64,000 nucleotides of DNA from Methylacidimicrobium sp. AP8 (GCF_903064525.1 NZ_LR797830.1:2232001-2296000); one strand, 5' to 3'; counted from the first letter of the stretch, positions 1-64,000 are shown. The notes: generated by a model not told the origin, from the sequence alone. Numbers and translations: made by a program.

Positions 1-507
1 CGTGATCTCGAGAAAAACGCCCGCATGCGCCAGAAGCCGATATTCGACGGGGAAGGGCTCCCCCTGCCACACCTCGTTTCGAAAGACGGTGAGCGACGCT
101 TCCGCCGAAGAGCTGAAGGAGGGAGCCGAAGGCCGCCCTCCGGCCCAGAACGTCAGCGACGGCACGGAAGCCACCCCGCGATCGGTCTCCAGGGAAAACG
201 AGGGCACCGTATACGCCCCGGCGCGCAGCGGCTGCACGGTGTAGATATAGGCGACACCGGCCTCGCCTCCATGCCCCCGCCCGACGCGAACCTCCCTCTT
301 CGGGCCGCTGACCTCCAAATACGGGACGGCCGGAAGCTCGGGATCGGAAACGGGAACCCCGCCCTCGACAAACAGCTCCAGCCGACAGGGCGAATCGAGG
401 CTCGCCTTGCCCTCGGGAGGGATCCAGTAAGCGCTTTGGCCGCAGAGCAGGGCGCCGGGAAAAAGGGCGGCGAGCACAAAAAAAACAAAAAGCCGCTTCA
501 CCGTCAC
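1..507 (-). CDS. batD: BatD-like secreted protein, N-terminal part (cut by window edge)
   Basis: About 168 N-terminal residues are visible; the gene runs off the window. There is no ATG. The chosen GTG at 507 overlaps the TGA of the upstream VWA gene (GTGA); a second in-frame GTG follows at 501. The product opens with Lys-Arg and a hydrophobic stretch (FVFFVLAALFPGALLCG), a clear signal peptide. Beta-rich segments with VSGPKREVRVG and FRNEVWQGEPFPVEYRL follow, as expected for the Ig-like repeats of BatD (Bacteroides aerotolerance family), which is anchored outside the inner membrane. Position directly after a BatB-like gene supports the call; similarity of this fragment alone would not be decisive. 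Confidence 0.7.
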   Translation of the reverse strand, partial: MTVKRLFVFFVLAALFPGALLCGQSAYWIPPEGKASLDSPCRLELFVEGGVPVSDPELPAVPYLEVSGPKREVRVGRGHGGEAGVAYIYTVQPLRAGAYTVPSFSLETDRGVASVPSLTFWAGGRPSAPSFSSSAEASLTVFRNEVWQGEPFPVEYRLLAHAGVFLEIT

Positions 508-2243
508 CAATCCACCGGATCCGGCGGGGCATCCACCTGCTCCGCCTCTTTTTGCCGCATTCGTTCAAAGAGGAGCGCCGGGCGGTCGAGACGCTCCACC
601 TGGCCTAGCCGCGCCCCGGCTCCGTTCCTGGTCTCCGAAGGCGACGGGCGGGCTAGCGGCTCCTCCCCTTCCTTGGAGGCCGGGGACGCCGGTGTGGATT
701 TCCACTCCCTTTCCAAGGTGCCGCCGGCCGAGGGGCTGCGGCGCCCGCTCTCTTCGGGCCGGACCGGCCGACCGGCGGGCTGCGGGCGGAACCGGGATCG
801 TTGAGCCGAAGGGGCACCTTGGCTGCGCGATAGAGAGGATACTTCCGGTGGGGCGTCCGGGGGCCGGGCGGCTTTCAGCAAAGCCAGTAAGTCGGTCCGG
901 AGCTTCTCCCAAGGCAAAAGGCCGGGATCGAGCCGTTCCCCTCGATCGACCGCAGCCAAGCCATCCAGAATCACACCGGCAGAGAATCCTTCGCCCTCCC
1001 GGCTCCGGCACCAGGAGATCGTTTCCCGGGCGAGAGCTCCGTAGTCGGAGGCGGAAAGCCGATCCTTGCGCGCAAGGGACCGGACGCAGTCGACGAGAGA
1101 ATTCCTTGTTTCCGCGTCGGGTGCGCGGGCTTGTCGGGAATGGGCAGGAGTGAAGCCGAGAAGCCCGAGAAGTCCCGCCAGCCCGAGAAGCGGGGCAACG
1201 GGAACTTTCGCTGCGGGAGAGCCGGGACGGACCGGCGAACGGACCCGAGGAACCGAACGAAAGGCCGGGAGTTCCCAAAGGATGGCCGCCGACCATAAAA
1301 GGACCGCGGGCAGCAGGAAATAGGCAAAACGCTCCGCGCGGCCGAGGGTCTTCTCCAAGCGCGATGGGTCCGCGGCCGCGTCGAAGCGGAAGACTTCGGA
1401 CAAGGTAACCCACCTGTCCCCGCGAAAATAGTGCCCTCCGGTGGCCGAAGCCAAGGTGCGCAGCGATTCCGGCTCCAGGCGGGAAAGAACCGGATGCCCA
1501 CTGTCGTCCTTGAGGAATCCTCCCTTGGGATCGGGAACCAACCCGCCCCGGTCCGTGCCCAGGCCGACGGCATAGACGCGCACTCCCTCGCCGAGCAGCC
1601 GCGGCAGCCGCTCCTTCCAGCCTCCTCCGTGATCTTCGCCGTCACTGAGGATGAGGAGAATCCGGTGCGTCGCGTCGCTCAGGGAAAAGGCATCGCCGGC
1701 CTCGTCGAGAAGCGCGGAGAAGTTGGTCCCCGCTTCCGGAAGACTGCCGGGGCCGAGCTCGCCCAGCAGGTCTTCGATTGCGGCATAGTCGCTGGTCAGA
1801 GGCACAGCAAGCTGAGCGGAGCTCGAAAAGACCAGCAGACCGATTCGTTGGCCCACGGCTTCCTGCAGAAACGTCCGAATCAAGAGCTTGGCCCGATCGA
1901 GCCTGGACGGAACCAGATCGGATGCGGTCATGCTCCGGGAGAGGTCCAAGGCGATGATCACGTCGGTCGACGGCCGAAGGAGTCGCCGATGGCTTTGCCC
2001 CCACTGCGGCCCGGCGAGCGCAGCCACCGACAAGAGGCCGGCGAGAATCAGCAGCCAAGGACGCCGATGCAAGACGCGCGGGCTGCTTTGTAGAGCCCAT
2101 TGCCCTTCCATGGGAACCAAGTTCACGAAGAGCCTCCTCTCGGAAGGCCCCGCTTTCCACCGTCGGAAAAGCAGCACGGCGGCCGCCAGGAACGGAACCC
2201 CGAGGATGAGCCATGAAGGAGATCGCCACGTCATAACCGGCAT
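504..2243 (-). CDS. batB: BatB-like VWA-domain membrane protein
   Basis: A 579-residue protein with two N-terminal membrane segments, a von Willebrand A domain at about residues 95-290 containing the metal-binding DLSRSMTAS (DxSxS) motif near residue 100, and further membrane segments near 305-325 and 355-375. The C-terminal third is charged and proline-rich and ends in PPDPVDW, resembling the acidic/aromatic tails of BatB/BatC fusions. The ATG at 2243 (5 bp after rarA) was chosen because the reading frame further upstream lies inside rarA; an ATG at 2234 is also possible. The Bat family is linked to envelope stress and oxygen tolerance; the precise role is unknown. It overlaps batD, so the two are probably co-translated. 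Confidence 0.8.
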   Translation of the reverse strand: MPVMTWRSPSWLILGVPFLAAAVLLFRRWKAGPSERRLFVNLVPMEGQWALQSSPRVLHRRPWLLILAGLLSVAALAGPQWGQSHRRLLRPSTDVIIALDLSRSMTASDLVPSRLDRAKLLIRTFLQEAVGQRIGLLVFSSSAQLAVPLTSDYAAIEDLLGELGPGSLPEAGTNFSALLDEAGDAFSLSDATHRILLILSDGEDHGGGWKERLPRLLGEGVRVYAVGLGTDRGGLVPDPKGGFLKDDSGHPVLSRLEPESLRTLASATGGHYFRGDRWVTLSEVFRFDAAADPSRLEKTLGRAERFAYFLLPAVLLWSAAILWELPAFRSVPRVRSPVRPGSPAAKVPVAPLLGLAGLLGLLGFTPAHSRQARAPDAETRNSLVDCVRSLARKDRLSASDYGALARETISWCRSREGEGFSAGVILDGLAAVDRGERLDPGLLPWEKLRTDLLALLKAARPPDAPPEVSSLSRSQGAPSAQRSRFRPQPAGRPVRPEESGRRSPSAGGTLEREWKSTPASPASKEGEEPLARPSPSETRNGAGARLGQVERLDRPALLFERMRQKEAEQVDAPPDPVDW

Positions 2244-2248
2244 AGCAG

Positions 2249-3622
2249 CTAACGCTCTCGGCAGGCGGAGGCGTTTTCGCCGGACGGCCCGCTTGCCTGC
2301 GAGCGCAAGAGCCGCCATCGCTTCAGACGATCGGCGATCTCCTTTTCCGCGCCGCGATCCGTAGGCTGATAGAAGCTGCCGGCGGCTACACCGTATCCTT
2401 GCGGGGCGATCGCTTCCGGATAGTCATGGCTGTATTGATAGCCGACACCGCGTCCGATCCGGACCGCTCCTGCGTAGTGGCTATCGCGCAGCGCCGCGGG
2501 GACCGGGATGGTCTCTCCTTTTTCGATCCTTTCCATCGCCCGGTTGATGGCCGCATACGCGGCGTTGCTTTTCGGGGCAGCTGCCAGGTAGACGGTCGCC
2601 TCCGCCAGCGGAATCCGGCCTTCGGGCATGCCGATCTGCTCGACGGCCTGCGAAGCGGCAACCGCCAGGGGGAGGGCCGAGGGATCGGCCAGTCCGATGT
2701 CTTCGGCTGCCAAGATGACGAGCCGTCGGGCCAGAAAGCGGGGATCCTCTCCGGCGACCAGCATCTTCGCCAGCCAGTAGAGGCTCGAATCCGGGTCTCC
2801 GCCTCGGACCGCCTTGATGAACGCCGAAATCGTATCGTAATGCTCATCCCCGTCTCGATCATAGCGGGGCATCTTCCGCCGGCAGGAGTCCTCGGCGGCG
2901 GCCAGATCGATCTCGATGATCCCTTGCCCGGAAGGGGGGGTTGTGAGAACAGCCACCTCCAGGGCGTTCAGAAGCCGTCGGGCGTCCCCTTCGGCCGCCG
3001 CGATCAGGTGCTTGCGGGCTTGCGGATCCAGGCGGCAGCGGAACCGGCCGAGGCCGCGCTCGGAATCTTCCAGAGCTCGCGCGAGGATGCGCTCCAGATG
3101 GTCCGCCGAAAGCGGGGCGAATTCGAAGACCTGGGAGCGGGATAGCAGCGGCGCGGTCAGCGCGAAGCATGGGTTGTGGGTCGTCGCGCCGATTAGGCGG
3201 ATCATCCCCTCCTCCACCCCGGAAAGCAGGCTATCCTGCTGCGCTCGATTGAATCGATGGATCTCGTCCAAGAAAACGACAGTCGGCTCACCTCGCCGGG
3301 AATAGTGAGAGGAGGCTCGCTCCAGGATCTTGCGAAGCTCCGGGACACCGGAATCCGCCGCGTTCAGACGCGCGAAAGGCCGCTTCGACTGGATGGCGAC
3401 GGCCTCGGCGAAAGACGTCTTCCCGCTGCCCGGAGGGCCGAAGAGAATCACCGAACCGAGCCGGTCCGCATCGACGAGCCGTCGGAGCGGCTTGCCGGGA
3501 GCAAGCAGGTGCTCTTGCCCGACGATCTCCTCCAACCTGCGCGGCCGAAGCCGGGCGGCCAAGGGAATGATTGTCGTGTCAGAGGATCGGGTGTCGGGCG
3601 CGATCGGAAAGAGTTCGTCCAC
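2249..3622 (-). CDS. rarA: Replication-associated recombination protein A (AAA+ ATPase, MgsA family)
   Basis: A 457-residue clamp-loader-like AAA+ ATPase acting at stalled replication forks. It has the family opening LAARLRPRRLEEIVGQEHLL, Walker A GPPGSGKT at about 62-69, Walker B VVFLDEIHRF near 115-124, and a sensor region IGATTHNPCFALT. The C-terminal half carries the family motifs AIKAVRGGDPDSSLYWLAKM and DIGLADP. The GTG at 3622 starts immediately before DELFPIAPD; the frame remains open upstream but would run into the pal promoter region without conserved sequence. It lies between pal and batB on the same strand. Confidence 0.93.
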   Translation of the reverse strand: MDELFPIAPDTRSSDTTIIPLAARLRPRRLEEIVGQEHLLAPGKPLRRLVDADRLGSVILFGPPGSGKTSFAEAVAIQSKRPFARLNAADSGVPELRKILERASSHYSRRGEPTVVFLDEIHRFNRAQQDSLLSGVEEGMIRLIGATTHNPCFALTAPLLSRSQVFEFAPLSADHLERILARALEDSERGLGRFRCRLDPQARKHLIAAAEGDARRLLNALEVAVLTTPPSGQGIIEIDLAAAEDSCRRKMPRYDRDGDEHYDTISAFIKAVRGGDPDSSLYWLAKMLVAGEDPRFLARRLVILAAEDIGLADPSALPLAVAASQAVEQIGMPEGRIPLAEATVYLAAAPKSNAAYAAINRAMERIEKGETIPVPAALRDSHYAGAVRIGRGVGYQYSHDYPEAIAPQGYGVAAGSFYQPTDRGAEKEIADRLKRWRLLRSQASGPSGENASACRER

Positions 3623-3704
3623 TCTACAATGATACCTCACGTGGGTTGCGGCGACAAAGAAAGAGACTGGGCGGCACCCGGACGACAGGGAAGTCCCGGA
3701 GGCC

Positions 3705-4250
3705 CTATCGTACAATGACTCCCAACTCTACTCGGCGATTCCGGGCGTAGTCCGCCTCGGTGTGGCCGGGGGACACCGGCCGATCCTTGCCGTAACTGAT
3801 CGTATGGAGGCGCTGAGGCGAGATGCCGAGACCGATGAGATATTCGCGGACGGCGAGCGCCCTCCGTTCTCCCAGGCCGCGATTGTATTCCTCCGTGCCC
3901 CGCTCGTCGCAATGACCCGCCAACAGAAGAGAACTCTCGGAGTTCTCGGTCATCCATTGCGCCGCCTTTTCCAGCTTGCCCCTTTCGCTGCTCGGGATCG
4001 CCGAGCTGTCAAAGGCGAAATAAACGGTCTCGGCGCGAAGCGGCGCATAGTTGACATCGGTTTCCGGATTGAAGTCCCCGCGATTCGGCAGCGGGGAGGT
4101 GGTCAGGGATTCCTCTTCCGGAGCGGGAGTTCCTCGGTCTTTCTTCGGTCTTGCGCAACCGGCTACACCGACGAGAAGCGCCAGGATCAGAAAGAGTTCG
4201 GGAGAGTCGATCGCGAGAAGGAGACGGCGGATGAAGAGGAAGGATTTCAT
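3705..4250 (-). CDS. pal: Peptidoglycan-associated lipoprotein Pal
   Basis: A 181-residue outer-membrane lipoprotein. A lipobox (LVGVAGC) places the lipidated Cys at residue 32 after an unusually long N-region. The OmpA-like domain spans about 75-180 with FAFDSSAIP, LAGHCDERGTEEYNRGLGERRA and NRRVE, the peptidoglycan (meso-DAP) binding signature. Pal binds TolB and cell-wall peptidoglycan to keep the outer membrane tethered during division. It begins 6 bp after the tolB stop, at the end of the Tol run. Confidence 0.94.
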   Translation of the reverse strand: MKSFLFIRRLLLAIDSPELFLILALLVGVAGCARPKKDRGTPAPEEESLTTSPLPNRGDFNPETDVNYAPLRAETVYFAFDSSAIPSSERGKLEKAAQWMTENSESSLLLAGHCDERGTEEYNRGLGERRALAVREYLIGLGISPQRLHTISYGKDRPVSPGHTEADYARNRRVELGVIVR

Positions 4251-4256
4251 CTGGGT

Positions 4257-5495
4257 TCAAGGGGAAACAGACGGCTCGCTGCAGCGGGACAGACCGTTGG
4301 GCAGGGCCGCGATCTGCTTGGTGACCGAATCGAGGAGATAGAGAGAACCGCCGTGAGCGAAGACCAGATGGCGGGAGTTTCTTGTCCAGGAAGGGTCTTG
4401 TCCGCCGCCGCTGGTGAGGAGCGTCGCGGTCGAGGAAGCGAGATCGTAAAGGCCGATTTGAAATTCTCCGGCGATCCGGGCGGCATAGGCAATCTTCTTT
4501 CCGTCCGGGGACCAATCCGGCTCCGAGCTGTAGGCGTTCCCGGTCAGCAGGCGGCGCGGCGATCCTCCTTGGGCGGAGATCACGAAGAGCTGGACACTTC
4601 CCCTTTCGTCCGAGGTATAGACAATCTCTTTTCCGTCGGGAGACCAGCTTGGAGAGGTGTTGGTCGCACGATTATGCGTCAATTGCCGGGGAGATCCCCC
4701 CTCGACGGGCATGAGATAGATTTCCGGATTCCCATCCTTGCTGAGCGTGAGCGCGAGCGTTAGATCGTCGGGCGAAAAAGCGGCGCCCGAGTTGATCCCA
4801 GGGAAGAAGGCCACCCGGCTACGCGTCCGTTTTTCGAGCTTCACGATGTACACATCCGGGTAGCCGCTGCGGTAAGAGGTATAGGCGAGCAGCGCGCCGT
4901 CGTGGCTCCAGCGGGGATGCGCGCTGATCGACCGATCGGCAGTAAGGCGCTGAACGTTCGCTCCATCGATGTCCATGATATAGAGTTCCTTGAACCCCGT
5001 GTCTTGCGAAATGAACGCGACGCGGCTGGTTGCGAAGCCGGAGACGCCCGTCGCCTGCTGCGTAATCATGTCGGCAAACTGATGCGCGATCGTACGCAGA
5101 TCCCCCGTGAAAGTCCGTTCCGCCGGCGGCCCTTTCTGACGCCGGTCGATGATGCGGCCGGTCAGCGATCCGGAGCCCATCGCCGCCGTCGCTTCGAAGC
5201 GCGCATGCGCGCCGGAAGTCACTTGAATGAGAAGGGTTCGGATGAGATCGGCGCGGACGATGGCCTGAGCCCTGGCGCCCTCCGGCCCGCTGAACGGCAG
5301 CAGCTCGACGTCGACCTTCCCGCCGGTCACCTCCACCTGACTCCAGGACAAAGGCGGCGACCACGCTGCCAAGAGGAGGAACCAAGCGCCGAGAGCAAGC
5401 GGCAATCGCCGGGAACCGACCCGATCAGCGCACCATCCGGAAGGTAACCGTAACGATCTGCGGCACGTCCGAAGGACGAGGCTCCCCCAGCGCAT
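4257..5495 (-). CDS. tolB: Tol-Pal system periplasmic beta-propeller protein TolB
   Basis: An N-terminal TolB domain (QFADMITQQATGVSGFA, then SRVAFISQDTG) is followed by a run of PD40/WD40-like beta-propeller repeats with recurring PRWSHDG, PSWSPDGKE and PDWSPDGKK motifs, diagnostic for TolB. It is periplasmic: a hydrophobic segment ends in PLSWSQ. The start is uncertain. ATG 5495 gives 412 residues but overlaps the TonB/TolA-like gene by about 70 bp; a TTG at 5405 would avoid the overlap but removes the basic n-region preceding the hydrophobic stretch. The neighbours tolQ, tolR, the TolA-like gene and pal confirm the pathway. Confidence 0.9.
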   Translation of the reverse strand: MRWGSLVLRTCRRSLRLPSGWCADRVGSRRLPLALGAWFLLLAAWSPPLSWSQVEVTGGKVDVELLPFSGPEGARAQAIVRADLIRTLLIQVTSGAHARFEATAAMGSGSLTGRIIDRRQKGPPAERTFTGDLRTIAHQFADMITQQATGVSGFATSRVAFISQDTGFKELYIMDIDGANVQRLTADRSISAHPRWSHDGALLAYTSYRSGYPDVYIVKLEKRTRSRVAFFPGINSGAAFSPDDLTLALTLSKDGNPEIYLMPVEGGSPRQLTHNRATNTSPSWSPDGKEIVYTSDERGSVQLFVISAQGGSPRRLLTGNAYSSEPDWSPDGKKIAYAARIAGEFQIGLYDLASSTATLLTSGGGQDPSWTRNSRHLVFAHGGSLYLLDSVTKQIAALPNGLSRCSEPSVSP

Positions 5496-6243
5496 CGACT
5501 CGATGGGCCGCTGCCAAAACGCTGCGGTCAAACTCCTCATTCCCGGACGAGCTGAGGAGGACAGGTTTAGAGATGCGGCCATCCTTGGCAACGAAAATCT
5601 GGACCTTGGCGACAAGGTTTTGGCCCGAGAGTTGAAGAGGCTGATCCCAGGCCGCGTAGAGCCGATCGCGAATCAGCGAGTAGTACCAGGCGGGACCGGA
5701 TGAAGAAGGATCCGACGATAAGGATCCGGCTTCCTCGCCCTCGCCGGAGGGGCTCTTCCGCGCAGAGACCGGTATTGGCGACGATTCCGCGTGCCGCAGC
5801 TCGGCCGACGCCCGGGCAGGCGGCTCGTCCGCGGGGAGAGTGCGTGTGACCTCGTGCAGGTTGGGCCGAATCGAAGGCTTCCGGGACGGGCTGGCCTGCT
5901 TTCTTGACGCCGCGACCGGCAGAAGCTTCCCGGCGGCAGGAACCTTTCCCGCCGCGGAACCCCCTTTTGGGGCCGATTCCGAGCCGGATGCCGAAGAAAG
6001 CTCCGGTACCGGATGGCTCCGCACCGGTGTAGCCGAGCCCGGCCCTATATTGCCTGCGGAAACAGGGGAAAAGAAGTTCGGGGCGGGCGGGCGGCTCGCC
6101 GAGAACTTCGCGAGCAGGATGAAAAGCAACAGTGCGAGAAGGTGGCCGGCAGCAACCAGCAGATAGGTACGCCGGAAGGAACGGATCGGGAGGGACTCCC
6201 GTAGCGGAGTGGTTTCCTCACCGAAGATCGAATCGCGGGCCAC
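5425..6243 (-). CDS. TolA/TonB-like energy transducer
   Basis: A 272-residue protein with a single membrane anchor at about residues 25-45 (TYLLVAAGHLLALLLFILL). A long Pro/Ser/Ala/Lys-rich spacer follows, then a C-terminal TonB/TolA domain with AWDQPLQLSGQNLVAKVQI, KDGRISKPVLLSSSGNEEFD and a final VTVTFRMVR strand. Position between tolR and tolB says it fills the TolA role, linking the inner-membrane TolQR motor to TolB and Pal, although the C-terminal domain reads more like TonB. The GTG at 6243 is the only good start downstream of the tolR stop; it opens a short cytoplasmic segment before the anchor. Confidence 0.82.
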   Translation of the reverse strand: MARDSIFGEETTPLRESLPIRSFRRTYLLVAAGHLLALLLFILLAKFSASRPPAPNFFSPVSAGNIGPGSATPVRSHPVPELSSASGSESAPKGGSAAGKVPAAGKLLPVAASRKQASPSRKPSIRPNLHEVTRTLPADEPPARASAELRHAESSPIPVSARKSPSGEGEEAGSLSSDPSSSGPAWYYSLIRDRLYAAWDQPLQLSGQNLVAKVQIFVAKDGRISKPVLLSSSGNEEFDRSVLAAAHRVDALGEPRPSDVPQIVTVTFRMVR

Positions 6244-6277
6244 GAGCCACCATTCTGAGCGCCACGGCCGAGCCGCG

Positions 6278-6715
6278 TCAAGGAGCGGAAGGAGGGCGTC
6301 CAGGTTTCCCCTCGGCATGCACAAGAGCCACTTGTGGCACCCCACCGGTTTGCAGCGCATCAAAGACCGCCACCAAGTCCTGGTATCGGAGATCGGGATC
6401 CGCCCGGACCGCGACCGCCAGATCCGGGTGAGCACGGAGCGCTTCTGCAATCTTAGCGGGGAGCTGGGCGCCGGTGATCGGTTCCTGATTCCAATACAGG
6501 GCCCCCGTTCTGGTGACCGTTACCGTCTGCACGAAGCGGGGATCGGGAGGGCGGCGATTGGCGGACGCTTGCGGCAGAGCGACATCGATGCTGTTTTCCA
6601 GGAGCGGGGTGGTGATCAAGAAGATCACCAGCAGGGTAAAAGCGAAATCGAGCATCGGGGTCAGGTTCAGCTCGGAGAACCCGCGCGTCGCCGATCGCTG
6701 GGAGAAGCGCTTCAC
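6278..6715 (-). CDS. tolR: TolR/ExbD biopolymer transport protein
   Basis: A 145-residue ExbD/TolR protein with the usual plan: a short cytoplasmic N-terminus ending FSELNLTPMLD, one membrane helix starting right after the conserved Asp (FAFTLLVIFLITTPLLE), and a periplasmic domain finishing with the LRYQDLVAVFDALQTGGV motif. The Asp in the membrane helix is the proton-path residue of the motor. The GTG at 6715 overlaps the stop of tolQ by 4 bp (GTGA), which fixes the start and indicates translational coupling. Confidence 0.93.
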   Translation of the reverse strand: MKRFSQRSATRGFSELNLTPMLDFAFTLLVIFLITTPLLENSIDVALPQASANRRPPDPRFVQTVTVTRTGALYWNQEPITGAQLPAKIAEALRAHPDLAVAVRADPDLRYQDLVAVFDALQTGGVPQVALVHAEGKPGRPPSAP

Positions 6716-7452
6716 CGTTCCGGTTCCAGGAACAAAAACTCGAGCTCGCTTTGGAGTTCCGCGGCGAAATTTTCCATGCGGATGACCTGCGAACGAATGG
6801 TCGCCACCAGGAAATTGTATGCGAAGAGAGCCGGAATCGCCACAAGAAGGCCGGTAACCGTGCAGATCAAAGAGCCGGAGACTCCCGGCGCCATCGCGGC
6901 AAGGGAGGCTTTGCCCGTGAGGGCAATGTCGCTGAAGGCATCCATGACTCCCCATACGGTTCCCAAAAGACCGAGAAAAGGCGCTCCGGAGGCGGCGGTG
7001 GCTAAAAGCACCATCTGTTCCTCCAGGCAGAGCCCCTGCGCGCCCAGCTCCCGTTCGATGGCTCCCTCCACCGCCTTCATCGCCGGCGGCTTCACCACGA
7101 TCTCGGGAAGCCGCGTTTTCCAGGAGGACTCCCCGGCCGCGGAGAGGGACTGGACCTGTCGAACCAGCTCCCGGAAGGCGGCGGAATAGACGGCGTGCTC
7201 CGGAGAGCCTGGAAACCGCTCCCGGTTGACAAACGGGGCATAAATCGCATCGCCGCGCAGCCTTTGGAGAAAGCGCCGCGTCTGCCGACGCGCATAGCGA
7301 AGCTGGCCGAGCTTCACGAAGATGACCGTCCAGCTCAGCGAAGACGCGAGGAGGAGCAACAAAAGAATCAACTTGCTCGCCGAGGTCGACTTCTCAAAGG
7401 CGTAGACCAGGCCCCCGGCGGCAAAATAGTTGACCAAACCGAGGCTTTCCAT
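6712..7452 (-). CDS. tolQ: TolQ/ExbB proton-channel protein
   Basis: A 246-residue MotA/TolQ/ExbB family protein. An N-terminal membrane segment (LILLLLLLASSLSWTVIFVK) is followed by a long cytoplasmic region and two C-terminal membrane helices with the signature PFLGLLGTVWGVMDAFSDIA, then APGVSGSLICTVTGLLVAIPA. With TolR it forms the proton-driven stator that energises the TolA-like protein. It is the first gene of the Tol run; a strong inverted repeat lies just upstream of its ATG (7464-7507). Confidence 0.94.
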   Translation of the reverse strand: MESLGLVNYFAAGGLVYAFEKSTSASKLILLLLLLASSLSWTVIFVKLGQLRYARRQTRRFLQRLRGDAIYAPFVNRERFPGSPEHAVYSAAFRELVRQVQSLSAAGESSWKTRLPEIVVKPPAMKAVEGAIERELGAQGLCLEEQMVLLATAASGAPFLGLLGTVWGVMDAFSDIALTGKASLAAMAPGVSGSLICTVTGLLVAIPALFAYNFLVATIRSQVIRMENFAAELQSELEFLFLEPER

Positions 7453-7777
7453 AATCTGGATGGAGCATGCGCGTTTGACGTCTCGCCGTCAAACGGACCG
7501 AGCATGCTAACTGCGTCGCTCATGGCAGGATGGCAACTTCGGAAGAGATCGCCTAGTCTCGGGTCGCGCGGCAGGACCAGGCTCCGGCGGCCGGCTTTCG
7601 AAAACCGAACGATCGGCCGATCCCGCCTCTTCTTTCGGAAAGGCCGGCCGGATGGCTTGTGTGCGTAACGGAAGGGACCCTGCGAACTTGCAAAACGGAA
7701 GCTCCTGTCTACGGCGGTCCCGCTTCCGGGTTCGCTCCTCCCGATCTCTCTGCCAGCCCTGTCGTTCCCTTTTGCTG
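7453..7777. other. Divergent intergenic region between tolQ and the J-domain gene
   Basis: About 325 bp separate the divergent starts. Apart from the tolQ-proximal inverted repeat, no convincing gene, RNA or promoter box was recognised. The plus-strand frame of the J-domain gene remains open back to 7652, so part of the right half could be coding if translation starts earlier than proposed. Confidence 0.4.
7464..7507 (-). promoter_or_regulatory. Inverted repeat in the tolQ leader
   Basis: CGTTTGACG (7472-7480) and CGTCAAACG (7487-7495) form a perfect 9-bp stem with a 6-base loop. The stem is flanked on both sides by AGCATGC (7464-7470 and 7501-7507). The element lies 12-55 bp upstream of the tolQ ATG. 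There is no T-run, so it does not look like a terminator. It could be an operator or a hairpin in the mRNA leader; the sequence does not decide between them. Confidence 0.5.
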
Positions 7778-8599
7778 GTGGATCAGCGAGCGGCCCGCAA
7801 AAGCTGGGAGGAACGCTACCGGGTCGTCCTTCAGCGGCTCGGGCGGGTGCGCGAAAGAATCCGCACGTTTCTTTCCGAGGAGCGGGGTCGGTTCCGCTCC
7901 TGGATAGGAAGGCGCTTCCCCGGGCTGGCTCGGGAAATCGAGCAGGCGGAACGGAACCTGCACGCTCTGCGGCAACTCGTCTTCGAAGTCGAGTCATTAA
8001 GCTGGCTTAAAGGACATGGACTCGCCTTTGCCTACCGCAAGATTTTGGAGAAGCACTCCGCCGGGCGATCGGCGCGGAAGGCCGAGCCCATGAGGGATCC
8101 GCGGGAGGAGTCCCCCGACCCGGGCCTCCGGGATGCGGGGCAGGCCGAGGAAAGGAGGCGGCGGCTGAAAAAAGCCTATCGAACCCTGGCCAGAAGGCTC
8201 CATCCGGACCTCAACAGCGACGGAGACGGGAGACGCATCGAGCGGTGGAGAGCCGTCCAGCTCGCCTATCAGTCGGGCGATTTGGCGCTCTTGGAGGCCT
8301 TTTGCCTGGAAGACGACCACACCTTCATCCAAGACGAACCCCTTTCCCGGCTGGCGGAACGGGTGTCCCAGGAGCGGAAGACGCTGGCCCGGTACCTGCG
8401 CAAGCTCCGGAGCTATCGAAAGGATCCGGCGTGGGGCTGTCGGAAAGGTAGCTGGGAATCGACCGTAGGCCCGAAGGTGGAGGGCTGGCTGCGGGCGCGC
8501 TTGGCCGAGATGAGAAAGGAGACGCGCGAACTCAAGAACCGCATCCGGCAATGGCAGCAGGAGTCAGAGCGGATGTTCGCCCGCGGAGTCAAGCCGTGA
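7778..8599 (+). CDS. J-domain (DnaJ-like) coiled-coil protein of unknown role
   Basis: A 273-residue, highly charged, cytoplasmic protein with no signal peptide. Residues of about 125-165 read as a J-domain: KKAYRTLARRLHPDLN contains the essential HPD motif (about residue 142) that stimulates DnaK. Long basic/acidic helices on either side are probably coiled coils (EIEQAERNLHALRQL; EMRKETRELKNRIRQWQQE). GTG 7778 was chosen because upstream sequence looks non-coding; ATG 7652 is the furthest alternative. Its stop overlaps the GTG of the CHASE2 gene, so the two are co-translated and may form one unit. Confidence 0.68.
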   Translation: MDQRAARKSWEERYRVVLQRLGRVRERIRTFLSEERGRFRSWIGRRFPGLAREIEQAERNLHALRQLVFEVESLSWLKGHGLAFAYRKILEKHSAGRSARKAEPMRDPREESPDPGLRDAGQAEERRRRLKKAYRTLARRLHPDLNSDGDGRRIERWRAVQLAYQSGDLALLEAFCLEDDHTFIQDEPLSRLAERVSQERKTLARYLRKLRSYRKDPAWGCRKGSWESTVGPKVEGWLRARLAEMRKETRELKNRIRQWQQESERMFARGVKP

Positions 8600-10140
8600 A
8601 CGAGCACGGATCGCGGACCTGGACGGAGAAGGAGCGCCCCTCCCCGACGGCGAGCCGGCCGCCGCAGGATGCCAAAAAGCGGTTGCGGATCGCCCTGCTG
8701 CTCTCTTCGCTCTGGTCGATTCTTCTGGCGGTTTTCGCCTACGAAGGATTCTTTTCCGATTGGGAGGACACGATCGCCCGCAAGCAAGACCTTTTCCCTT
8801 CCGAGTCGAAGAGCAGCCAGTTCGCCCTCATCGTCATCGACCATATTCCGGCGGACCGTCCTTGGCCTTGGCCCCGCCTCGAGTACGCCCTTTGTCTCCG
8901 GGGTCTGCTCGCGCAATTGCCCCAAAGCGTGGTCTTCGAAGTCCTCCTTAGCGAAAAGGGGACGAAAATGAGCTCCTTCGATCAGACTTTCGCCTCCCTC
9001 ATCCGACGCATCAATCGTGTCTGTTTTGCCGCTGATGCTCTTCTGGCCGAGCAGCAGGGCGAGCCGCTCCCCGCAGGGGCGACACGCCTTCGAGGATTGC
9101 CGAACATCGATTATCTGACCGAATACCGCTCCGTCATCTGGCCGGGAGCGACGTTCGTCGGCGACTGCCCGGTGGGACTGGCCAATCTCGAAATCCCCTC
9201 CGGGGAAGTCCGCTCGCTCCCGCTTGTATTTCGGATCCAGGACGCGCTGGTCCCTTCGCTCTCCCTGCAAGCCGCCGCCGTCTTTCTGGGAGCCGATTTG
9301 CGCCAGACGACCGTCCGCCTGGGCCATGCCGTCATTCTTCGCGACCAGCAGGGAAAACGAATCCGCACGATTCCGATCGACGCCGATGGACGGACGGCCG
9401 TGCGTTATCGCCATTCCCCTGCTACGATCCCCAGAGTCGACTACGACAGTTACTTGGTGTACGCCAACCAGGCGGCCCACGGAGAGCCGACGAGCGACGA
9501 GCTTCCTTCCTTTCGCGGGCGGCAGGTCTGGATCGGAGTGACCGACGGAGATATCGCTCCGAAACTTTCCACGCCTGTCGGAAAGATGACGCCGGTGGAA
9601 CTCCATATGCAAGTGGCCCGGCAGATCGTCGAGGGAGAATTTATTCGCCCGCTGCCCTGGTATCTCAGCGCGGCGCTCGCGTTTATCCTCTGCCTATGGG
9701 GAACGCGCCTTTTCGTCCGATTGCCCCCTCTCTGGGCCGTCACGATCATGGGGGCGGTCTTCGCGGGCGCCGCCGGGGTGTCCATCGCGAGCTTCCTTTT
9801 CCTGGGTCTGGCCTTTCCTCTTGTCACCCTCTTTTTCTCCCTCCTCGGCGCCATCATCTGCGGAACATCGGTTCGCCTCTGGAACTTTCCTTTCTCGGCA
9901 CGAAAACCGCCGGTTGGGCGGTCACCGATCGTCGTCGAAGTCGCTCCGCCCGTGTCGCCATCCGGCCGCTCGTCTGAGCCGATCGAGGCGAAGCCGGCCT
10001 ACTACCCTCCCGGCCCGGCCGGACAACCTCCCCCCCTTTCTCCTTCCTTGATCCGCCTGCAAGGCGCCTTGCAGCGGCTGGAAGAGCGCCGGCGGCGGGA
10101 AAGGTCGTCCGGCAACAACGGCCTCCCCGGTCATCCGTGA
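8596..10140 (+). CDS. CHASE2-domain membrane protein
   Basis: A 514-residue membrane protein. One N-terminal membrane segment (residues about 28-48) is followed by a roughly 300-residue extracytoplasmic region with CHASE2 features: FALIVIDHIPADRPWPWPR near the start, VFEVLLSE, and the late block GRQVWIGVTDGDIAPKLSTP, ending VELHMQVARQIVEG. Three or four C-terminal membrane helices and a Pro-rich cytoplasmic tail ending in a charged helix complete it. CHASE2 is an extracellular sensory domain, usually joined to kinases or cyclases; here no output domain follows. GTG 8596 overlaps the stop of the J-domain gene (GTGA). Confidence 0.72.
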   Translation: MNEHGSRTWTEKERPSPTASRPPQDAKKRLRIALLLSSLWSILLAVFAYEGFFSDWEDTIARKQDLFPSESKSSQFALIVIDHIPADRPWPWPRLEYALCLRGLLAQLPQSVVFEVLLSEKGTKMSSFDQTFASLIRRINRVCFAADALLAEQQGEPLPAGATRLRGLPNIDYLTEYRSVIWPGATFVGDCPVGLANLEIPSGEVRSLPLVFRIQDALVPSLSLQAAAVFLGADLRQTTVRLGHAVILRDQQGKRIRTIPIDADGRTAVRYRHSPATIPRVDYDSYLVYANQAAHGEPTSDELPSFRGRQVWIGVTDGDIAPKLSTPVGKMTPVELHMQVARQIVEGEFIRPLPWYLSAALAFILCLWGTRLFVRLPPLWAVTIMGAVFAGAAGVSIASFLFLGLAFPLVTLFFSLLGAIICGTSVRLWNFPFSARKPPVGRSPIVVEVAPPVSPSGRSSEPIEAKPAYYPPGPAGQPPPLSPSLIRLQGALQRLEERRRRERSSGNNGLPGHP

Positions 10141-10270
10141 GCCGGGTGCTTCCGTGATCGCCGGCCCCGCACGGTGGAAACGGGGCAGGCTCCTTGAGTT
10201 CCCGGTCAGGCTCTTGCCTTGCCGCGGGGACGAGAGCATGGCAGGAATGCGGGAGGGGATGGAAAATCGA

Positions 10271-10798
10271 ATGGATGGTCTTTCCGAGATCTTCGACGTC
10301 GTGGATGCCGACGATCGCGTCGTGGGCCAGGAACCGCGCCACCGGGTGCACCGTTTCGGCCTGCGCCATCGTGCGGTTCACGTGCTTCTCTTCAACACGC
10401 GCGGGGAGCTCTTTTTGCAAAAACGCTCGCTCTGGAAAGACCTCAACCCGGGCCTTTGGGACTCGTCATGCAGCGGGCACGTCCACGCGGGAGAATCCTA
10501 CGAGGAAGCCGCCCGCAGAGAGTTGAGCGAGGAGCTCGGCTTGCGCGAGCCGATTCTGGTTCGACCCGTCGGCAAGCTCGCCGCCGGACAAGAGACCGGC
10601 AATGAATTCATCTGGGTTTATCAGGTGGAACGCGACGGCCCGTTCGCCCTGGATCCGGAAGAAATTTCCGAGGGTCGCTTCCTAGGGATACCCGCTCTGG
10701 AACTGGAGCTGGGGACGGTTCCGGATCTCTTTTCTCCGGCGTTCGTCTACCTGTGGAGTCGACTACGACACCGATTTCTCCTTCGCGGCGCGAGATAG
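10271..10798 (+). CDS. Nudix hydrolase, YfcD/isopentenyl-diphosphate isomerase-like
   Basis: A 175-residue Nudix protein opening with EIFDVVDADDRVVGQEPR, typical of the YfcD branch related to IPP isomerase. The Nudix box GHVHAGESYEEAARRELSEE is complete (G, E, RE, EE in place). The substrate cannot be read from sequence; hydrolysis of a nucleoside diphosphate derivative or isoprenoid isomerisation are both conceivable, the former being more usual for this subgroup. Several ATGs lie upstream (10238, 10247, 10259); 10271 was chosen because it sits directly before the conserved start of the domain. Confidence 0.8.
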   Translation: MDGLSEIFDVVDADDRVVGQEPRHRVHRFGLRHRAVHVLLFNTRGELFLQKRSLWKDLNPGLWDSSCSGHVHAGESYEEAARRELSEELGLREPILVRPVGKLAAGQETGNEFIWVYQVERDGPFALDPEEISEGRFLGIPALELELGTVPDLFSPAFVYLWSRLRHRFLLRGAR

Positions 10799-11307
10799 GA
10801 CCTTTCCGCGCGCGACCGGCGCCGAGCGCTGTTGTCCGGCTTTTTGCCCTTCCTTTCGCTTTCGCGTTGAGCGCTTGCGCGCCGCTTTATCTCCATTCCC
10901 CAAAGCCCCTCCTCTTCGATGTCGACCTCGATACCGAGATCCGGAGCCCGCCGCTCCAGTCCGGAGCTGCGGCTCCCGCCAATCTGCAGGAGAGAAGGCG
11001 AACGCACATGGCGGAGGTGCAAGCCTTGAAGAATGCCCGCATCATCGGCGAGACGAGCAACGGCTACCTCCAAATTGTGGCCGAACCGGCGGAAGCCGGC
11101 TATCGCTCCTACATCCATCGGATCGTCGAAGAAGAGAATCGAGCCCGCTACCTCCTATATGCAAGCGAGGCCAAGAAGCTCGGAGAAACCCTCTCCGGAG
11201 TGGAGGCACGCTACGCAGAACGGTGGCAAGATAACGCTTTTCCCGGAGAGCTGATCCAGAAGCCGGATGGCAGTTGGATCGCGAAGCCCGATCCGGCAGA
11301 AGGATAG
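10753..11307 (+). CDS. Lipoprotein of unknown function, possibly DUF1318-like
   Basis: A 184-residue predicted lipoprotein. A basic N-region leads into VVRLFALPFAFALSAC, where the LSAC lipobox gives a lipidated Cys near residue 42. The mature part contains QALKNARIIGETSNGYLQIV, reminiscent of DUF1318/YdbL proteins, and ends with a charged helix. The only plausible start is the GTG at 10753, which overlaps the Nudix gene by 46 bp. The function is not known. It converges on the following minus-strand gene with a 14-bp gap. Confidence 0.6.
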   Translation: MESTTTPISPSRREIGPFRARPAPSAVVRLFALPFAFALSACAPLYLHSPKPLLFDVDLDTEIRSPPLQSGAAAPANLQERRRTHMAEVQALKNARIIGETSNGYLQIVAEPAEAGYRSYIHRIVEEENRARYLLYASEAKKLGETLSGVEARYAERWQDNAFPGELIQKPDGSWIAKPDPAEG

Positions 11308-11321
11308 CCTCCACCGCGGAA

Positions 11322-11942
11322 TCACCGGAGGGCGGAGGGCACCTGGATGGTCGGATCCACCGCGTTGACTGCAGACGCGGAATCCGGCATCCGGACGCGA
11401 TGGGAGGGAGCTCCGGGATGCTCCGGCGGCGGAGAGGCCGGACCGATCGGTTCCACCCGCTCGGGAACGAAAACAGCCAGAAACTCGTCGGTGTGGGGAT
11501 CGTACACGGTGAAGGGAGCCAGATAGCCGCGGAGCCGATATTCGACGTCGTTGTCGGCCGGAGGCTTCTTCTTGAGCAGACGCCAGGGGGCCACTATGCC
11601 GCCGGGCGTCTCCTTCAACACCACCCACTTGGCCGCGGACCAGGGTTCATTGACACGCCGCACCCAACCCCAACCGCTCCCATCCTTGTCGTAGGTTCGG
11701 TGTCCGATGAACTCTTCTACCTGAACACCGGGAGGGGGAACAAGCGGTTCGGGAGCCTGCTGGGGAGGTGGCAACACCGGTTGCGCCGGCGCGACCGCTT
11801 CCGCGGGGGGTGCGGGAGCGGGGGCGGCATCCGGCCCGGCACCGGGCGAGCCACCTACCGGCGGCCGCTCTTCGCCGTGGACGGAAGCTAGGGAAAGGAA
11901 GCAAGCAGCCACTCCCGCCGCCAGGGAAAGTCTCGAAGCCAT
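11322..11942 (-). CDS. Secreted protein of unknown function with Pro/Ala-rich spacer
   Basis: A 206-residue protein with a signal peptide (LSLAAGVAACFLSLASVHG). An Ala/Pro-rich low-complexity spacer spans about 25-75, and a folded part follows with FIGHRTYDKDGSGWGWVRRV and FTVYDPHTDEFLAVFVPER. I do not recognise the family. It starts 6 bp after the stop of the 11948-12712 gene (ATG 11942; ATG 11960 is an overlapping alternative), so the two secreted proteins are probably made together after ribBA. Confidence 0.62.
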   Translation of the reverse strand: MASRLSLAAGVAACFLSLASVHGEERPPVGGSPGAGPDAAPAPAPPAEAVAPAQPVLPPPQQAPEPLVPPPGVQVEEFIGHRTYDKDGSGWGWVRRVNEPWSAAKWVVLKETPGGIVAPWRLLKKKPPADNDVEYRLRGYLAPFTVYDPHTDEFLAVFVPERVEPIGPASPPPEHPGAPSHRVRMPDSASAVNAVDPTIQVPSALR

Positions 11943-11947
11943 GCCCG

Positions 11948-12712
11948 CTATTGGGTCCATTTGGCGCCCTTCGACAGATAGGGCAGGCTGGCCGTTGCAT
12001 AGTCCGTGCGCCCGACCGCCCCGACCATGGGAACTCCGAACCGACGCTTCCACCATTGTGCAAAATCCTCTCCGGAATGGCATCCCCAGCTTTTGACAAC
12101 GGCGCTCCGGAGGAAGGCCTTCTTCTCGATCTTCCGCAGCTCCTTTTCATGGAGGCACTCCTTCGACATGTTGTCGAAGTAGGTGCTGTAATCGAACATC
12201 AAGCAGGCTCGATTGGAATGACCGAAATAATCGAGTCCCCCAATCGGCATCGTCTTCCGATCATGCCCGGCGTTTAGGTAGTTGATGAGCTGTTCGGTGG
12301 TGTCGAACCAGAACAGAGGGACCCCCAGGGCGTTTGCCTGATCGACGATGTTGGAGAGGATGTCGAGCTTCTCCTCCCGCCCGCGCGAGACATACGCGGG
12401 TCGATAGACGAGCCAAGTGAGGATAATGCCCGGCTTTCTTTCCGATTGCAATCGGAGCTGTTCGAGGCGCGCGACCGCCGCTCGGATGAAGTTGCCCCAG
12501 TACTTGTCATGAGAGTCGGACTTGCCGTGCTCGAAAAATCGGAGCGCCGGTCCGCCGCTGATCACGATCCATTCCTGTTGTGCGGGATCCCGCGCAAAAA
12601 GGGACGGGGATCCGCTCATCCATAGGAGAAGCGGCAGGAGCGCCAGTCCGAGCCGGCGAATCCTCCGGTTCCACCGCCGACGGAGAGGGAGAGCGGAGAA
12701 GGACCCAACCAT
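11948..12712 (-). CDS. Secreted protein with clan-CD-like His/Cys pair, function unknown
   Basis: A 254-residue protein with a strongly basic n-region and hydrophobic segment (LGLALLPLLLWMSGSP) followed by a signal-peptidase-like FARD. Two blocks stand out: IGGLDYFGHSN (His165) and AVVKSWGCHSGE (Cys211). Each is a hydrophobic strand followed by His-Ser and Gly-Cys, the layout of the catalytic dyad in caspase-clan (clan CD) peptidases and CHAT domains. That assignment is inference from pattern only. The C-terminus GAVGRTDYA is also well structured. It lies 14 bp after ribBA on the same strand and is followed by another secreted protein. Confidence 0.65.
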   Translation of the reverse strand: MVGSFSALPLRRRWNRRIRRLGLALLPLLLWMSGSPSLFARDPAQQEWIVISGGPALRFFEHGKSDSHDKYWGNFIRAAVARLEQLRLQSERKPGIILTWLVYRPAYVSRGREEKLDILSNIVDQANALGVPLFWFDTTEQLINYLNAGHDRKTMPIGGLDYFGHSNRACLMFDYSTYFDNMSKECLHEKELRKIEKKAFLRSAVVKSWGCHSGEDFAQWWKRRFGVPMVGAVGRTDYATASLPYLSKGAKWTQ

Positions 12713-12726
12713 CGCCCGGCTTCGCC

Positions 12727-13965
12727 TCAGGGAACGCGACCTTGGAAAAGCTCGGCGGGAATGAGATGACCGAGCTTGTCCACCTTGGCCTGAAGGTAGC
12801 GTCGATTGTAATGATTCGGCTTTCCGTGGAGGGGGATGCGCTCGACGATTTCCAAGCCGTAGCCTTCGATCCCGATCCTTTTGATCGGGTTGTTCGTCAA
12901 GAGCCGCAGCCGATGCGCGCCCAACGCGCGGAGAATCTGGCAGCCGATCCCGTAATCCCGGTTATCGGGAGCGAACGCAAGGGCCGCGTTGGCCTCCACA
13001 GTATCGAGCCCCGCCTCTTGGAGCTTGTAGCTTTTCAGCTTGTTCAGCAGCCCGATTCCCCTGCCCTCCTGCCGCAAATAGAGAAGCACGCCTTTCCCCT
13101 CCTGCTCGATCCGTGCCAAGGCGAGGGCCAATTGTTCCCCGCAGTCGCAGCGCAACGAATGAAAGACATCTCCGGTCAGGCATTGCGAGTGGACACGGGT
13201 CACCACGGCCTCGTCGGAAGACCAGCTTCCCTTCGTGAGTGCCAGCTGTTCATCGCCCGTCAAGACGTCGCGGAACGCGGTTAGAGAAAAATGGCCGAAG
13301 ACAGTCGGGAGAGAGACCGTGATGACCTTTTCCACCAGGGATTCCGTCCGCAACCGATATGCGATCAGGTCCTTGATCGTCACGATCCGGAGCTGGAACT
13401 CGGCGGCGACACGCATCAGATCGGGCACCCGCGCCATTGTCCCGTCCGCGTTCAAAATTTCCACGAGCACGCCCGCCGGAAAGAGACCGGCCAAGCGCAT
13501 GAGATCGACAGCCGCCTCGGTGTGGCCGGCGCGTCGAAGCACCCCCCCCTCGGCCGCACGCAGAGGGAAGATATGCCCTGGGCGGCAAAAATGAGCCGGG
13601 CCCGCATGGATATCCGCCAAGGCACGCACCGTCCGGGCACGGTCGGCTGCCGAGATGCCGGTGCTGGTGCCGATCGTGTAATCGACAGAAACCGTAAAAG
13701 GGGTGCCCTGGAGAGCCGTGTTCTGCTGCGGGGATACCATCCAAGGCAGGTTGAGCTCGTCTGCCCGTTGATTCGTGATCGGGACACAAATCAGCCCCCG
13801 TCCATGCTGCGCCATGAAGTTGATCGTCTCCGGCGTGCAAAGCTCCGCCGAAGCGACGAAGTCCCCTTCGTTCTCCCGCTCCTCGTTGTCGACGACGATC
13901 ACGATCTTGCCTTGGCGAAGATCGGCGAGCGCTTCTTCGATCGAAGAAAATGAGGAGCTGGTCAT
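12727..13965 (-). CDS. ribBA: Bifunctional 3,4-dihydroxy-2-butanone-4-phosphate synthase / GTP cyclohydrolase II
   Basis: A 412-residue fusion catalysing the two entry reactions of riboflavin synthesis. The N-terminal RibB half (about 1-205) has [11 protein letters not shown] and [12 protein letters not shown]; the C-terminal RibA half has the zinc-binding Cys cluster in [20 protein letters not shown] and the EGRGIGL loop, followed by [11 protein letters not shown]. All catalytic signatures look intact. ATG 13965 begins right at the conserved N-terminus; the open frame upstream of it lacks family sequence. ribE lies far away at 44675. No FMN riboswitch was recognised in the 144-bp divergent gap to ccsA. 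Confidence 0.95.
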
Positions 13966-14109
13966 AGCAGAAGCGCCTGCCCGGATGGCACCGCCCGAAG
14001 ATCGGACAAAGAGTTTCCGAACCAGACAGCGGAAGCGGCACCCATGGCAAGAAGGCCCCTTTGAGAGGTTGCCTACTATATAGCGGAAGAGTATCCTCGG
14101 GGCAAATTG

Positions 14110-15825
14110 ATGCGTACGCTTTCGCTCCTGTCCGCCTGTTTCTTGTCCTTGTGGGCAGCGTTTCCCGCACCGGGCCGAGCTCAAGGTTCATGGGAGCGGG
14201 ATTTTGCGCGGATCGCCGTGCAGGATCATGGCAGAAGGAAGCCGCTGACCAGCTTCGCTACCGAAAGCGTTCTCTTCCTCTCCGGCAGGCCGAGCATCGT
14301 TCTGCCCGATCGCGGCGGCAAGATGGGTTCGCTCGCCGTGCTGCTCGCGCTCTGGCTTTCCCCAGATGGATGGGAAAAGGAACCCATCCTTCTGATCAGC
14401 GAACCGAGCCTCCGCGAGGCGCTTGGCCTTCCGTCCTCCCGCACCCGCTTTTCGTATGAGGAATTGAGGAACAATCCGGCGCTGCGGGAGATGGCTCTTC
14501 GCCTGGGAGCCAGGGGAACGGGGGACCCGACGGAGGATCCGGCCAAAGCGCAGCGGGATCGGGCGGTTCGCGGCTTGACGGAACGCATCGATCTTTTCTC
14601 CCGCCTCGTCACCGGCCGCGCGCTACGCATCGTTCCGCCGCCGCCGGGAACGGAGGGCCGATGGCTCACCCTCTCCGAAGCAAAAGCGGCCTATCCTCCG
14701 GAGGCGGCGTCCAAGCTTGACGGCGCTTGGGAAGCGATGCGAACCGCTTTTCTGGCAGGCAAGAACGAGGAGGCGGGTGCCGCCGCCGTCCGCCTTGCGG
14801 AGGAGATAAGAAGTTTGAACCCCGGCGCGTATCCGGATGCCGCGAAGCTCCTCTTCGAGCAACGCTATCACGAGCTCCAGCCGTGGCGGTGGGCGTGGAT
14901 CTGCTACGGCGCGGCGGCGATCTGCCTCGCCCTGACCAGCGGCTGGGGTCGGCGGATCGGCTACGGGATCGGATGGGGCTTGGCCCTGACCGGGTTCCTC
15001 TTCCAGGCTTACGGGTTCTACTGCCGGATCGTGCTCGCCGGCAGGCCTCCGGTCACGAACATGTATGAATCGGTGATCTGGGTGGCCTTCGGAGTCGTCC
15101 TTTTCGCGCTTGTCCTCGAAGCCGTCTACCGCTCTCGCTATATTCTGCTGGCCGCGCTTCCGATAGCAGTCCTCTGCCTTCTCTTCGTCCAAACCCAGCC
15201 GTTGATTTTCGATCCCTCTCTGCAGCCGTTGGTGCCGGTTCTTCGGAACAACTTCTGGCTGACCGTCCACGTCTTGACCGTCACGCTGAGCTATGCGGCC
15301 TTCGGCCTGGCGCTCGGATTGGGGGATCTCTATCTCTGGCGATGGCTGCGGCGGGGGCCGGACGGCCGAAGCGTCGATCCGCTTCTCCGGCAATATATTT
15401 ACCGCTCTCTGCAAATCGGGGTCTTCTTCCTCGCTTCCGGAGTGGTGCTCGGAGCGGTTTGGGCCAATTATTCTTGGGGGCGCTTTTGGGATTGGGATCC
15501 GAAGGAAACCTGGGCGCTCGTCGCCCTTCTCTGCTACCTGGCCCTGCTCCATGGTTCGATCGCCGGCTGGTGGGGAGAATTCGGCCTCGCCCTGGGTGCG
15601 GTGCTCTGCTTTCTCAGCGTTCTGATGGCTTGGTACGGAGTCAACTTTGTGCTCGGCAAGGGATTGCACAGTTATGGCTTCGGCAGCGGGGCGGTCGGCC
15701 CGGTGGCGGCTTTTGCACTCGCGGAGCTTCTTTTCGCCGCCTGGTGCGGTTGGGTCCGGCGAAAGCGTCGAGCCAGGGAGGGAATGCCGATCGCCCCTTC
15801 CCCGGCCTCGCGGGCCGGACGTTAG
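14110..15825 (+). CDS. ccsA: Cytochrome c biogenesis protein, CcsA/ResC type
   Basis: A 571-residue integral membrane protein. After a signal-like N-terminus, a roughly 220-residue extracytoplasmic region begins with the [19 protein letters not shown] block found in fused CcsA proteins. About nine membrane helices follow, with [11 protein letters not shown] and the tryptophan-rich heme-handling motif [18 protein letters not shown]. It delivers heme to apocytochromes outside the membrane (System II). ATG 14110 is preceded by an in-frame TTG at 14107. No ResB partner is next to it. Its last 4 bp overlap the end of argH on the other strand. Confidence 0.9.
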
Positions 15826-17213
15826 AGAGGCTCCGCGCTCCATTCCCGCCGCCACCGCTCGATTTCGGCCCGCACGAAGCTCGGGCGGGACGACCCTTCG
15901 GTACGTCTCTTGGCGATCGCTGCCGTCGGGTTCCAAAGCTGCGCCCACTCGGCGGGAAGATCCGGGTGGAGCGGGGCGACATCCTCGGGAGCAAGCTCGG
16001 ATAGGGCAACGTTTCGCGACTCGGCCAGCGCAACCAGCCGTCCCACCGCGTGGTGGGCGTCGCGAAAAGCGACGCCGTGGTTGACGAGCCAATCGACCAA
16101 ATCGGTGGCGAGCAGCGCGGGATCGGACGAAGCCCGATTGCACCGGTCTCGATGTACGACGATTCCGGGAATGAGCGCGGCCAGGATCTGCAGGGAGCCG
16201 AGGATGGTGTCGGCGCTATCGAACATGGGCTCCTTGTCCTCTTGAAGATCGCGATTGTAGGTGAGCGGGAGCCCCTTGAGCAGGGTCAGCAGCGAGAGAA
16301 GGTTGCCGGAAAGCCGGGCCGCTTTCCCGCGGATAAGCTCCAGGACGTCCGGATTCCGCTTTTGCGGCATCAGGCTCGATCCGGTGGTGAATGCTTCGGG
16401 AAGCGACACGAATCCGAACTCGCTGGTCGACCAGAGGATCAAATCCTCCGCAAACCGGGAGAGATGGGTTCCCAGGAGAGCGAGAGCGGCCAGGTACTCC
16501 ACCGCGAAATCACGATCGCTTACCGCGTCCATCGAGTTGCGGGCCACCTGCGAAAAATGGAGTAGCTCCGCGACGCGCCGCCGATCGAGAGGGAGGGTAC
16601 TGCCCGCCAGCGCACCGCTCCCGAGGGGAAGCACATCCGCCCTCCGGCGGGCATCGCGCAAGCGGTCCGAGTCACGGGAGAGCATCTCGACGTAAGCAAG
16701 CAGATGATGGGCGAGGAGAACGGGTTGCGCTCGCTGAAGATGTGTATATCCCGGGATGAGCACATCGCTGTCCCGCTCGGCCCAATCGAGAAGAGCCTGC
16801 TGGACGGCACGAATCGCCTTGCGATCCTTGTCGATCTCATCCTTTACCCAAAGCCGCAACGACGTGGCCACCTGATCGTTGCGACTCCGTCCCGTGTGCA
16901 GCTTGGCGCCGGCGGGCGTTCGGGCGGTCAAGGCCCGCTCGATGTTCATGTGAAGATCCTCCCAATCGATCGACCAAGGGAAAGCGCCCTGTTCGATCTC
17001 CTGTTCGATCTGCCGCAACCCACGCACGATCTCATCCCGCTCCTGGATGCTGAGCAGCCCCGCTTCCTGCAGCATCGTCGCGTGGGCGATGCTCCCACGA
17101 ATATCCTGCCGGTAGAGACGGCGATCAAAACTAACAGACTCGGAAAAGCGTTTGAGAAGGGCGTCGGGCTTATCGTGAAACCGGCCTCCCCATGGCGGAA
17201 TTGCGGGATTCAT
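15822..17213 (-). CDS. argH: Argininosuccinate lyase
   Basis: A 463-residue cytosolic enzyme of the fumarase/aspartase superfamily that splits argininosuccinate into arginine and fumarate. It has WGGRF at the N-terminus, the HTGRSRNDQVATSLRLW block, the catalytic TTGSSLMPQKRNPD loop and full family length. It is separated from the argCJBDF cluster (45299-50716) and sits instead at the downstream end of the atp/tilS/rluB run, 11 bp after rluB. Confidence 0.96.
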   Translation of the reverse strand: MNPAIPPWGGRFHDKPDALLKRFSESVSFDRRLYRQDIRGSIAHATMLQEAGLLSIQERDEIVRGLRQIEQEIEQGAFPWSIDWEDLHMNIERALTARTPAGAKLHTGRSRNDQVATSLRLWVKDEIDKDRKAIRAVQQALLDWAERDSDVLIPGYTHLQRAQPVLLAHHLLAYVEMLSRDSDRLRDARRRADVLPLGSGALAGSTLPLDRRRVAELLHFSQVARNSMDAVSDRDFAVEYLAALALLGTHLSRFAEDLILWSTSEFGFVSLPEAFTTGSSLMPQKRNPDVLELIRGKAARLSGNLLSLLTLLKGLPLTYNRDLQEDKEPMFDSADTILGSLQILAALIPGIVVHRDRCNRASSDPALLATDLVDWLVNHGVAFRDAHHAVGRLVALAESRNVALSELAPEDVAPLHPDLPAEWAQLWNPTAAIAKRRTEGSSRPSFVRAEIERWRREWSAEPL

Positions 17214-17224
17214 AAGGAACGGTT

Positions 17225-18004
17225 CTAGGCTTTTTCCCGGGAAGCCCGCGCGTTCGGAGCCATGGCGCGTATAAGGGCTTCGGTTTCCGCCCCGGAAAGA
17301 AGCCGGTATTGGCCTGCGCGGAGCGAGCCCAGGAGGAGCGGGCCATAGGCAATGCGCACCAGTCGAGTCACCGGAAAGCCGATAGCAGCGAACATCAACC
17401 GGATTTGACGCTTGAGCCCCTGATGGAGCACCACACGGACGCGCCGAGGTCCCAGAACCCGGAAGGAATCGATCCTTGCGGTCCGGCCCTCGATGCAGCG
17501 ACCACGGAGAAGGGTGGCGATACGGCAGGCCTCCAAGGGACGATCGCTTTCCACCTCGTACACCTTGGGAATCTTATAGCGCGGGTGCGCCAACCGCTCG
17601 ATGAGGAGCCCATCGTTCGTAAAGAGCAGCAGTCCTTCGCTCTCCCGATCCAAGCGACCCACATAACGGAGATTTCTCCACCGTGTCGGCAGGAGATCGT
17701 ATACGGTTGGACGTCCACGAGGGTCCAAGCTGGTACAGAGAAATCCCTTCGGTTTATGCAGAAGGACGGTCAAGCCGGCGGAGGGGCGAAGCGGCCGGCC
17801 GTCGAGCGCGACGGCATCCGTTGCGGAGACTTGGAAGGCGAGGCGACCGGCGGGGAGGCCGTTTACGGTCACCCTTCCCTCCAGGATGAGCCGTTCTACG
17901 CCTCGGCGGGATCCGAGACCGCAGCGAGCTAGGTATTGGTTGAGGCGCACGGGAGAGTCTGATGCTGGAGACGGATTTCTCCGTCTCTCCGGACGGCCTG
18001 CCAC
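17225..18004 (-). CDS. rluB: 23S rRNA pseudouridine synthase, RluB/RsuA family
   Basis: A 259-residue RsuA/RluB-type enzyme. An S4 RNA-binding domain (RLNQYLARCGLGSRRGVERLI) is followed by the catalytic domain with YVGRLDRESEGLLLFTNDG, where the Asp of GRLD is the nucleophile. The GTG at 18004 gives a basic 18-residue lead and overlaps tilS by 76 bp; a GTG at 17950, directly before RLNQYLARCG, is an equally reasonable start with less overlap. The exact target uridine cannot be told from sequence. Confidence 0.88.
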   Translation of the reverse strand: MAGRPERRRNPSPASDSPVRLNQYLARCGLGSRRGVERLILEGRVTVNGLPAGRLAFQVSATDAVALDGRPLRPSAGLTVLLHKPKGFLCTSLDPRGRPTVYDLLPTRWRNLRYVGRLDRESEGLLLFTNDGLLIERLAHPRYKIPKVYEVESDRPLEACRIATLLRGRCIEGRTARIDSFRVLGPRRVRVVLHQGLKRQIRLMFAAIGFPVTRLVRIAYGPLLLGSLRAGQYRLLSGAETEALIRAMAPNARASREKA

Positions 18005-18891
18005 CCGCCGGTCAGGGAATATTGCCTTCCCTCGCGGCCTCCGGAAGCGAGTCCCCGGACAGCTTCGACATCGGACAGGGAAATGTCACGAATGCCTTGA
18101 CGGCGTAGCCAATGATGCACTATCCGCCGCTGCCGACCGATTGGAGAATTCCGTAGGTCTCCGACGGAGAGGCCGGTTCCTTCGGCCGCTTGACGAACCA
18201 GCTCCGTCATCCATTCCTCTTCTGCGATGCGAACCCGACAGAAGCGAAGCAGAGATTGCCGGACGTGAGGCGAGAAGCGCTCTTCAAGAAAAGGGAGCAG
18301 CTCGTGACGAATCCGGTTTCGAAGATAGCGCCTGTCATCATTCGAGCGATCCTCCCGCCAGCGAAGTCCGCGAGCTTGGGCGTGCTCCCGGAGCCGGCTG
18401 CGATCGAGCCAGAGAAAAGGACGGTGGAGACGAAAGCCGTCGCGCACTTCCGCCTCCCGCATCCCGCGCGCCAGCGAACCGGCGCCGCGCAGAAGCTGCA
18501 GGAGCAACGTTTCCACTTGATCATCCGCGTGGTGCGCCAAGGCCAGATCGTGAACCCCCGAGATCTGGGCCGCCCGGGCGAAGAACTCGTACCGCCGCTT
18601 CCGCGCCGACGTCTCTGTCGCGGCGTCCGCAGGCGCACTCCTCTCCTCCAAGTACTCGAGCCCGTACGATGCGGCCAGCTCCCGGACGAAGACCGCATCC
18701 TCCACACTCTCGGGACGCCAACCGTGATCGAAATGCACGACCGTAGGACGTTTGCCGGTGAGAACCAGCGCATCGAGGAGCACACACGAATCGAGCCCAC
18801 CGGAAACGGCGGCCAGAAGCCGAATCGGGAGTTCGGCGACGGCCGAGCATGTCGCATGGAGAGCCGGGAGAGGGAGGGATGCCGAGTTCAC
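17929..18891 (-). CDS. tilS: tRNA(Ile)-lysidine synthetase TilS
   Basis: A 320-residue PP-loop ATPase that converts C34 to lysidine in the AUA-reading tRNA-Ile. The P-loop is AAVSGGLDSCVLLDAL, followed by VVHFDHGWRPES, ALAHHADDQVETLLLQLLRG and the LRWREDRSNDDRRYLRNRIRH block typical of TilS. The C-terminal region is shorter than in E. coli. GTG 18891 places the usual 30 or so residues before the P-loop; TTG 18966 just after the DUF971 gene is the alternative. Confidence 0.92.
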   Translation of the reverse strand: MNSASLPLPALHATCSAVAELPIRLLAAVSGGLDSCVLLDALVLTGKRPTVVHFDHGWRPESVEDAVFVRELAASYGLEYLEERSAPADAATETSARKRRYEFFARAAQISGVHDLALAHHADDQVETLLLQLLRGAGSLARGMREAEVRDGFRLHRPFLWLDRSRLREHAQARGLRWREDRSNDDRRYLRNRIRHELLPFLEERFSPHVRQSLLRFCRVRIAEEEWMTELVRQAAEGTGLSVGDLRNSPIGRQRRIVHHWLRRQGIRDISLSDVEAVRGLASGGREGRQYSLTGGWQAVRRDGEIRLQHQTLPCASTNT

Positions 18892-18974
18892 CCTAACGGC
18901 GAAAGGATAGGCAGTGTCGCGAAGGGTCGCAAGAGCCGAAGTCGACCTCGGATTCCCTCTCCGCAAAGAGGAGA

Positions 18975-19304
18975 TCAGGAGCCGGGAGGCGGCGCCGAAC
19001 CTTCGCCGAGCGAAAGAAGATAAGAGTAGGGATAGATGCCCGTTGCGTGGCCGTCGGCCCAGACGATCTGGAGAGCATATCCTCCGACCGGCTGGAGCGA
19101 GCGGACGATGAAGCTCGCGGGCGAGTAGGTCTTCGGCTTAGGAGCATACGCCGTCGTCGCCGTGCTTTCCCCTTGGCAGAGAGCGCAGGGACAGTGGCGG
19201 CGGAGATCCTCCAGCGGGAGGTAGCTCTCCCTTCCGTCTCGCCACCGGATCGCTAACTGAGATCCGATGACTTGCGCATCGGCCAGATCTAGGGAAGCGG
19301 GCAC
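18975..19304 (-). CDS. DUF971 protein (gamma-butyrobetaine-hydroxylase N-terminal-like)
   Basis: A 109-residue protein matching the DUF971 pattern: AIRWRDGRESYLPLEDLRRHCPCALC, then LQPVGGYALQIVWADGHATGIYPYSYL. The Cys pair (HCPCALC) is the usual metal-binding feature of this fold, which is often linked to iron-sulfur or eukaryote-like hydroxylase domains; the bacterial role is undefined. It begins with GTG 19304, 16 bp after atpC on the same strand. Confidence 0.85.
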   Translation of the reverse strand: MPASLDLADAQVIGSQLAIRWRDGRESYLPLEDLRRHCPCALCQGESTATTAYAPKPKTYSPASFIVRSLQPVGGYALQIVWADGHATGIYPYSYLLSLGEGSAPPPGS

Positions 19305-19320
19305 GGGACGGAAACCAAGC

Positions 19321-21155
<1,835 letters not shown>

Positions 21156-21170
21156 CTATCCGCATGCGGC

Positions 21171-22037
21171 TCATTCGAGCGCGCTCTGTGCGGTGGCGAT
21201 TTCCAGTATTTCCCGGGTAATACCCTCTTGACGCGCCTTGTTGTACTCGAGCGTCAAATCGCCGACGAGTTCCTGGGCGTTTTCGGTGGCGTTCTTCATC
21301 GCGATCATGCGGGCGCTGTGCTCTGACGCCAGGCTATCCAGCAGAGCCTGATAGATGTTCCAATCGACGAAGAACGGCAGGAGCCGATCCAGCAGCTCCT
21401 CGGGAGAAGGCTCGAAGTTGTCCGGAACCGCGGGTGCTGCCGGCTGCTCTCCCGGCGCTAGGTGCTCGGGCGCAACCGGCACCAGAGGACGGATTACGGT
21501 CGTCTGCACCAGAGCGTTGACGAAGTGGGTATGAGCGACGTCGATCGCATCGATCTCGCCCTCCGAGAACTTCTGCAGGAGAAACCGGCTGATCCGTTTG
21601 CCGTCCCGGAAGGTCAGGTTGTCCCGCAGCTCGAAGTCGGCCAGCAGCGTCTCCTTGCCGGCGCCGGGAAGCCCGGCGAGGAAGCCCCTGGCCTTTCGGC
21701 CGACGCTCACATAGACGCGGTCGGCCGAGTGTCGGCGGAAGATCTCGCGGAAGAGGTTCGTGTTGAGGGCCCCGCAGAGACCTTTATCCGTCGAGATCAC
21801 GAGCATCGCCCGGCGGCGCACCGGCCGCGGATTGAGCAACGGGTGCCGTAGTTGCCCGGCCTGGGGGACGAGACTTTGCGCGATCTCCTCCAGGAGCTTT
21901 TGATACGGTCTCCCCTCGAGCGCCCGGAGCTGCGCACGGCGCATCTTGGACGCAGCAACCATTTGCATCGCCTTGGTGATCTGCGCTGTGTTCTTGACCG
22001 ACCGGATTCTCCGGCGGATTTCGCGGGTGCTGGCCAT
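21171..22037 (-). CDS. atpG: ATP synthase F1 gamma subunit
   Basis: A 288-residue central shaft of F1. It has the conserved N-terminal helix (ASTREIRRRIRSVKNTAQIT), STDKGLCGALN in the middle and the C-terminal helix ATENAQELVGDLTLEYNKAR. Length and both coiled-coil ends are typical. It starts 18 bp after atpA. Confidence 0.96.
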   Translation of the reverse strand: MASTREIRRRIRSVKNTAQITKAMQMVAASKMRRAQLRALEGRPYQKLLEEIAQSLVPQAGQLRHPLLNPRPVRRRAMLVISTDKGLCGALNTNLFREIFRRHSADRVYVSVGRKARGFLAGLPGAGKETLLADFELRDNLTFRDGKRISRFLLQKFSEGEIDAIDVAHTHFVNALVQTTVIRPLVPVAPEHLAPGEQPAAPAVPDNFEPSPEELLDRLLPFFVDWNIYQALLDSLASEHSARMIAMKNATENAQELVGDLTLEYNKARQEGITREILEIATAQSALE

Positions 22038-22055
22038 GACGGAGGAGCGAGTAGC

Positions 22056-23615
<1,560 letters not shown>

Positions 23616-23653
23616 CGTAGTGAAGCAAGAGGGGTTGAAAAAAGAAGCGATTC

Positions 23654-24046
23654 TTAGCCTATCGTGGCCTCCAACGTTTGCAACTTCTGGGAGATCGATC
23701 CGTCCCAGACTGTGCTCCCTTTCCGGATGCGAATGCCTCCGATCAGGGCCGGCTGCACCGAATAGCGCTTGTCGAGCGCCGACCCGTACCGCGCTTCTAG
23801 AGCCGCGAACAAGGAGGCCCCTTGGTCGGGCAGAGGGACCGCGCTCTCAATCGAAAAGGTTTTTTCCGAGACTTGATGGGCGACGAGCTGGCGCAGCCGA
23901 TGGGCGATCGACAAATAGCCGCGGGGCTTTTGGTCGAAGAGCGCCGCCACGATCCGGCGCACCCTGCCAGGATCGAGGGCTTCTCCATCGAAACAGAGCC
24001 GGAAGAGAGCCTTAGCCTGGCGCCGCGCTTGACGAGTGATCTTCAC
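23654..24046 (-). CDS. atpH: ATP synthase F1 delta subunit, shortened
   Basis: The position between atpF and atpA and the C-terminal sequence ([33 protein letters not shown]) identify the delta/OSCP subunit that joins the peripheral stalk to F1. At 130 residues it is about 50 shorter than usual. The start resembles the normal first helix ([11 protein letters not shown]), so the missing part lies inside the helical N-terminal domain rather than at the end. GTG 24046, 10 bp after the atpF stop, was chosen; the open frame upstream lies inside atpF and adds no conserved sequence. Confidence 0.88.
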
Positions 24047-24056
24047 GTCGAATGGA

Positions 24057-24602
24057 TCAGTTCCGTTGGGACTCGGAAGCGGCGTCGAAATCGGCCGGCG
24101 CCAGGGCGGGAAGCTGTGCCAAGGTCTCCGCACGCAGCCGCTCCTGATCTTCCGCGGTTAGTATCTTTCCGGAGACCTTGGCGGTCAGAGCGATCACGAG
24201 CTTCCCTACCTCCCGCCGAAAAACAGCGCGGCTCTGTTGTTGCTCCTGCTCCGCACGCGCGCGTGCCTTCGCCAGCACGCGTTCCGCCTCCTTCGCCGCT
24301 TCCTTGAGAAGTTTTTCCCTTTGGAGCTTGGCCGCTTGCTCGGCTTCGGCGACGATCTGGGCAGCCCGCTCGTTCGCCTGGTGGAGGATTTGGCGCCGCG
24401 CTTCTTCCGCCGCTGCGAGCTCCTTCTGAATGCGCTCGGCGTTCTGCAGGCTCTCGGCAATGCGCGCTCGGCGCTCCTCGAGAATCCGCAGAACCGGCCG
24501 ATAGGCGAACCGGTTCAAGACCCAGAGCACGATGGCAAAGTTGATCGTCTGGGCGATAAACCGGGGCCAGTCGATTCCGAGTTGAACGAGTGCGTCGCCC
24601 AT
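24057..24602 (-). CDS. atpF: ATP synthase Fo b subunit
   Basis: A 181-residue peripheral-stalk subunit: one N-terminal membrane helix (FIAQTINFAIVLWVLNRFAYRP) followed by a long charged coiled coil rich in Ala, Glu, Lys and Arg and ending near GKILTAEDQERL. Only one b gene is present; no b' paralogue was found. It starts 6 bp after atpE. Confidence 0.95.
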   Translation of the reverse strand: MGDALVQLGIDWPRFIAQTINFAIVLWVLNRFAYRPVLRILEERRARIAESLQNAERIQKELAAAEEARRQILHQANERAAQIVAEAEQAAKLQREKLLKEAAKEAERVLAKARARAEQEQQQSRAVFRREVGKLVIALTAKVSGKILTAEDQERLRAETLAQLPALAPADFDAASESQRN

Positions 24603-24608
24603 GAAGCA

Positions 24609-24818
24609 TTACCTTCCCACAACGAAAAAGACCAGGATGGCGAGACCTTCGGAAAGCGCCATGCCCAGCAGTGCCGTCGTAAAGACGAGCCCGAAAGAGC
24701 CAGGATTTCGGCCGATGGCCCCGGCGGCTCCCAACGCAGCGAGGCCGACGCCGATGGCGCCGCCCGTAGCCGCAAGACCCACAGCGATATTTCCGCTCAT
24801 TTCCCCAAGGAACATCAT
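24609..24818 (-). CDS. atpE: ATP synthase Fo c subunit (proteolipid)
   Basis: A 69-residue hairpin of two membrane helices. Helix 1 is Gly/Ala-rich (GGAIGVGLAALGAAGAIGRNP, with the polar loop RNP); helix 2 holds the ion-binding Glu in GMALSEGLAILVFF. The Gln and Ser ligands of known sodium-binding rings are not evident, so proton coupling is more likely. ATG 24818 is preceded by AGGAGAG; ATG 24815 is adjacent. Confidence 0.94.
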   Translation of the reverse strand: MMFLGEMSGNIAVGLAATGGAIGVGLAALGAAGAIGRNPGSFGLVFTTALLGMALSEGLAILVFFVVGR

Positions 24819-24899
24819 ACTTCTGACTCTCCTAGATAATTTTGGTGGCTGGTTTTCACTGGTTTTGGTTTCGAGCCGACACCGCGGCTGGAAAGCATC

Positions 24900-25739
24900 T
24901 CACTTGGGCGACCCCTCGTGCGAGCAAAGAGTACCCGTAAAGACGATCGCAAGCAGGGTGAAAATGAGGGCCTGGATCAGGGCGACCGCGAATTCGAAGA
25001 AGTAGAAGGGAACAGCCGCGAGCCCGCCGAGTATGCCGGTCATGAGCATGAGCACCGATTCGCCTCCGTATACGTTCCCATAAAGCCGCATGGCCAAAGC
25101 GATCGCCCGGATGACGATGGAAAGAGCTTCCATCAGCCCCACGGCAAAGAAGAGCACGGCGAGCGGAATGAGTATCCATCCCTTCATTCCGCCCTTCACT
25201 CCGAAAATATGCACCAGAAGTCCCCAAGGCCCGTGGTGGTATTTCAAAGCCCAGTAGAGGCTGGCGAAGAAGTAGATCACGGCCATCGCGCTCGTCATGT
25301 TCGCGTCGGAGGTCGGCGGCCGCAAGAGCGAGACATGAGGATGCTCGACGGAGTACGGCAGGGGAGAGCCCGGCTTTACTGTACCGAAGCCGATCGTGCC
25401 CACGCCAGGAAGCAATCCGGTCAGATTGGAGACGGCGATGAAGATGAAGTAGGTGGCGACGAGGGGAAAGCACCAATCGGCGACCTTAGGCTCGAGCAGG
25501 CCGCGCGTGAGGTTTTCCAAGCCTTCGACGGCGGCCTCGATCGCGTTCTGCAGCCCCGAGGGCACCATCTCCAACCGCGCGGTTCCCAGACGAATGACCA
25601 AGAAAAGAAGCAGAAGAATCACCCAGCTGTGGACCATCGAGGCCGTGATCGGGAGCGGTCCGACGTGGAAAAGTGTCGGGGCTGCCGGATGAACGAGTGG
25701 GGCATGGTTGGCGGACTCGGCCGTCGCTAGGAAAAACAT
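24900..25739 (-). CDS. atpB: ATP synthase Fo a subunit
   Basis: A 279-residue membrane protein of about six helices with AIALAMRLYGNVYGGE, which contains the essential stator Arg facing the c-ring, and FEFAVALIQALIFTLLAIVF near the C-terminus. ATG 25739 is preceded by AGGAGGAAG at ideal spacing, which overrides the longer open frame running into the globin gene. It is the first gene of the atp operon; no atpI or atpZ gene lies upstream, where a globin gene is found instead. Confidence 0.96.
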   Translation of the reverse strand: MFFLATAESANHAPLVHPAAPTLFHVGPLPITASMVHSWVILLLLFLVIRLGTARLEMVPSGLQNAIEAAVEGLENLTRGLLEPKVADWCFPLVATYFIFIAVSNLTGLLPGVGTIGFGTVKPGSPLPYSVEHPHVSLLRPPTSDANMTSAMAVIYFFASLYWALKYHHGPWGLLVHIFGVKGGMKGWILIPLAVLFFAVGLMEALSIVIRAIALAMRLYGNVYGGESVLMLMTGILGGLAAVPFYFFEFAVALIQALIFTLLAIVFTGTLCSHEGSPK

Positions 25740-25834
25740 TGAGCTTCCTCCTGTAGTGGAGGCAGGCGGTCGATGCAAAGAAAAAAAAACGAGACAAAAT
25801 CGACCAGCGGACGACAAGAGCCGGCTCGACCTTC
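25740..25834 (-). promoter_or_regulatory. atpB leader with nine-base T tract
   Basis: Between the globin stop and atpB there are 95 bp. Read on the minus strand they contain a palindrome GAGCCGGCTC just after the globin stop, then a run of nine T (25781-25789 as A on the plus strand), then the strong ribosome binding site. No stable stem directly precedes the T-run, so a true intrinsic terminator is not shown. The tract could still attenuate read-through from the globin cassette into atp, or mark a separate atp promoter. Confidence 0.3.
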
Positions 25835-26419
25835 CTACGCCTCGGCGGAAGGATCGAAGGAGGAGAGCTCGACCGCAACCAGCCGGTCGATCAGCTCCGT
25901 GGAGACACCTGTGGAGCGGGAAAGCACGATCAAATAGTGGCGCAGATAGCTTTCCGCCGTCAGGGCCTGCGCGGTGGCGGCCAGGCGGTGGAAGGCCTCC
26001 ATGAGGCGTGCCGCCTCGTGCGGTAGGAGCCTCAGGGTCTCCAGCAGCTCGCCTTGGAGGGCGTTGAGCAACCAGCCCCACATGCCGATCATCATCGGGT
26101 TGGTGACGTTCTGGCGAATGTGGACGAGGCCGACCGCCGCCTGCCACTGCCAGTACCGGGCGTCGAACGGCCCTTGGAGCGTGCGGCTCCACCAGCGGCG
26201 CAGCGCCTTCTCCCTTTCCGAACGTTCTCCCGTGCTCAGGATCCGCGCCGTTTCGGGATGCCCGAACAGAACGTCGTAGAAACCCCGGATCAGCCGCTCT
26301 TCGAGCTCCGCGAGGCTCGGTGCAAAGCGGATGAGCAGCGCCTCGTCCTCGGCCGTGAAGCGCGCGGCGGGAGGCATCTGCGCAAGTATCCTTTCGGTGA
26401 CTTCAGCAATGGTGGACAT
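25835..26419 (-). CDS. Single-domain globin (protoglobin / globin-coupled-sensor type), intact copy
   Basis: A 194-residue, all-helical cytosolic protein. FYDVLFGHPETARIL, REKALRRWWSRTL and YWQWQAAVGLVHIRQNVTNP match the protoglobin/globin-coupled-sensor fold, with His100 in VGLVHIR as the expected proximal heme ligand. It has no transmitter domain; the partner is probably the Roadblock protein encoded 72 bp upstream. The closest precedent I know is HGbRL of Methylacidiphilum infernorum, a globin fused to Roadblock/LC7, which binds heme. It lies 95 bp upstream of atpB on the same strand. A near-identical, damaged copy lies at 27235-27827. Confidence 0.8.
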   Translation of the reverse strand: MSTIAEVTERILAQMPPAARFTAEDEALLIRFAPSLAELEERLIRGFYDVLFGHPETARILSTGERSEREKALRRWWSRTLQGPFDARYWQWQAAVGLVHIRQNVTNPMMIGMWGWLLNALQGELLETLRLLPHEAARLMEAFHRLAATAQALTAESYLRHYLIVLSRSTGVSTELIDRLVAVELSSFDPSAEA

Positions 26420-26491
26420 GGCTTTTCTGGTTTGTCTCTAGGCGGGACTCTATTTGACGGCGGGCGAACCGGTCGGAAGACGAGGCGCGGG

Positions 26492-26863
26492 CTACCGCTG
26501 CTGAAGGATTTGCGCGATCTCGGACGCCCCTTCCCGGGCCTCCAGGTGAATCAGCCCGACGTTGGCTCCGGGCCGAGCGACGACCCCCAAGACGGCCTTG
26601 GGGCCGGCTGAATAGATATACATCTGCCCCAGGAGCCCGGAAACGCTCGTCTCCCGGAACTCGCCGCCTCCGAAGGTCTCGCAGATGCGCCGCCCGAGGC
26701 CCAGGGCGGTCGCCGCCATGGCCGCCAATCGGTTCGCGTCCCCGGAGTTCAGCGAGTGGGCAACGGGCAGCCCGTCGGTCGTGGCCACCAGCGCCGCGCT
26801 TAGCTCCGGCACCGCCGTCCGCATGCGGGTCAAAACGACGTTCAATTCATCGGCAACAGCCAT
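26492..26863 (-). CDS. Roadblock/LC7-domain protein, copy 1
   Basis: A 123-residue single Roadblock/LC7 domain. The pattern ADELNVVLTRM, ELSAALVATTDGLPVAHSL and a final GLIHLEAREGASEIAQIL is typical of bacterial MglB/CvnB-like proteins, which dimerise and regulate small GTPases. The ATG at 26863 follows AAGGGAGGAGGAG, the same leader as copy 2. It pairs with the downstream intact globin gene (72-bp gap) and presumably with the GTPase at 28362-28871. Confidence 0.85.
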   Translation of the reverse strand: MAVADELNVVLTRMRTAVPELSAALVATTDGLPVAHSLNSGDANRLAAMAATALGLGRRICETFGGGEFRETSVSGLLGQMYIYSAGPKAVLGVVARPGANVGLIHLEAREGASEIAQILQQR

Positions 26864-27234
26864 CTCCTCCTCCCTTTTTCCATTGGTGTTCTTCGATCCA
26901 CGGACCCGATCCAACGAACCTGGGTCACAAAAGCGCCAAGCTAAACGTTCGTTGAGCCTTTAAGCAAGCCAATATGCAACCAACGTCCGGCAAGCGCATT
27001 CCCCGACACGTCTCGGCTCCGGATTGGTGCGAGGGACCTCCGGGCCGAAAAAGGGCCGGCCGACCGGATGACAAAGAGCGGGCAAGCCTCGCCAAGCCCC
27101 AGGGAGAAGTCGCTAGGTTGCCCGTATCCGACCGCGGCGCAAGTGCAAGAGACGGTGGTCCGGAACTCCGCAGTCGCCGGGCCTGCGCGTCCCGGGGTGC
27201 GAAGCCGCGGAGCAGCCGAAGACCCTCGATCCGG
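26864..27234. other. Intergenic region between the two globin-Roadblock units
   Basis: These 371 bp separate the end of globin copy 2 from Roadblock copy 1. No conserved open frame, RNA or hairpin-plus-T terminator was recognised. Open frames on both strands here look like non-coding by-products of high GC. On the minus strand TTGCTT and TTAGCT spaced 17 bp apart (about 26940-26970) could be a weak promoter for the intact Roadblock-globin pair; this is a guess. Confidence 0.35.
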
Positions 27235-27827
27235 CTACGCCTCGGCCGAGGGATCGAAGGAGGAGAGCTCGACCGCAACCAGCCGGTCGATCAGCTCCGA
27301 AGAGACTCCCGTGGAATGAGAAACCGCAATCAGGTAGTGGCGCAGATAGCTTTCCTTTCCGCCGTCAGGGCCTGCGCGGTGGCGGCCAGGCGGTGGAAGG
27401 CCTCCATGAGGCGTGCCGCCTCGTGCGGTAGGAGCCTCAGGGTCTCCAGCAGCTCGCCTTGGAGGGCGTTGAGCAGCCACCCCCACATGCCGATCATCAT
27501 CGGGTTGGTCACATTCCTCCGAAGATCGACGAGGCCGACCGCCGCCTGCCACTGCCAGTACCGGGCGTCGAACGGCCCTTGGAGCGTGCGGCTCCACCAG
27601 CGGCGCAGCGCCTTCTCCCTTTCCGAGCGTTCCCCCGTGCTCAGGATCCGCGCCGTTTCGGGATGCCCGAACAGAACGTCGTAGAAACCCCGGATCAGCC
27701 GCTCTTCGAGCTCCGCCAGGCTCGGTGCAAAGCGGGTGAGCAGAGCCTCATCCTCCGCCGTGAAGCGGACGGCCTGCGGAAGCTGCGACAAGACCTCCTC
27801 GGTGATTTCCGCAACGCTCCACGACAT
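27235..27827 (-). pseudogene. Globin paralogue, frameshifted and lacking the proximal histidine
   Basis: This is a second copy of the 25835-26419 globin. The first 157 or so residues are near-identical, but TTTCC is duplicated (plus strand 27351-27360), shifting the frame so that translation ends at 27330 after 165 residues. The lost C-terminus, SYLRHYLIAVSHSTGVSSE onward, remains readable in another frame to 27235. In addition Asp101 (GTC GAT CTT, codon at 27525-27527) replaces the proximal His. It is therefore either a decaying copy or a truncated protein that no longer binds heme in the usual way. A sequencing error in the repeat cannot be excluded but would not restore the His. Confidence 0.75.
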
Positions 27828-27850
27828 TTTTCCCCGTTGTTTCCCGCCGG

Positions 27851-28222
27851 CTATCGCTGCTGCAGAATCCGGGCGACCTCGGAAGCCGCATCGCGTGCTT
27901 CCAGATGAATGAGCCCCACGTTGGCGCCGACCCGGGCGACGACTCCCAACACCGCCTTGGGACCGGCCGAATAGATATACATCTGTCCTTGATCCCCGGA
28001 AACGCTCGTCTCCCGGAACTCGCCGCCTCCGAAGGTCTCGCAGATGCGCCGCCCGAGGCCCAGGGCGGTCGCCGCCATGGCCGCCAGTCGGTTCGCGTCC
28101 CCGGAGTTCAGCGAGTGGGCAACGGGCAACCCGTCGGTGGTAGCCACCAGCGCCGCGCTCAACTCCGGCACCGCGGCGCGCATCCGGCCCAAAACAGCAT
28201 TCAATTCATCGGCAAGAGCCAT
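27851..28222 (-). CDS. Roadblock/LC7-domain protein, copy 2
   Basis: A 123-residue Roadblock/LC7 protein, nearly identical to copy 1 through the middle of the domain and differing mainly at DQ for LL after TSVSG and in the last helix (EARDAASEVARIL). It shares the AAGGGAGGAGGAG leader with copy 1. It lies 23 bp upstream of the damaged globin and 139 bp downstream of the GTPase gene. Of the two Roadblock proteins it is the one closest to the GTPase and may be its main partner. Confidence 0.85.
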   Translation of the reverse strand: MALADELNAVLGRMRAAVPELSAALVATTDGLPVAHSLNSGDANRLAAMAATALGLGRRICETFGGGEFRETSVSGDQGQMYIYSAGPKAVLGVVARVGANVGLIHLEARDAASEVARILQQR

Positions 28223-28361
28223 CTCCTCCTCCCTTTTTCAACTTCTCTCCTCCCAGAAGGATCGATCGGGCATTGCCCGAATGGTTCCAGAAGCTTGCAT
28301 TGGACGGAAGCGCGTTGTTTTTGGCAAGCCAAATCTGGGCGCACGGGCATCCTCCTCCGGA

Positions 28362-28871
28362 TCACCCGCCATCGATCAATTCGAAAAGGCGCACCAGCAG
28401 CTCGGTAGCGCTCTCGAGATTGGTAGCATCAATCGGCACGACCGCCGCCGGATCCAGATCCAAGTAGGAGGCCACCTCCTTGCACTTCCAGCAGTTCGGA
28501 TGATCCTGATGCGTAATTCCCAGGACCAGAGGGACCGGATTCCGCGAGATCAAAAAGTCATAGATGCGACGAGCTTGCGGAAACTGCGCGGCATCCTTTC
28601 CGGAAACGAGTAGGAGCAATCCCAAGCAGCCCTCAAGGAGGATTTCCCACGCAAAGTCGAACCGGTCCTGACCGGGAGCGCCGAACAGGTGGATGGCATA
28701 TCGGTCCAAGTGGAGCTGGCCGAAATCCATGGCCACGGTGGTCGCGCGATTCGCTGTCGAGCAGGGGACGTCGGTGTTCACGACCGGAGACTGGCTGAGA
28801 GTCCGGATGAGGGTGGTCTTGCCGGCACCCGACGGTCCGGCTACGAGGATCTTGATTGCGGTTTCATTCAT
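28362..28871 (-). CDS. Small Ras-like GTPase, CvnD/MglA-like
   Basis: A 169-residue single-domain P-loop GTPase. G1 is AGPSGAGKTTL (11-21), TTVAMDFGQ covers the switch I side, G3 appears as LFGAPGQDRF (63-71) instead of DTAGQ, and G4 is degenerate THQD (120-123). The TVAMDFG and FGxPGQ motifs are typical of the GTPase of actinobacterial conservons (CvnD) and related Roadblock-linked GTPases. It overlaps the DUF4388 gene by 8 bp, and Roadblock genes follow, so a GTPase cycle controlled by Roadblock proteins is the likely function. Confidence 0.87.
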   Translation of the reverse strand: MNETAIKILVAGPSGAGKTTLIRTLSQSPVVNTDVPCSTANRATTVAMDFGQLHLDRYAIHLFGAPGQDRFDFAWEILLEGCLGLLLLVSGKDAAQFPQARRIYDFLISRNPVPLVLGITHQDHPNCWKCKEVASYLDLDPAAVVPIDATNLESATELLVRLFELIDGG

Positions 28872-29697
28872 ACATCTTTTCGAGGATCTTCCGCAGTCCG
28901 GCCGCCATCCGCGCCAGCAGCCCCGGTCGGGGTGCTTTGGGCTGTTGCGAGATCTCCGGCGTCTGCGCCGGATGAGGAGGCGAGGCGGCCGGTGCCGGAG
29001 GAGGGCAGGGCGGCGGCGGAACCAGCTCGCGAACCGGCGCCGGCGTCACCTCGGCCGGCAGGGGATCGGCCGGAACGGGGAGAGGCTCGGAGGCGGGAAG
29101 CGCGCGCTCCGGAGAGCCCGCGGCCGCCGGCGGCGAGACCGCTCGCACCGGGACGATGACGCCCAGGAGGCGCAGCTTGAAAAGATCAAGAAGCACTTGC
29201 CGCAACGGCAGACCCAGCGCGTCGGCGATCTCGTCGCCCGAGGTCCCGGAACGAAAGAGCCGTTCCGCGCCGACCCAGAAGGCGAGCAGGTCTTCGGTCA
29301 GCCACGGCATGACTTCGGCCCCGGCGCGGAAGCGGGTGCCCGGATGCGGGAAATAGCGAGCGTATCGCTCCGGAGAAGCGATCGCAGCCAAGGCGGACAA
29401 AAGGATGCGGTCGACGGGAATGCTCAGCGGGCCGGGGAGTTCGCCCGCGCGAGCCTCTTCGAAGTCGAAGGCGGCCGATTCGTTGTCCGAAAGCCGCCGG
29501 ATTACCGCGTGGAGCGCAAGAGCATCCGGGATGGGCAGCCCGCTCTCGAAGGCGGAAACGAGCTTCCCCGCCGAGAAGCCGAACGAGAAATGATCACCGG
29601 CGGTCTTGTCGAGAATCTGGAGATTTCCGGTTTGATCGCGCAGCAGACGCAGAAGTTCGGGGAACGGCAGTTCCTTCAGAGTGCCGGAGAGAGGCAT
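28864..29697 (-). CDS. DUF4388 (PATAN-like) protein with Pro-rich tail
   Basis: A 277-residue protein beginning MPLSGTLKELPFPELLRLL, the standard opening of DUF4388 domains, with TGNLQILDK and FGFSAGKLVSAFE following (about 1-110). A helical middle part (about 110-190) leads to a Pro/Ala-rich linker and a final basic helix (PGLLARMAAGLRKILEKMYE). DUF4388 proteins frequently accompany Roadblock/GTPase genes and response-regulator systems. It is the first gene of the cassette and is translationally coupled to the GTPase. Confidence 0.8.
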   Translation of the reverse strand: MPLSGTLKELPFPELLRLLRDQTGNLQILDKTAGDHFSFGFSAGKLVSAFESGLPIPDALALHAVIRRLSDNESAAFDFEEARAGELPGPLSIPVDRILLSALAAIASPERYARYFPHPGTRFRAGAEVMPWLTEDLLAFWVGAERLFRSGTSGDEIADALGLPLRQVLLDLFKLRLLGVIVPVRAVSPPAAAGSPERALPASEPLPVPADPLPAEVTPAPVRELVPPPPCPPPAPAASPPHPAQTPEISQQPKAPRPGLLARMAAGLRKILEKMYE

Positions 29698-29918
29698 GGC
29701 GAATCGATTCTAATTCTCGACGGAAGTCGCCCTATGTTCCTCTTGCCCCCCAAGCGCGGAGGCGTCGCCTGACGCTCGGCCGGCTCGAAGCGCGGAAACC
29801 CAGCAGGACTCCCCACTCCGACTCAGTCCATCTTTTGGCATGACGCTCCTTCTCCGGCAAGCGGAAAGAGGGTTTATGACACGATAGACTTCCTTCTAGT
29901 CCGCCCGTTCATTAGCCT

Positions 29919-30794
29919 ATGCCGATGGATCATCTTCTCGGGGAAGAGGCCCGCCGGATCGTGCGCCGGGCGCTGGAAGAGGACTTGAGCCAAGGAGACG
30001 CAACCTCGAGCGGTTTTCTTCCGAAAGGGCTCTTTTGCCGGGCGGAGATTTTCGCCAAGGAGAACGGGATCGTCTGTGGGCTGCCGGTGGTGCGGGTGGT
30101 TTTCCGAGAGGTCTCCTCCGGCGATCTGCAGGTCGAATCGCGATGCGAGGAGGGCGCCTATGTCCAGGCCGGCACGACCGTCCTATCGGTATCCGGCCCG
30201 GCTGCCGAGATCCTCGCCGGGGAACGGACCGCGCTCAACTTCCTCCAACATCTCTCCGGCGTCGCCAGCCTCACGCGGACCTTCCTCGAGAAGATTCAGG
30301 GGACGGACGTTCAGCTTTTGGACACAAGAAAAACCCTACCGGGCTTGCGATCGTTGGAAAAGTACGCGGTCCGTTGCGCGGGAGGCGCAAACCATCGCTT
30401 TTCGCTCGGGGATCACGTTCTCCTGAAGGGAAACCACTTGGCCCTGCTCAAGACCGCTTTCCCCGACTCATGGACGACGGAGCTAGGCTTGCGGGCGGAA
30501 AAGATCCGCCGCCTGCGGCCGCTCGTCCGGATCGAAGTGGAGGCGCAAAGCCTGGAAGAGGTAGCAGAGCTGCGTTTCCTTCCTCTGGATCTCTTGTTGC
30601 TCGACAACATGGGCATCGAAGAGATCCGCCGGGCGGTCGAGCTGGTCGACGGGCGTATGCGGCTCGAAGCTTCCGGCGGAATCACCTTGGAGAACGTTCG
30701 CGGCGTCGCGGAAACCGGAATCGATTTTATTTCGGTCGGAGCGCTGACGCACAGTGCCAAGGCGATGGATTTTTCCCTGCGGGTTACTCTATAG
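29919..30794 (+). CDS. nadC: Nicotinate-nucleotide pyrophosphorylase (carboxylating)
   Basis: A 291-residue quinolinate phosphoribosyltransferase for NAD synthesis. EEDLSQGDATS opens the N-terminal domain; LNFLQHLSGVAS, DTRKTLPGLRSLEKYAVRCG-like and GGANHRFSLGD blocks hold the substrate-binding Arg, Lys and His residues, and LEASGGITLENV closes the barrel. ATG 29919 is used; ATG 29925 is two codons downstream. It is divergent from the DUF4388 gene across 221 bp. Confidence 0.95.
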   Translation: MPMDHLLGEEARRIVRRALEEDLSQGDATSSGFLPKGLFCRAEIFAKENGIVCGLPVVRVVFREVSSGDLQVESRCEEGAYVQAGTTVLSVSGPAAEILAGERTALNFLQHLSGVASLTRTFLEKIQGTDVQLLDTRKTLPGLRSLEKYAVRCAGGANHRFSLGDHVLLKGNHLALLKTAFPDSWTTELGLRAEKIRRLRPLVRIEVEAQSLEEVAELRFLPLDLLLLDNMGIEEIRRAVELVDGRMRLEASGGITLENVRGVAETGIDFISVGALTHSAKAMDFSLRVTL

Positions 30795-30822
30795 TTGGCC
30801 GTTACCTTCTGCTCCGCAGCTC

Positions 30823-31764
30823 ATGCATTCTCCAACCCGGCAACTCGTCATCCACCGCAGAGGGCCGATCGAATGCCGTGTCCGAGTGCCCGCGACGACC
30901 ACCAATTTCGGTCCGGGCTTCGATACGTTCGGGGCCGCGTTGCGCTTGTACAACTGGACAACGCTCCGAATCGGAGGCGAGGCGTCCCCCGGGGGCCTAC
31001 CTCGCATGGTACAAGAGGCGGCGGAGGCGTTCGCCCAAGAGGCGGGCGTACGCCTGCCCGCCTTCGATTGGAAGATTTCCGGAGATGTCCCCAGCGCCAG
31101 AGGCTTGGGGAGCAGCGCGACCGTGCGGGTAGGGGTGCTGGTGGGGTTGAACGAGATCGCCGGCCGGCCCATTCCGCCCGAGCGGCTGATCGCGCTCGGC
31201 AGCGCGCTCGAGGGCCATCCGGACAACGTGTGCGCGGCTCTTCTCGGAGGGTTTACGATCGCCAGCGACGGCGGGCGGACCCGCGTGCCGCTCGGGAAGC
31301 GGCTCGAGTTCGTGGCCTTCATTCCGGAATCGGAGATGGAAACCGAATGGGCCCGTTCTGTCCTTCCCCACACCATCCCGCTACGAGACGCGGTCTGGAA
31401 TCTGCAACGCGCCTCCCGGATCGCCGCCTGCGTCTGCTTGCGCCGATACGAAGAGCTGACGGGGCTCTTCGAAGACCGTTGGCATCAACCCGCACGGGTC
31501 AAGCGGATCGCGGCGTGGAACCGGATGCGGGAGAGCGCCTACGGAGCCGGAGCGGTCGGATTTTACCTCAGCGGAGCCGGTTCGACCCTAATGGCGTTGG
31601 CAACGAGTCGGGGAGCCGATGTGGCCGCAGCGATGGCGCGGGCCGCGGCCGAGGCCGGGCTCAAAGGGAGTTGTCTGCGGATCCAGGGGGAAAATCGAGG
31701 GGCAAAGGCGTGGTTGCGGACTCCCAGGCTCCTCACGCCGGGAGGGCAGAAGCATGGTTCTTAG
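30823..31764 (+). CDS. thrB: Homoserine kinase (GHMP family)
   Basis: A 313-residue cytosolic GHMP kinase of threonine synthesis. It has VRVPATTTNFGPGFDTFGAA at the N-terminus, the ATP-binding GDVPSARGLGSSAT loop, and GFYLSGAGSTLMAL near the C-terminus. ATG 30823 places about 20 residues before the conserved start; the upstream open frame overlaps nadC. It is followed by a cytochrome c gene with an 11-bp overlap. Confidence 0.93.
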   Translation: MHSPTRQLVIHRRGPIECRVRVPATTTNFGPGFDTFGAALRLYNWTTLRIGGEASPGGLPRMVQEAAEAFAQEAGVRLPAFDWKISGDVPSARGLGSSATVRVGVLVGLNEIAGRPIPPERLIALGSALEGHPDNVCAALLGGFTIASDGGRTRVPLGKRLEFVAFIPESEMETEWARSVLPHTIPLRDAVWNLQRASRIAACVCLRRYEELTGLFEDRWHQPARVKRIAAWNRMRESAYGAGAVGFYLSGAGSTLMALATSRGADVAAAMARAAAEAGLKGSCLRIQGENRGAKAWLRTPRLLTPGGQKHGS

Positions 31765-32302
31765 GCGATCGCTTCGTCTCGGCCTGATTTTGGGAGCGGT
31801 CGGCATTCTTTCTTGGGAAGCCGCCGTAGCGCAAGACGAGGAGTTTTTGCGGCAGTTGCCGGAGGAACCGGCGGAGCCGGCCAACGTAGAAAAGGAGCGG
31901 CCGGGGGAAAAGGGGCCGGGGGATCGAACCGGAGAGCGCATTCAGCATGGGAAATATCTCGTTGAGGCGGTAGCCCTTTGCGGGGAGTGCCACACCCCCC
32001 GCAACGAGCGGGGGGAGTTGTTGCGGGACAAGTGGTTGCAAGGAGGGGTGGTCCCGGGGCTGAATGCGGAAAATGCGGGATCGCTTGCGCTGAACGCTCC
32101 CCCCATCGCGGGCCTCCCGGAGGGATGGAGCCAGGCGGATATGGTTCAATTCCTTGAGACCGGCATGACACCGGCCGGCAAATATTCGCGGCCGCCGATG
32201 CCGCCCTACCGGATGAGCCATGCGGACGCCCTGGCCATCACGCTCTACTTGCAAGGGCTCAAAAGCAACCAGCCGGCTCCGCAGGCCGCCGCTCCTCCGT
32301 AG
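31754..32302 (+). CDS. Secreted c-type cytochrome, monoheme
   Basis: A 182-residue exported cytochrome c: a signal peptide (LGLILGAVGILSWEAAVAQ), an acidic Pro/Glu-rich spacer, and one heme-binding CGECH at residues 76-80. The late block MTPAGKYSRPPMPPYRM supplies a likely Met sixth ligand and resembles cytochromes paired with periplasmic dehydrogenases. No dehydrogenase gene is adjacent, so the partner is unknown. The ATG lies within the end of thrB. Confidence 0.88.
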   Translation: MVLRRSLRLGLILGAVGILSWEAAVAQDEEFLRQLPEEPAEPANVEKERPGEKGPGDRTGERIQHGKYLVEAVALCGECHTPRNERGELLRDKWLQGGVVPGLNAENAGSLALNAPPIAGLPEGWSQADMVQFLETGMTPAGKYSRPPMPPYRMSHADALAITLYLQGLKSNQPAPQAAAPP

Positions 32303-32309
32303 AACAGCC

Positions 32310-33254
32310 TTATCGATGCGCCAAGGCGCAAAGGTGCGCGTGGATGGAGCGGCCTAGGGCATCGATGTTGTACCCTCCTTCCAAAACGGAAACCAGCTTG
32401 CCGCCGCAGTGCCGTTCGGCGACGCCTCGGATGCGGGCGGTCATTTCCGCAAACCCCTCTTCACTGAGGCGAAGATCCCCCAAAGGGTCGTCCCGGTGCG
32501 CATCGAATCCCGCCGAGACGAGAACGAAGTCGGGCCGGAACGCGTCGGCGGCGGGGACAACCTTCTCCTCGAAGGCCGCCCTGTACTCGGCGTCAACCGA
32601 TCCGGCCTTCATGGGCAGGTTCAGCGTAAAGCCTTCCCCGCCCGCTTTGCCTCGTTCGGCCGCGCTGCCGGTACCGGGGTAGAACGGATATTGATGAAGG
32701 CTGATGAAAAAAACGGAGGAGTCCGCCTCGAAGATCTCCTGCGTGCCGTTCCCATGGTGAAGATCCCAGTCGAGAATCAGGATACGCCGACAGCCATGCT
32801 GCTTCTGAGCGTACCGAGCTGCGATCGCAACGGTATTGAAGAGGCAGAACCCCATGGGAGCGCCGGGTCGCGCGTGGTGGCCGGGCGGACGGACGAGCGC
32901 GAAGGCGTTCGCTGCTTCTCCGGAAGCGACCAGGTCGACGGCCGTCGTGGCCGCCCCGACCGCCAACAGAGCGACGTCAAACGAATGCGCCCCCGCATAC
33001 GTATCCCCCTCATCGAGAAGCACCAGCCCGTCGCGCGAGGCATTTTCGATCCGGCGGATCAGGGCCTCGGTATGGACGGATCGGAGCAGCTCCCGCGCCC
33101 CCGGCGCAGGCTCGACCCAGCGGATGCTCTTGGGAAGGGATGCGCGCAACCGGGGGAGCGTTGCCGAGATCCGCTCGGGACTCTCGGGATGGCCGCGCGG
33201 GGTGGGGTGCCGCGCGAAGTCGGGATGAGTGATGAGCAGGGTGGGAGGTGGCAT
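32310..33254 (-). CDS. Histone deacetylase-superfamily amidohydrolase
   Basis: A 314-residue class II HDAC/acetylpolyamine amidohydrolase-like enzyme with HPESPERI, RPPGHHARPGAPMGFCLFN, the metal-site ILDWDLHHGNGTQEIF and GFDAHRDDPLG. All zinc ligands are present. The substrate may be an acetylated amine or lysine. ATG 33254 (directly before PPPTLLITHPDF) is the start; the frame continues upstream without family sequence. It converges on the cytochrome gene with a 7-bp gap. Confidence 0.9.
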   Translation of the reverse strand: MPPPTLLITHPDFARHPTPRGHPESPERISATLPRLRASLPKSIRWVEPAPGARELLRSVHTEALIRRIENASRDGLVLLDEGDTYAGAHSFDVALLAVGAATTAVDLVASGEAANAFALVRPPGHHARPGAPMGFCLFNTVAIAARYAQKQHGCRRILILDWDLHHGNGTQEIFEADSSVFFISLHQYPFYPGTGSAAERGKAGGEGFTLNLPMKAGSVDAEYRAAFEEKVVPAADAFRPDFVLVSAGFDAHRDDPLGDLRLSEEGFAEMTARIRGVAERHCGGKLVSVLEGGYNIDALGRSIHAHLCALAHR

Positions 33255-33429
33255 AAAAGGCAACCGTTTCCTGTACGAGGCTCTTCCAACGAGCGAAAAG
33301 GCCCGTCTTTTTTGCGCCGCACGGGGCATAGATCCAAGAACATTTTGCTTGGGCCGCTTCCGGGCCGAGCGAAGCCCCGAGTCAACCATACGATTGACTT
33401 GGCGAGGAGTCCGTTGGAATAGGGAAGAG

Positions 33430-34281
33430 ATGACACAAAGAGAAGTCCGCCTCGGCCATTCCCCGGATTCAGACGATGCTTTCCTGTTTTGCGCCTTGGT
33501 AACCGGAAAGCTCTCCGGCGGGACTCTCCGCTTCCGCCAGGAAGTGACGGACATTGAAAGCCTCAATGAGCTGGCGAGGAAGGGGGCGATCGATCTGACC
33601 GCGATCTCCATTCACGCCTACGGGTTTCTGCGGCAGGCCTACTGGCTGCTGCCGTGCGGTGGAAGCATGGGCGAGGGCTACGGGCCCCGGGTTGTCTCGG
33701 CGCGCTCAATGGGTCCGGCGGAGTTGGCCCGCGCCCGCATCGCGATTCCCGGGCTGCGGACGAGCGCGGTGTTGGCCTTAAGCCTCTATCTTGGACTTCG
33801 TCCCGAGCAGCTTCGCCTGGAAGTCTGTCCCTTTGATCGCATTCTGGAAGCCGTGCGCTCGGGAGAGGTGCAGGCGGGCCTGGTGATCCACGAAGGGCAG
33901 CTTACCTATGCGGACGGCGGCCTCTGCCTTTGCGTCGATCTCGGCCGCTGGTGGAAAGAAGAGACGGGGCTCCCCCTCCCATTGGGCGGCAACGCCCTGC
34001 GCAAAGACCTGGGCGTCGATATCGCCCGGGAATGCACGCGGCTGCTCCGGGAGAGCATCCGGTGGGGCCTGGACCACCGGAGCGAGGCCTTGGAGTATGC
34101 GGCCCGCTTTTCTCGAGGACTGAGCCCGGAGAGGGTCGACGAGTTTGTCGGCATGTACGCGAATGAACGCACCTTCGACTACGGCCCCGACGGTCGGCGG
34201 GCGATTGAAGAGTTTTTACGGCGGGGCCGGATGTTGGGAATGTTGCCCTCCGGCGTCGGCGTCGATTGGGCGCCGGAATAG
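33430..34281 (+). CDS. mqnD: MqnD-like 1,4-dihydroxy-6-naphthoate synthase (MqnA/MqnD family)
   Basis: A 283-residue protein with the MqnA/MqnD periplasmic-binding-like fold: LGHSPDSDDAFLFCALV at the N-terminus, DLTAISIHAYGFL, GLVIHEGQLTY and PLPLGGNALRKD. MqnD catalyses the last dedicated step of the futalosine route to menaquinone. MqnA is a paralogue, so the exact step is not certain; the IHEGQLTY region points to MqnD. ATG 33430 has GGGAAGAG upstream. The long open frame before it is non-conserved. Confidence 0.83.
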   Translation: MTQREVRLGHSPDSDDAFLFCALVTGKLSGGTLRFRQEVTDIESLNELARKGAIDLTAISIHAYGFLRQAYWLLPCGGSMGEGYGPRVVSARSMGPAELARARIAIPGLRTSAVLALSLYLGLRPEQLRLEVCPFDRILEAVRSGEVQAGLVIHEGQLTYADGGLCLCVDLGRWWKEETGLPLPLGGNALRKDLGVDIARECTRLLRESIRWGLDHRSEALEYAARFSRGLSPERVDEFVGMYANERTFDYGPDGRRAIEEFLRRGRMLGMLPSGVGVDWAPE

Positions 34282-34454
34282 GGCTCACCGAGGCTTTGCG
34301 CTTTGTCGAGCAAGGTGCCGATTCGCTTCCGGCGGAGGCGGCGACGCTATCGTCTTCGTCCGGAATGTGGTAATAGCTAGACAGCATGCGCTGCCCGAAG
34401 TGTTCGGGAATTGGGCGAATCTGGATGCCGGATCGAAGGGACCGGTGGACGCGG

Positions 34455-35237
34455 ATGAATGACCAGCAGGAACGACTCCGTATTGCAGGCCGGGAGTTTA
34501 CTTCCCGTCTGCTGATCGGCACCGGAAAATTCGGTTCTCACGCGCTCATGGCGGAGGCCCTGGAGGCGAGTGGGACCGAAATCTTGACCGTGGCATTGCG
34601 CCGGGCGGAAATTGGGGAGGTCCGCCCGGAAGAGAACATTCTCTCTTACCTTGATCCGCAGCGATACCTGATCGTGCCGAACACGAGCGGGGCTGCCAAT
34701 GCGGAAGAGGCGGTGCGGTTGGCTCGTCTGGGCGCCGCTGCCGGAATGTCGCGCTGGGTGAAGCTCGAGATCCACCCGGAGAGCCGCTATCTCCTGCCGG
34801 ATCCCGTGGAAACCCTGCTGGCGGCCGAACAGCTTGTGCGCGAGGGTTTCGTTGTTCTCGCCTACATCAATGCCGATCCGGTGTTGGCGAAGCGGCTGGA
34901 GGAGGTGGGCGTCGGGGCGGTCATGCCGCTGGGTTCCCCGATCGGCTCGATGCGGGGCTTGGAGACCCGGGCACAACTCGAGATCATCATCGAGCAGGCG
35001 AGCATCCCCGTGATCATCGATGCGGGGCTGGGCGCCCCATCCCATGCGGCCGCCGCCATGGAGATCGGAGCCGACGGAGTGCTGGTGAACACGGCGATCG
35101 CTGTCGCCGACGACCCGTGTGCCCTGGCACGCGCTTTTCGAATGGCCGTCGAAGCCGGGCGGATCGCCTACCGCTCCGGCCGGCCACAGCGGCACTCCCG
35201 AGCGGTTCCAACCAGTCCTCTTACCGCCTTTCTCTGA
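34455..35237 (+). CDS. thiG: Thiazole synthase ThiG
   Basis: A 260-residue TIM-barrel enzyme forming the thiazole ring of thiamine. [22 protein letters not shown] with the Schiff-base Lys, [12 protein letters not shown] and [20 protein letters not shown] are all intact. No thiS, thiF or thiH gene is adjacent and no TPP riboswitch was recognised in the 173-bp gap before it. ATG 34455 begins just before [10 protein letters not shown]. Confidence 0.95.
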
Positions 35238-35240
35238 CCG

Positions 35241-35263
35241 AAAATCGCCGTGTGTGCCGGCGA
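35241..35263 (-). terminator. Possible intrinsic terminator after the YihY-family gene
   Basis: TCGCCG (35245-35250) and CGGCGA (35258-35263) form a 6-bp GC-rich stem with a 7-base loop. Read on the minus strand it is followed by TTTT (35241-35244). It lies 15 bp beyond the stop codon, between convergent thiG and yihY. The short T-run makes it weak. Confidence 0.4.
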
Positions 35264-35278
35264 GCGACTCGATTCCGC

Positions 35279-36250
35279 TCAGGTCGGGTGGCGACGGTGT
35301 GTAGCGCGGCCCGAACCGAAGCGATACGCATAGGCCCGGGTCAGCTCCGCGCCGAGGAAGAAAATCTGGGCCGAATAGTAGATCCAGAGGAGCAGGACAA
35401 GAAGAGAACCGACGGCACCGTAAAGCGAGGCGATCGAACTATGACTCATGAAGAAGTTCAGGCCCGAGCGCCCCACCTCAAACAAGAGAGCGGTGCCGAT
35501 CCCTCCGAAAAATGCCTCTTTCCAGGTGACCGGTCCCTGCGGCAGCACACGAAAGAGAACAGCGAAGAGGAGCACCACGACCAGGAACGACGTCAGCACG
35601 CGAGCAACATCGTAGAACGCGGGATACCAGGAAAAGGCGCTCGCCAGCGGCTCAGAGAAAGCATCCATGGTCGTGACCGCAAGCGGGGCGACGAGCAGAA
35701 GCATGCCTACTACCGCGACCATGGCGAAAGAGACCGCTCGATCCCAGATTAGCGCGAGAAGAGGTCCTTCCGCCCTTTCCGTCACCCCCCAGATCGTGTT
35801 GAGGGAATCCCGCAGCTCCACGAAAACGCCCGAAGCGCCGAAGAGCAGAGAAATGGTTGCCGTCAAGGCGGCAGGCGTACCGGGATGAGGCGGCCAAGCG
35901 GTCGCCAGAATCATCTGCACGGCCGATGCCATGGGAGTTCCGCCGAGATCGTGGAGCGCTTGCGTAAGATAAGACTGCGCCTCTTTCCTACTGAAGAGAA
36001 TGCTCGTGAACGAAAGAAGGAGAAGGATCATCGGGGCGATCGAAAAGATCGTATAGCAGGCGAGTGCCGCCCCCATCTTGGGAGCTTTATGCCGAAGCCA
36101 GCCCTTCCACGCGTCCGCGAGGAGGAACTGAGCACGAAGAAAAACGCGGCGTATCCGCCGCCGCACCTTTCCCGGGAGAGGACCGTGGGTGCGGGTGCCG
36201 GAGTGCGGAAAGAGGAAGGAGGGCAGGGCGCGCCCGTTTTTAGGCAGCAT
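35279..36250 (-). CDS. YihY/RNase BN-family membrane protein
   Basis: A 323-residue inner-membrane protein of six or so helices. ALACYTIFSIAPMILLLLSF, the LLFGASGVFVELRDSLNTIWGV block and LYGAVGSLLVLLLWIYYSAQIFFLGAELTR are characteristic of the YihY (UPF0761) family, once thought to be RNase BN; the real role is unclear. ATG 36250 is preceded by GGGAG; the frame continues upstream without conserved sequence. Confidence 0.88.
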   Translation of the reverse strand: MLPKNGRALPSFLFPHSGTRTHGPLPGKVRRRIRRVFLRAQFLLADAWKGWLRHKAPKMGAALACYTIFSIAPMILLLLSFTSILFSRKEAQSYLTQALHDLGGTPMASAVQMILATAWPPHPGTPAALTATISLLFGASGVFVELRDSLNTIWGVTERAEGPLLALIWDRAVSFAMVAVVGMLLLVAPLAVTTMDAFSEPLASAFSWYPAFYDVARVLTSFLVVVLLFAVLFRVLPQGPVTWKEAFFGGIGTALLFEVGRSGLNFFMSHSSIASLYGAVGSLLVLLLWIYYSAQIFFLGAELTRAYAYRFGSGRATHRRHPT

Positions 36251-36581
36251 GTCTCCCGCGATTTCCGCGCAAGGGGAACAGGCGCCCCCTGCGGCTCCGC
36301 TCCGCTCGATCCTCCATCCTTGTTCTCTCCACGAATGTTTCCGGCGAAGATGCCGCGATTTGCCTCGCACCCATGCCGCCTACGGCTTTCTTTGAATCAC
36401 CGACGGGCGGCGGACGCCAGTTCATCCGGCGGGAGCCGACGTATCGACGATGCACGGCATCGGTCCATCCACCAAACGGCCGGAGAGGGCAGGAGCTCCG
36501 CGTCCTCCATGCGCCGCCCTGGCGCAAGGATCGCTTCCCCGGCGCCTTGGCACAGAGATCCGGCGGCAAGGTGGAGGTAGG
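36251..36581. other. Gap between yihY and dnaB with no recognised feature
   Basis: About 331 bp lie between the dnaB stop and the yihY start. Open frames of around 100 residues exist on both strands but lack recognisable motifs or clear ribosome binding sites. No tRNA, SRP RNA or RNase P signature was seen. A yihY promoter presumably lies here. Confidence 0.3.
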
Positions 36582-37988
36582 CTAGCCGCTATGGCGGAGA
36601 GGATCTTCGAATCGGGTGTAGAGCGCATTGAAACGAATGTCGATCTTGTCGGTCGGCCCGTTTCTCTGTTTGGCCACGTGGAGCGTATAGGGAATTTCCG
36701 CGGGAGAAACCTCCTCTTCGGAATCGGGACGATGGAGCAGCAAGACCACATCCGCGTCCTGCTCGATCGCACCGGACTCGCGGAGGTGGTGGAGCGCCGG
36801 CTCCGCCTTGCCCTCTTCCACCCGCCGGTTGAGCTGAGCAAGGACGATTACCGGGATGTCGAGCTCCTTGGCTAGCGCCTTGAGGCCCCGCGAAATCTCC
36901 GCAATCTCGACTTGGCGATTCTCCCTCGCCTGAGGCGAATCCGACCGGAGAAGCTGGAGATAGTCGACGATCAGCAGCTCGATCTTGTATTGATCCTTCA
37001 TCCGGCGTGCCTTCGCGCGAAGCTGGTGGATGGTCAGGCCGCTCGAGTCATCTAGATAGAGGGGCCATTCCTGGGCGTCGGCCGAGATGCGACGCAGCTT
37101 CTCGAGCGCGGAATCGTCAAGCTCGCCGCGCCGGATCTTCTGGAGGCTTTCGCTGGCCACGGAAGCGAGGAGGCGGAGCATGATCTGCGGATTAGTCATT
37201 TCGAGAGAAAAGAACCCGACCGCGTGCCCGGGCTGCACCCAGGCATCCTTTTCGACGTCGTATCGTTGACGAATCGCCTGCCGCGCGAAGGTAAGGCCGA
37301 GAGCGGTCTTCCCAACTCCGGGCCGAGCGGCCAAAACCACCATGTCCCCTTTCTGCCAGCCTGTCGTCAGCATATCGAGCTCGTAAAAGCCCGTCGGGAT
37401 ACCGAAGAGCTTCCCCTTGCGCCGATGGAAGGAGTCGACAAGCTCGAGGGCGCGGCGAAGTTCGATGGAGACCGGAACGCTCGAACGGGTCAGCGAGAGG
37501 TTTGTCACGCGAAAGATCTCCCGCTCGGCATGGTCGAGCACCGCACTCGTCGGCTGGGGTTCGTCGACGATGCGCTGGACGATGCTGCAGCAGGCTTGAT
37601 GGAGGTGGCGAAGAAGGCTTTTGTCTTTGACCAGCTGGATGTAGGTGCCAATGTTGAGATGGCTCGAAAAGGACGTGGCCAGCTCGGCGAGGATCGCGGG
37701 ACTGCCTACCTGGGCCGCCAGATTGCTGTCGACGAGGTTTTGATGAACAGTAAGCACATCGATCGCCTGGTGGCGCGCGTCCATCGATCGAAGGAGGTCG
37801 AAGAGCACGCGGTGGGCGGGGACGAAGAAATCGTCGGATGATAGAGTCTCGAAAGCTTGATTGAGCACGAGCTCCGGGTGCACAAGCAGCGAGCCGAGAA
37901 CGGCGCGCTCCGCTTCGGCGCTATAGAGGGCGGCAGGGAGGGCCGAGTCCGGCGGAGGCAGCTTGCCGGTCGCGCTGGGTTGGGACAC
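36582..37988 (-). CDS. dnaB: Replicative DNA helicase
   Basis: A 468-residue helicase. The N-terminal domain (SAEAERAVLGSLLVHPE, DDFFVPAHRVLFDLL) is joined to a RecA-like motor with LFGIPTGFYELDMLTTGWQ, Walker A AARPGVGKTALGL, FFSLEMTNPQIMLRLL, LLIVDYLQLL and QLNRRVEEGKAEPALHHLRESGAIEQDAD. It unwinds DNA at replication forks. No ATG is available; GTG 37988 (before SQPSATG) leaves 64 bp to divergent mnmG. No intein is present. Confidence 0.95.
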   Translation of the reverse strand: MSQPSATGKLPPPDSALPAALYSAEAERAVLGSLLVHPELVLNQAFETLSSDDFFVPAHRVLFDLLRSMDARHQAIDVLTVHQNLVDSNLAAQVGSPAILAELATSFSSHLNIGTYIQLVKDKSLLRHLHQACCSIVQRIVDEPQPTSAVLDHAEREIFRVTNLSLTRSSVPVSIELRRALELVDSFHRRKGKLFGIPTGFYELDMLTTGWQKGDMVVLAARPGVGKTALGLTFARQAIRQRYDVEKDAWVQPGHAVGFFSLEMTNPQIMLRLLASVASESLQKIRRGELDDSALEKLRRISADAQEWPLYLDDSSGLTIHQLRAKARRMKDQYKIELLIVDYLQLLRSDSPQARENRQVEIAEISRGLKALAKELDIPVIVLAQLNRRVEEGKAEPALHHLRESGAIEQDADVVLLLHRPDSEEEVSPAEIPYTLHVAKQRNGPTDKIDIRFNALYTRFEDPLRHSG

Positions 37989-38052
37989 AAAAGCAGGATA
38001 GCAAAAGGTCGGGGCGCCGCCGAAAGCGAAACTTTTGGGGAAGCGGAAATCG

Positions 38053-39951
38053 ATGCGTTGGCCCAAGGAATACGATGTGATTGTGGTCGGCGGCGGGCAC
38101 GCAGGCGTGGAAGCGGCCTTGGCGGCCGCACGAATGGGGTGCGAGGCGCTTCTGCTGACCCTGCAGCTCGACACGATTGGCCAGATGTCCTGCAATCCCT
38201 CGATCGGAGGGGTGGCGAAGGGAATTTTAGTACGGGAGATCGACGCGCTGGGCGGCGTCATGGCGCAAAACGCGGACGCCACCGGCATCCAATTCCGGAT
38301 GCTCAACCGCCGGAAGGGCCCGAGCGTGCAGGCTCCGCGCGCCCAGTGCGACAAGAAAGCCTATCAATTCCGCCTCAAGGCGCTCTGCGAATCGATGCCG
38401 GGCTTGGACATCCAGCAGGGCTCGGTCGCCAGGCTTTGCGTCAAGGACGATGCCGTGGAAGGGCTGCTGACCGACCTTGGAGTCGAGTTTCGGGCGAAGG
38501 CGATCGTTATCACTACGGGAACGTTTCTTCGCGGGTTGATTCACGTCGGATCAGAGCAACGCCCGGGCGGGAGAGCGGGTGAGGGGAGCAGCGGATTGTC
38601 GCTCGAGCTCAAGAGGCTGGGATTCGAGATCGGACGACTGAAGACCGGAACCCCGCCCCGCGTCAACGGGCGGACGATCGACTTCCAAGCTTGCGAGCGG
38701 CAGCCCGGGGATGTCCCCCCGCCGATCTTTTCACTTTTCCCCGAGGAGCTGCAGAGAAGGGAAGGGGATCCCTTTACTCTCAACTGGTGGGACGGCCGCC
38801 TGTTCCACGTGGAACAATTGCCCTGCTGGATCACCTACACGACGCCGGAGACGCATCGATTGATCCGGGACAACCTCCATCTCTCGGCCGTCTATTCGGG
38901 GAGCATCGAGGGCGTAGGTCCTCGCTACTGCCCTTCGATCGAGGACAAGGTCGTCCGCTTCGCCGAGCGTGAGCGTCACCAGATCTTTCTAGAACCCGAG
39001 GGAAGGCAGACCCAGGAGTTCTATGTCAATGGCTGTTCGACCAGCCTTCCCTTTGACATCCAATGCGCCTTCCTCCGCACGATCCCCGGCCTCGAGAATG
39101 CCCATATCCTGCGCCCCGGATACGCGGTGGAGTATGACTACTGTCCGGCGACACAACTTTTCCCCTCTCTGGAGACCAAGCGAATCCGAAGCCTCTTCCT
39201 AGCCGGGCAGATCAACGGGACATCCGGCTACGAGGAAGCCGCCGCCCAAGGAATCCTCGCTGGAATCAACGCCGCCCGCGCCGCACGGGGAGATCCTCCG
39301 GTCGTGCTCCGCCGCGACCAAGCCTACATCGGAGTCCTGATCGACGATTTGGTGACCCGTCCGATCCGGGAGCCCTATCGCATGTTCACCGCGCGAGCGG
39401 AGCATCGGCTCGTTTTGCGCCACGATAACGCCGATGTCCGCCTCTCCGAAATCGGCTGCTCCGTCGGATCTCTTCCGCCGTACCGGCGCAAGCTGTGGTT
39501 TGCGAAGAAGCGGCGCATCGAAGAGGTGACCAGAGCTTTAGCCGAAGCCAAAACGGAAGGCGGCTCCCTCTTCGAACGCCTTCGGCGCCCGGATTTTCGC
39601 TGGGCCGACCTCCCGGAACCCTTTCGGAGCGTGGAACCGGACATCGCCGCACATCTCGAGTGCGAAATCAAATACGCGGGCTACATTGTTCGCGAACGGG
39701 CCCAGATCGAGCGCCTTCGGTCGATGGAAGAGACCCTTCTCCCCCCCTGGCTCGATTTCCAAACCATCCTCGGCCTCAAACAGGAGGCGCGGGAAAAATT
39801 GCAACAGATCCGCCCGTCAACCCTGGGACAAGCCGCCCGGATTCCCGGAGTCAACCCAGCCGACCTAGCCGTCCTGATGGTCGCTCTCAAGAAAGGGAAT
39901 CCCAACCCGGTTTCCCAAGCGTCGGAAAGCCCTCCCGAGGACAAGCGATGA
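38053..39951 (+). CDS. mnmG: tRNA uridine-5-carboxymethylaminomethyl modification enzyme MnmG (GidA)
   Basis: A 632-residue FAD enzyme that, with MnmE, modifies the wobble uridine of certain tRNAs. The dinucleotide motif is [54 protein letters not shown]-like [11 protein letters not shown] and [16 protein letters not shown] are signature blocks. Full length. ATG 38053 was preferred over TTG 38035. Confidence 0.96.
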
Positions 39952-40643
39952 CCGCGACTTCCCGCTACCGGCTCTTCCTGGATTCCCTCCGTCGGCAGAT
40001 CCCGGAGCTCCCTCCGGATCAAGCCCTTCTCCGGATGCGTGAGGGACCGGCCATCTCCATCGACCTGCGCCAACCCCGCGAATGGACCGCGGGACACCTC
40101 CCAAGGGCGATCAACCTGCAGCTCGACCGTCTCCCCGAGGAAGTGGATTCCCGAATCCCGGACGCTGCGGTCCCCATCCTCTGCTATAGCCGCGTCGGCA
40201 ATCGATCTCTGCTCGCCGCGGACCTCCTTGTGCGCATGGGCTTCCCCACCGTCTACTCCCTGGCCGGAGGTTGGCAGGCATGGCTCCAGGCGGCTCTGCC
40301 GGTCGAAGCCGGCAGCTATCCCCCTTGCCGTCCGCCTGACGAACGCCTGGCCGGGGTCGCGCAGCTCCCCCACCTCATCGATTCGATCCGCCGCCTAGCC
40401 GCAGGTCTGGCACCCTCGATCGCTTCCTTCTTGGACAAGGAGGATCGCGCGGTCATGGAATTTCTCTGCGTCGATCCCCAGACGATGGAGCAAGTCGTCC
40501 TTTCCTCCGGCTCGGATGCCGAGGTCGTGGCGCTCCTCAAACGAATCCTCGGTCCCTCCTGGCCGACCGATCATGCGATTCGTGAATTCAACCAGCGGAT
40601 CTTGCAACGCCGCAAGCGTGCAGAGCCGACCCACCCCTCGTAA
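39948..40643 (+). CDS. Rhodanese domain fused to a DUF5069-like domain
   Basis: A 231-residue protein. Residues of about 25-120 are a single rhodanese domain with [21 protein letters not shown] and the persulfide-loop Cys in [11 protein letters not shown]. The C-terminal 100 residues ([43 protein letters not shown]) resemble DUF5069. It starts with ATGA overlap on mnmG, so sulfur transfer linked to tRNA modification is a reasonable guess, not proven. The DUF5069 assignment is by eye. Confidence 0.75.
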
Positions 40644-40709
40644 AGCATCTATGGGGCGCCGGCTCCGGGGCGGATCTCCCAACCCACCGCTCCGGGCAGG
40701 AGCGAAGCG

Positions 40710-42959
40710 ATGCGAGACAACCGCCCTCCCCTATCCCCCATCCCGCAATGCCCGAATCGTCCCACGCCGGCCATCCGCGCCCCGCTTTTCCTGCCCGCGC
40801 TCACCTTCGCCGGCGGATGCACCTGGGGCTTCGGCTCCCCTGCTCTTTTCTGGCCGGCCCTCGCGATGGTCTTCCTCCTGGGCGTTCTCTGGCTTCGCTC
40901 CCGGCGAGAGACGGGCTCCCTCCTCTCTTTTCTCGGGATAGTCCTCTTTCTCGGCGTCGGCAGCGCTGCCTTCCACAAAGGATGGCGCCCCGCCGACGAC
41001 CTTCGCCGCCTCCCTCGCTCCAAGTTCCAACCCGACTGCCGCTGGGAGGGGACGATCCAAAGCGTGCCCCTCGAAAAGGAACGGGAAGGCTCCCCCGCTG
41101 CGACGGCGATTCTCGGCATACGCCGAGCATGGCTCTCCGGAGCCTGGCGCCCCGCTTCCGGCCGAGTGCTTCTCGAAGTTCGCTCCGGTCCCGGCGCCCG
41201 GATCGTCCTAGGACAGCGCCTTTCCGTCCGCGGAGGGCTCAGGCGTCCCGGTGCACCGCGCAACCCCGGAGAGCCGGATTGGCGGGAGATCCTGTCGGTC
41301 CATCGCATCGCCTACCGCTTGCCGGCCTCTTGGCGCGACATCGTGCCCCTGGACACCGGCAGTTGGACCGGTCGGAGCATCGCCGCAGCGCGGCGTTGGG
41401 CTCGGCGCCTCCTGCAGGCGGGCATCGAAAGCGACCCCCAAGCCGTCGCTCTCCTTTCCGGAATGATCTACGGCCAAACCGGGGGATTGCCCGCAAAAAC
41501 CGAAGAAGAGTTTCGCCTCGCCGGCGCCTATCACGTCTTCGCCGTGAGTGGCCAGAACGTCACGGCCGTCCTGGCCGTAGGTCTGGCTCTGTACGAGGCA
41601 GGAAGAATCTCCCGATGGAGATGGGGTTGTGCTCTCTTGCCCGTCGTCGCCTTCTATGCGCTTCTCTCCGGCGGTTCGGCCAGCGCGGCACGAGCGGCCT
41701 TCCTCTCCGCCCTCGTCCTGGTGGCATGGCTCGTCCGCCGGCCCATCCGGCTCTTGAACCTTTGGGCGGCCGCCCTTCTCCTTTTCCTCGGCCTCGATCC
41801 CCTCTCCGTCCGGGACGTGAGCCTCCAACTCTCCTTTGGAGTCGTCCTGGCTCTCCTACTGCTCGGGCCGCCCCTCGCCGCATGGATGTCAGCCCCCTTC
41901 CGACCGGATCCGTTCATCCCGCGCACCCTTCTTCCCCGGCGGGCGCGCCTGATCGAAGCCTTGGGCGGAGGAGCAGCCCTCCTCCTGGCCTCGTCTCTCG
42001 CGGCATCCATGGGCGCCCTCCCTTTCGAGATCCTCCATTTCCATTTCGTCAGCCTCATTGGCCCCTTCGCCAACCTGCTCATCGTGCCGCTGGCCGAGCT
42101 CATCATGACTGTGGGCGTTCTTTCTCTCTCCCTCGGTAGCCTCTGTCCGCTCTTCGCCGTGCTCCTCAACAACGCGAACTGGCTTTTTGCCCATCTGCTC
42201 CTCGCCACGGTCTCTTTCGCATCCCACCTGCCTGCCGCCGGCATCGCCGCCCCGGATCCCCGCGCGCTTCTCTCCCGGTCCTCCGCCCTCCAGCTTTTCT
42301 TCCCCGCCATCCCCCTGGGGTCGGCTTGCCTCATCCGCTCCGAAGGCAAGGTCTTTCTGGTTTGTGAAAGCCAAAGAAGCGTCTGCCTCGCCCGAGTCGA
42401 GCCGATCCGCCGCTTCTACGGGTGGAACTGGCTCGACGGAGAGCTTCGACAAGAGGGGGAGACCTGGCTGGCTGCCCCGCGAAGGCCGTGGGGCACCGAC
42501 CCGCCCCTCGCCCCCTTCGAGCAGCTCCATCCGACGGGGTCTCTCCGCCTGGAGCCCGGATTCGATTCCTACCCGACCCGATATTGGGTGACTCCTCGCC
42601 CGGTCTTGCTGATCGCGGCGACCGGCTACCCCGTTCTGGTTCTCGGTGTTTCGCCCTCCAGAGGAGAGATTCCCCCGGCGATGATGGATCTCTCCCTGAC
42701 GCCGCGCGCGGATAGGCCCGCGCAACGCCTGCGCCTCATCCTCAGACCGGACGGAGCCTGGCTCGCTGAGGACGGCTCACCACACCCTCCGGTAATTGTG
42801 CGTAGCCTGGGAAACTCCGCCGTCGAGGTCCGCCTCTACCCTCGCCATGTTGCCTTTCGTCCGTATCGAGGAAGGCCCGTCTTCTATCCCGCTGCCGCTC
42901 CACAAGGCGACGGGGCCGCCAACCAAATCCCCTCCTCTCCGGAAGGAGTCGTCCAGTAG
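40710..42959 (+). CDS. comEC: ComEC/Rec2-family DNA-uptake channel, without recognisable C-terminal nuclease
   Basis: A 749-residue polytopic membrane protein. An N-terminal membrane part and a beta-rich DUF4131-like region precede the competence core: LLSGMIYGQTGGLPAKTEEEF, YHVFAVSGQNVTAVLAV, LLSGGSASAARAAFLSAL and QLSFGVVLALLLLGPPLA. ComEC passes single-stranded DNA across the inner membrane during transformation. After the helices the last 230 residues are predicted soluble, but the HxHxDH motif of the usual metallo-beta-lactamase domain is absent. Its 3' end overlaps the convergent methyltransferase gene by 76 bp. Confidence 0.88.
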   Translation: MRDNRPPLSPIPQCPNRPTPAIRAPLFLPALTFAGGCTWGFGSPALFWPALAMVFLLGVLWLRSRRETGSLLSFLGIVLFLGVGSAAFHKGWRPADDLRRLPRSKFQPDCRWEGTIQSVPLEKEREGSPAATAILGIRRAWLSGAWRPASGRVLLEVRSGPGARIVLGQRLSVRGGLRRPGAPRNPGEPDWREILSVHRIAYRLPASWRDIVPLDTGSWTGRSIAAARRWARRLLQAGIESDPQAVALLSGMIYGQTGGLPAKTEEEFRLAGAYHVFAVSGQNVTAVLAVGLALYEAGRISRWRWGCALLPVVAFYALLSGGSASAARAAFLSALVLVAWLVRRPIRLLNLWAAALLLFLGLDPLSVRDVSLQLSFGVVLALLLLGPPLAAWMSAPFRPDPFIPRTLLPRRARLIEALGGGAALLLASSLAASMGALPFEILHFHFVSLIGPFANLLIVPLAELIMTVGVLSLSLGSLCPLFAVLLNNANWLFAHLLLATVSFASHLPAAGIAAPDPRALLSRSSALQLFFPAIPLGSACLIRSEGKVFLVCESQRSVCLARVEPIRRFYGWNWLDGELRQEGETWLAAPRRPWGTDPPLAPFEQLHPTGSLRLEPGFDSYPTRYWVTPRPVLLIAATGYPVLVLGVSPSRGEIPPAMMDLSLTPRADRPAQRLRLILRPDGAWLAEDGSPHPPVIVRSLGNSAVEVRLYPRHVAFRPYRGRPVFYPAAAPQGDGAANQIPSSPEGVVQ

Positions 42960-43885
42960 CAGAGGGGGTCGAAACGGCTCGCACGCAGAAGCCGGTCCAG
43001 CTCTTCCCGGGCGAACCGGCAGCTCGAGAAGAGCCGGAGGTTCTCCCCGCCCCCGACCCGTACCGATGAGCCGTCTTCCAAGGGCACCTCTCGGCTCCTT
43101 TTCCAACGAACCGTTGCCTCATACCGGATACATCCCTTCCCCTCGACCATCCTCATGCGGTAGTCCTCCACCAGATCGCTGATTCCCCAATCGCGGAGGA
43201 GCTCGGTCAACCAGAGACGCGTCGGGCGGTTCGCGTATTGCGTCAGGATCCGCGCCGCCGATTCCCGATAGCCTGGCGCACGCTCCGCCGCAACCGGAAC
43301 GAGGTTGGTCCCCAACAGGAGTAGGTCCCGAGGAAAAAGCTGCGCACGCAGCGCTCGCAAAAAGCTTTCCGCAGAGAGGTTGGGAAGCAAGCCGAATGCG
43401 GTAACCAGCCGCGGCTCTCCCTCGCCGCGTCCGATCCGCTCGAGCAGGTCCGGCAGAAGGACGTCGGCCAAGACAAGGCGGGCTCCCCCTCCGCCGCCGC
43501 GGCTGACCCTTCCCGCTTCGAGCAAGAGGGAAAGACTTCCGTCGACGCAGATCCAATCCGGCTTCCACGATCGAGCCCGCAGCTCCGTGTAGACGACCAG
43601 GTCCTTCTCCCCGGTCCCACAACCCAAGGAGATCAGCTGGCCCGGCCCTTCCGCGAGAAGTGCGACCGCCTCTCGCGCCGCTCGCCGGTAGAATTCTCTC
43701 CCCTCGCTCCCGGCAAAAGGAGAATAGCGGCGGAAGAGGGCTATCCAGAGATTGGCCTGGCGTGCCGTCGCGTAGTGAAAAGCAGGAGCAATTTCCCCGT
43801 TCTCCAGGGAAGAGCGCTTCGCGGCCATCCAAGCCGACGGCAGATGCGACTCGGCGACCTCAATACCGGTGAACCCGTTTTTCAT
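42884..43885 (-). CDS. EgtD-like SAM-dependent methyltransferase
   Basis: A 333-residue Rossmann methyltransferase. LISLGCGTGEKDLVVYTEL is the SAM-binding loop, WICVDGSLSLLLEA contributes the acidic second motif, and RLVTAFGLLPNL the third; the layout resembles histidine N-alpha-methyltransferase EgtD. The residues specific for histidine binding could not be confirmed and no EgtB-like gene is adjacent, so only the methyltransferase class is firm. ATG 43885 (MKNGFTG) is 44 bp from the divergent SDR gene. Confidence 0.68.
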   Translation of the reverse strand: MKNGFTGIEVAESHLPSAWMAAKRSSLENGEIAPAFHYATARQANLWIALFRRYSPFAGSEGREFYRRAAREAVALLAEGPGQLISLGCGTGEKDLVVYTELRARSWKPDWICVDGSLSLLLEAGRVSRGGGGGARLVLADVLLPDLLERIGRGEGEPRLVTAFGLLPNLSAESFLRALRAQLFPRDLLLLGTNLVPVAAERAPGYRESAARILTQYANRPTRLWLTELLRDWGISDLVEDYRMRMVEGKGCIRYEATVRWKRSREVPLEDGSSVRVGGGENLRLFSSCRFAREELDRLLRASRFDPLCYWTTPSGEEGIWLAAPSPCGAAAG

Positions 43886-43929
43886 GGCCCTTTTCCGCTT
43901 TTTCTCTTTATAAGAAGCTGCGCAGGAGA

Positions 43930-44664
43930 ATGGAACCACCGCAACGCAAAAAAGTGGCGCTTGTCACCGGAGCCGGACGTGGGCTCGGGGCCTATCTGGC
44001 CCGCAAACTCGGCCGGGATGGATGGTCGGTCGCCGTCCACTACCATTCCAGCCGGGAGGGCGCTTGCGAGGTTGTCGAGGAACTACGGGCCGAAGGCGGC
44101 GATGCCGAGGCATTTCAAGCCGACCTCGTCCGCCAAGCCGAAGCGGAATCTCTGCTCGAAGCCGTGAAAAAGCGCTTCGGCTCCTTGCGCCTCTTGATCA
44201 ACAACTCCGGAGTCTATCCTCCGGTCGGGCTCCTCCAAACTCGGGAAGAAGACTGGCAGCTCGGCTGGCAGACCACCGCGACGGCGACGCTCTTTACGAC
44301 TCTGGCCGCGCTCCCGTTGCTCCGATCATCCGGGGCGGGACGAATCGTGAACATCGGCGACTCGGCTTGCGACCGGCTTGGCGCGCGCGAGATGGCCCTG
44401 GGATATCACATCGGAAAGATCGGTGTCTACCTGCTCTCCCGCTCCTTTGCCCGCGAAGAGGCCCGCCACGGGCTTACCGTAAACGTCGTCTCTCCCGGAT
44501 ACCTCGCCGAAAGCGTCAACCTCCCCCCGCTCTCCAAGATCCCCGCGGGCCGCTTCGGCACTCATGAGGATCTCTGGACCGCCATCCGGTTCCTCATCGA
44601 CGAGAAAAGCGGCTACGTGACCGGCTCCCATATCGTGGTCAGCGGCGGATGGAATCTGCGATAG
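43930..44664 (+). CDS. Short-chain dehydrogenase/reductase (FabG/pteridine-reductase-like)
   Basis: A 244-residue SDR enzyme: NADPH-binding ALVTGAGRGLGAYLARKL, a structural LINNSGVYPP and the catalytic Tyr/Lys pair in GYHIGKIGVYLLSR, followed by GLTVNVVSPGYL and a C-terminal GSHIVVSGGW. The Arg-rich coenzyme loop suggests NADPH. The substrate is unknown; pteridine reductase/FolM-type and ketoacyl reductases share this pattern. It precedes ribE by 10 bp, perhaps hinting at a pterin or flavin connection. Confidence 0.82.
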   Translation: MEPPQRKKVALVTGAGRGLGAYLARKLGRDGWSVAVHYHSSREGACEVVEELRAEGGDAEAFQADLVRQAEAESLLEAVKKRFGSLRLLINNSGVYPPVGLLQTREEDWQLGWQTTATATLFTTLAALPLLRSSGAGRIVNIGDSACDRLGAREMALGYHIGKIGVYLLSRSFAREEARHGLTVNVVSPGYLAESVNLPPLSKIPAGRFGTHEDLWTAIRFLIDEKSGYVTGSHIVVSGGWNLR

Positions 44665-44674
44665 GCGCTCTCTT

Positions 44675-45277
44675 ATGTTCACCGGCATCGTCGAATCCGT
44701 GGGGCGCGTCGAGGAACCCCCGACAGCCGATCATCCCGCACTCTGGATCGACGCCGGAGCGCTCGCCGAGGGGCTCCGCCCGGGAGATAGCGTGGCGGTC
44801 AACGGCTGTTGTCTGACGGTGACGGCCCGCCAAGGGGGGCTCCTACGGTTCGACACGCTCGAGGAGACGCGGAAGCGATCCAATATCGGCCTCTTGGCCA
44901 AGGAGGATCTGGTAAATTTGGAACGTCCGGTTGCGGTCGGCTCCCGGATCAACGGCCATTTCGTAACCGGGCACGTTGATGGATTGTCGCGCCTCCTGGA
45001 GATTCACGACCGGGGCTCCGAGCATGAGCTCTGGCTGGAACGCCCCGCGCCATGGGAGGCGCTGATCGTGCCCAAGGGGAGTGTGGCCGTCGACGGCATC
45101 AGCCTGACTGTCGGCTCCGCCAGGGAAGACCGGTTCTCGGTCTGGATTACGCCCTTCACCTGGCAGGCGACCAACCTTCGGACCAAGCGGCCAGGCGATC
45201 TTCTCAACATCGAGGTGGATATCCTCGCCCGCTATGTCGCCGCCCAGAGGGGAAGGCCGCTCTCCGCAGGCGCTTGA
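44675..45277 (+). CDS. ribE: Riboflavin synthase alpha chain
   Basis: A 200-residue enzyme built of two homologous lumazine-binding barrels: MFTGIVESVGRV with VAVNGCCLTVTARQGG, then GHFVTGHVDGLSR with VAVDGISLTVGSA. It dismutates two dimethyl-ribityl-lumazine molecules into riboflavin. Length and repeats are standard. It converges on argF with a 21-bp gap. Confidence 0.96.
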   Translation: MFTGIVESVGRVEEPPTADHPALWIDAGALAEGLRPGDSVAVNGCCLTVTARQGGLLRFDTLEETRKRSNIGLLAKEDLVNLERPVAVGSRINGHFVTGHVDGLSRLLEIHDRGSEHELWLERPAPWEALIVPKGSVAVDGISLTVGSAREDRFSVWITPFTWQATNLRTKRPGDLLNIEVDILARYVAAQRGRPLSAGA

Positions 45278-45298
45278 GCCCGTTCGGGGCCGTGCCGG

Positions 45299-46201
45299 CT
45301 ACCGACTCGTCAGCCAGCGAAGAAGCTCCTTTTGGACGTGGAGACGATTTTCCGCCTGATCGAAGATATCTTGAGCCCTCTCGTCGAAGAGTCCTCCCTC
45401 GATCTCCTTTCCCCGGTACGCGGGCAAGCAGTGAAGCACCAACGCGCCGGGATTCGCCCGCTCCACAAGCCGGCGATTGAGCTGATAAGGCGCAAAGGCT
45501 CTTTCCCGAAGAACGCCTTCTTCTTCTTTCCCCATGGAAATCCAGACATCCGTGTAGAGCAGGTCCGCCCCGCGGGCCGCCTCCTCGGAAGATTCGGTCT
45601 GCACGACCCACGCGTTCTCCACGTCGCAGAAATAGTCACGCGGAGCACCTATGCGGAGGTGAAACCGGAAAATCGGTGCCGCCAGCGCCCACGACCGAGC
45701 CACATTGCAGGAACCATCTCCCAGGAAGGCGACCGTCTTGCCTGCGAGCGGGCCCCGTTTCTCCTCGAAGGTAAAGATATCCGCCAGCACCTGGCAGGGA
45801 TGCTCCTGATCGGTCAGCGCGTTCACCGTGGGTATCCCACCCGAACGCGCAAAGGCCTCAAGCTCCGCCTGAGCAAAGGTACGGATCACGGCACCATCGA
45901 CCATCCGACCCAACACCCGCGCCGTGTCGTCCATGGGTTCCCCCCGGCTCAGCTGCAGCTCGGCGGCACTCAGAAAGATCGCGGAACCGCCCAGCTGCCG
46001 GATAGCGATCTCGAAGGAGACGCGGGTCCGAGTGGACGGTTTCCGGAAGAGAAGCGCCCACACTTTGCCTTGCAACGGCAGGTCGCCGACCCTTCCCCGG
46101 CTCCGCTTCTCGAGCTTCACTCGCTCGAAAAGAGCGCGTGCCTCCGTTTCATCGATATCCGTAACGGATAGGAAATGCCGGGGATCAACGGAAGAGGCCA
46201 T
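45299..46201 (-). CDS. argF: Ornithine carbamoyltransferase
   Basis: A 300-residue transferase making citrulline. It has the carbamoyl-phosphate motif RKPSTRTRVSFE, DQEHPCQVLADIFT with the His/Pro/Cys triad, FLGDGSCNVARSW, and the ornithine-binding VLHCLPAYRGKEI. It is the last gene of the argCJBDF run, 23 bp after argD. Confidence 0.96.
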   Translation of the reverse strand: MASSVDPRHFLSVTDIDETEARALFERVKLEKRSRGRVGDLPLQGKVWALLFRKPSTRTRVSFEIAIRQLGGSAIFLSAAELQLSRGEPMDDTARVLGRMVDGAVIRTFAQAELEAFARSGGIPTVNALTDQEHPCQVLADIFTFEEKRGPLAGKTVAFLGDGSCNVARSWALAAPIFRFHLRIGAPRDYFCDVENAWVVQTESSEEAARGADLLYTDVWISMGKEEEGVLRERAFAPYQLNRRLVERANPGALVLHCLPAYRGKEIEGGLFDERAQDIFDQAENRLHVQKELLRWLTSR

Positions 46202-46224
46202 GATCTGGTTGCAAACGGGTCATA

Positions 46225-47493
46225 CTACGCGGGTGGCCCATAACCCTCGTTCTCCCCCCGCTGAGCCTCCGCTTCGTTGGCAGCACGGAGGATCGCGATC
46301 GCCTCCGAGATCTCCTCGGAGGAGACATTGAGTGGGGGGAGAAGCCGGATCACGCGATCCCCGGCAGGCGCGACGAGAAATCCTCGAGCCAATAGATCTT
46401 CGGCCACGGCACGCGCGCTGCGCCGAACGCGCACTCCCAGCAGCCCTCCCAGCCCGGAAACCGATTCGATCCATCCATGATCCGGAGAAGCCATCGCCTG
46501 CACCTCCCTGCTGAGCCGCTCTCCCTTTTCCCGGATCTCCTGGCCCAGTCCCTCCGCTTCCATGTAGCGCAGAACCGCAGCGGCAACCGTGCAGGCCAGC
46601 GGCGATCCGCCGAAGGTCGATGCATGAGAACCCGGCCCGAGCAGATCCCCATACGGATCCCGGATCCAGGTAGCCCCGATCGGGAACCCTGCCGCCAGCC
46701 CTTTTGCCATGGCAACCCCGTCCGGCAGAAAGCCGGCCTCCTCTTCGCAACCCTCCATGAGCCGCTGAAAGGCCAAAAACCGGCCCGAACGGAAGGCCCC
46801 GGTTTGTACCTCATCGAAAAAGAGAAGGAGACCGTGCCGGTCGCAGATCCGGCGCAAGCCCCGTAGATACGCCCCCGTCGCCGCGCGCACTCCGCCCTCG
46901 CCCTGGATCGGCTCGACGAGAATGGCCGCCGTCGCCGGCCCGACCGAACGCTCCATCTCCGCCAGGTCGAGGAAGGGCACATGCCGAAACCCGGGGACCG
47001 CGGGACCGAATCCCCGTCTCACTTTCTCCTGCCCGGTCGCCGCCATGGCCGCCAGCGTTCGGCCATGGAACGAACCTTCTACGGTCAAGATTTCGAAGGC
47101 ACCCCGCGCTTCCCCGAAGCGCCTGGCGAGCTTGAAGAGGCATTCATTCGCTTCCGCTCCGCTGTTCGAAAAAAACACCTTTCCCGGCCCGATCCAATGC
47201 ACGAGGATCTCAGCTAGTTCCGCCCCCGCCCGGTGATAGTAGAGGTTGGAACAGTGAACCAACCGCGCGGCCGCCTCTTCCAGGGCCTTAGCCAAGACGG
47301 GGCTCGCATGGCCCAAGCCGTTCACGGCGATCCCGCCGCAAAAATCGAGGTAGCGGCGACCTTCGACATCCCAAATATAGGAACCTTTCCCTCGCGCGAA
47401 GGCGACCGGGAAGCGGGCGTAGGAAGGGACCAGATACCGCCGATACCTCTCCAGGATCTCCTCCGTAGCCTGGTTGGATCTAGAAGTGGTCAT
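46225..47493 (-). CDS. argD: Acetylornithine aminotransferase
   Basis: A 422-residue class-III PLP aminotransferase. FFSNSGAEANECLFKLAR, GSFHGRTLAAMAATGQ, LLLFFDEVQTGAFRSG and AMAKGLAAGFPIGA (PLP Lys) are intact, and ASTFGGSPLAC follows. It may also serve succinyl-diaminopimelate. It is placed between argB and argF, 43 bp after argB. Confidence 0.95.
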   Translation of the reverse strand: MTTSRSNQATEEILERYRRYLVPSYARFPVAFARGKGSYIWDVEGRRYLDFCGGIAVNGLGHASPVLAKALEEAAARLVHCSNLYYHRAGAELAEILVHWIGPGKVFFSNSGAEANECLFKLARRFGEARGAFEILTVEGSFHGRTLAAMAATGQEKVRRGFGPAVPGFRHVPFLDLAEMERSVGPATAAILVEPIQGEGGVRAATGAYLRGLRRICDRHGLLLFFDEVQTGAFRSGRFLAFQRLMEGCEEEAGFLPDGVAMAKGLAAGFPIGATWIRDPYGDLLGPGSHASTFGGSPLACTVAAAVLRYMEAEGLGQEIREKGERLSREVQAMASPDHGWIESVSGLGGLLGVRVRRSARAVAEDLLARGFLVAPAGDRVIRLLPPLNVSSEEISEAIAILRAANEAEAQRGENEGYGPPA

Positions 47494-47536
47494 GAGACAA
47501 AAACCGGCCGAAGATGCGCTGCCGCAACCAGCCCCC

Positions 47537-48403
47537 TCACAGGATCAATTCCGTGCCGATCCCGGAGTCGGTGAATACTTCCAGGAGCAGCGCATGAGGG
47601 ATCCGCCCATCCAGGAGGTGGACTTTGCCGACTCCCGAATGAAGCGCTCTCAAAGCCGATTCGATCTTAGGCAACATCCCCCCTTGCAAGACCCCACGTT
47701 CCCGGAGCACGGCTACGTCCTTGGGAGTCAACACAGAGATCGTCGATTTGGGATCCTGCGGATCTCGCAGTACGCCGTCGACGTCCGTCAGATAGACCAG
47801 CTTTTCGGCCCGCAAGGCCCCGGCCAGAAAGCCTGCCGCCGTATCCGCGTTGATGTTGTACAAGTGCCCGTCTTCACCTCGTCCCAAGGGGGAGACCACC
47901 GGGATGACGCGCTTGGCCATCAGCGATTGAATCGCTTGCCCGTCTACGGAAATGGGTTCTCCTACGAATCCCAAGGGCCTTTTCGCCTCGGAACTACCCG
48001 TCGCTGCCAGCGGCTTTACGGTGAACACCTCTTGACCGAGAACTTGCCGCGCCGCTCCTCCCAGGCTCTCCAGTATTTCCACGATTGCGGGGCCCACCTC
48101 CGTTGCGAGGACTCGTTCGATAATCCGCATGGTCGGCGCATCCGTGACCCGCAGCCCGTCGACGAAGGACCAAGAAATGCCCGCTTCCTTCAAGGCCCTG
48201 CCGATCGCTGGCCCTCCACCGTGGATCAACACCACTTGAATTCCGACCGCCTCGAGCAGAACCAGATCCCGAAGCGTCTGCCGGACCAGTTCCGTGTCGT
48301 CCATGACGGCACCACCGTACTTGACGACAAAGGAGGCGTCTCGAAAGCGCTGCACGTACGGGAGCGCTTCCAGAAAAATCTTGGCCTTATCCGCAGGTGT
48401 CAT
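47537..48403 (-). CDS. argB: Acetylglutamate kinase
   Basis: A 288-residue amino-acid kinase phosphorylating N-acetylglutamate. VVKYGGAVMDD opens the domain, VLIHGGGPAIGRAL, LVEILESLGG-like region and YNINADTAAGFLAGAL carry substrate contacts, and GGMLPKIESALRAL is conserved at the C-terminus. An N-terminal helix (about 20 residues before VVKYGG) as found in arginine-inhibited hexameric forms is present, which suggests but does not prove feedback inhibition. It lies 73 bp after argJ. Confidence 0.96.
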   Translation of the reverse strand: MTPADKAKIFLEALPYVQRFRDASFVVKYGGAVMDDTELVRQTLRDLVLLEAVGIQVVLIHGGGPAIGRALKEAGISWSFVDGLRVTDAPTMRIIERVLATEVGPAIVEILESLGGAARQVLGQEVFTVKPLAATGSSEAKRPLGFVGEPISVDGQAIQSLMAKRVIPVVSPLGRGEDGHLYNINADTAAGFLAGALRAEKLVYLTDVDGVLRDPQDPKSTISVLTPKDVAVLRERGVLQGGMLPKIESALRALHSGVGKVHLLDGRIPHALLLEVFTDSGIGTELIL

Positions 48404-48476
48404 GGAATCACTCGCAGAGCGGCGGGCGCGACTACCCTAGTGCGGCAGTCCACTTCCCACAAGAAAAAGCGCTGGT

Positions 48477-49688
48477 CTACTCCCCCTTGTTAAGGCGGAC
48501 GTATCGTTCCGTGAGGTCGGTCGTCAGGAGCCGGAAGTGCCCCGAGCCGATCCCCAGATCGATAAGAATCGTGAATTGCGGGGAGCGGATCGCCTCCCGC
48601 ACGAGGCGAGCCGGAGTGCGGGCGCGCACCCCGCCCGCCACCGCCTGCACCCCGTTATAGAATACATCCACCCGGTTCCCTTCCACGGCCGCTCCCGAGT
48701 AGCCGATCGCCGCGAGGATCCGCCCCCAATTCGGATCTTCTCCGTGCCAGGAACATTTCACCAGAAGCGAACGGGCCACCGCCCGGGCCGCCCTTTCCGC
48801 ATCCTCTTCGTCGGAAGCACCCTGCACCAGGACCTCGACCACTTTGGAGATTCCCTCGCCGTCCTCCACGATCATGCGCGCCAACCGGCCCGTGAGCAAG
48901 GAGAGGGCGGATTGGAAGAGCCGAAACTCGCTGCTGTCCAGAGTCAGGGTATGGTTGCGCGCCAAACCGTTGGCGAACAGCAGAACCGTGTCGTTCGTCG
49001 AGCAATCGCCATCGATGCTGATCCGATTGAAGCTTTCGGCCACCGCCCGACGGGCGGCTACGGCGAAGGCATCCCCCGCAATATCCGCATCAGTGGTGAC
49101 GATGCAGAGCATCGTCGCCAGCCGCGGCTCGATCATTCCTGCACCCTTTGCCATGCCGCCCAGGAAGAGTTCCTGCTCACCCAAGTGGATCCGCAGCCCC
49201 ATCTCCTTGGGGCAGGTGTCCGTGGTGAGAATTCCCAGCGCCGCATCCTTGCCGCCCTGCGGGCTCAACCGCTCCAGAGCCATATCGATACCCCTGCGCA
49301 CCTTCGCCATCGGAAGCGGGACCCCGATGCGACCCGTGGAGCAGACAAAGACCTCCTCCGCAGGACAGCCGATTCCCGACGCCACCCGGTTAACCATTTC
49401 GGCGGCATTGGCCATTCCTACCGATCCGGTGCAGGCATTGGCATTCCCGGAGTTGATGACGACCGCCCGCCCAGTCCCAAGCGCCGCGTGTCGCCGCGAT
49501 AGCACCACCGGCGCCGCCGGCAACCGGTTCTGGGTGAAGAACCCCACCACCCGCCCGGCCCGCTCGGAGCAGATCAGCGACAAATCCTTCTTCCCGCCCG
49601 GCTTGATCCCACAGCCCACCCCGGAAGCGAGAAATCCTCTCGGGGTCGTCACACCTCCCCCTTCCACAAGGACGATGTCTTCCTTCAC
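48477..49688 (-). CDS. argJ: Bifunctional ornithine acetyltransferase / N-acetylglutamate synthase
   Basis: A 403-residue self-cleaving enzyme that recycles the acetyl group. VVINSGNANACTG and the processing site LATMLCIVTTDADI, in which Thr of ATML becomes the N-terminal nucleophile of the beta chain, are present, as are SFNRISIDGDCSTNDTV and DPNWGRILAAIGYSG. No argA or argE is needed with this cyclic pathway. It overlaps argC by 4 bp. Confidence 0.96.
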   Translation of the reverse strand: MKEDIVLVEGGGVTTPRGFLASGVGCGIKPGGKKDLSLICSERAGRVVGFFTQNRLPAAPVVLSRRHAALGTGRAVVINSGNANACTGSVGMANAAEMVNRVASGIGCPAEEVFVCSTGRIGVPLPMAKVRRGIDMALERLSPQGGKDAALGILTTDTCPKEMGLRIHLGEQELFLGGMAKGAGMIEPRLATMLCIVTTDADIAGDAFAVAARRAVAESFNRISIDGDCSTNDTVLLFANGLARNHTLTLDSSEFRLFQSALSLLTGRLARMIVEDGEGISKVVEVLVQGASDEEDAERAARAVARSLLVKCSWHGEDPNWGRILAAIGYSGAAVEGNRVDVFYNGVQAVAGGVRARTPARLVREAIRSPQFTILIDLGIGSGHFRLLTTDLTERYVRLNKGE

Positions 49689-50716
49689 GGCAAAAGGCCC
49701 TCCTCCTCGGGCAGCCCGAGCCGCAGATTCATCCCCTGCACCGCTTGGCCGGCGGCCCCTTTCCCGAGGTTGTCGATCGCACAGAAGACGAATAGCCGGC
49801 GTCTAGCCTCATCGCATTGGACTGCGAGATCCGCGCGATTGGTCCGCACGACGTCGCGGACCGCGGGAAACGCCCCTGGCGGCAGGATGCGAACGAACGG
49901 ATCGCCCGCGTAGCGGGAAAGATAATGGGCCTGCGCCTCGGCCGCTCCGATGCCGTTCCGTAACGGGCAGACGACCGTCGAAAGAATGCCTCGGGAGAGA
50001 GGGATAAGATGGGGAACGAAGACAAGCTCGACCTTCCGCCCCGCTAACCGATCCAGCTCCTGCTCGATTTCGGCCATGTGGCGGTGCCTCGGCACTCCGT
50101 AAGGACGGGCGTTCTCGCTCATCTCGCTAAAGAGCAGCGCCACCTCCGGCTTCTTGCCCGCCCCCGATGTGCCGCTGAGAGAACTGGCTACGATGTGGCC
50201 CTCGCCGACCCAATCGGCGGCCAAGGCAGGGTAGAGAGCCAGAAGAATGCTGGTAGGATAACAGCCCGGCACCGCAAGCAGATCCGCCCTCCGGATCTCC
50301 TCCCGATGGAGTTCCGGAAGCGCATAGACCGCCTTCGAAAGAAGGGCGGGTGCCGGGTGCACCCAACCGTAATCCATCTCGTAATGGCGCGGATTGCGCA
50401 AGCGAAAGTCCGCGCTCAGATCGATCACAATCTTGCCCGCTTCCCGAAGCGCGATCGCATATTTAGCAGCCGCCCCATGGGGCAGCGCCAAGAAAACCAC
50501 GTCGGCCTCGTTCAGCCGGGATGCTACCGGCTCCTCGAACACGAGTCCACCGGCCGAATCGGGCAGCCCGGAGATTACCTCGGCCGCCCGTTTACCCCGG
50601 TGCATCCGGGAGGTCAAAAGCGTGAGAGAAATCCCCGGGTGGCGAGACAGGAGGCGCACCAGTTCCTCCCCCACGTAGCCCGCCGCACCCACCACGCCGA
50701 CTCGACACGAACCCAT
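49685..50716 (-). CDS. argC: N-acetyl-gamma-glutamyl-phosphate reductase
   Basis: A 343-residue NADP-dependent reductase. VGVVGAAGYVGEELVRLL binds the cofactor, LAVPGCYPTSILLAL holds the active-site Cys, and VFVPHLIPLSRGI and CAIDNLGKGAAGQAVQ are conserved. ATG 50716 (before SCRVGVVG) is preferred over the longer open frame. It lies 67 bp after rpsI and begins the arg run. Confidence 0.96.
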   Translation of the reverse strand: MGSCRVGVVGAAGYVGEELVRLLSRHPGISLTLLTSRMHRGKRAAEVISGLPDSAGGLVFEEPVASRLNEADVVFLALPHGAAAKYAIALREAGKIVIDLSADFRLRNPRHYEMDYGWVHPAPALLSKAVYALPELHREEIRRADLLAVPGCYPTSILLALYPALAADWVGEGHIVASSLSGTSGAGKKPEVALLFSEMSENARPYGVPRHRHMAEIEQELDRLAGRKVELVFVPHLIPLSRGILSTVVCPLRNGIGAAEAQAHYLSRYAGDPFVRILPPGAFPAVRDVVRTNRADLAVQCDEARRRLFVFCAIDNLGKGAAGQAVQGMNLRLGLPEEEGLLP

Positions 50717-50783
50717 GATGCCATCCGTTTCGCGATCGCGGGTAGAGCGCTGCGCCAGGTACGGCCGGCGACGGCGGACCGCG

Positions 50784-51179
50784 CTACCGCTTGGAGAACT
50801 GAAACCGCTTCCGGGCACCCGGTTGACCCGACTTCTTCCTCTCTTTCATCCGTGGATCTCGGGTGAGGAGGGATGCCCCCTTAAGCTTCGGGCGGACCTC
50901 CGGCTGCCAGCGGACCAGCGCCCGGCTTAGGGCCAAGCTCAAGGCTTCCGCTTGCCCGCACAAGCCGCCGCCACGGACGCGCGCCTCGAAGTCGAATTTC
51001 TTGAGTGCTTCGCTGATCTCCAGCGGCTTGTAGACCGCCAGCCGTTGGGTGATCTCCGGAAAGTAGTCGTCGAGCGACCGCTGGTTCACCAGGAATGTTC
51101 CTGTCCCCGGATGCAGCCGCACCGAAGCCACCGCCGTCTTCCGGCGCCCTGTCGCCCTCCATTCGCTCTGCGTCGTCAT
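50784..51179 (-). CDS. rpsI: 30S ribosomal protein S9
   Basis: A 131-residue S9 with [17 protein letters not shown], the conserved [19 protein letters not shown] loop and the basic tail ending KRFQFSKR, which contacts the P-site tRNA. ATG 51179 overlaps the rplM stop (ATGA), which favours it over the upstream ATG at 51203. The pair rplM-rpsI is the usual order. Confidence 0.97.
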
Positions 51180-51640
51180 AGCGTAGTCGTTGTCTTCTCG
51201 CACCTTCTCAGGGGCTTGGGCACGGCGACCGGATGCTGGGCCTCGTGGGGATGTTCCGATCCTCCGTAGACGTGAAGCTTCCGAAATATCCTTCTCCCCA
51301 AACGGTTGTGCGGGATCATGCCCTTCACGGCGTGCTCGATCAAAAATTCCGGCTTCCTCTCCCGGACCCGCTGAACCGTCTCGGAGTGATGGCCACCGAT
51401 AAACCCGGAGTACCGCATGAAGGTCTTCGTCCCCTCCTTCTTGCCGGTGAAGATCGCCCGCGCCGCATTGATGACCACGACGTGGTCGCCGGTATCGACA
51501 TGGGGGGTATATTGGGCCTTATGCTTACCGCGGAGCAAGACGGCCGCTTGCACGGCCACCCGGCCTACCGGCTGCCCCGCCGCATCGATTACATACCAAG
51601 AGCGCCGAACATCGGCGGGTTTTGCACTGAAGGTTTTCAC
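51176..51640 (-). CDS. rplM: 50S ribosomal protein L13
   Basis: A 154-residue L13 with [51 protein letters not shown] and the [22 protein letters not shown] block. GTG 51640 begins directly at KTFSAKP, as in relatives; an ATG at 51697 would add a non-conserved 19-residue lead. Confidence 0.95.
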
Positions 51641-51710
51641 GGGAAGGGAAAGCTTAGGGAGTGGAGCATGCCTTGTCAAGGCCAGGCGAGACCGCATTTT
51701 TCCAAAGTCC

Positions 51711-51726
51711 GGCCTCGACCGAGGCC
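51711..51726. promoter_or_regulatory. Inverted repeat between rplM and ilvB
   Basis: GGCCTC (51711-51716) and GAGGCC (51721-51726) form a perfect stem with a GACC loop. It is about 70 bp upstream of rplM and 88 bp upstream of ilvB. There is no adjacent T-run. It may be an operator or part of the L13 leader; function was not established. Confidence 0.3.
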
Positions 51727-51813
51727 AGCTGCGGGTTTATTAATTAAGCCTTCTTTTTGCCTCCAGGAGTAAAGGAAGCCGGGAGGATCCGACCGCCCTG
51801 GACGCGACGAATC

Positions 51814-53640
51814 ATGAGCCGCATCGACTTGGTCAACAGGCCGCCCGATGGTGACCTCGCGCTTTCGCCCGAGGTGGCCGAAGGGGGTTACAAGAACGGC
51901 GCCGACGCCGTGGTCGCTGCGCTGGAAAACGCGGGGATCGATACCGTTTTTGCCTATCCCGGCGGGGCGAGCATGCTCCTTCACCAGTCGCTCACTCGCT
52001 CCCGAAAGATTCGGACTATTTTGCCGCGTCACGAGCAGGGCGGGGCCTTCATGGCCGAGGGATATGCCCGTGCCAGCGGGAAAGTGGGCGTCTGCATGGC
52101 GACCAGCGGTCCCGGCGCCACGAACCTCGTGACGGGGATCGCGGATGCCTATATGGACTCCGTGCCGCTCGTTGCCATTACCGGCCAGGTGATGCGGGAG
52201 ATGATCGGCCGCGGAGCTTTTCAGGAAACCGACGTTTTCGGGATAACCCTGCCGATCGTCAAGCACAGCTATCTGGTCATTTCCGCGGACGACATCCCGG
52301 CAATCGTCCGAGAGGCGGTTCTGCTCGCGCGGACGGGAAGACCCGGTCCCGTTCTTCTGGACATTCCCAAGGACGTTCAGCAAGCCCCCGTCCGCCCGAA
52401 GCCCCCCGAGGGAAATTTCGGCGGCTGCAAACCGGTGCCCCGCGCTTCCGACGCGGAGCTCGAAGCGATCCTGCTCGCTCTGAAAACGGCGGAACGTCCC
52501 CTGCTCTACGTCGGGGGGGGGATCATCTCGGGCGAGGCGTGCGATGCATTGCGCCGCTTTGCCGAAGCGACCCATGTCCCGGTGACGACAACCCTCATGG
52601 GACTCGGCTGCTTCCCCGAAACACACGAGCTTTCCCTCCGATGGCTGGGCATGCACGGAACGGTCTACGCCAACTACGCGGCCGACGCCTGCGATCTTCT
52701 GTTGGCCATGGGCGTCCGCTTCGATGACCGGGTAACCGGCAACGTGGATGAGTTTGCGAAACGCGCCAAGATCGTCCACCTGGACGTCGACAGCTCCGAA
52801 CTCAACAAGAACAAGAGAGCGCACCTGCCGATTCTCGGCGATGTCCGGGACGCCCTGGAACGGCTCAACGCTATGCTCGAGGCCGAGCGGCGCCCGCAAA
52901 AGCCTTACAAGGCCTGGCACGCGCAAATCGCCGAGTGGAAGGCACGTTATCCCTTTTCCTACCGCGCTGTCCCCGGCGCCATACTGCCGCAGCAAGTGGT
53001 CGAGGAGCTTTTCCGTCTTACGAAGGGCGAGGCGATTATTACCACGGGCGTGGGACAACACCAGATGTGGGCGGCTCAGTTCTACCAATTCATCCGGCCC
53101 CGCAGTTTTCTCTCCTCCTCAGGACTGGGCAGCATGGGCTTCGGATTCCCCGCGGCCTTGGGAGCCAAGGTGGCGTTTCCGAACCGCCAAGTGATCGATA
53201 TCGACGGCGACGGGAGCTTTTTGATGAACATCCAGGAGCTCGCCACCGCCGTCACGGAGAACATTCCGGCGAAGGCGGTCATCTTGAACAACCAGCATCT
53301 GGGCATGGTCGTGCAGTGGGAGGATCGCTTCTTCTCCGGGAATCGCGCCCACACGTTCCTGGGCGATCCGCGGAACGTGGGGCGCCATTACCCGAGCTAC
53401 CGGAAGATCTGCGAGGGCTTCGGCGTTCCCGCGGAGGAGGTTCGCAAGCCCGAAGAGCTCCGTCCCGCCCTCGAGCGTCTCTTGTCGGCCGAGACCCCCT
53501 ATGTCGTCGATGTTCATGTGCCCTATACCGAACACGTCTTGCCGATGATCCCCGCGGGGATGACCGTTCACGACATCATCCTGGACAGCCTTCCGGACGA
53601 CAAGGATCCGGCTGCCGGCGAGCGCGGAAGAGCCCCATAG
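51814..53640 (+). CDS. ilvB: Acetolactate synthase large subunit
   Basis: A 608-residue ThDP-dependent enzyme making acetolactate for branched-chain amino acids. VFAYPGGASMLLHQSL, the catalytic Glu in RHEQGGAFMAEGYAR, TSGPGATNLVTG, FQETD, and the ThDP motif IDIDGDGSFLMN with the ILNNQHLGMVVQWED block are all present. ATG 51814 has family-like sequence from about residue 22. No ilvN (small subunit) or ilvC is adjacent. The 3' end overlaps the convergent DHPS-like gene by 65 bp. Confidence 0.95.
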   Translation: MSRIDLVNRPPDGDLALSPEVAEGGYKNGADAVVAALENAGIDTVFAYPGGASMLLHQSLTRSRKIRTILPRHEQGGAFMAEGYARASGKVGVCMATSGPGATNLVTGIADAYMDSVPLVAITGQVMREMIGRGAFQETDVFGITLPIVKHSYLVISADDIPAIVREAVLLARTGRPGPVLLDIPKDVQQAPVRPKPPEGNFGGCKPVPRASDAELEAILLALKTAERPLLYVGGGIISGEACDALRRFAEATHVPVTTTLMGLGCFPETHELSLRWLGMHGTVYANYAADACDLLLAMGVRFDDRVTGNVDEFAKRAKIVHLDVDSSELNKNKRAHLPILGDVRDALERLNAMLEAERRPQKPYKAWHAQIAEWKARYPFSYRAVPGAILPQQVVEELFRLTKGEAIITTGVGQHQMWAAQFYQFIRPRSFLSSSGLGSMGFGFPAALGAKVAFPNRQVIDIDGDGSFLMNIQELATAVTENIPAKAVILNNQHLGMVVQWEDRFFSGNRAHTFLGDPRNVGRHYPSYRKICEGFGVPAEEVRKPEELRPALERLLSAETPYVVDVHVPYTEHVLPMIPAGMTVHDIILDSLPDDKDPAAGERGRAP

Positions 53641-54520
53641 CCCGGACGACCCCCATGACGCGAGCGACCTCATGGGTGCGCAGAAGATCGGTTTGGCCCA
53701 ACAAGGCGAGCACCGCGAAAAACGGCTCCGCGCAGCGGACCTCTTCCTCGAAACATTCAAAGGCGTGCGGGAGCGCGTGGCACACTGGATAGCCCAGCTG
53801 GTGGAGGCGAAAGGTCCCCAGGAAAATCTCCATCTGCCGCTGGATCCTCACCGCTCCGTCTTGTAAGTTCGGATAGTAAAAGCCCAGGCCGGGATCGATC
53901 CAGAGCCTGCGTACCCCGGCTCTTTCCGCAAGGCGGCAGCGCTCTTCGAAGTAGGGCAGCAGGTCGCCGATCGGATCGTCCGAGAGGCGGATCGCGCGGG
54001 GATCGCGCACGTGAGCTCCTTCCACAAAATTAAGGATCAAACCCGCATCCTCTTTCGCCACGAGGGGAAGCAGCTCTTCCCAGCCCTCGCTGCCGGTGAA
54101 GTTGATCACGGCCGCCCCCGCACGAAGCGCGGCCCGCGCGACCAGCGGGTGATAGGTTTCGACTGAAACCAAGAGTTGCCGAGCGACGAGGCCTTCTACT
54201 ACCGGTGTCAACTTGCGAATCTGCTCTTCGGGCCCCACCCGGGCCGCGTAGTCGAGGGACGACTCCGTCCCGACGTCCAGCAGCGCCGCTCCGGCATCGG
54301 CCAGGAGCTGCCCGCGCCGGACGGCGGCCTCGGGCGTGAGGGCCACACTTTCGCGATACCAGGAATCGGGGGAGAGATTGATGACCCCCATGAGCTGGGG
54401 GAAGGCGGACGCCTCCCGGTCTCCGAAGTTCCGGCCCCGAAGCTCGAACGCGCGCGGTTGCCGCTCGAGCAGAGGGGCGTATCGGTCAGCCAGCTCGTGG
54501 AGATAGCGCAACGTCAGCAC
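53576..54520 (-). CDS. Dihydropteroate-synthase-like (pterin-binding) protein, atypical active site
   Basis: A 314-residue TIM-barrel protein. LMGVINLSPDSWYRES corresponds to the MG(I/V)xNxTPDSF motif of DHPS, LLDVGTESS to the DIGGEST-like strand, AAVINFTG to the IND strand and WIDPGLGFYYPNLQ to the DPGIGFGK region. The Lys of the last motif and of the usual SRK motif are replaced (FYYP; ALPHAF), so ordinary folate synthesis is doubtful. It may act on another pterin. The gene lies 24 bp after hisB on the same strand. Confidence 0.72.
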   Translation of the reverse strand: MLTLRYLHELADRYAPLLERQPRAFELRGRNFGDREASAFPQLMGVINLSPDSWYRESVALTPEAAVRRGQLLADAGAALLDVGTESSLDYAARVGPEEQIRKLTPVVEGLVARQLLVSVETYHPLVARAALRAGAAVINFTGSEGWEELLPLVAKEDAGLILNFVEGAHVRDPRAIRLSDDPIGDLLPYFEERCRLAERAGVRRLWIDPGLGFYYPNLQDGAVRIQRQMEIFLGTFRLHQLGYPVCHALPHAFECFEEEVRCAEPFFAVLALLGQTDLLRTHEVARVMGVVRAMGLFRARRQPDPCRPEGCPG

Positions 54521-54544
54521 TTTCGACCCTCGGTCAGATCCCTG

Positions 54545-55156
54545 TCAGAGGACTCCCTTTGTGCTCGGAATGTCGAGGATGCGGCCGTCTCGTTCCACAC
54601 TCATCGCCAGCGCCCGCGCGAGCCCCTTAAAGGAGGCTTCCAATAGGTGGTGCGGGTCGCGGGCTGCGCGAACCTCGAGATGGAGCGTGAGCGTTCCGTG
54701 GACCGTCAGCGCACGCAGGAATTCCTCAAGGAGCTGCGCGGGAAATGTGCCTGCATGAAGCAGAGCGAGGGGGAGGAGCTCAGGGGTCCGCAACGCCAGA
54801 AACGGTCTGCCGCTCACGTCGATCGCTACCTCCACCAACGCCTCGTCCATCGGCACCAAGGCGAAACCGTAGCGGCGAATCCCCTTCTTGTCGCCGAGGG
54901 CTTCCCGCAGGGCCTGCCCGAGGCAGATGCCGACATCCTCCACGGTATGATGGAAGTCCACCTCGCGGTCGCCACGCGCGCGCACCTGGAGATCGAACAG
55001 CCCGTGGCGGGCGAACAGCTCGAGCATATGGTCGAAAAAGGGGATGCCCGTCCCCGCTTCGCCCTTTCCGGACCCATCCAGGTCGAGCCAGAGAGAGATT
55101 TGGGTCTCCTCCGTCGAGCGCTCCACGCTCGCCGTGCGGTGGGATGCCATGCCCAT
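54545..55156 (-). CDS. hisB: Imidazoleglycerol-phosphate dehydratase
   Basis: A 203-residue single-domain IGPD of histidine synthesis. GTGIPFFDHMLELFARHG, VDFHHTVEDVGICLGQAL and DPHHLLEASFKGLARAL supply the metal-binding His/Glu residues of this manganese enzyme. It lacks the phosphatase domain of the E. coli fusion. ATG 55156 or ATG 55150 are both possible. No other his gene is adjacent. Confidence 0.95.
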   Translation of the reverse strand: MGMASHRTASVERSTEETQISLWLDLDGSGKGEAGTGIPFFDHMLELFARHGLFDLQVRARGDREVDFHHTVEDVGICLGQALREALGDKKGIRRYGFALVPMDEALVEVAIDVSGRPFLALRTPELLPLALLHAGTFPAQLLEEFLRALTVHGTLTLHLEVRAARDPHHLLEASFKGLARALAMSVERDGRILDIPSTKGVL

Positions 55157-55286
55157 TCCTTAGCAGAAGCCGCTTTCCCTCGCAAAGAACAATGCCTTCC
55201 CGGGGCGAGCGCAGCACGGTCCAGATCTAATCGCCTGCGGCGCGGCCTTGGAATCGGTCCCCTGCTCCGCTAAGGTAAGCGGCCGG

Positions 55287-56588
55287 ATGGGTCCCGCGGA
55301 AGAAGAAGCGGTTCGGAACGAGCGGGTGCTCGCGGCCGCCGTCGGCCGTCGCTGGCTCGAGGAGAGCCGACTTCCGGCGCTGCGCGCCGCCTTGGCCGCC
55401 CTCCCCGGGGCGGACGCAGCGGATCTGCTCCTTGAGCAGGGAATCATTGATTCGGCCCAGAGGGATTGGTTGCGGCGGGAACACGCGGGCCGACAGCAGC
55501 AGCGGTACGAAGAACCTTTCGTGAATTTATGCCTAAGGGAAGCCGCCCGGCAGGAATGCTCGGATCTCCATCTGGTGCCGGATCGTCCCCCTCTTTGCCG
55601 TCGCCACGGGCTGCTGGGAAGCCTCGGCGAAGGGTGGAGCGCGGTCTCCGGCCGGCAGATCGAGGAAATCGTCGAACGGATCGTCCCAGCAGGCGCGCGA
55701 CGAGCGGTCGTTCGTCGCGGGTGGCTTACTCTCCCCTATGACGGAGGAGGATATCGGACTCGGCTCACCGTCGGCCGGGATGCCGCCGGCTATTTTCTTA
55801 GCTTTCGCCTACCCTTTCCTTGTTCTTTAGAACTGGACGCTCTCGGAATCAAAGAAGCGCGCACCCTGGTCGCGATCCGTGCCGGACTGATCCTCGTCAC
55901 CGGCGGCCCCGGCCAAGGAAAGTCGACACTCCTCGCGGCACTCGCCCGGGAAGTTCGCCGTTCGCGTCCCGGACGCACTGTCCTTCTCGGGGATCCGCCG
56001 GAGCCCGCTTGGGAGGAAGATGGCTTTCGAACGGTCCGCATCGCGCACTGCGAGCGCTGCGCAGACGACGGGAAAGTGCTTCGCGCCGCCTTCTCGTTGG
56101 ACCCGGACCTCTTGCTTCTCGACGCTCCCTTGGCGGTGTGCGCTCTCCCGCGCTTGGTGGAGGAAACGGCGCGCAGCGGCGCTCTGGTGATGGCGACGCT
56201 GGGTCTTCGCGGGGTCGCCGAGGTGCTGCGGACACTCTGCACCGAGATGCCCCGGCGGGCAAGCCGGTCCTTGCTCGCCTGCACCCTTCGGGCCGTGGTC
56301 GCCCTCGAGCTGGTCCCCGCGGCGACGGGGAAGGGGCGCGTGGCAGCGACCGAGATCTTTCAGAACGTCCCGGAGGCCGCCGCAGCCTTACTAGCGGTAG
56401 AGCCGGAGGGGATCCAGCGCGTCCTCGGCGCGGGCGCAGGAGCACACTTCCAGCCTATCGACGACTCCCTATGGCGGCTTTTCCAGCAAGGCCGCGTCAC
56501 GATGGAGGCGGCCTATGCGCGCTGCCGGCATCGGGCCCAATGGGTAGCCAGGATGCACGCGCCGACCTCGCCCGCATCCCGTGAATGA
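55287..56588 (+). CDS. Degenerate PilT/GspE-type ATPase A
   Basis: A 433-residue cytoplasmic protein of the secretion/pilus ATPase superfamily. ECSDLHLVPDRPPLCRRHG matches the PilT N-domain and VTGGPGQGKSTLLAAL the P-loop. The later motifs have decayed: SLDPDLLLLDAPLA stands where PilT has DPDxxxVGEMRD, without the catalytic Glu, and the His box reads MATLGLRG. A CERC pair precedes it. ATG 55287 starts the gene. It overlaps ATPase B by 8 bp, so the two may act as a complex; pilus retraction as such is uncertain. Confidence 0.7.
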   Translation: MGPAEEEAVRNERVLAAAVGRRWLEESRLPALRAALAALPGADAADLLLEQGIIDSAQRDWLRREHAGRQQQRYEEPFVNLCLREAARQECSDLHLVPDRPPLCRRHGLLGSLGEGWSAVSGRQIEEIVERIVPAGARRAVVRRGWLTLPYDGGGYRTRLTVGRDAAGYFLSFRLPFPCSLELDALGIKEARTLVAIRAGLILVTGGPGQGKSTLLAALAREVRRSRPGRTVLLGDPPEPAWEEDGFRTVRIAHCERCADDGKVLRAAFSLDPDLLLLDAPLAVCALPRLVEETARSGALVMATLGLRGVAEVLRTLCTEMPRRASRSLLACTLRAVVALELVPAATGKGRVAATEIFQNVPEAAAALLAVEPEGIQRVLGAGAGAHFQPIDDSLWRLFQQGRVTMEAAYARCRHRAQWVARMHAPTSPASRE

Positions 56589-57666
56589 TCTTGACGAGAT
56601 TCTCGCATCGGCCTTGGCCAGGGGTGCCACCGCCGTCCACCTTTACGAAGGGGAAGCCCCTGCAGTCCGGGTACAGGGGCGGCTGGCGCCCTTGCCCTTT
56701 CCCCCGGTTTGTTCCGAGCAAGTGATGCGGTGGCTCCAATCCCTCGCCGGAAGGGAAGGTTGGCGCGAGGCCGAGCACGCAGGGAGCGGCCCCACGATCC
56801 TCCACGCCGGACCTGGCGGCATCGCCTTCCGCGGCCGCTTCTGCGCGGGGCGCCCGACGGCGGGCTTGGTTCTCTTCCCCCTTCTTTCTCCGCCCCCCTT
56901 CGAGCCACGTACCGCTCCCCACCCACTCAGGCATTTGGGCGACTTTCGCGGGCTGGTCCTGCTCGCAGGAGGCGTCGCCGGGGGAAAGACGACTTTGCTT
57001 GCAAGCCTGATCGCATGGTTGGGCGACACACGGTCCTGGCGCATCCTCGCGCTCGAGGAAGAGCCCGCCCGCTTTTCCTACCCGTTCGGCCGAAGCTGGA
57101 TCAATCGTTGGCAGGCACCGCGGGACTCCTCCGCCATGGCGGCCGCTCTCGGCTCTCCGCTCGCCCGCGATGCGGATATGGTGGCCATCGATTCGTTGGG
57201 CGGGGCCGCGGCGATCGCCGCAGCCCTCGATTTGGCCGAATCCGGAAAGCTCGTGCTCGCAACCTATGAGGCTGAGGGAGCCTCGGCCGCGGTCGCGAGC
57301 TTGGTGCACACCCTGCAGCAAAGCCAAAAGGACAGAGACGCAGAACGTCTGGCGGCAACCCTCCGGCTGGTTGTATCCACAACCCTTCCGCTGCGCCTCG
57401 ACGGAAAAGGGTTCGCTGTCCTCTACGAAACGCTTCCTGTCCATCGGGCCGTCGCAGCGGCGATTCGTGACGGAGCGATCGGCGCGCTGGAAGACTTCGT
57501 CCAAGTCGGGTTGGACGGAAGCAAGCACATCGACGACGCGCTCTGGGAGCTCTGTCAATCGGGAACCATCGAGCCCGAGGAGGCCTTTCGACACGCGCGG
57601 GAGAAGGAGCGCTTCCTGGAGCGGCTCGATGCGGATCCGACGATCCGCCTCATGCCGAAAGAATAA
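56581..57666 (+). CDS. Degenerate PilT/GspE-type ATPase B
   Basis: A 361-residue paralogue of the preceding ATPase. LDEILASALARGATAVHLYEG resembles the PilT N-terminus, and LLAGGVAGGKTTLLASL is the P-loop. LARDADMVAIDSLGG replaces the Walker B/catalytic Glu motif and LATYEAEG the His box. The C-terminal domain of about 100 residues (HIDDALWELCQSGTIEPEEAF) follows the PilT pattern. The start is GTG 56581 within the end of ATPase A. Other type IV pilus genes are not in the window. Confidence 0.7.
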   Translation: MNDLDEILASALARGATAVHLYEGEAPAVRVQGRLAPLPFPPVCSEQVMRWLQSLAGREGWREAEHAGSGPTILHAGPGGIAFRGRFCAGRPTAGLVLFPLLSPPPFEPRTAPHPLRHLGDFRGLVLLAGGVAGGKTTLLASLIAWLGDTRSWRILALEEEPARFSYPFGRSWINRWQAPRDSSAMAAALGSPLARDADMVAIDSLGGAAAIAAALDLAESGKLVLATYEAEGASAAVASLVHTLQQSQKDRDAERLAATLRLVVSTTLPLRLDGKGFAVLYETLPVHRAVAAAIRDGAIGALEDFVQVGLDGSKHIDDALWELCQSGTIEPEEAFRHAREKERFLERLDADPTIRLMPKE

Positions 57667-57684
57667 GGGGCAGCCGCCCGCCCT

Positions 57685-57758
57685 CGGAGTGGCAGGATTC
57701 GAACCTGCGACTTCTTGCTCCCAAAGCAAGCGCTCTGACCAGGCTGAGCTACACTCCG
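57685..57758 (-). tRNA. tRNA-Pro (anticodon TGG)
   Basis: Read on the minus strand this 74-base gene folds as a cloverleaf: acceptor CGGAGTG pairs with CACTCCG; the anticodon stem CTTGC/GCAAG encloses TTTGGGA, giving TGG (Pro); and the T arm contains GGTTCGAATCC. The 3' CCA is not encoded. It lies between the PilT-like pair and sufC, antisense to both. Confidence 0.96.
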
Positions 57759-57990
57759 GTTTGCCTGTCCCCGCCTCCCTTCGGGGGATCCCGACGGCGC
57801 TTCCCAACCGACGACTATCCTAGCCGCAGGCTAAAAAAAGACAAATTGCCGCCACCCGCCTTTTTTGGCATGTTGACCTCCGGACAAAGTGTAGCATTTT
57901 CTCCGGCAAGGATAGAGGGGTTCCGGAGATGCGAGCTCGGCACGGTTTTTGCTCCATGGGGACAGAAGGAAGGGAAACGACGTCGGAATC

Positions 57991-58773
57991 ATGAGCCTCC
58001 ACATCCGCGACCTGCACGCTAGGATAGCCGAACGGGAAATCCTTCGAGGCATCACCCTCGAGATCCGGCCCGGAGAGACTCATGCCATCATGGGCCCGAA
58101 CGGCTCGGGAAAGAGCACGCTGGCCAAGGTGTTGGCCGGGCATCCCGATTACGAGGTGACTCAGGGGACCGTCTCCTTAGACGGCGTTCCGTTGCTCGAC
58201 CGGGAGCCCGATGAGCGCGCCCGGATGGGGCTTTTCCTCGCCTTTCAGTATCCTTGCGAAATCCCGGGGGTGAGCATCGCCAACTTTCTGCGGGCGGCGG
58301 CCCAGGCACGCCTCCCTGAAGGGAAGGCCCTTTCGGTGACTGAATTTTATCAAAAGCTCTACCACGAAATGGATGCTCTGGGGATTCCGCGTTCGTTCAG
58401 CTCGCGTGCCTTGAACGCCGGTTTTTCGGGCGGCGAGAAGAAGCGTGCGGAGATCCTGCAAATGGCCATGCTTCGTCCCCGCTACGGCATCCTGGACGAG
58501 ACGGACAGCGGCCTCGACATCGATGCGCTTAAGGTCGTCGCTGATGGCGTCAATCGCCTGCGCGGCCCCGACGTGGGCTTTTTGATCATCACGCACTATC
58601 AACGGCTCCTCGGGTACATAGCGCCGGATTTTGTCCACGTCATGGTCGCCGGACGAATCGTCCAGAGTGGCGGGCCCGAACTGGCCTTGGAGCTGGAACG
58701 CCACGGCTATGCGGCCTTGGAGGAACGATACGGGTCTCCGCAGCTATCTCCCCTGGCGCAGACCGGAGCCTAG
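57991..58773 (+). CDS. sufC: Fe-S cluster assembly ATPase SufC
   Basis: A 260-residue ABC-type ATPase without membrane partner. Walker [17 protein letters not shown], signature [13 protein letters not shown], Walker [21 protein letters not shown] and the switch His in [10 protein letters not shown] are complete. It powers the SufBCD scaffold. ATG 57991 begins at [11 protein letters not shown]. It is the first gene of the suf run; no SufR or IscR regulator gene is present. Confidence 0.96.
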
Positions 58774-58815
58774 GCGTAGGTTAATAAAGACATGAAATCA
58801 GAAGGAGATTGCACC

Positions 58816-60240
58816 ATGAGCCAACAGCAAGCGCTGGCCGGCACCGACTTGCTCCCGCTCGACCGCAGCGTGGGTGACTTTCATTACGATGTAAAGTATG
58901 CGTACGACGCCGGGATCGGGCTTTCCGAGCGGACGATCGACTACATCTGCGAGGCCAAAGGAGATCCGGAATGGCTCCGCGGTTTCCGCAAGCGGGCATT
59001 GGAAATCTTTCTTCGGATGCCTTTGCCCACCCATTGGGCTAGCAAGCAATTGGAGGCCATTGACTTCTCGCAAATCCGATACTATCTGGCCCATGCGCAG
59101 CGGCCGAGCCGGTCATGGGAAGAGGTTCCGGAGGAGATGAAGCGCACCTTCGAACGCCTCGGGGTGCCGGAGCAAGAGCGCAAGTTTTTGGCAGGAGTCG
59201 AGGCGCAGTTCGACAGCGAAGCCGCCTATTCCAACATGAAAGAGGCGCTTCGCAGTCAAGGAGTCATCTTCGTCGGAAGCACCGAAGGCCTCCACGAATA
59301 CCCGGAAATCTTTCGCAAATGGTTCGGCAAGGTCATCCCGCCGGGAGACAACAAATTTGCCGCGCTTAACAGCGCCGTGTTCAGCGGCGGAAGCTTCATC
59401 TATGTCCCTCCCGGGGTCAAGGTGAGCCATCCGCTGCAAGCCTACTTCCGGATCAATGCGGAAAGCTTCGGGCAGTTCGAGCGCACTCTGATCATCGCCG
59501 ACGAAGGGGCAGAGGTGACTTACATGGAGGGCTGCACCGCGCCGCGCTTCGACTCGACAACTCTTCATAGCGCGGTCGTGGAGCTGGTCGCGCTTCCCGG
59601 GGCCAAGATCCAGTACATCACGGTGCAAAATTGGAGTCCGAACGTCTTCAATCTCGTCACCAAGAGAGGAATGGCCATGGAAAACGCGGAGATCCGCTGG
59701 ATCGACTGCAACATCGGTTCCCGTCTGACCATGAAGTATCCTGCCGTTATTCTCCGCGGCCGCAGGGCGCGCGGGGAAGTGCTGAGCATTGCGCTGGCCA
59801 ACAGCGGCCAGCATCAGGATACCGGAGCGAAGATGATCCATCTCGCCGACGAGACGACCAGCAACATCGTGGCCAAGAGCATCAGCATCGGCGAAGGACG
59901 CTCGAGCTACCGCGGCCAGGTGACGATCCCTAGTTCCCTAAAGGGGTGCAAGAACAATACCGAATGCGACGCGCTTCTAATCAACACAACTTCCCGCACA
60001 GACACCTATCCGGCCATCACGGTCCGCGGGAACCGGAGTGCGGTTCAACACGAAGCTAGCGTCAGCAAGATCAGCGCCGAACAGATCTTCTACATGCAGC
60101 AGCGGGGACTTCCGGAGTCCGAAGCCATGAGCTTGAGCGTCAATGGCTTCATCAACGATCTCGTTCGGGAGTTTCCGATGGAATACAGCGTGGAGCTCAA
60201 GCGGCTCATCGATCTGGAGATGGAAGGTTCTGTAGGCTGA
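58816..60240 (+). CDS. sufB: Fe-S cluster assembly scaffold SufB
   Basis: A 474-residue beta-helix scaffold. [50 protein letters not shown] and [18 protein letters not shown] are characteristic, and [15 protein letters not shown] precedes the C-terminal helices. The ATG at 58816 is preceded by GAAGGAGA. The overall length and Cys content fit SufB rather than SufD. Confidence 0.96.
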
Positions 60241-60259
60241 CCAACGGCGCGGAGGAGAC

Positions 60260-61555
60260 GTGGAGCTGCCAAAACGATGGATCGCCGAAGCCCCGGACGG
60301 GATAACCAAGCTGGCTGCGCTTCCCGCCTGGTGGAGAGAAATTCAAGATGCGGCTTGGCTCGAGTATGAGCGGCTGCCCATGCCGAGCCGAAAGGATGAG
60401 CGCTGGCGTTTCAGCGACCTGAGCAAGATCGCCCTCAACGGCTGCACGTCGGGCGTTCCCGTCTCCGGCAAAGCGCGCGCCGAGATCGAAGGGCATTTTT
60501 CCCGCCGCAAGGAGCCCGCGTTGCTCTTCGCCAATGATGCTCTCCTTTTTTCGCGCGGTCTGCCCCCCGACGCCAGGGCCAAGGGGGTCATCTTCGCTCC
60601 GCTCCTCGAAGCCGCGGCCCGGGAGCCGGATCTCGTCCGCACCCACCTCTTTGGGGAGCGCGTCGGCCTGGGAGCGGAAAAGCTCGAATCCCTCCATCGC
60701 GCCTGCTCCACGGCGGGCGCCATCCTCTTCGTGCCTGCCGGGGTGGAGCTGGCGGAGCCGGTCGACCTCTCTTTTTGGCTGACCGAGGCCCAGGCTGCGA
60801 GCTTCCCCCATGTTCTGGTCATCCTCCAAGAGAATGCTCGCGCCCGGGTCGACCTTCGCTTTGCTTCCAGCAACCCTAGAGGCGGCTTTGCCTGCTCCGT
60901 CCAGGAGATCTTCGTGGGACCGGGAGCCAAGCTCGATCTGTTGACCCATCGAAATTGGGCCGAGGGAGTCTGCTCGTTCGACCTAGCCTACGTACGCCTC
61001 TCCCGCGATGCGAGCGCCACGACCCTTCAGGTCAATCAAGGGGGAAGCTACACTAGAACCGAGAGCCGGAGCCGTTTGCTCGGCCCCGGCGCCCGGAGCG
61101 TCATGCTTTCGGCCACCCTGGCCCGCGGTCGGCAGGAATTCGACCAACGGTCCTTACAAGAACATGCCGCGCCCGACACGAAGAGCGACCTCCTCTACAA
61201 AAGCGCCTTGTACGACGCCTCCCGGACGATCTTCGCCGGTATGATCGATGTCGATCCGGCGGCGCAACGGACCGACGCCTATCAGAGCAACCGAAATCTG
61301 ATCCTGAGTCCTGATGCCGAAGCCAACTCGCTGCCCGGCTTGGAGATTATGGCCAACGACGTTCGCTGCACCCACGGGTCGACGATCGGCCGAATTGATC
61401 CGGAGGAGCTCTTCTACTGCCGTCAACGCGGGATTCCGTTAGCCGCCGCTCAACGGCTTTTCGCACTCGGTTTTTTAACGGATGTCTTTGACCGTCTAGA
61501 AGACGAGCAAGCGAAGAGTTCCCTGCTCGAGGAGCTGGAAACATCCCTTCGGTAG
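60260..61555 (+). CDS. sufD: Fe-S cluster assembly protein SufD
   Basis: A 431-residue paralogue of SufB that completes the SufBC2D complex. MPSRKDERWRFSDLSKIAL is the usual SufD N-terminal motif; the beta-helix and the closing THGSTIGRIDPEELFYCRQR block with the conserved His are present. GTG 60260 is preceded by GGAGGAGAC. It follows sufB by 19 bp. Confidence 0.94.
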   Translation: MELPKRWIAEAPDGITKLAALPAWWREIQDAAWLEYERLPMPSRKDERWRFSDLSKIALNGCTSGVPVSGKARAEIEGHFSRRKEPALLFANDALLFSRGLPPDARAKGVIFAPLLEAAAREPDLVRTHLFGERVGLGAEKLESLHRACSTAGAILFVPAGVELAEPVDLSFWLTEAQAASFPHVLVILQENARARVDLRFASSNPRGGFACSVQEIFVGPGAKLDLLTHRNWAEGVCSFDLAYVRLSRDASATTLQVNQGGSYTRTESRSRLLGPGARSVMLSATLARGRQEFDQRSLQEHAAPDTKSDLLYKSALYDASRTIFAGMIDVDPAAQRTDAYQSNRNLILSPDAEANSLPGLEIMANDVRCTHGSTIGRIDPEELFYCRQRGIPLAAAQRLFALGFLTDVFDRLEDEQAKSSLLEELETSLR

Positions 61556-61699
61556 GCGTATCCTGCGGTCGGCCTGTTGCCAATCCCGAGCCCTTTTTCT
61601 TGGGGCTTGCGCACAGCCGGTCGAGAAGATAGCGTAGCAGCGTCGGAGATCGACACGCTGGCCGCCGGTCAAGGCGCAACGGAAGAAACAGGGGAAATT

Positions 61700-62248
61700 A
61701 TGGCACAAGACACGGTCATCCTAACTCGGTCGGTCGACGCGGTGCAGATCCCTAGCGGCGCGCCGATCCGGTTGGAAAAAGATCGGCCGGTCGTGATCAC
61801 ACAGTCGCTAGGAGGTGCATATACGCTCCTGTATGACTCTCGGTGTCTGGTTCGGCTGGACGCAAAGGATGCCGATGCGATCGGCCAAGTCCCTCCTGCA
61901 ACCGGCTCATCATCCGAGCCGACACCGGGCGCGCACGTCGACGAGGAAATGGTTTACAGCCAGCTCCGGCAGGTCTTCGACCCGGAGATCCCGGTCAACA
62001 TCGTCGATTTGGGATTGATCTACGATTGTCAGGTTTTGCCTCGCGAGGAGGGAACTTTTGCGGTCGTCGTCAAAATGACCCTCACCGCTCCCGGTTGCGG
62101 CATGGGCGTAGTGATCGCGCGGGATGCCGAATCGCGCATCCGCCAAATTCCGAACGTGACGGAAGCCCGCGTCGAACTCGTTTGGGACCCGCCCTGGAAT
62201 CCCAGTATGATCAGCGAGCAGGGCAAGATGCAGCTCGGGCTCGTGTAA
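61700..62248 (+). CDS. sufT: SufT-like DUF59/MIP18-family Fe-S maturation factor
   Basis: A 182-residue protein. The C-terminal DUF59 domain has VFDPEIPVNIVDLGLIYD, the Cys-containing LTAPGCGMGVVI and VWDPPWNPSMIS; an N-terminal 70-residue extension (VILTRSVDAVQIPSG) is typical of SufT. It assists delivery of Fe-S clusters. ATG 61700 begins directly at the domain. It lies 144 bp after sufD. SufS and SufE are not in the window. Confidence 0.92.
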   Translation: MAQDTVILTRSVDAVQIPSGAPIRLEKDRPVVITQSLGGAYTLLYDSRCLVRLDAKDADAIGQVPPATGSSSEPTPGAHVDEEMVYSQLRQVFDPEIPVNIVDLGLIYDCQVLPREEGTFAVVVKMTLTAPGCGMGVVIARDAESRIRQIPNVTEARVELVWDPPWNPSMISEQGKMQLGLV

Positions 62249-62304
62249 TCCGGCCCGTCCCTTCCAACCGCGCTACGATTCGCGCAGGGATCCGAACCGG
62301 AGCT

Positions 62305-63612
62305 TTAGTGGCTCACCACGGTCGAAGTCGATCCGGCGGCCCAGGCCGTGACCCCCCGCGCCAGGATTTCGCCGTATTCGGCGAAGAGGCTTCGATAAGG
62401 CCGCCCGCCGATGATCCGTGTTCCCTCATAATCGCCGGCGATGATTCGGTCGTAGGTGTCCTGGGCGTTCATGTAGGGCCCTTCGATAAAGACGACCGGT
62501 CCGCGGTAGATCCGATTTGCCAGGAGATTCCGCGCGAACACGTAGGGGCTCGGTCCCACCCGGCGCGCCGCAGCCCAATTCGAATAGTTTTCCGGCGGAA
62601 AGTTCCATGTCGCTTCCATCTGCTTGGCGATTGATTCCGCCACGTCCGCTTCCGGAATCCCTGTACGTGAGAGCAGCTTGAAGAGAAAATCCCACTTCTG
62701 GTCGTCGTATCTCAGCTCTTCTTCGGAGTAGTTGCCATGGACGAACGCGACAAGCCGGCTTTGCGGAATGAGTTCGGCGCGGGTCGGATGGCTCGACCAC
62801 TTGTCCGCGTTAAAATGGATGCAAAGCGTCAAATCCGGATTGAGCTTCGCCACCACTTCGGCACGCGCGCGAATTTCGGCGTTTCGATAAAAAAGTCGCT
62901 CCTCTTCCCGGACGATCCGTCGCTCCAACTCCGGGGAGAAGCTCGCAGGCAGGACGGACGGCCCGCCCGATGGAAACAGGGAGACGAGAGCTTCCTCGCG
63001 CAGGTCGGAAGGGCGAACCGTCGTTACGGGCTCGAATAGCCGCTTGGTCCAGACCACCGTCGCACCCGCGCTCTCCAGGAGCTTGGCCGCGTGCCTGGCG
63101 GCGAGCATATTGAGGCTCGCCTCGATGACAGGAGGATCAGAGCCGATCTGAAAGAATCGCTCTTCCATCTTCGCCCAACGACCCCCGATGTGTCCGGGAT
63201 CTAGGCAGATGACCAATCCACGCAGAGGTTTCGTGCTCGATGTTCCGCCTTTGGCGAGCCTCCAGCCGCTCACCGACGTTGCGCGCAGCGGCAGTTGCGA
63301 GTCGACATCCGGGGCCAAGCGAAGCCGATAAAGGAGGCGGCTGTGTTCCTTGTCTGCGAATAAGGTGACCTCGTTGCCGTTAATGATCGTGAACTTCCAA
63401 AAGGAGCCATCCGGGCTGAAGAGCGTGTTGACCCAGTGAACGAACTCTTCCCTCGTCATCGTCTCCTGGAAGGCGTCCAGGGCGCTCCAGTCGGGCTCGG
63501 GCGCAAGCGGGCTCAGCTCCGCCCGCGACGATAGCGGAGAGAGGCATGCGATCATGACGATCCCGGCCACGGCCAGGCGCCCCCCGATCCCCTCCATTGT
63601 CCCGATCTCCAT
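62305..63612 (-). CDS. Secreted N-acetylmuramoyl-L-alanine amidase (Amidase_3)
   Basis: A 435-residue exported peptidoglycan amidase. A signal peptide (VAGIVMIACLSPLSSRAE) is followed by a roughly 100-residue unassigned region, then the Amidase_3 domain from about residue 130. CLDPGHIGG (zinc His), the Glu in VIEASLNMLAARHA, and LTLCIHFNAD (zinc His) are present. It cleaves the amide between MurNAc and the stem peptide. ATG 63612 or ATG 63597 could be the start. It converges on sufT with a 56-bp gap. Confidence 0.88.
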   Translation of the reverse strand: MEIGTMEGIGGRLAVAGIVMIACLSPLSSRAELSPLAPEPDWSALDAFQETMTREEFVHWVNTLFSPDGSFWKFTIINGNEVTLFADKEHSRLLYRLRLAPDVDSQLPLRATSVSGWRLAKGGTSSTKPLRGLVICLDPGHIGGRWAKMEERFFQIGSDPPVIEASLNMLAARHAAKLLESAGATVVWTKRLFEPVTTVRPSDLREEALVSLFPSGGPSVLPASFSPELERRIVREEERLFYRNAEIRARAEVVAKLNPDLTLCIHFNADKWSSHPTRAELIPQSRLVAFVHGNYSEEELRYDDQKWDFLFKLLSRTGIPEADVAESIAKQMEATWNFPPENYSNWAAARRVGPSPYVFARNLLANRIYRGPVVFIEGPYMNAQDTYDRIIAGDYEGTRIIGGRPYRSLFAEYGEILARGVTAWAAGSTSTVVSH

Positions 63613-63678
63613 CCAGAAAGTCCGCTCGGCATCCGCGAGAATCGCCTCGCACGCATGGGCGTCCGCGGCTTCTGGCGG

Positions 63679-64000
63679 CTACGTCGCCCCCGTCGCTCGC
63701 TCCGGCTTCAGACGCAGCTCGAGAATCTTGCCGGAAACGGCGCCCACGCGCGCTACGCCTATGTCCGCCTCAAAACCTCGCCGGTCTGCGTAGAAGCGCA
63801 TTTCCCAAACCGGCTCCGTATCGCTTCCTCTGCGCTCGAGCGCGAAGAGAACCGAACTGAGTCTGGCCTTCCCGGCGGCTCCGGTTTTGAGGATAACCTG
63901 AAGGGCGCGGTCGGAGTCAACCTTTAACTCGCTCGGGTTGAAAGCTTCGGATTCCTTGTAGCCAATTATGCCCCGCCATCCGATCTCGACCGCCTCCTCG
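63679..64000 (-). CDS. 3' end of a gene, possibly PepSY-like
   Basis: An open minus-strand frame enters from the window edge and ends with TAG at 63679, giving about 106 C-terminal residues. The late part VWEMRFYADRRGF followed by GAVSGKILELRLK resembles the last strands of a PepSY domain (inhibitory domain of proteases and membrane proteins). The assignment is by eye on a fragment. It would be upstream of the amidase gene on the same strand, 66 bp before it. Confidence 0.45.
   Translation of the reverse strand, partial: EEAVEIGWRGIIGYKESEAFNPSELKVDSDRALQVILKTGAAGKARLSSVLFALERRGSDTEPVWEMRFYADRRGFEADIGVARVGAVSGKILELRLKPERATGAT

Follow-up and report, generated by a model that had tools for sequence, protein, structure and literature searches.

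Gene content and organization of the locus

The window analysed here, a 64,000-nucleotide stretch of the Methylacidimicrobium sp. AP8 genome, carries a run of six genes on its minus strand. The order is DUF4388, MglA-family GTPase, Roadblock 1, globin 1 (Glb1), Roadblock 2 and globin 2 (Glb2), followed by atpB and then the remaining atp operon genes, while nadC lies upstream of the cassette in divergent orientation (Table 1). The DUF4388 and GTPase genes overlap by 8 bp, and the successive gaps measure 139 bp (GTPase to Roadblock 1), 23 bp (Roadblock 1 to globin 1), 466 bp (globin 1 to Roadblock 2), 72 bp (Roadblock 2 to globin 2) and 95 bp (globin 2 to atpB). The preliminary description had reported these six genes, their common strand and the 95 bp spacing, and both coordinates and Pfam matches agree with it. 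Its account of separate modules in one run with a GTPase also stands, the Pfam families being confirmed and the globin type corrected to Protoglobin (PF11563). The atpB gene is listed as a neighbour, its link to the module being one of adjacency inside a syntenic block.

Table 1. Coordinates of the cassette genes, adjoining features and a Deinococcus gene discussed in the text
Feature	Position	Strand	Basis
DUF4388 (PATAN-like) protein, 277 aa	28864..29697	-	PF14332 and alignment of 14 homologues
MglA-family small GTPase, 169 aa	28362..28871	-	Pfam; GPSGAGKTT, TT in G2, GAPGQ, THQD
Roadblock/LC7 protein 1, MglB-like, DG pair, outer copy	27851..28222	-	PF03259, E 2e-19
Protoglobin copy 1 (Glb1), frameshifted and truncated, 165 aa	27330..27827	-	PF11563, E 1.7e-23
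5-bp tandem duplication, source of the Glb1 frameshift	27351..27360	-	Alignment of the two copies
Roadblock/LC7 protein 2, inner duplicate of copy 1	26492..26863	-	PF03259, E 1.4e-17
Protoglobin copy 2 (Glb2), intact, 194 aa	25835..26419	-	PF11563, E 1e-25; pocket residues; predicted fold
Possible hairpin over the atpB Shine-Dalgarno and start codon	25736..25776	-	Folding
atpB (subunit a of the ATP synthase), opening the atp operon that follows	24900..25739	-	ATP-synt_A PF00119, E 6e-38
Deinococcus protein of ~155 aa	L128:6443-6922; also L130, L131, L132, L140, L141		

The DUF4388 protein is composed of an N-terminal DUF4388 domain, a helical middle region, a Pro-rich linker and a basic C-terminal tail (GLLARMAAGLRKILEKMYE). 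Its match to PF14332 is weak (E 5e-4, 20.5 bits against a Pfam cut-off of 25), and its orthologues in genomes G002 and G004 exceed that cut-off. Scored for amphipathicity, the C-terminal tail gives a suggestive but weak signal, with shuffle P values of 0.20 (window) and 0.045 (M. infernorum).

The best Pfam matches of the GTPase are ATP_bind_1 and Arf. Among its homologues, G3 reads GAPGQ, GSPGQ or GTPGQ and the TT of G2 is invariant, the window protein having the GAPGQ and not the GTPGQ form. A PGQ motif without Asp in G3, Thr in place of Arg in G2 and an adjoining MglB homologue are all present, as described for MglA groups 2-5 (Wuichet and Sogaard-Andersen 2014, PMC4316618). Both window Roadblocks match the Robl_LC7 domain, and copy 1 shows the Asp-Gly pair that is the other mark of MglB/Roadblock-LC7 proteins. 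The GTPase tree resolves too poorly for dating or rooting the cassette, and a scan of the contigs with GTPase sequence patterns, which were too specific, recovered only four relatives.

Between the cassette and the atp operon, the stem of the possible hairpin over the atpB start hardly varies among the seven Methylacidimicrobium genomes, and translational control is possible; the folding z score is modest (-0.8 for the window sequence and -2.8 for that of G002), with little covariation.

An intact and a damaged protoglobin

The window globins belong to the sensor-globin family. The pocket residues of Glb2 are Tyr48 and His100, which correspond by homology to B10 and to the proximal F8, respectively; in an alignment of 29 globin rows, Tyr48 is present in all 29 and His100 in 28, the sole exception being Glb1. 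Glb2 thus combines the PF11563 domain with the proximal His and the distal Tyr of protoglobins, and it is predicted to bind heme. An AlphaFold2 model of Glb2, built on a shallow alignment (pLDDT 70), lies nearest to HemAT, Tlr1989 and BpeGReg, at a modest Z of ~9.

Glb1 carries Asp (GAT) at the proximal position, where Glb2 has His (CAC) and the other 27 compared sequences have His as well, and it ends at 165 aa because the 5-bp duplication shifts its frame. Judging from its sequence, Glb1 is probably heme-less or decaying. Since pairwise dN/dS is low for every duplicate copy compared with relatives (0.08-0.17), it may either have been disabled recently or be a paralogue that works without heme. 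The two Roadblock-globin pairs derive from one tandem duplication, and their alignment shows near-identical tracts alternating with diverged ones, a pattern that gene conversion would give. In the trees, the outer genes Roadblock 1 and Glb2 sit on shorter branches than the inner Glb1 and Roadblock 2.

Conservation within the family

The cassette arrangement is found in 7/7 genomes of a genus that is probably Methylacidimicrobium, with a globin gene adjoining atpB in every case. The cassette is complete on one contig in five of them, lacks the DUF4388 end in G003 and extends over two contigs in G006. Three genomes have two globins and one Roadblock, three have one of each, and the window genome alone has two Roadblocks, the Roadblock-globin pair being duplicated only there. 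In Methylacidiphilum, all five genomes carry DUF4388-GTPase-Roadblock-atpB without a globin. The HGbRL protein of genome G012 has a globin domain identical to PDB 3wfw, and on that ground G012 is treated as M. infernorum. Positions 1-45 kb of the window are colinear with a single ~50 kb stretch of M. infernorum, which includes nadC, thrB, a cytochrome c gene, mqnA, thiG, dnaB and many more. In a third genus (G008), the DUF4388-GTPase-Roadblock trio lies at a contig end, and nadC directly adjoins atpB at a different place. The linkage with atpB that the preliminary description proposed to look for in relatives therefore extends to the whole cassette in one genus and to the trio in a second, and is missing in a third. 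No atp neighbour is present at the loci examined in all other phyla (Thermus, Deinococcus and Pseudoxanthomonas among them) or in related Verrucomicrobiota.

All five Methylacidiphilum genomes (L037-L041) also encode a protoglobin directly 3′ of pntAB-like genes for a proton-translocating transhydrogenase, and a further paralogue away from the trio is found beside ispF.

Recurrence of the gene set in other phyla

Beyond the phylum, the nearest Roadblocks recovered are those of Deinococcus and Thermus, at 52-61% identity. On Thermus plasmids, DUF4388-GTPase-Roadblock-protoglobin follows the window order, neighbouring genes either overlapping or being separated by a few bp, and the protoglobins there are 34-45% identical to those of the window. 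In T. oshimai, a PAS-GGDEF-EAL gene begins 5 bp past the globin; T. brockianus has an unnamed gene and a Roadblock between two globins, and the overlapping genes run into EAL and HD-GYP genes. A second T. brockianus plasmid, which encodes a globin and a GTPase without a Roadblock, counts against the module. This Roadblock-less cassette (strain SNM4-1, L135:5249-6398) looks like a deletion derivative, its single globin resembling the two globins of strain GE-1 joined into one.

In Deinococcus, the trio has no adjacent globin and is often located near HD-GYP genes. In several species, the slot after the Roadblock is occupied by a conserved protein of ~155 aa (Table 1), 75-80% identical among species, for which no relative was found in Pfam or the PDB. 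The trio also lacks an adjacent globin in Methylacidiphilum, G033 and G105; because Deinococcus and Methylacidiphilum retain it in this form, the globin is an optional component.

Pseudoxanthomonas has the four genes in an order identical to that of the window cassette; its globin is present in only 2/397 sampled genomes of its order, and a plasmid search with this globin gave no match. Among Cyanobacteria, protoglobin occurs in 28/292 sampled genomes, and all four families lie on one strand within ~3.5 kb, in permuted orders, at 24 of 34 protoglobin loci (23 of the 28 genomes); the ten loci without a complete module nearby count against it. PDB 8h17 (Tlr1989) matches the Thermosynechococcus-like cassette globin of L148 almost exactly, so that this solved structure is that of a cassette globin. 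Ten of 18 sampled stand-alone protoglobins of Gammaproteobacteria adjoin a Roadblock, four of these ten also having a detected GTPase. At one such locus (L222, G1433), GTPase, Roadblock and protoglobin are directly followed by putative pilB-, pilC- and pilD-like genes, named from their sequence starts, which suggests type IV pili as a gammaproteobacterial output.

In the tree of single-domain protoglobins, 40/54 rows are Roadblock-linked, and this group is split off from the globins that form part of multidomain proteins (SH-aLRT 99); the globins of the family studied here are nearest to those of Thermus. Because the unlinked Methylacidiphilum paralogues fall within the Roadblock-linked group, the globin-Roadblock linkage may be ancestral.

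A proposed heme-globin input to a Ras-like switch

Altogether, these findings lead to a model, which we hold to be somewhat better than evenly probable, in which the cassette would be a four-component gas- or redox-sensing module whose heme-globin input gates an MglA/MglB-type switch. A single-domain heme protoglobin would bind a diatomic ligand and pass its state to the MglB-like Roadblock by direct contact in trans. The Roadblock would then set the GTP/GDP state of the MglA-family GTPase, which would act with or through the DUF4388/PATAN protein to generate an output, and the basic C-terminal tail of the latter may hold the complex at the membrane. The strongest part of the case is cross-phylum recurrence: the quartet lies in one run in Methylacidimicrobium, Thermus plasmids, Pseudoxanthomonas and Cyanobacteria, and the same gene set in four phyla looks like a real gas-sensing module. 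Together with the intact proximal His and distal Tyr of Glb2, this recurrence strongly supports the heme-sensor input to a Ras-like switch put forward in the preliminary description. The independent globin-Roadblock fusion HGbRL, encoded in the same family, also argues for it, as do the gammaproteobacterial protoglobins beside a Roadblock, the split in the globin tree and the MglA group 2-5 motifs of GTPase and Roadblock. Neighbouring genes suggest that outputs are swapped by lineage, with c-di-GMP enzymes in Thermus and Deinococcus and type IV pilus genes in one gammaproteobacterium. Homologues of PilB, PilC, GGDEF-EAL and HD-GYP proteins were not found in 1.2 Mb (52%) of the Methylacidimicrobium genome itself, the window or the Methylacidiphilum stretches examined.

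The globin could instead scavenge oxygen, detoxify NO or act as a peroxidase and merely share an operon with a GTPase trio working without it. The globin-less trios of Deinococcus, Methylacidiphilum, G033 and G105 are what such a role would predict, as are the Methylacidiphilum paralogues, which are separated from the trio and lie 3′ of pntAB or close to ispF. However, protoglobin and Roadblock are repeatedly co-located in four phyla, the two have been fused independently, and the globin belongs to the sensor-globin family, which together make this explanation unlikely. It is hardly to be expected that the duplicated cassette of the window genome is degrading and works poorly or not at all. 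The frameshift and lost proximal His of Glb1 and the longer branches of the inner copies point that way, yet Roadblock 1, Glb2, the GTPase and the DUF4388 protein are intact, dN/dS is low for all copies, and the genes are kept in six other species.

The remaining alternative concerns the neighbouring operon: the module would regulate, or be co-regulated with, the ATP synthase, being co-transcribed with atp and controlling its expression or activity in response to oxygen or energy status. The shared strand and the 95 bp gap in the window would suit such a role, as would the adjacency to atpB of the globin in 7/7 Methylacidimicrobium and of the trio in 5/5 Methylacidiphilum genomes. So would a gap in which no strong terminator or sigma-70 match was found, by a promoter and terminator scan whose yield was no better than chance, and the atpB hairpin, which is possible in 7/7 genomes. 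Against this, the ~50 kb colinearity of the two genera takes in unrelated genes, so that linkage to atp in both is expected from slow rearrangement alone; the third genus has nadC and atpB adjacent and the trio elsewhere; the loci examined in Thermus, Deinococcus, Pseudoxanthomonas and related Verrucomicrobiota have no atp neighbour; and a TTGAC-rich stretch, conserved 5′ of the Methylacidiphilum atpB gene, may act as a promoter in its own right. Coupling to atp or energy status, at which the preliminary description had hinted, is thus not supported: the linkage is family-restricted, sits in the ~50 kb colinear block and is absent in the third genus, where synteny breaks. The synteny control and the third genus rule it out as the best reading, and a controlling role is very unlikely. 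That the cassette lies next to the ATP-synthase genes probably reflects nothing more than inherited gene order, and the ATP synthase is most likely simply the next operon, which the sensor module need not invoke. It would equally be a long shot to propose a widespread undescribed class of heme sensors, in which a stand-alone globin gates a Ras-like GTPase via Roadblock with lineage-specific outputs, and in which the Methylacidimicrobium output is the atp operon, gas availability being linked to ATP synthase expression.

Relation to known systems

MglA-MglB-PATAN neighbourhoods are already known (PMC4316618). Most bacterial MglA/MglB-type switches have no known sensory input; with a heme globin recurrently linked to them in the genome, at least four phyla now present one that can be tested. 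In the open-access literature, to which the search was confined, no paper featuring both protoglobin and Roadblock was found, nor any on Tlr1989, for which the cassette provides a functional context.

Like MglA/MglB groups 2-5, the cassette pairs a DG-pair Roadblock with a small GTPase whose G2 and G3 motifs are of the group 2-5 type; unlike them, it includes a heme-type protoglobin, a globin being nowhere mentioned in PMC4316618, and it has an atp neighbour, which the available part of that paper does not mention. Actinobacterial conservons (CvnA-D) share the core of GTPase and Roadblock, but comprise a histidine kinase and DUF742 where the cassette has DUF4388 and a globin; indeed, neither the CvnA histidine kinase nor CvnC DUF742 is present among the cassette genes, nadC and atpB. 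Globin-coupled sensors such as HemAT, AfGcHK and BpeGReg have the pocket residues and the (predicted) sensor-globin fold of the window globin, with the output fused to the globin rather than encoded by separate GTPase and Roadblock genes.

HGbRL of Methylacidiphilum infernorum is a globin-Roadblock fusion (PMC4476040), and that paper already noted an MglB/MglA-like gene pair in the same species (ACD84470, ACD84469), its available part making no mention of the atp neighbour. HGbRL was not found in Methylacidimicrobium. A fusion of this type is also encoded in the third genus (G008, L054:6108-6899), so that its range is wider than the single genus given in the accessible text of the 2015 paper (PMC4476040). 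The comparison with HGbRL drawn in the preliminary description holds for the Roadblock domain, which groups with the cassette Roadblocks on long branches; the globin parts are not of a homologous type, and their likeness is functional. HGbRL thus joins a globin to a Roadblock within the same bacterial family, and the cassette suggests a mechanism for it, yet HGbRL is one fused chain with a classical PF00042 globin, whereas the window cassette has separate genes and PF11563 protoglobins.
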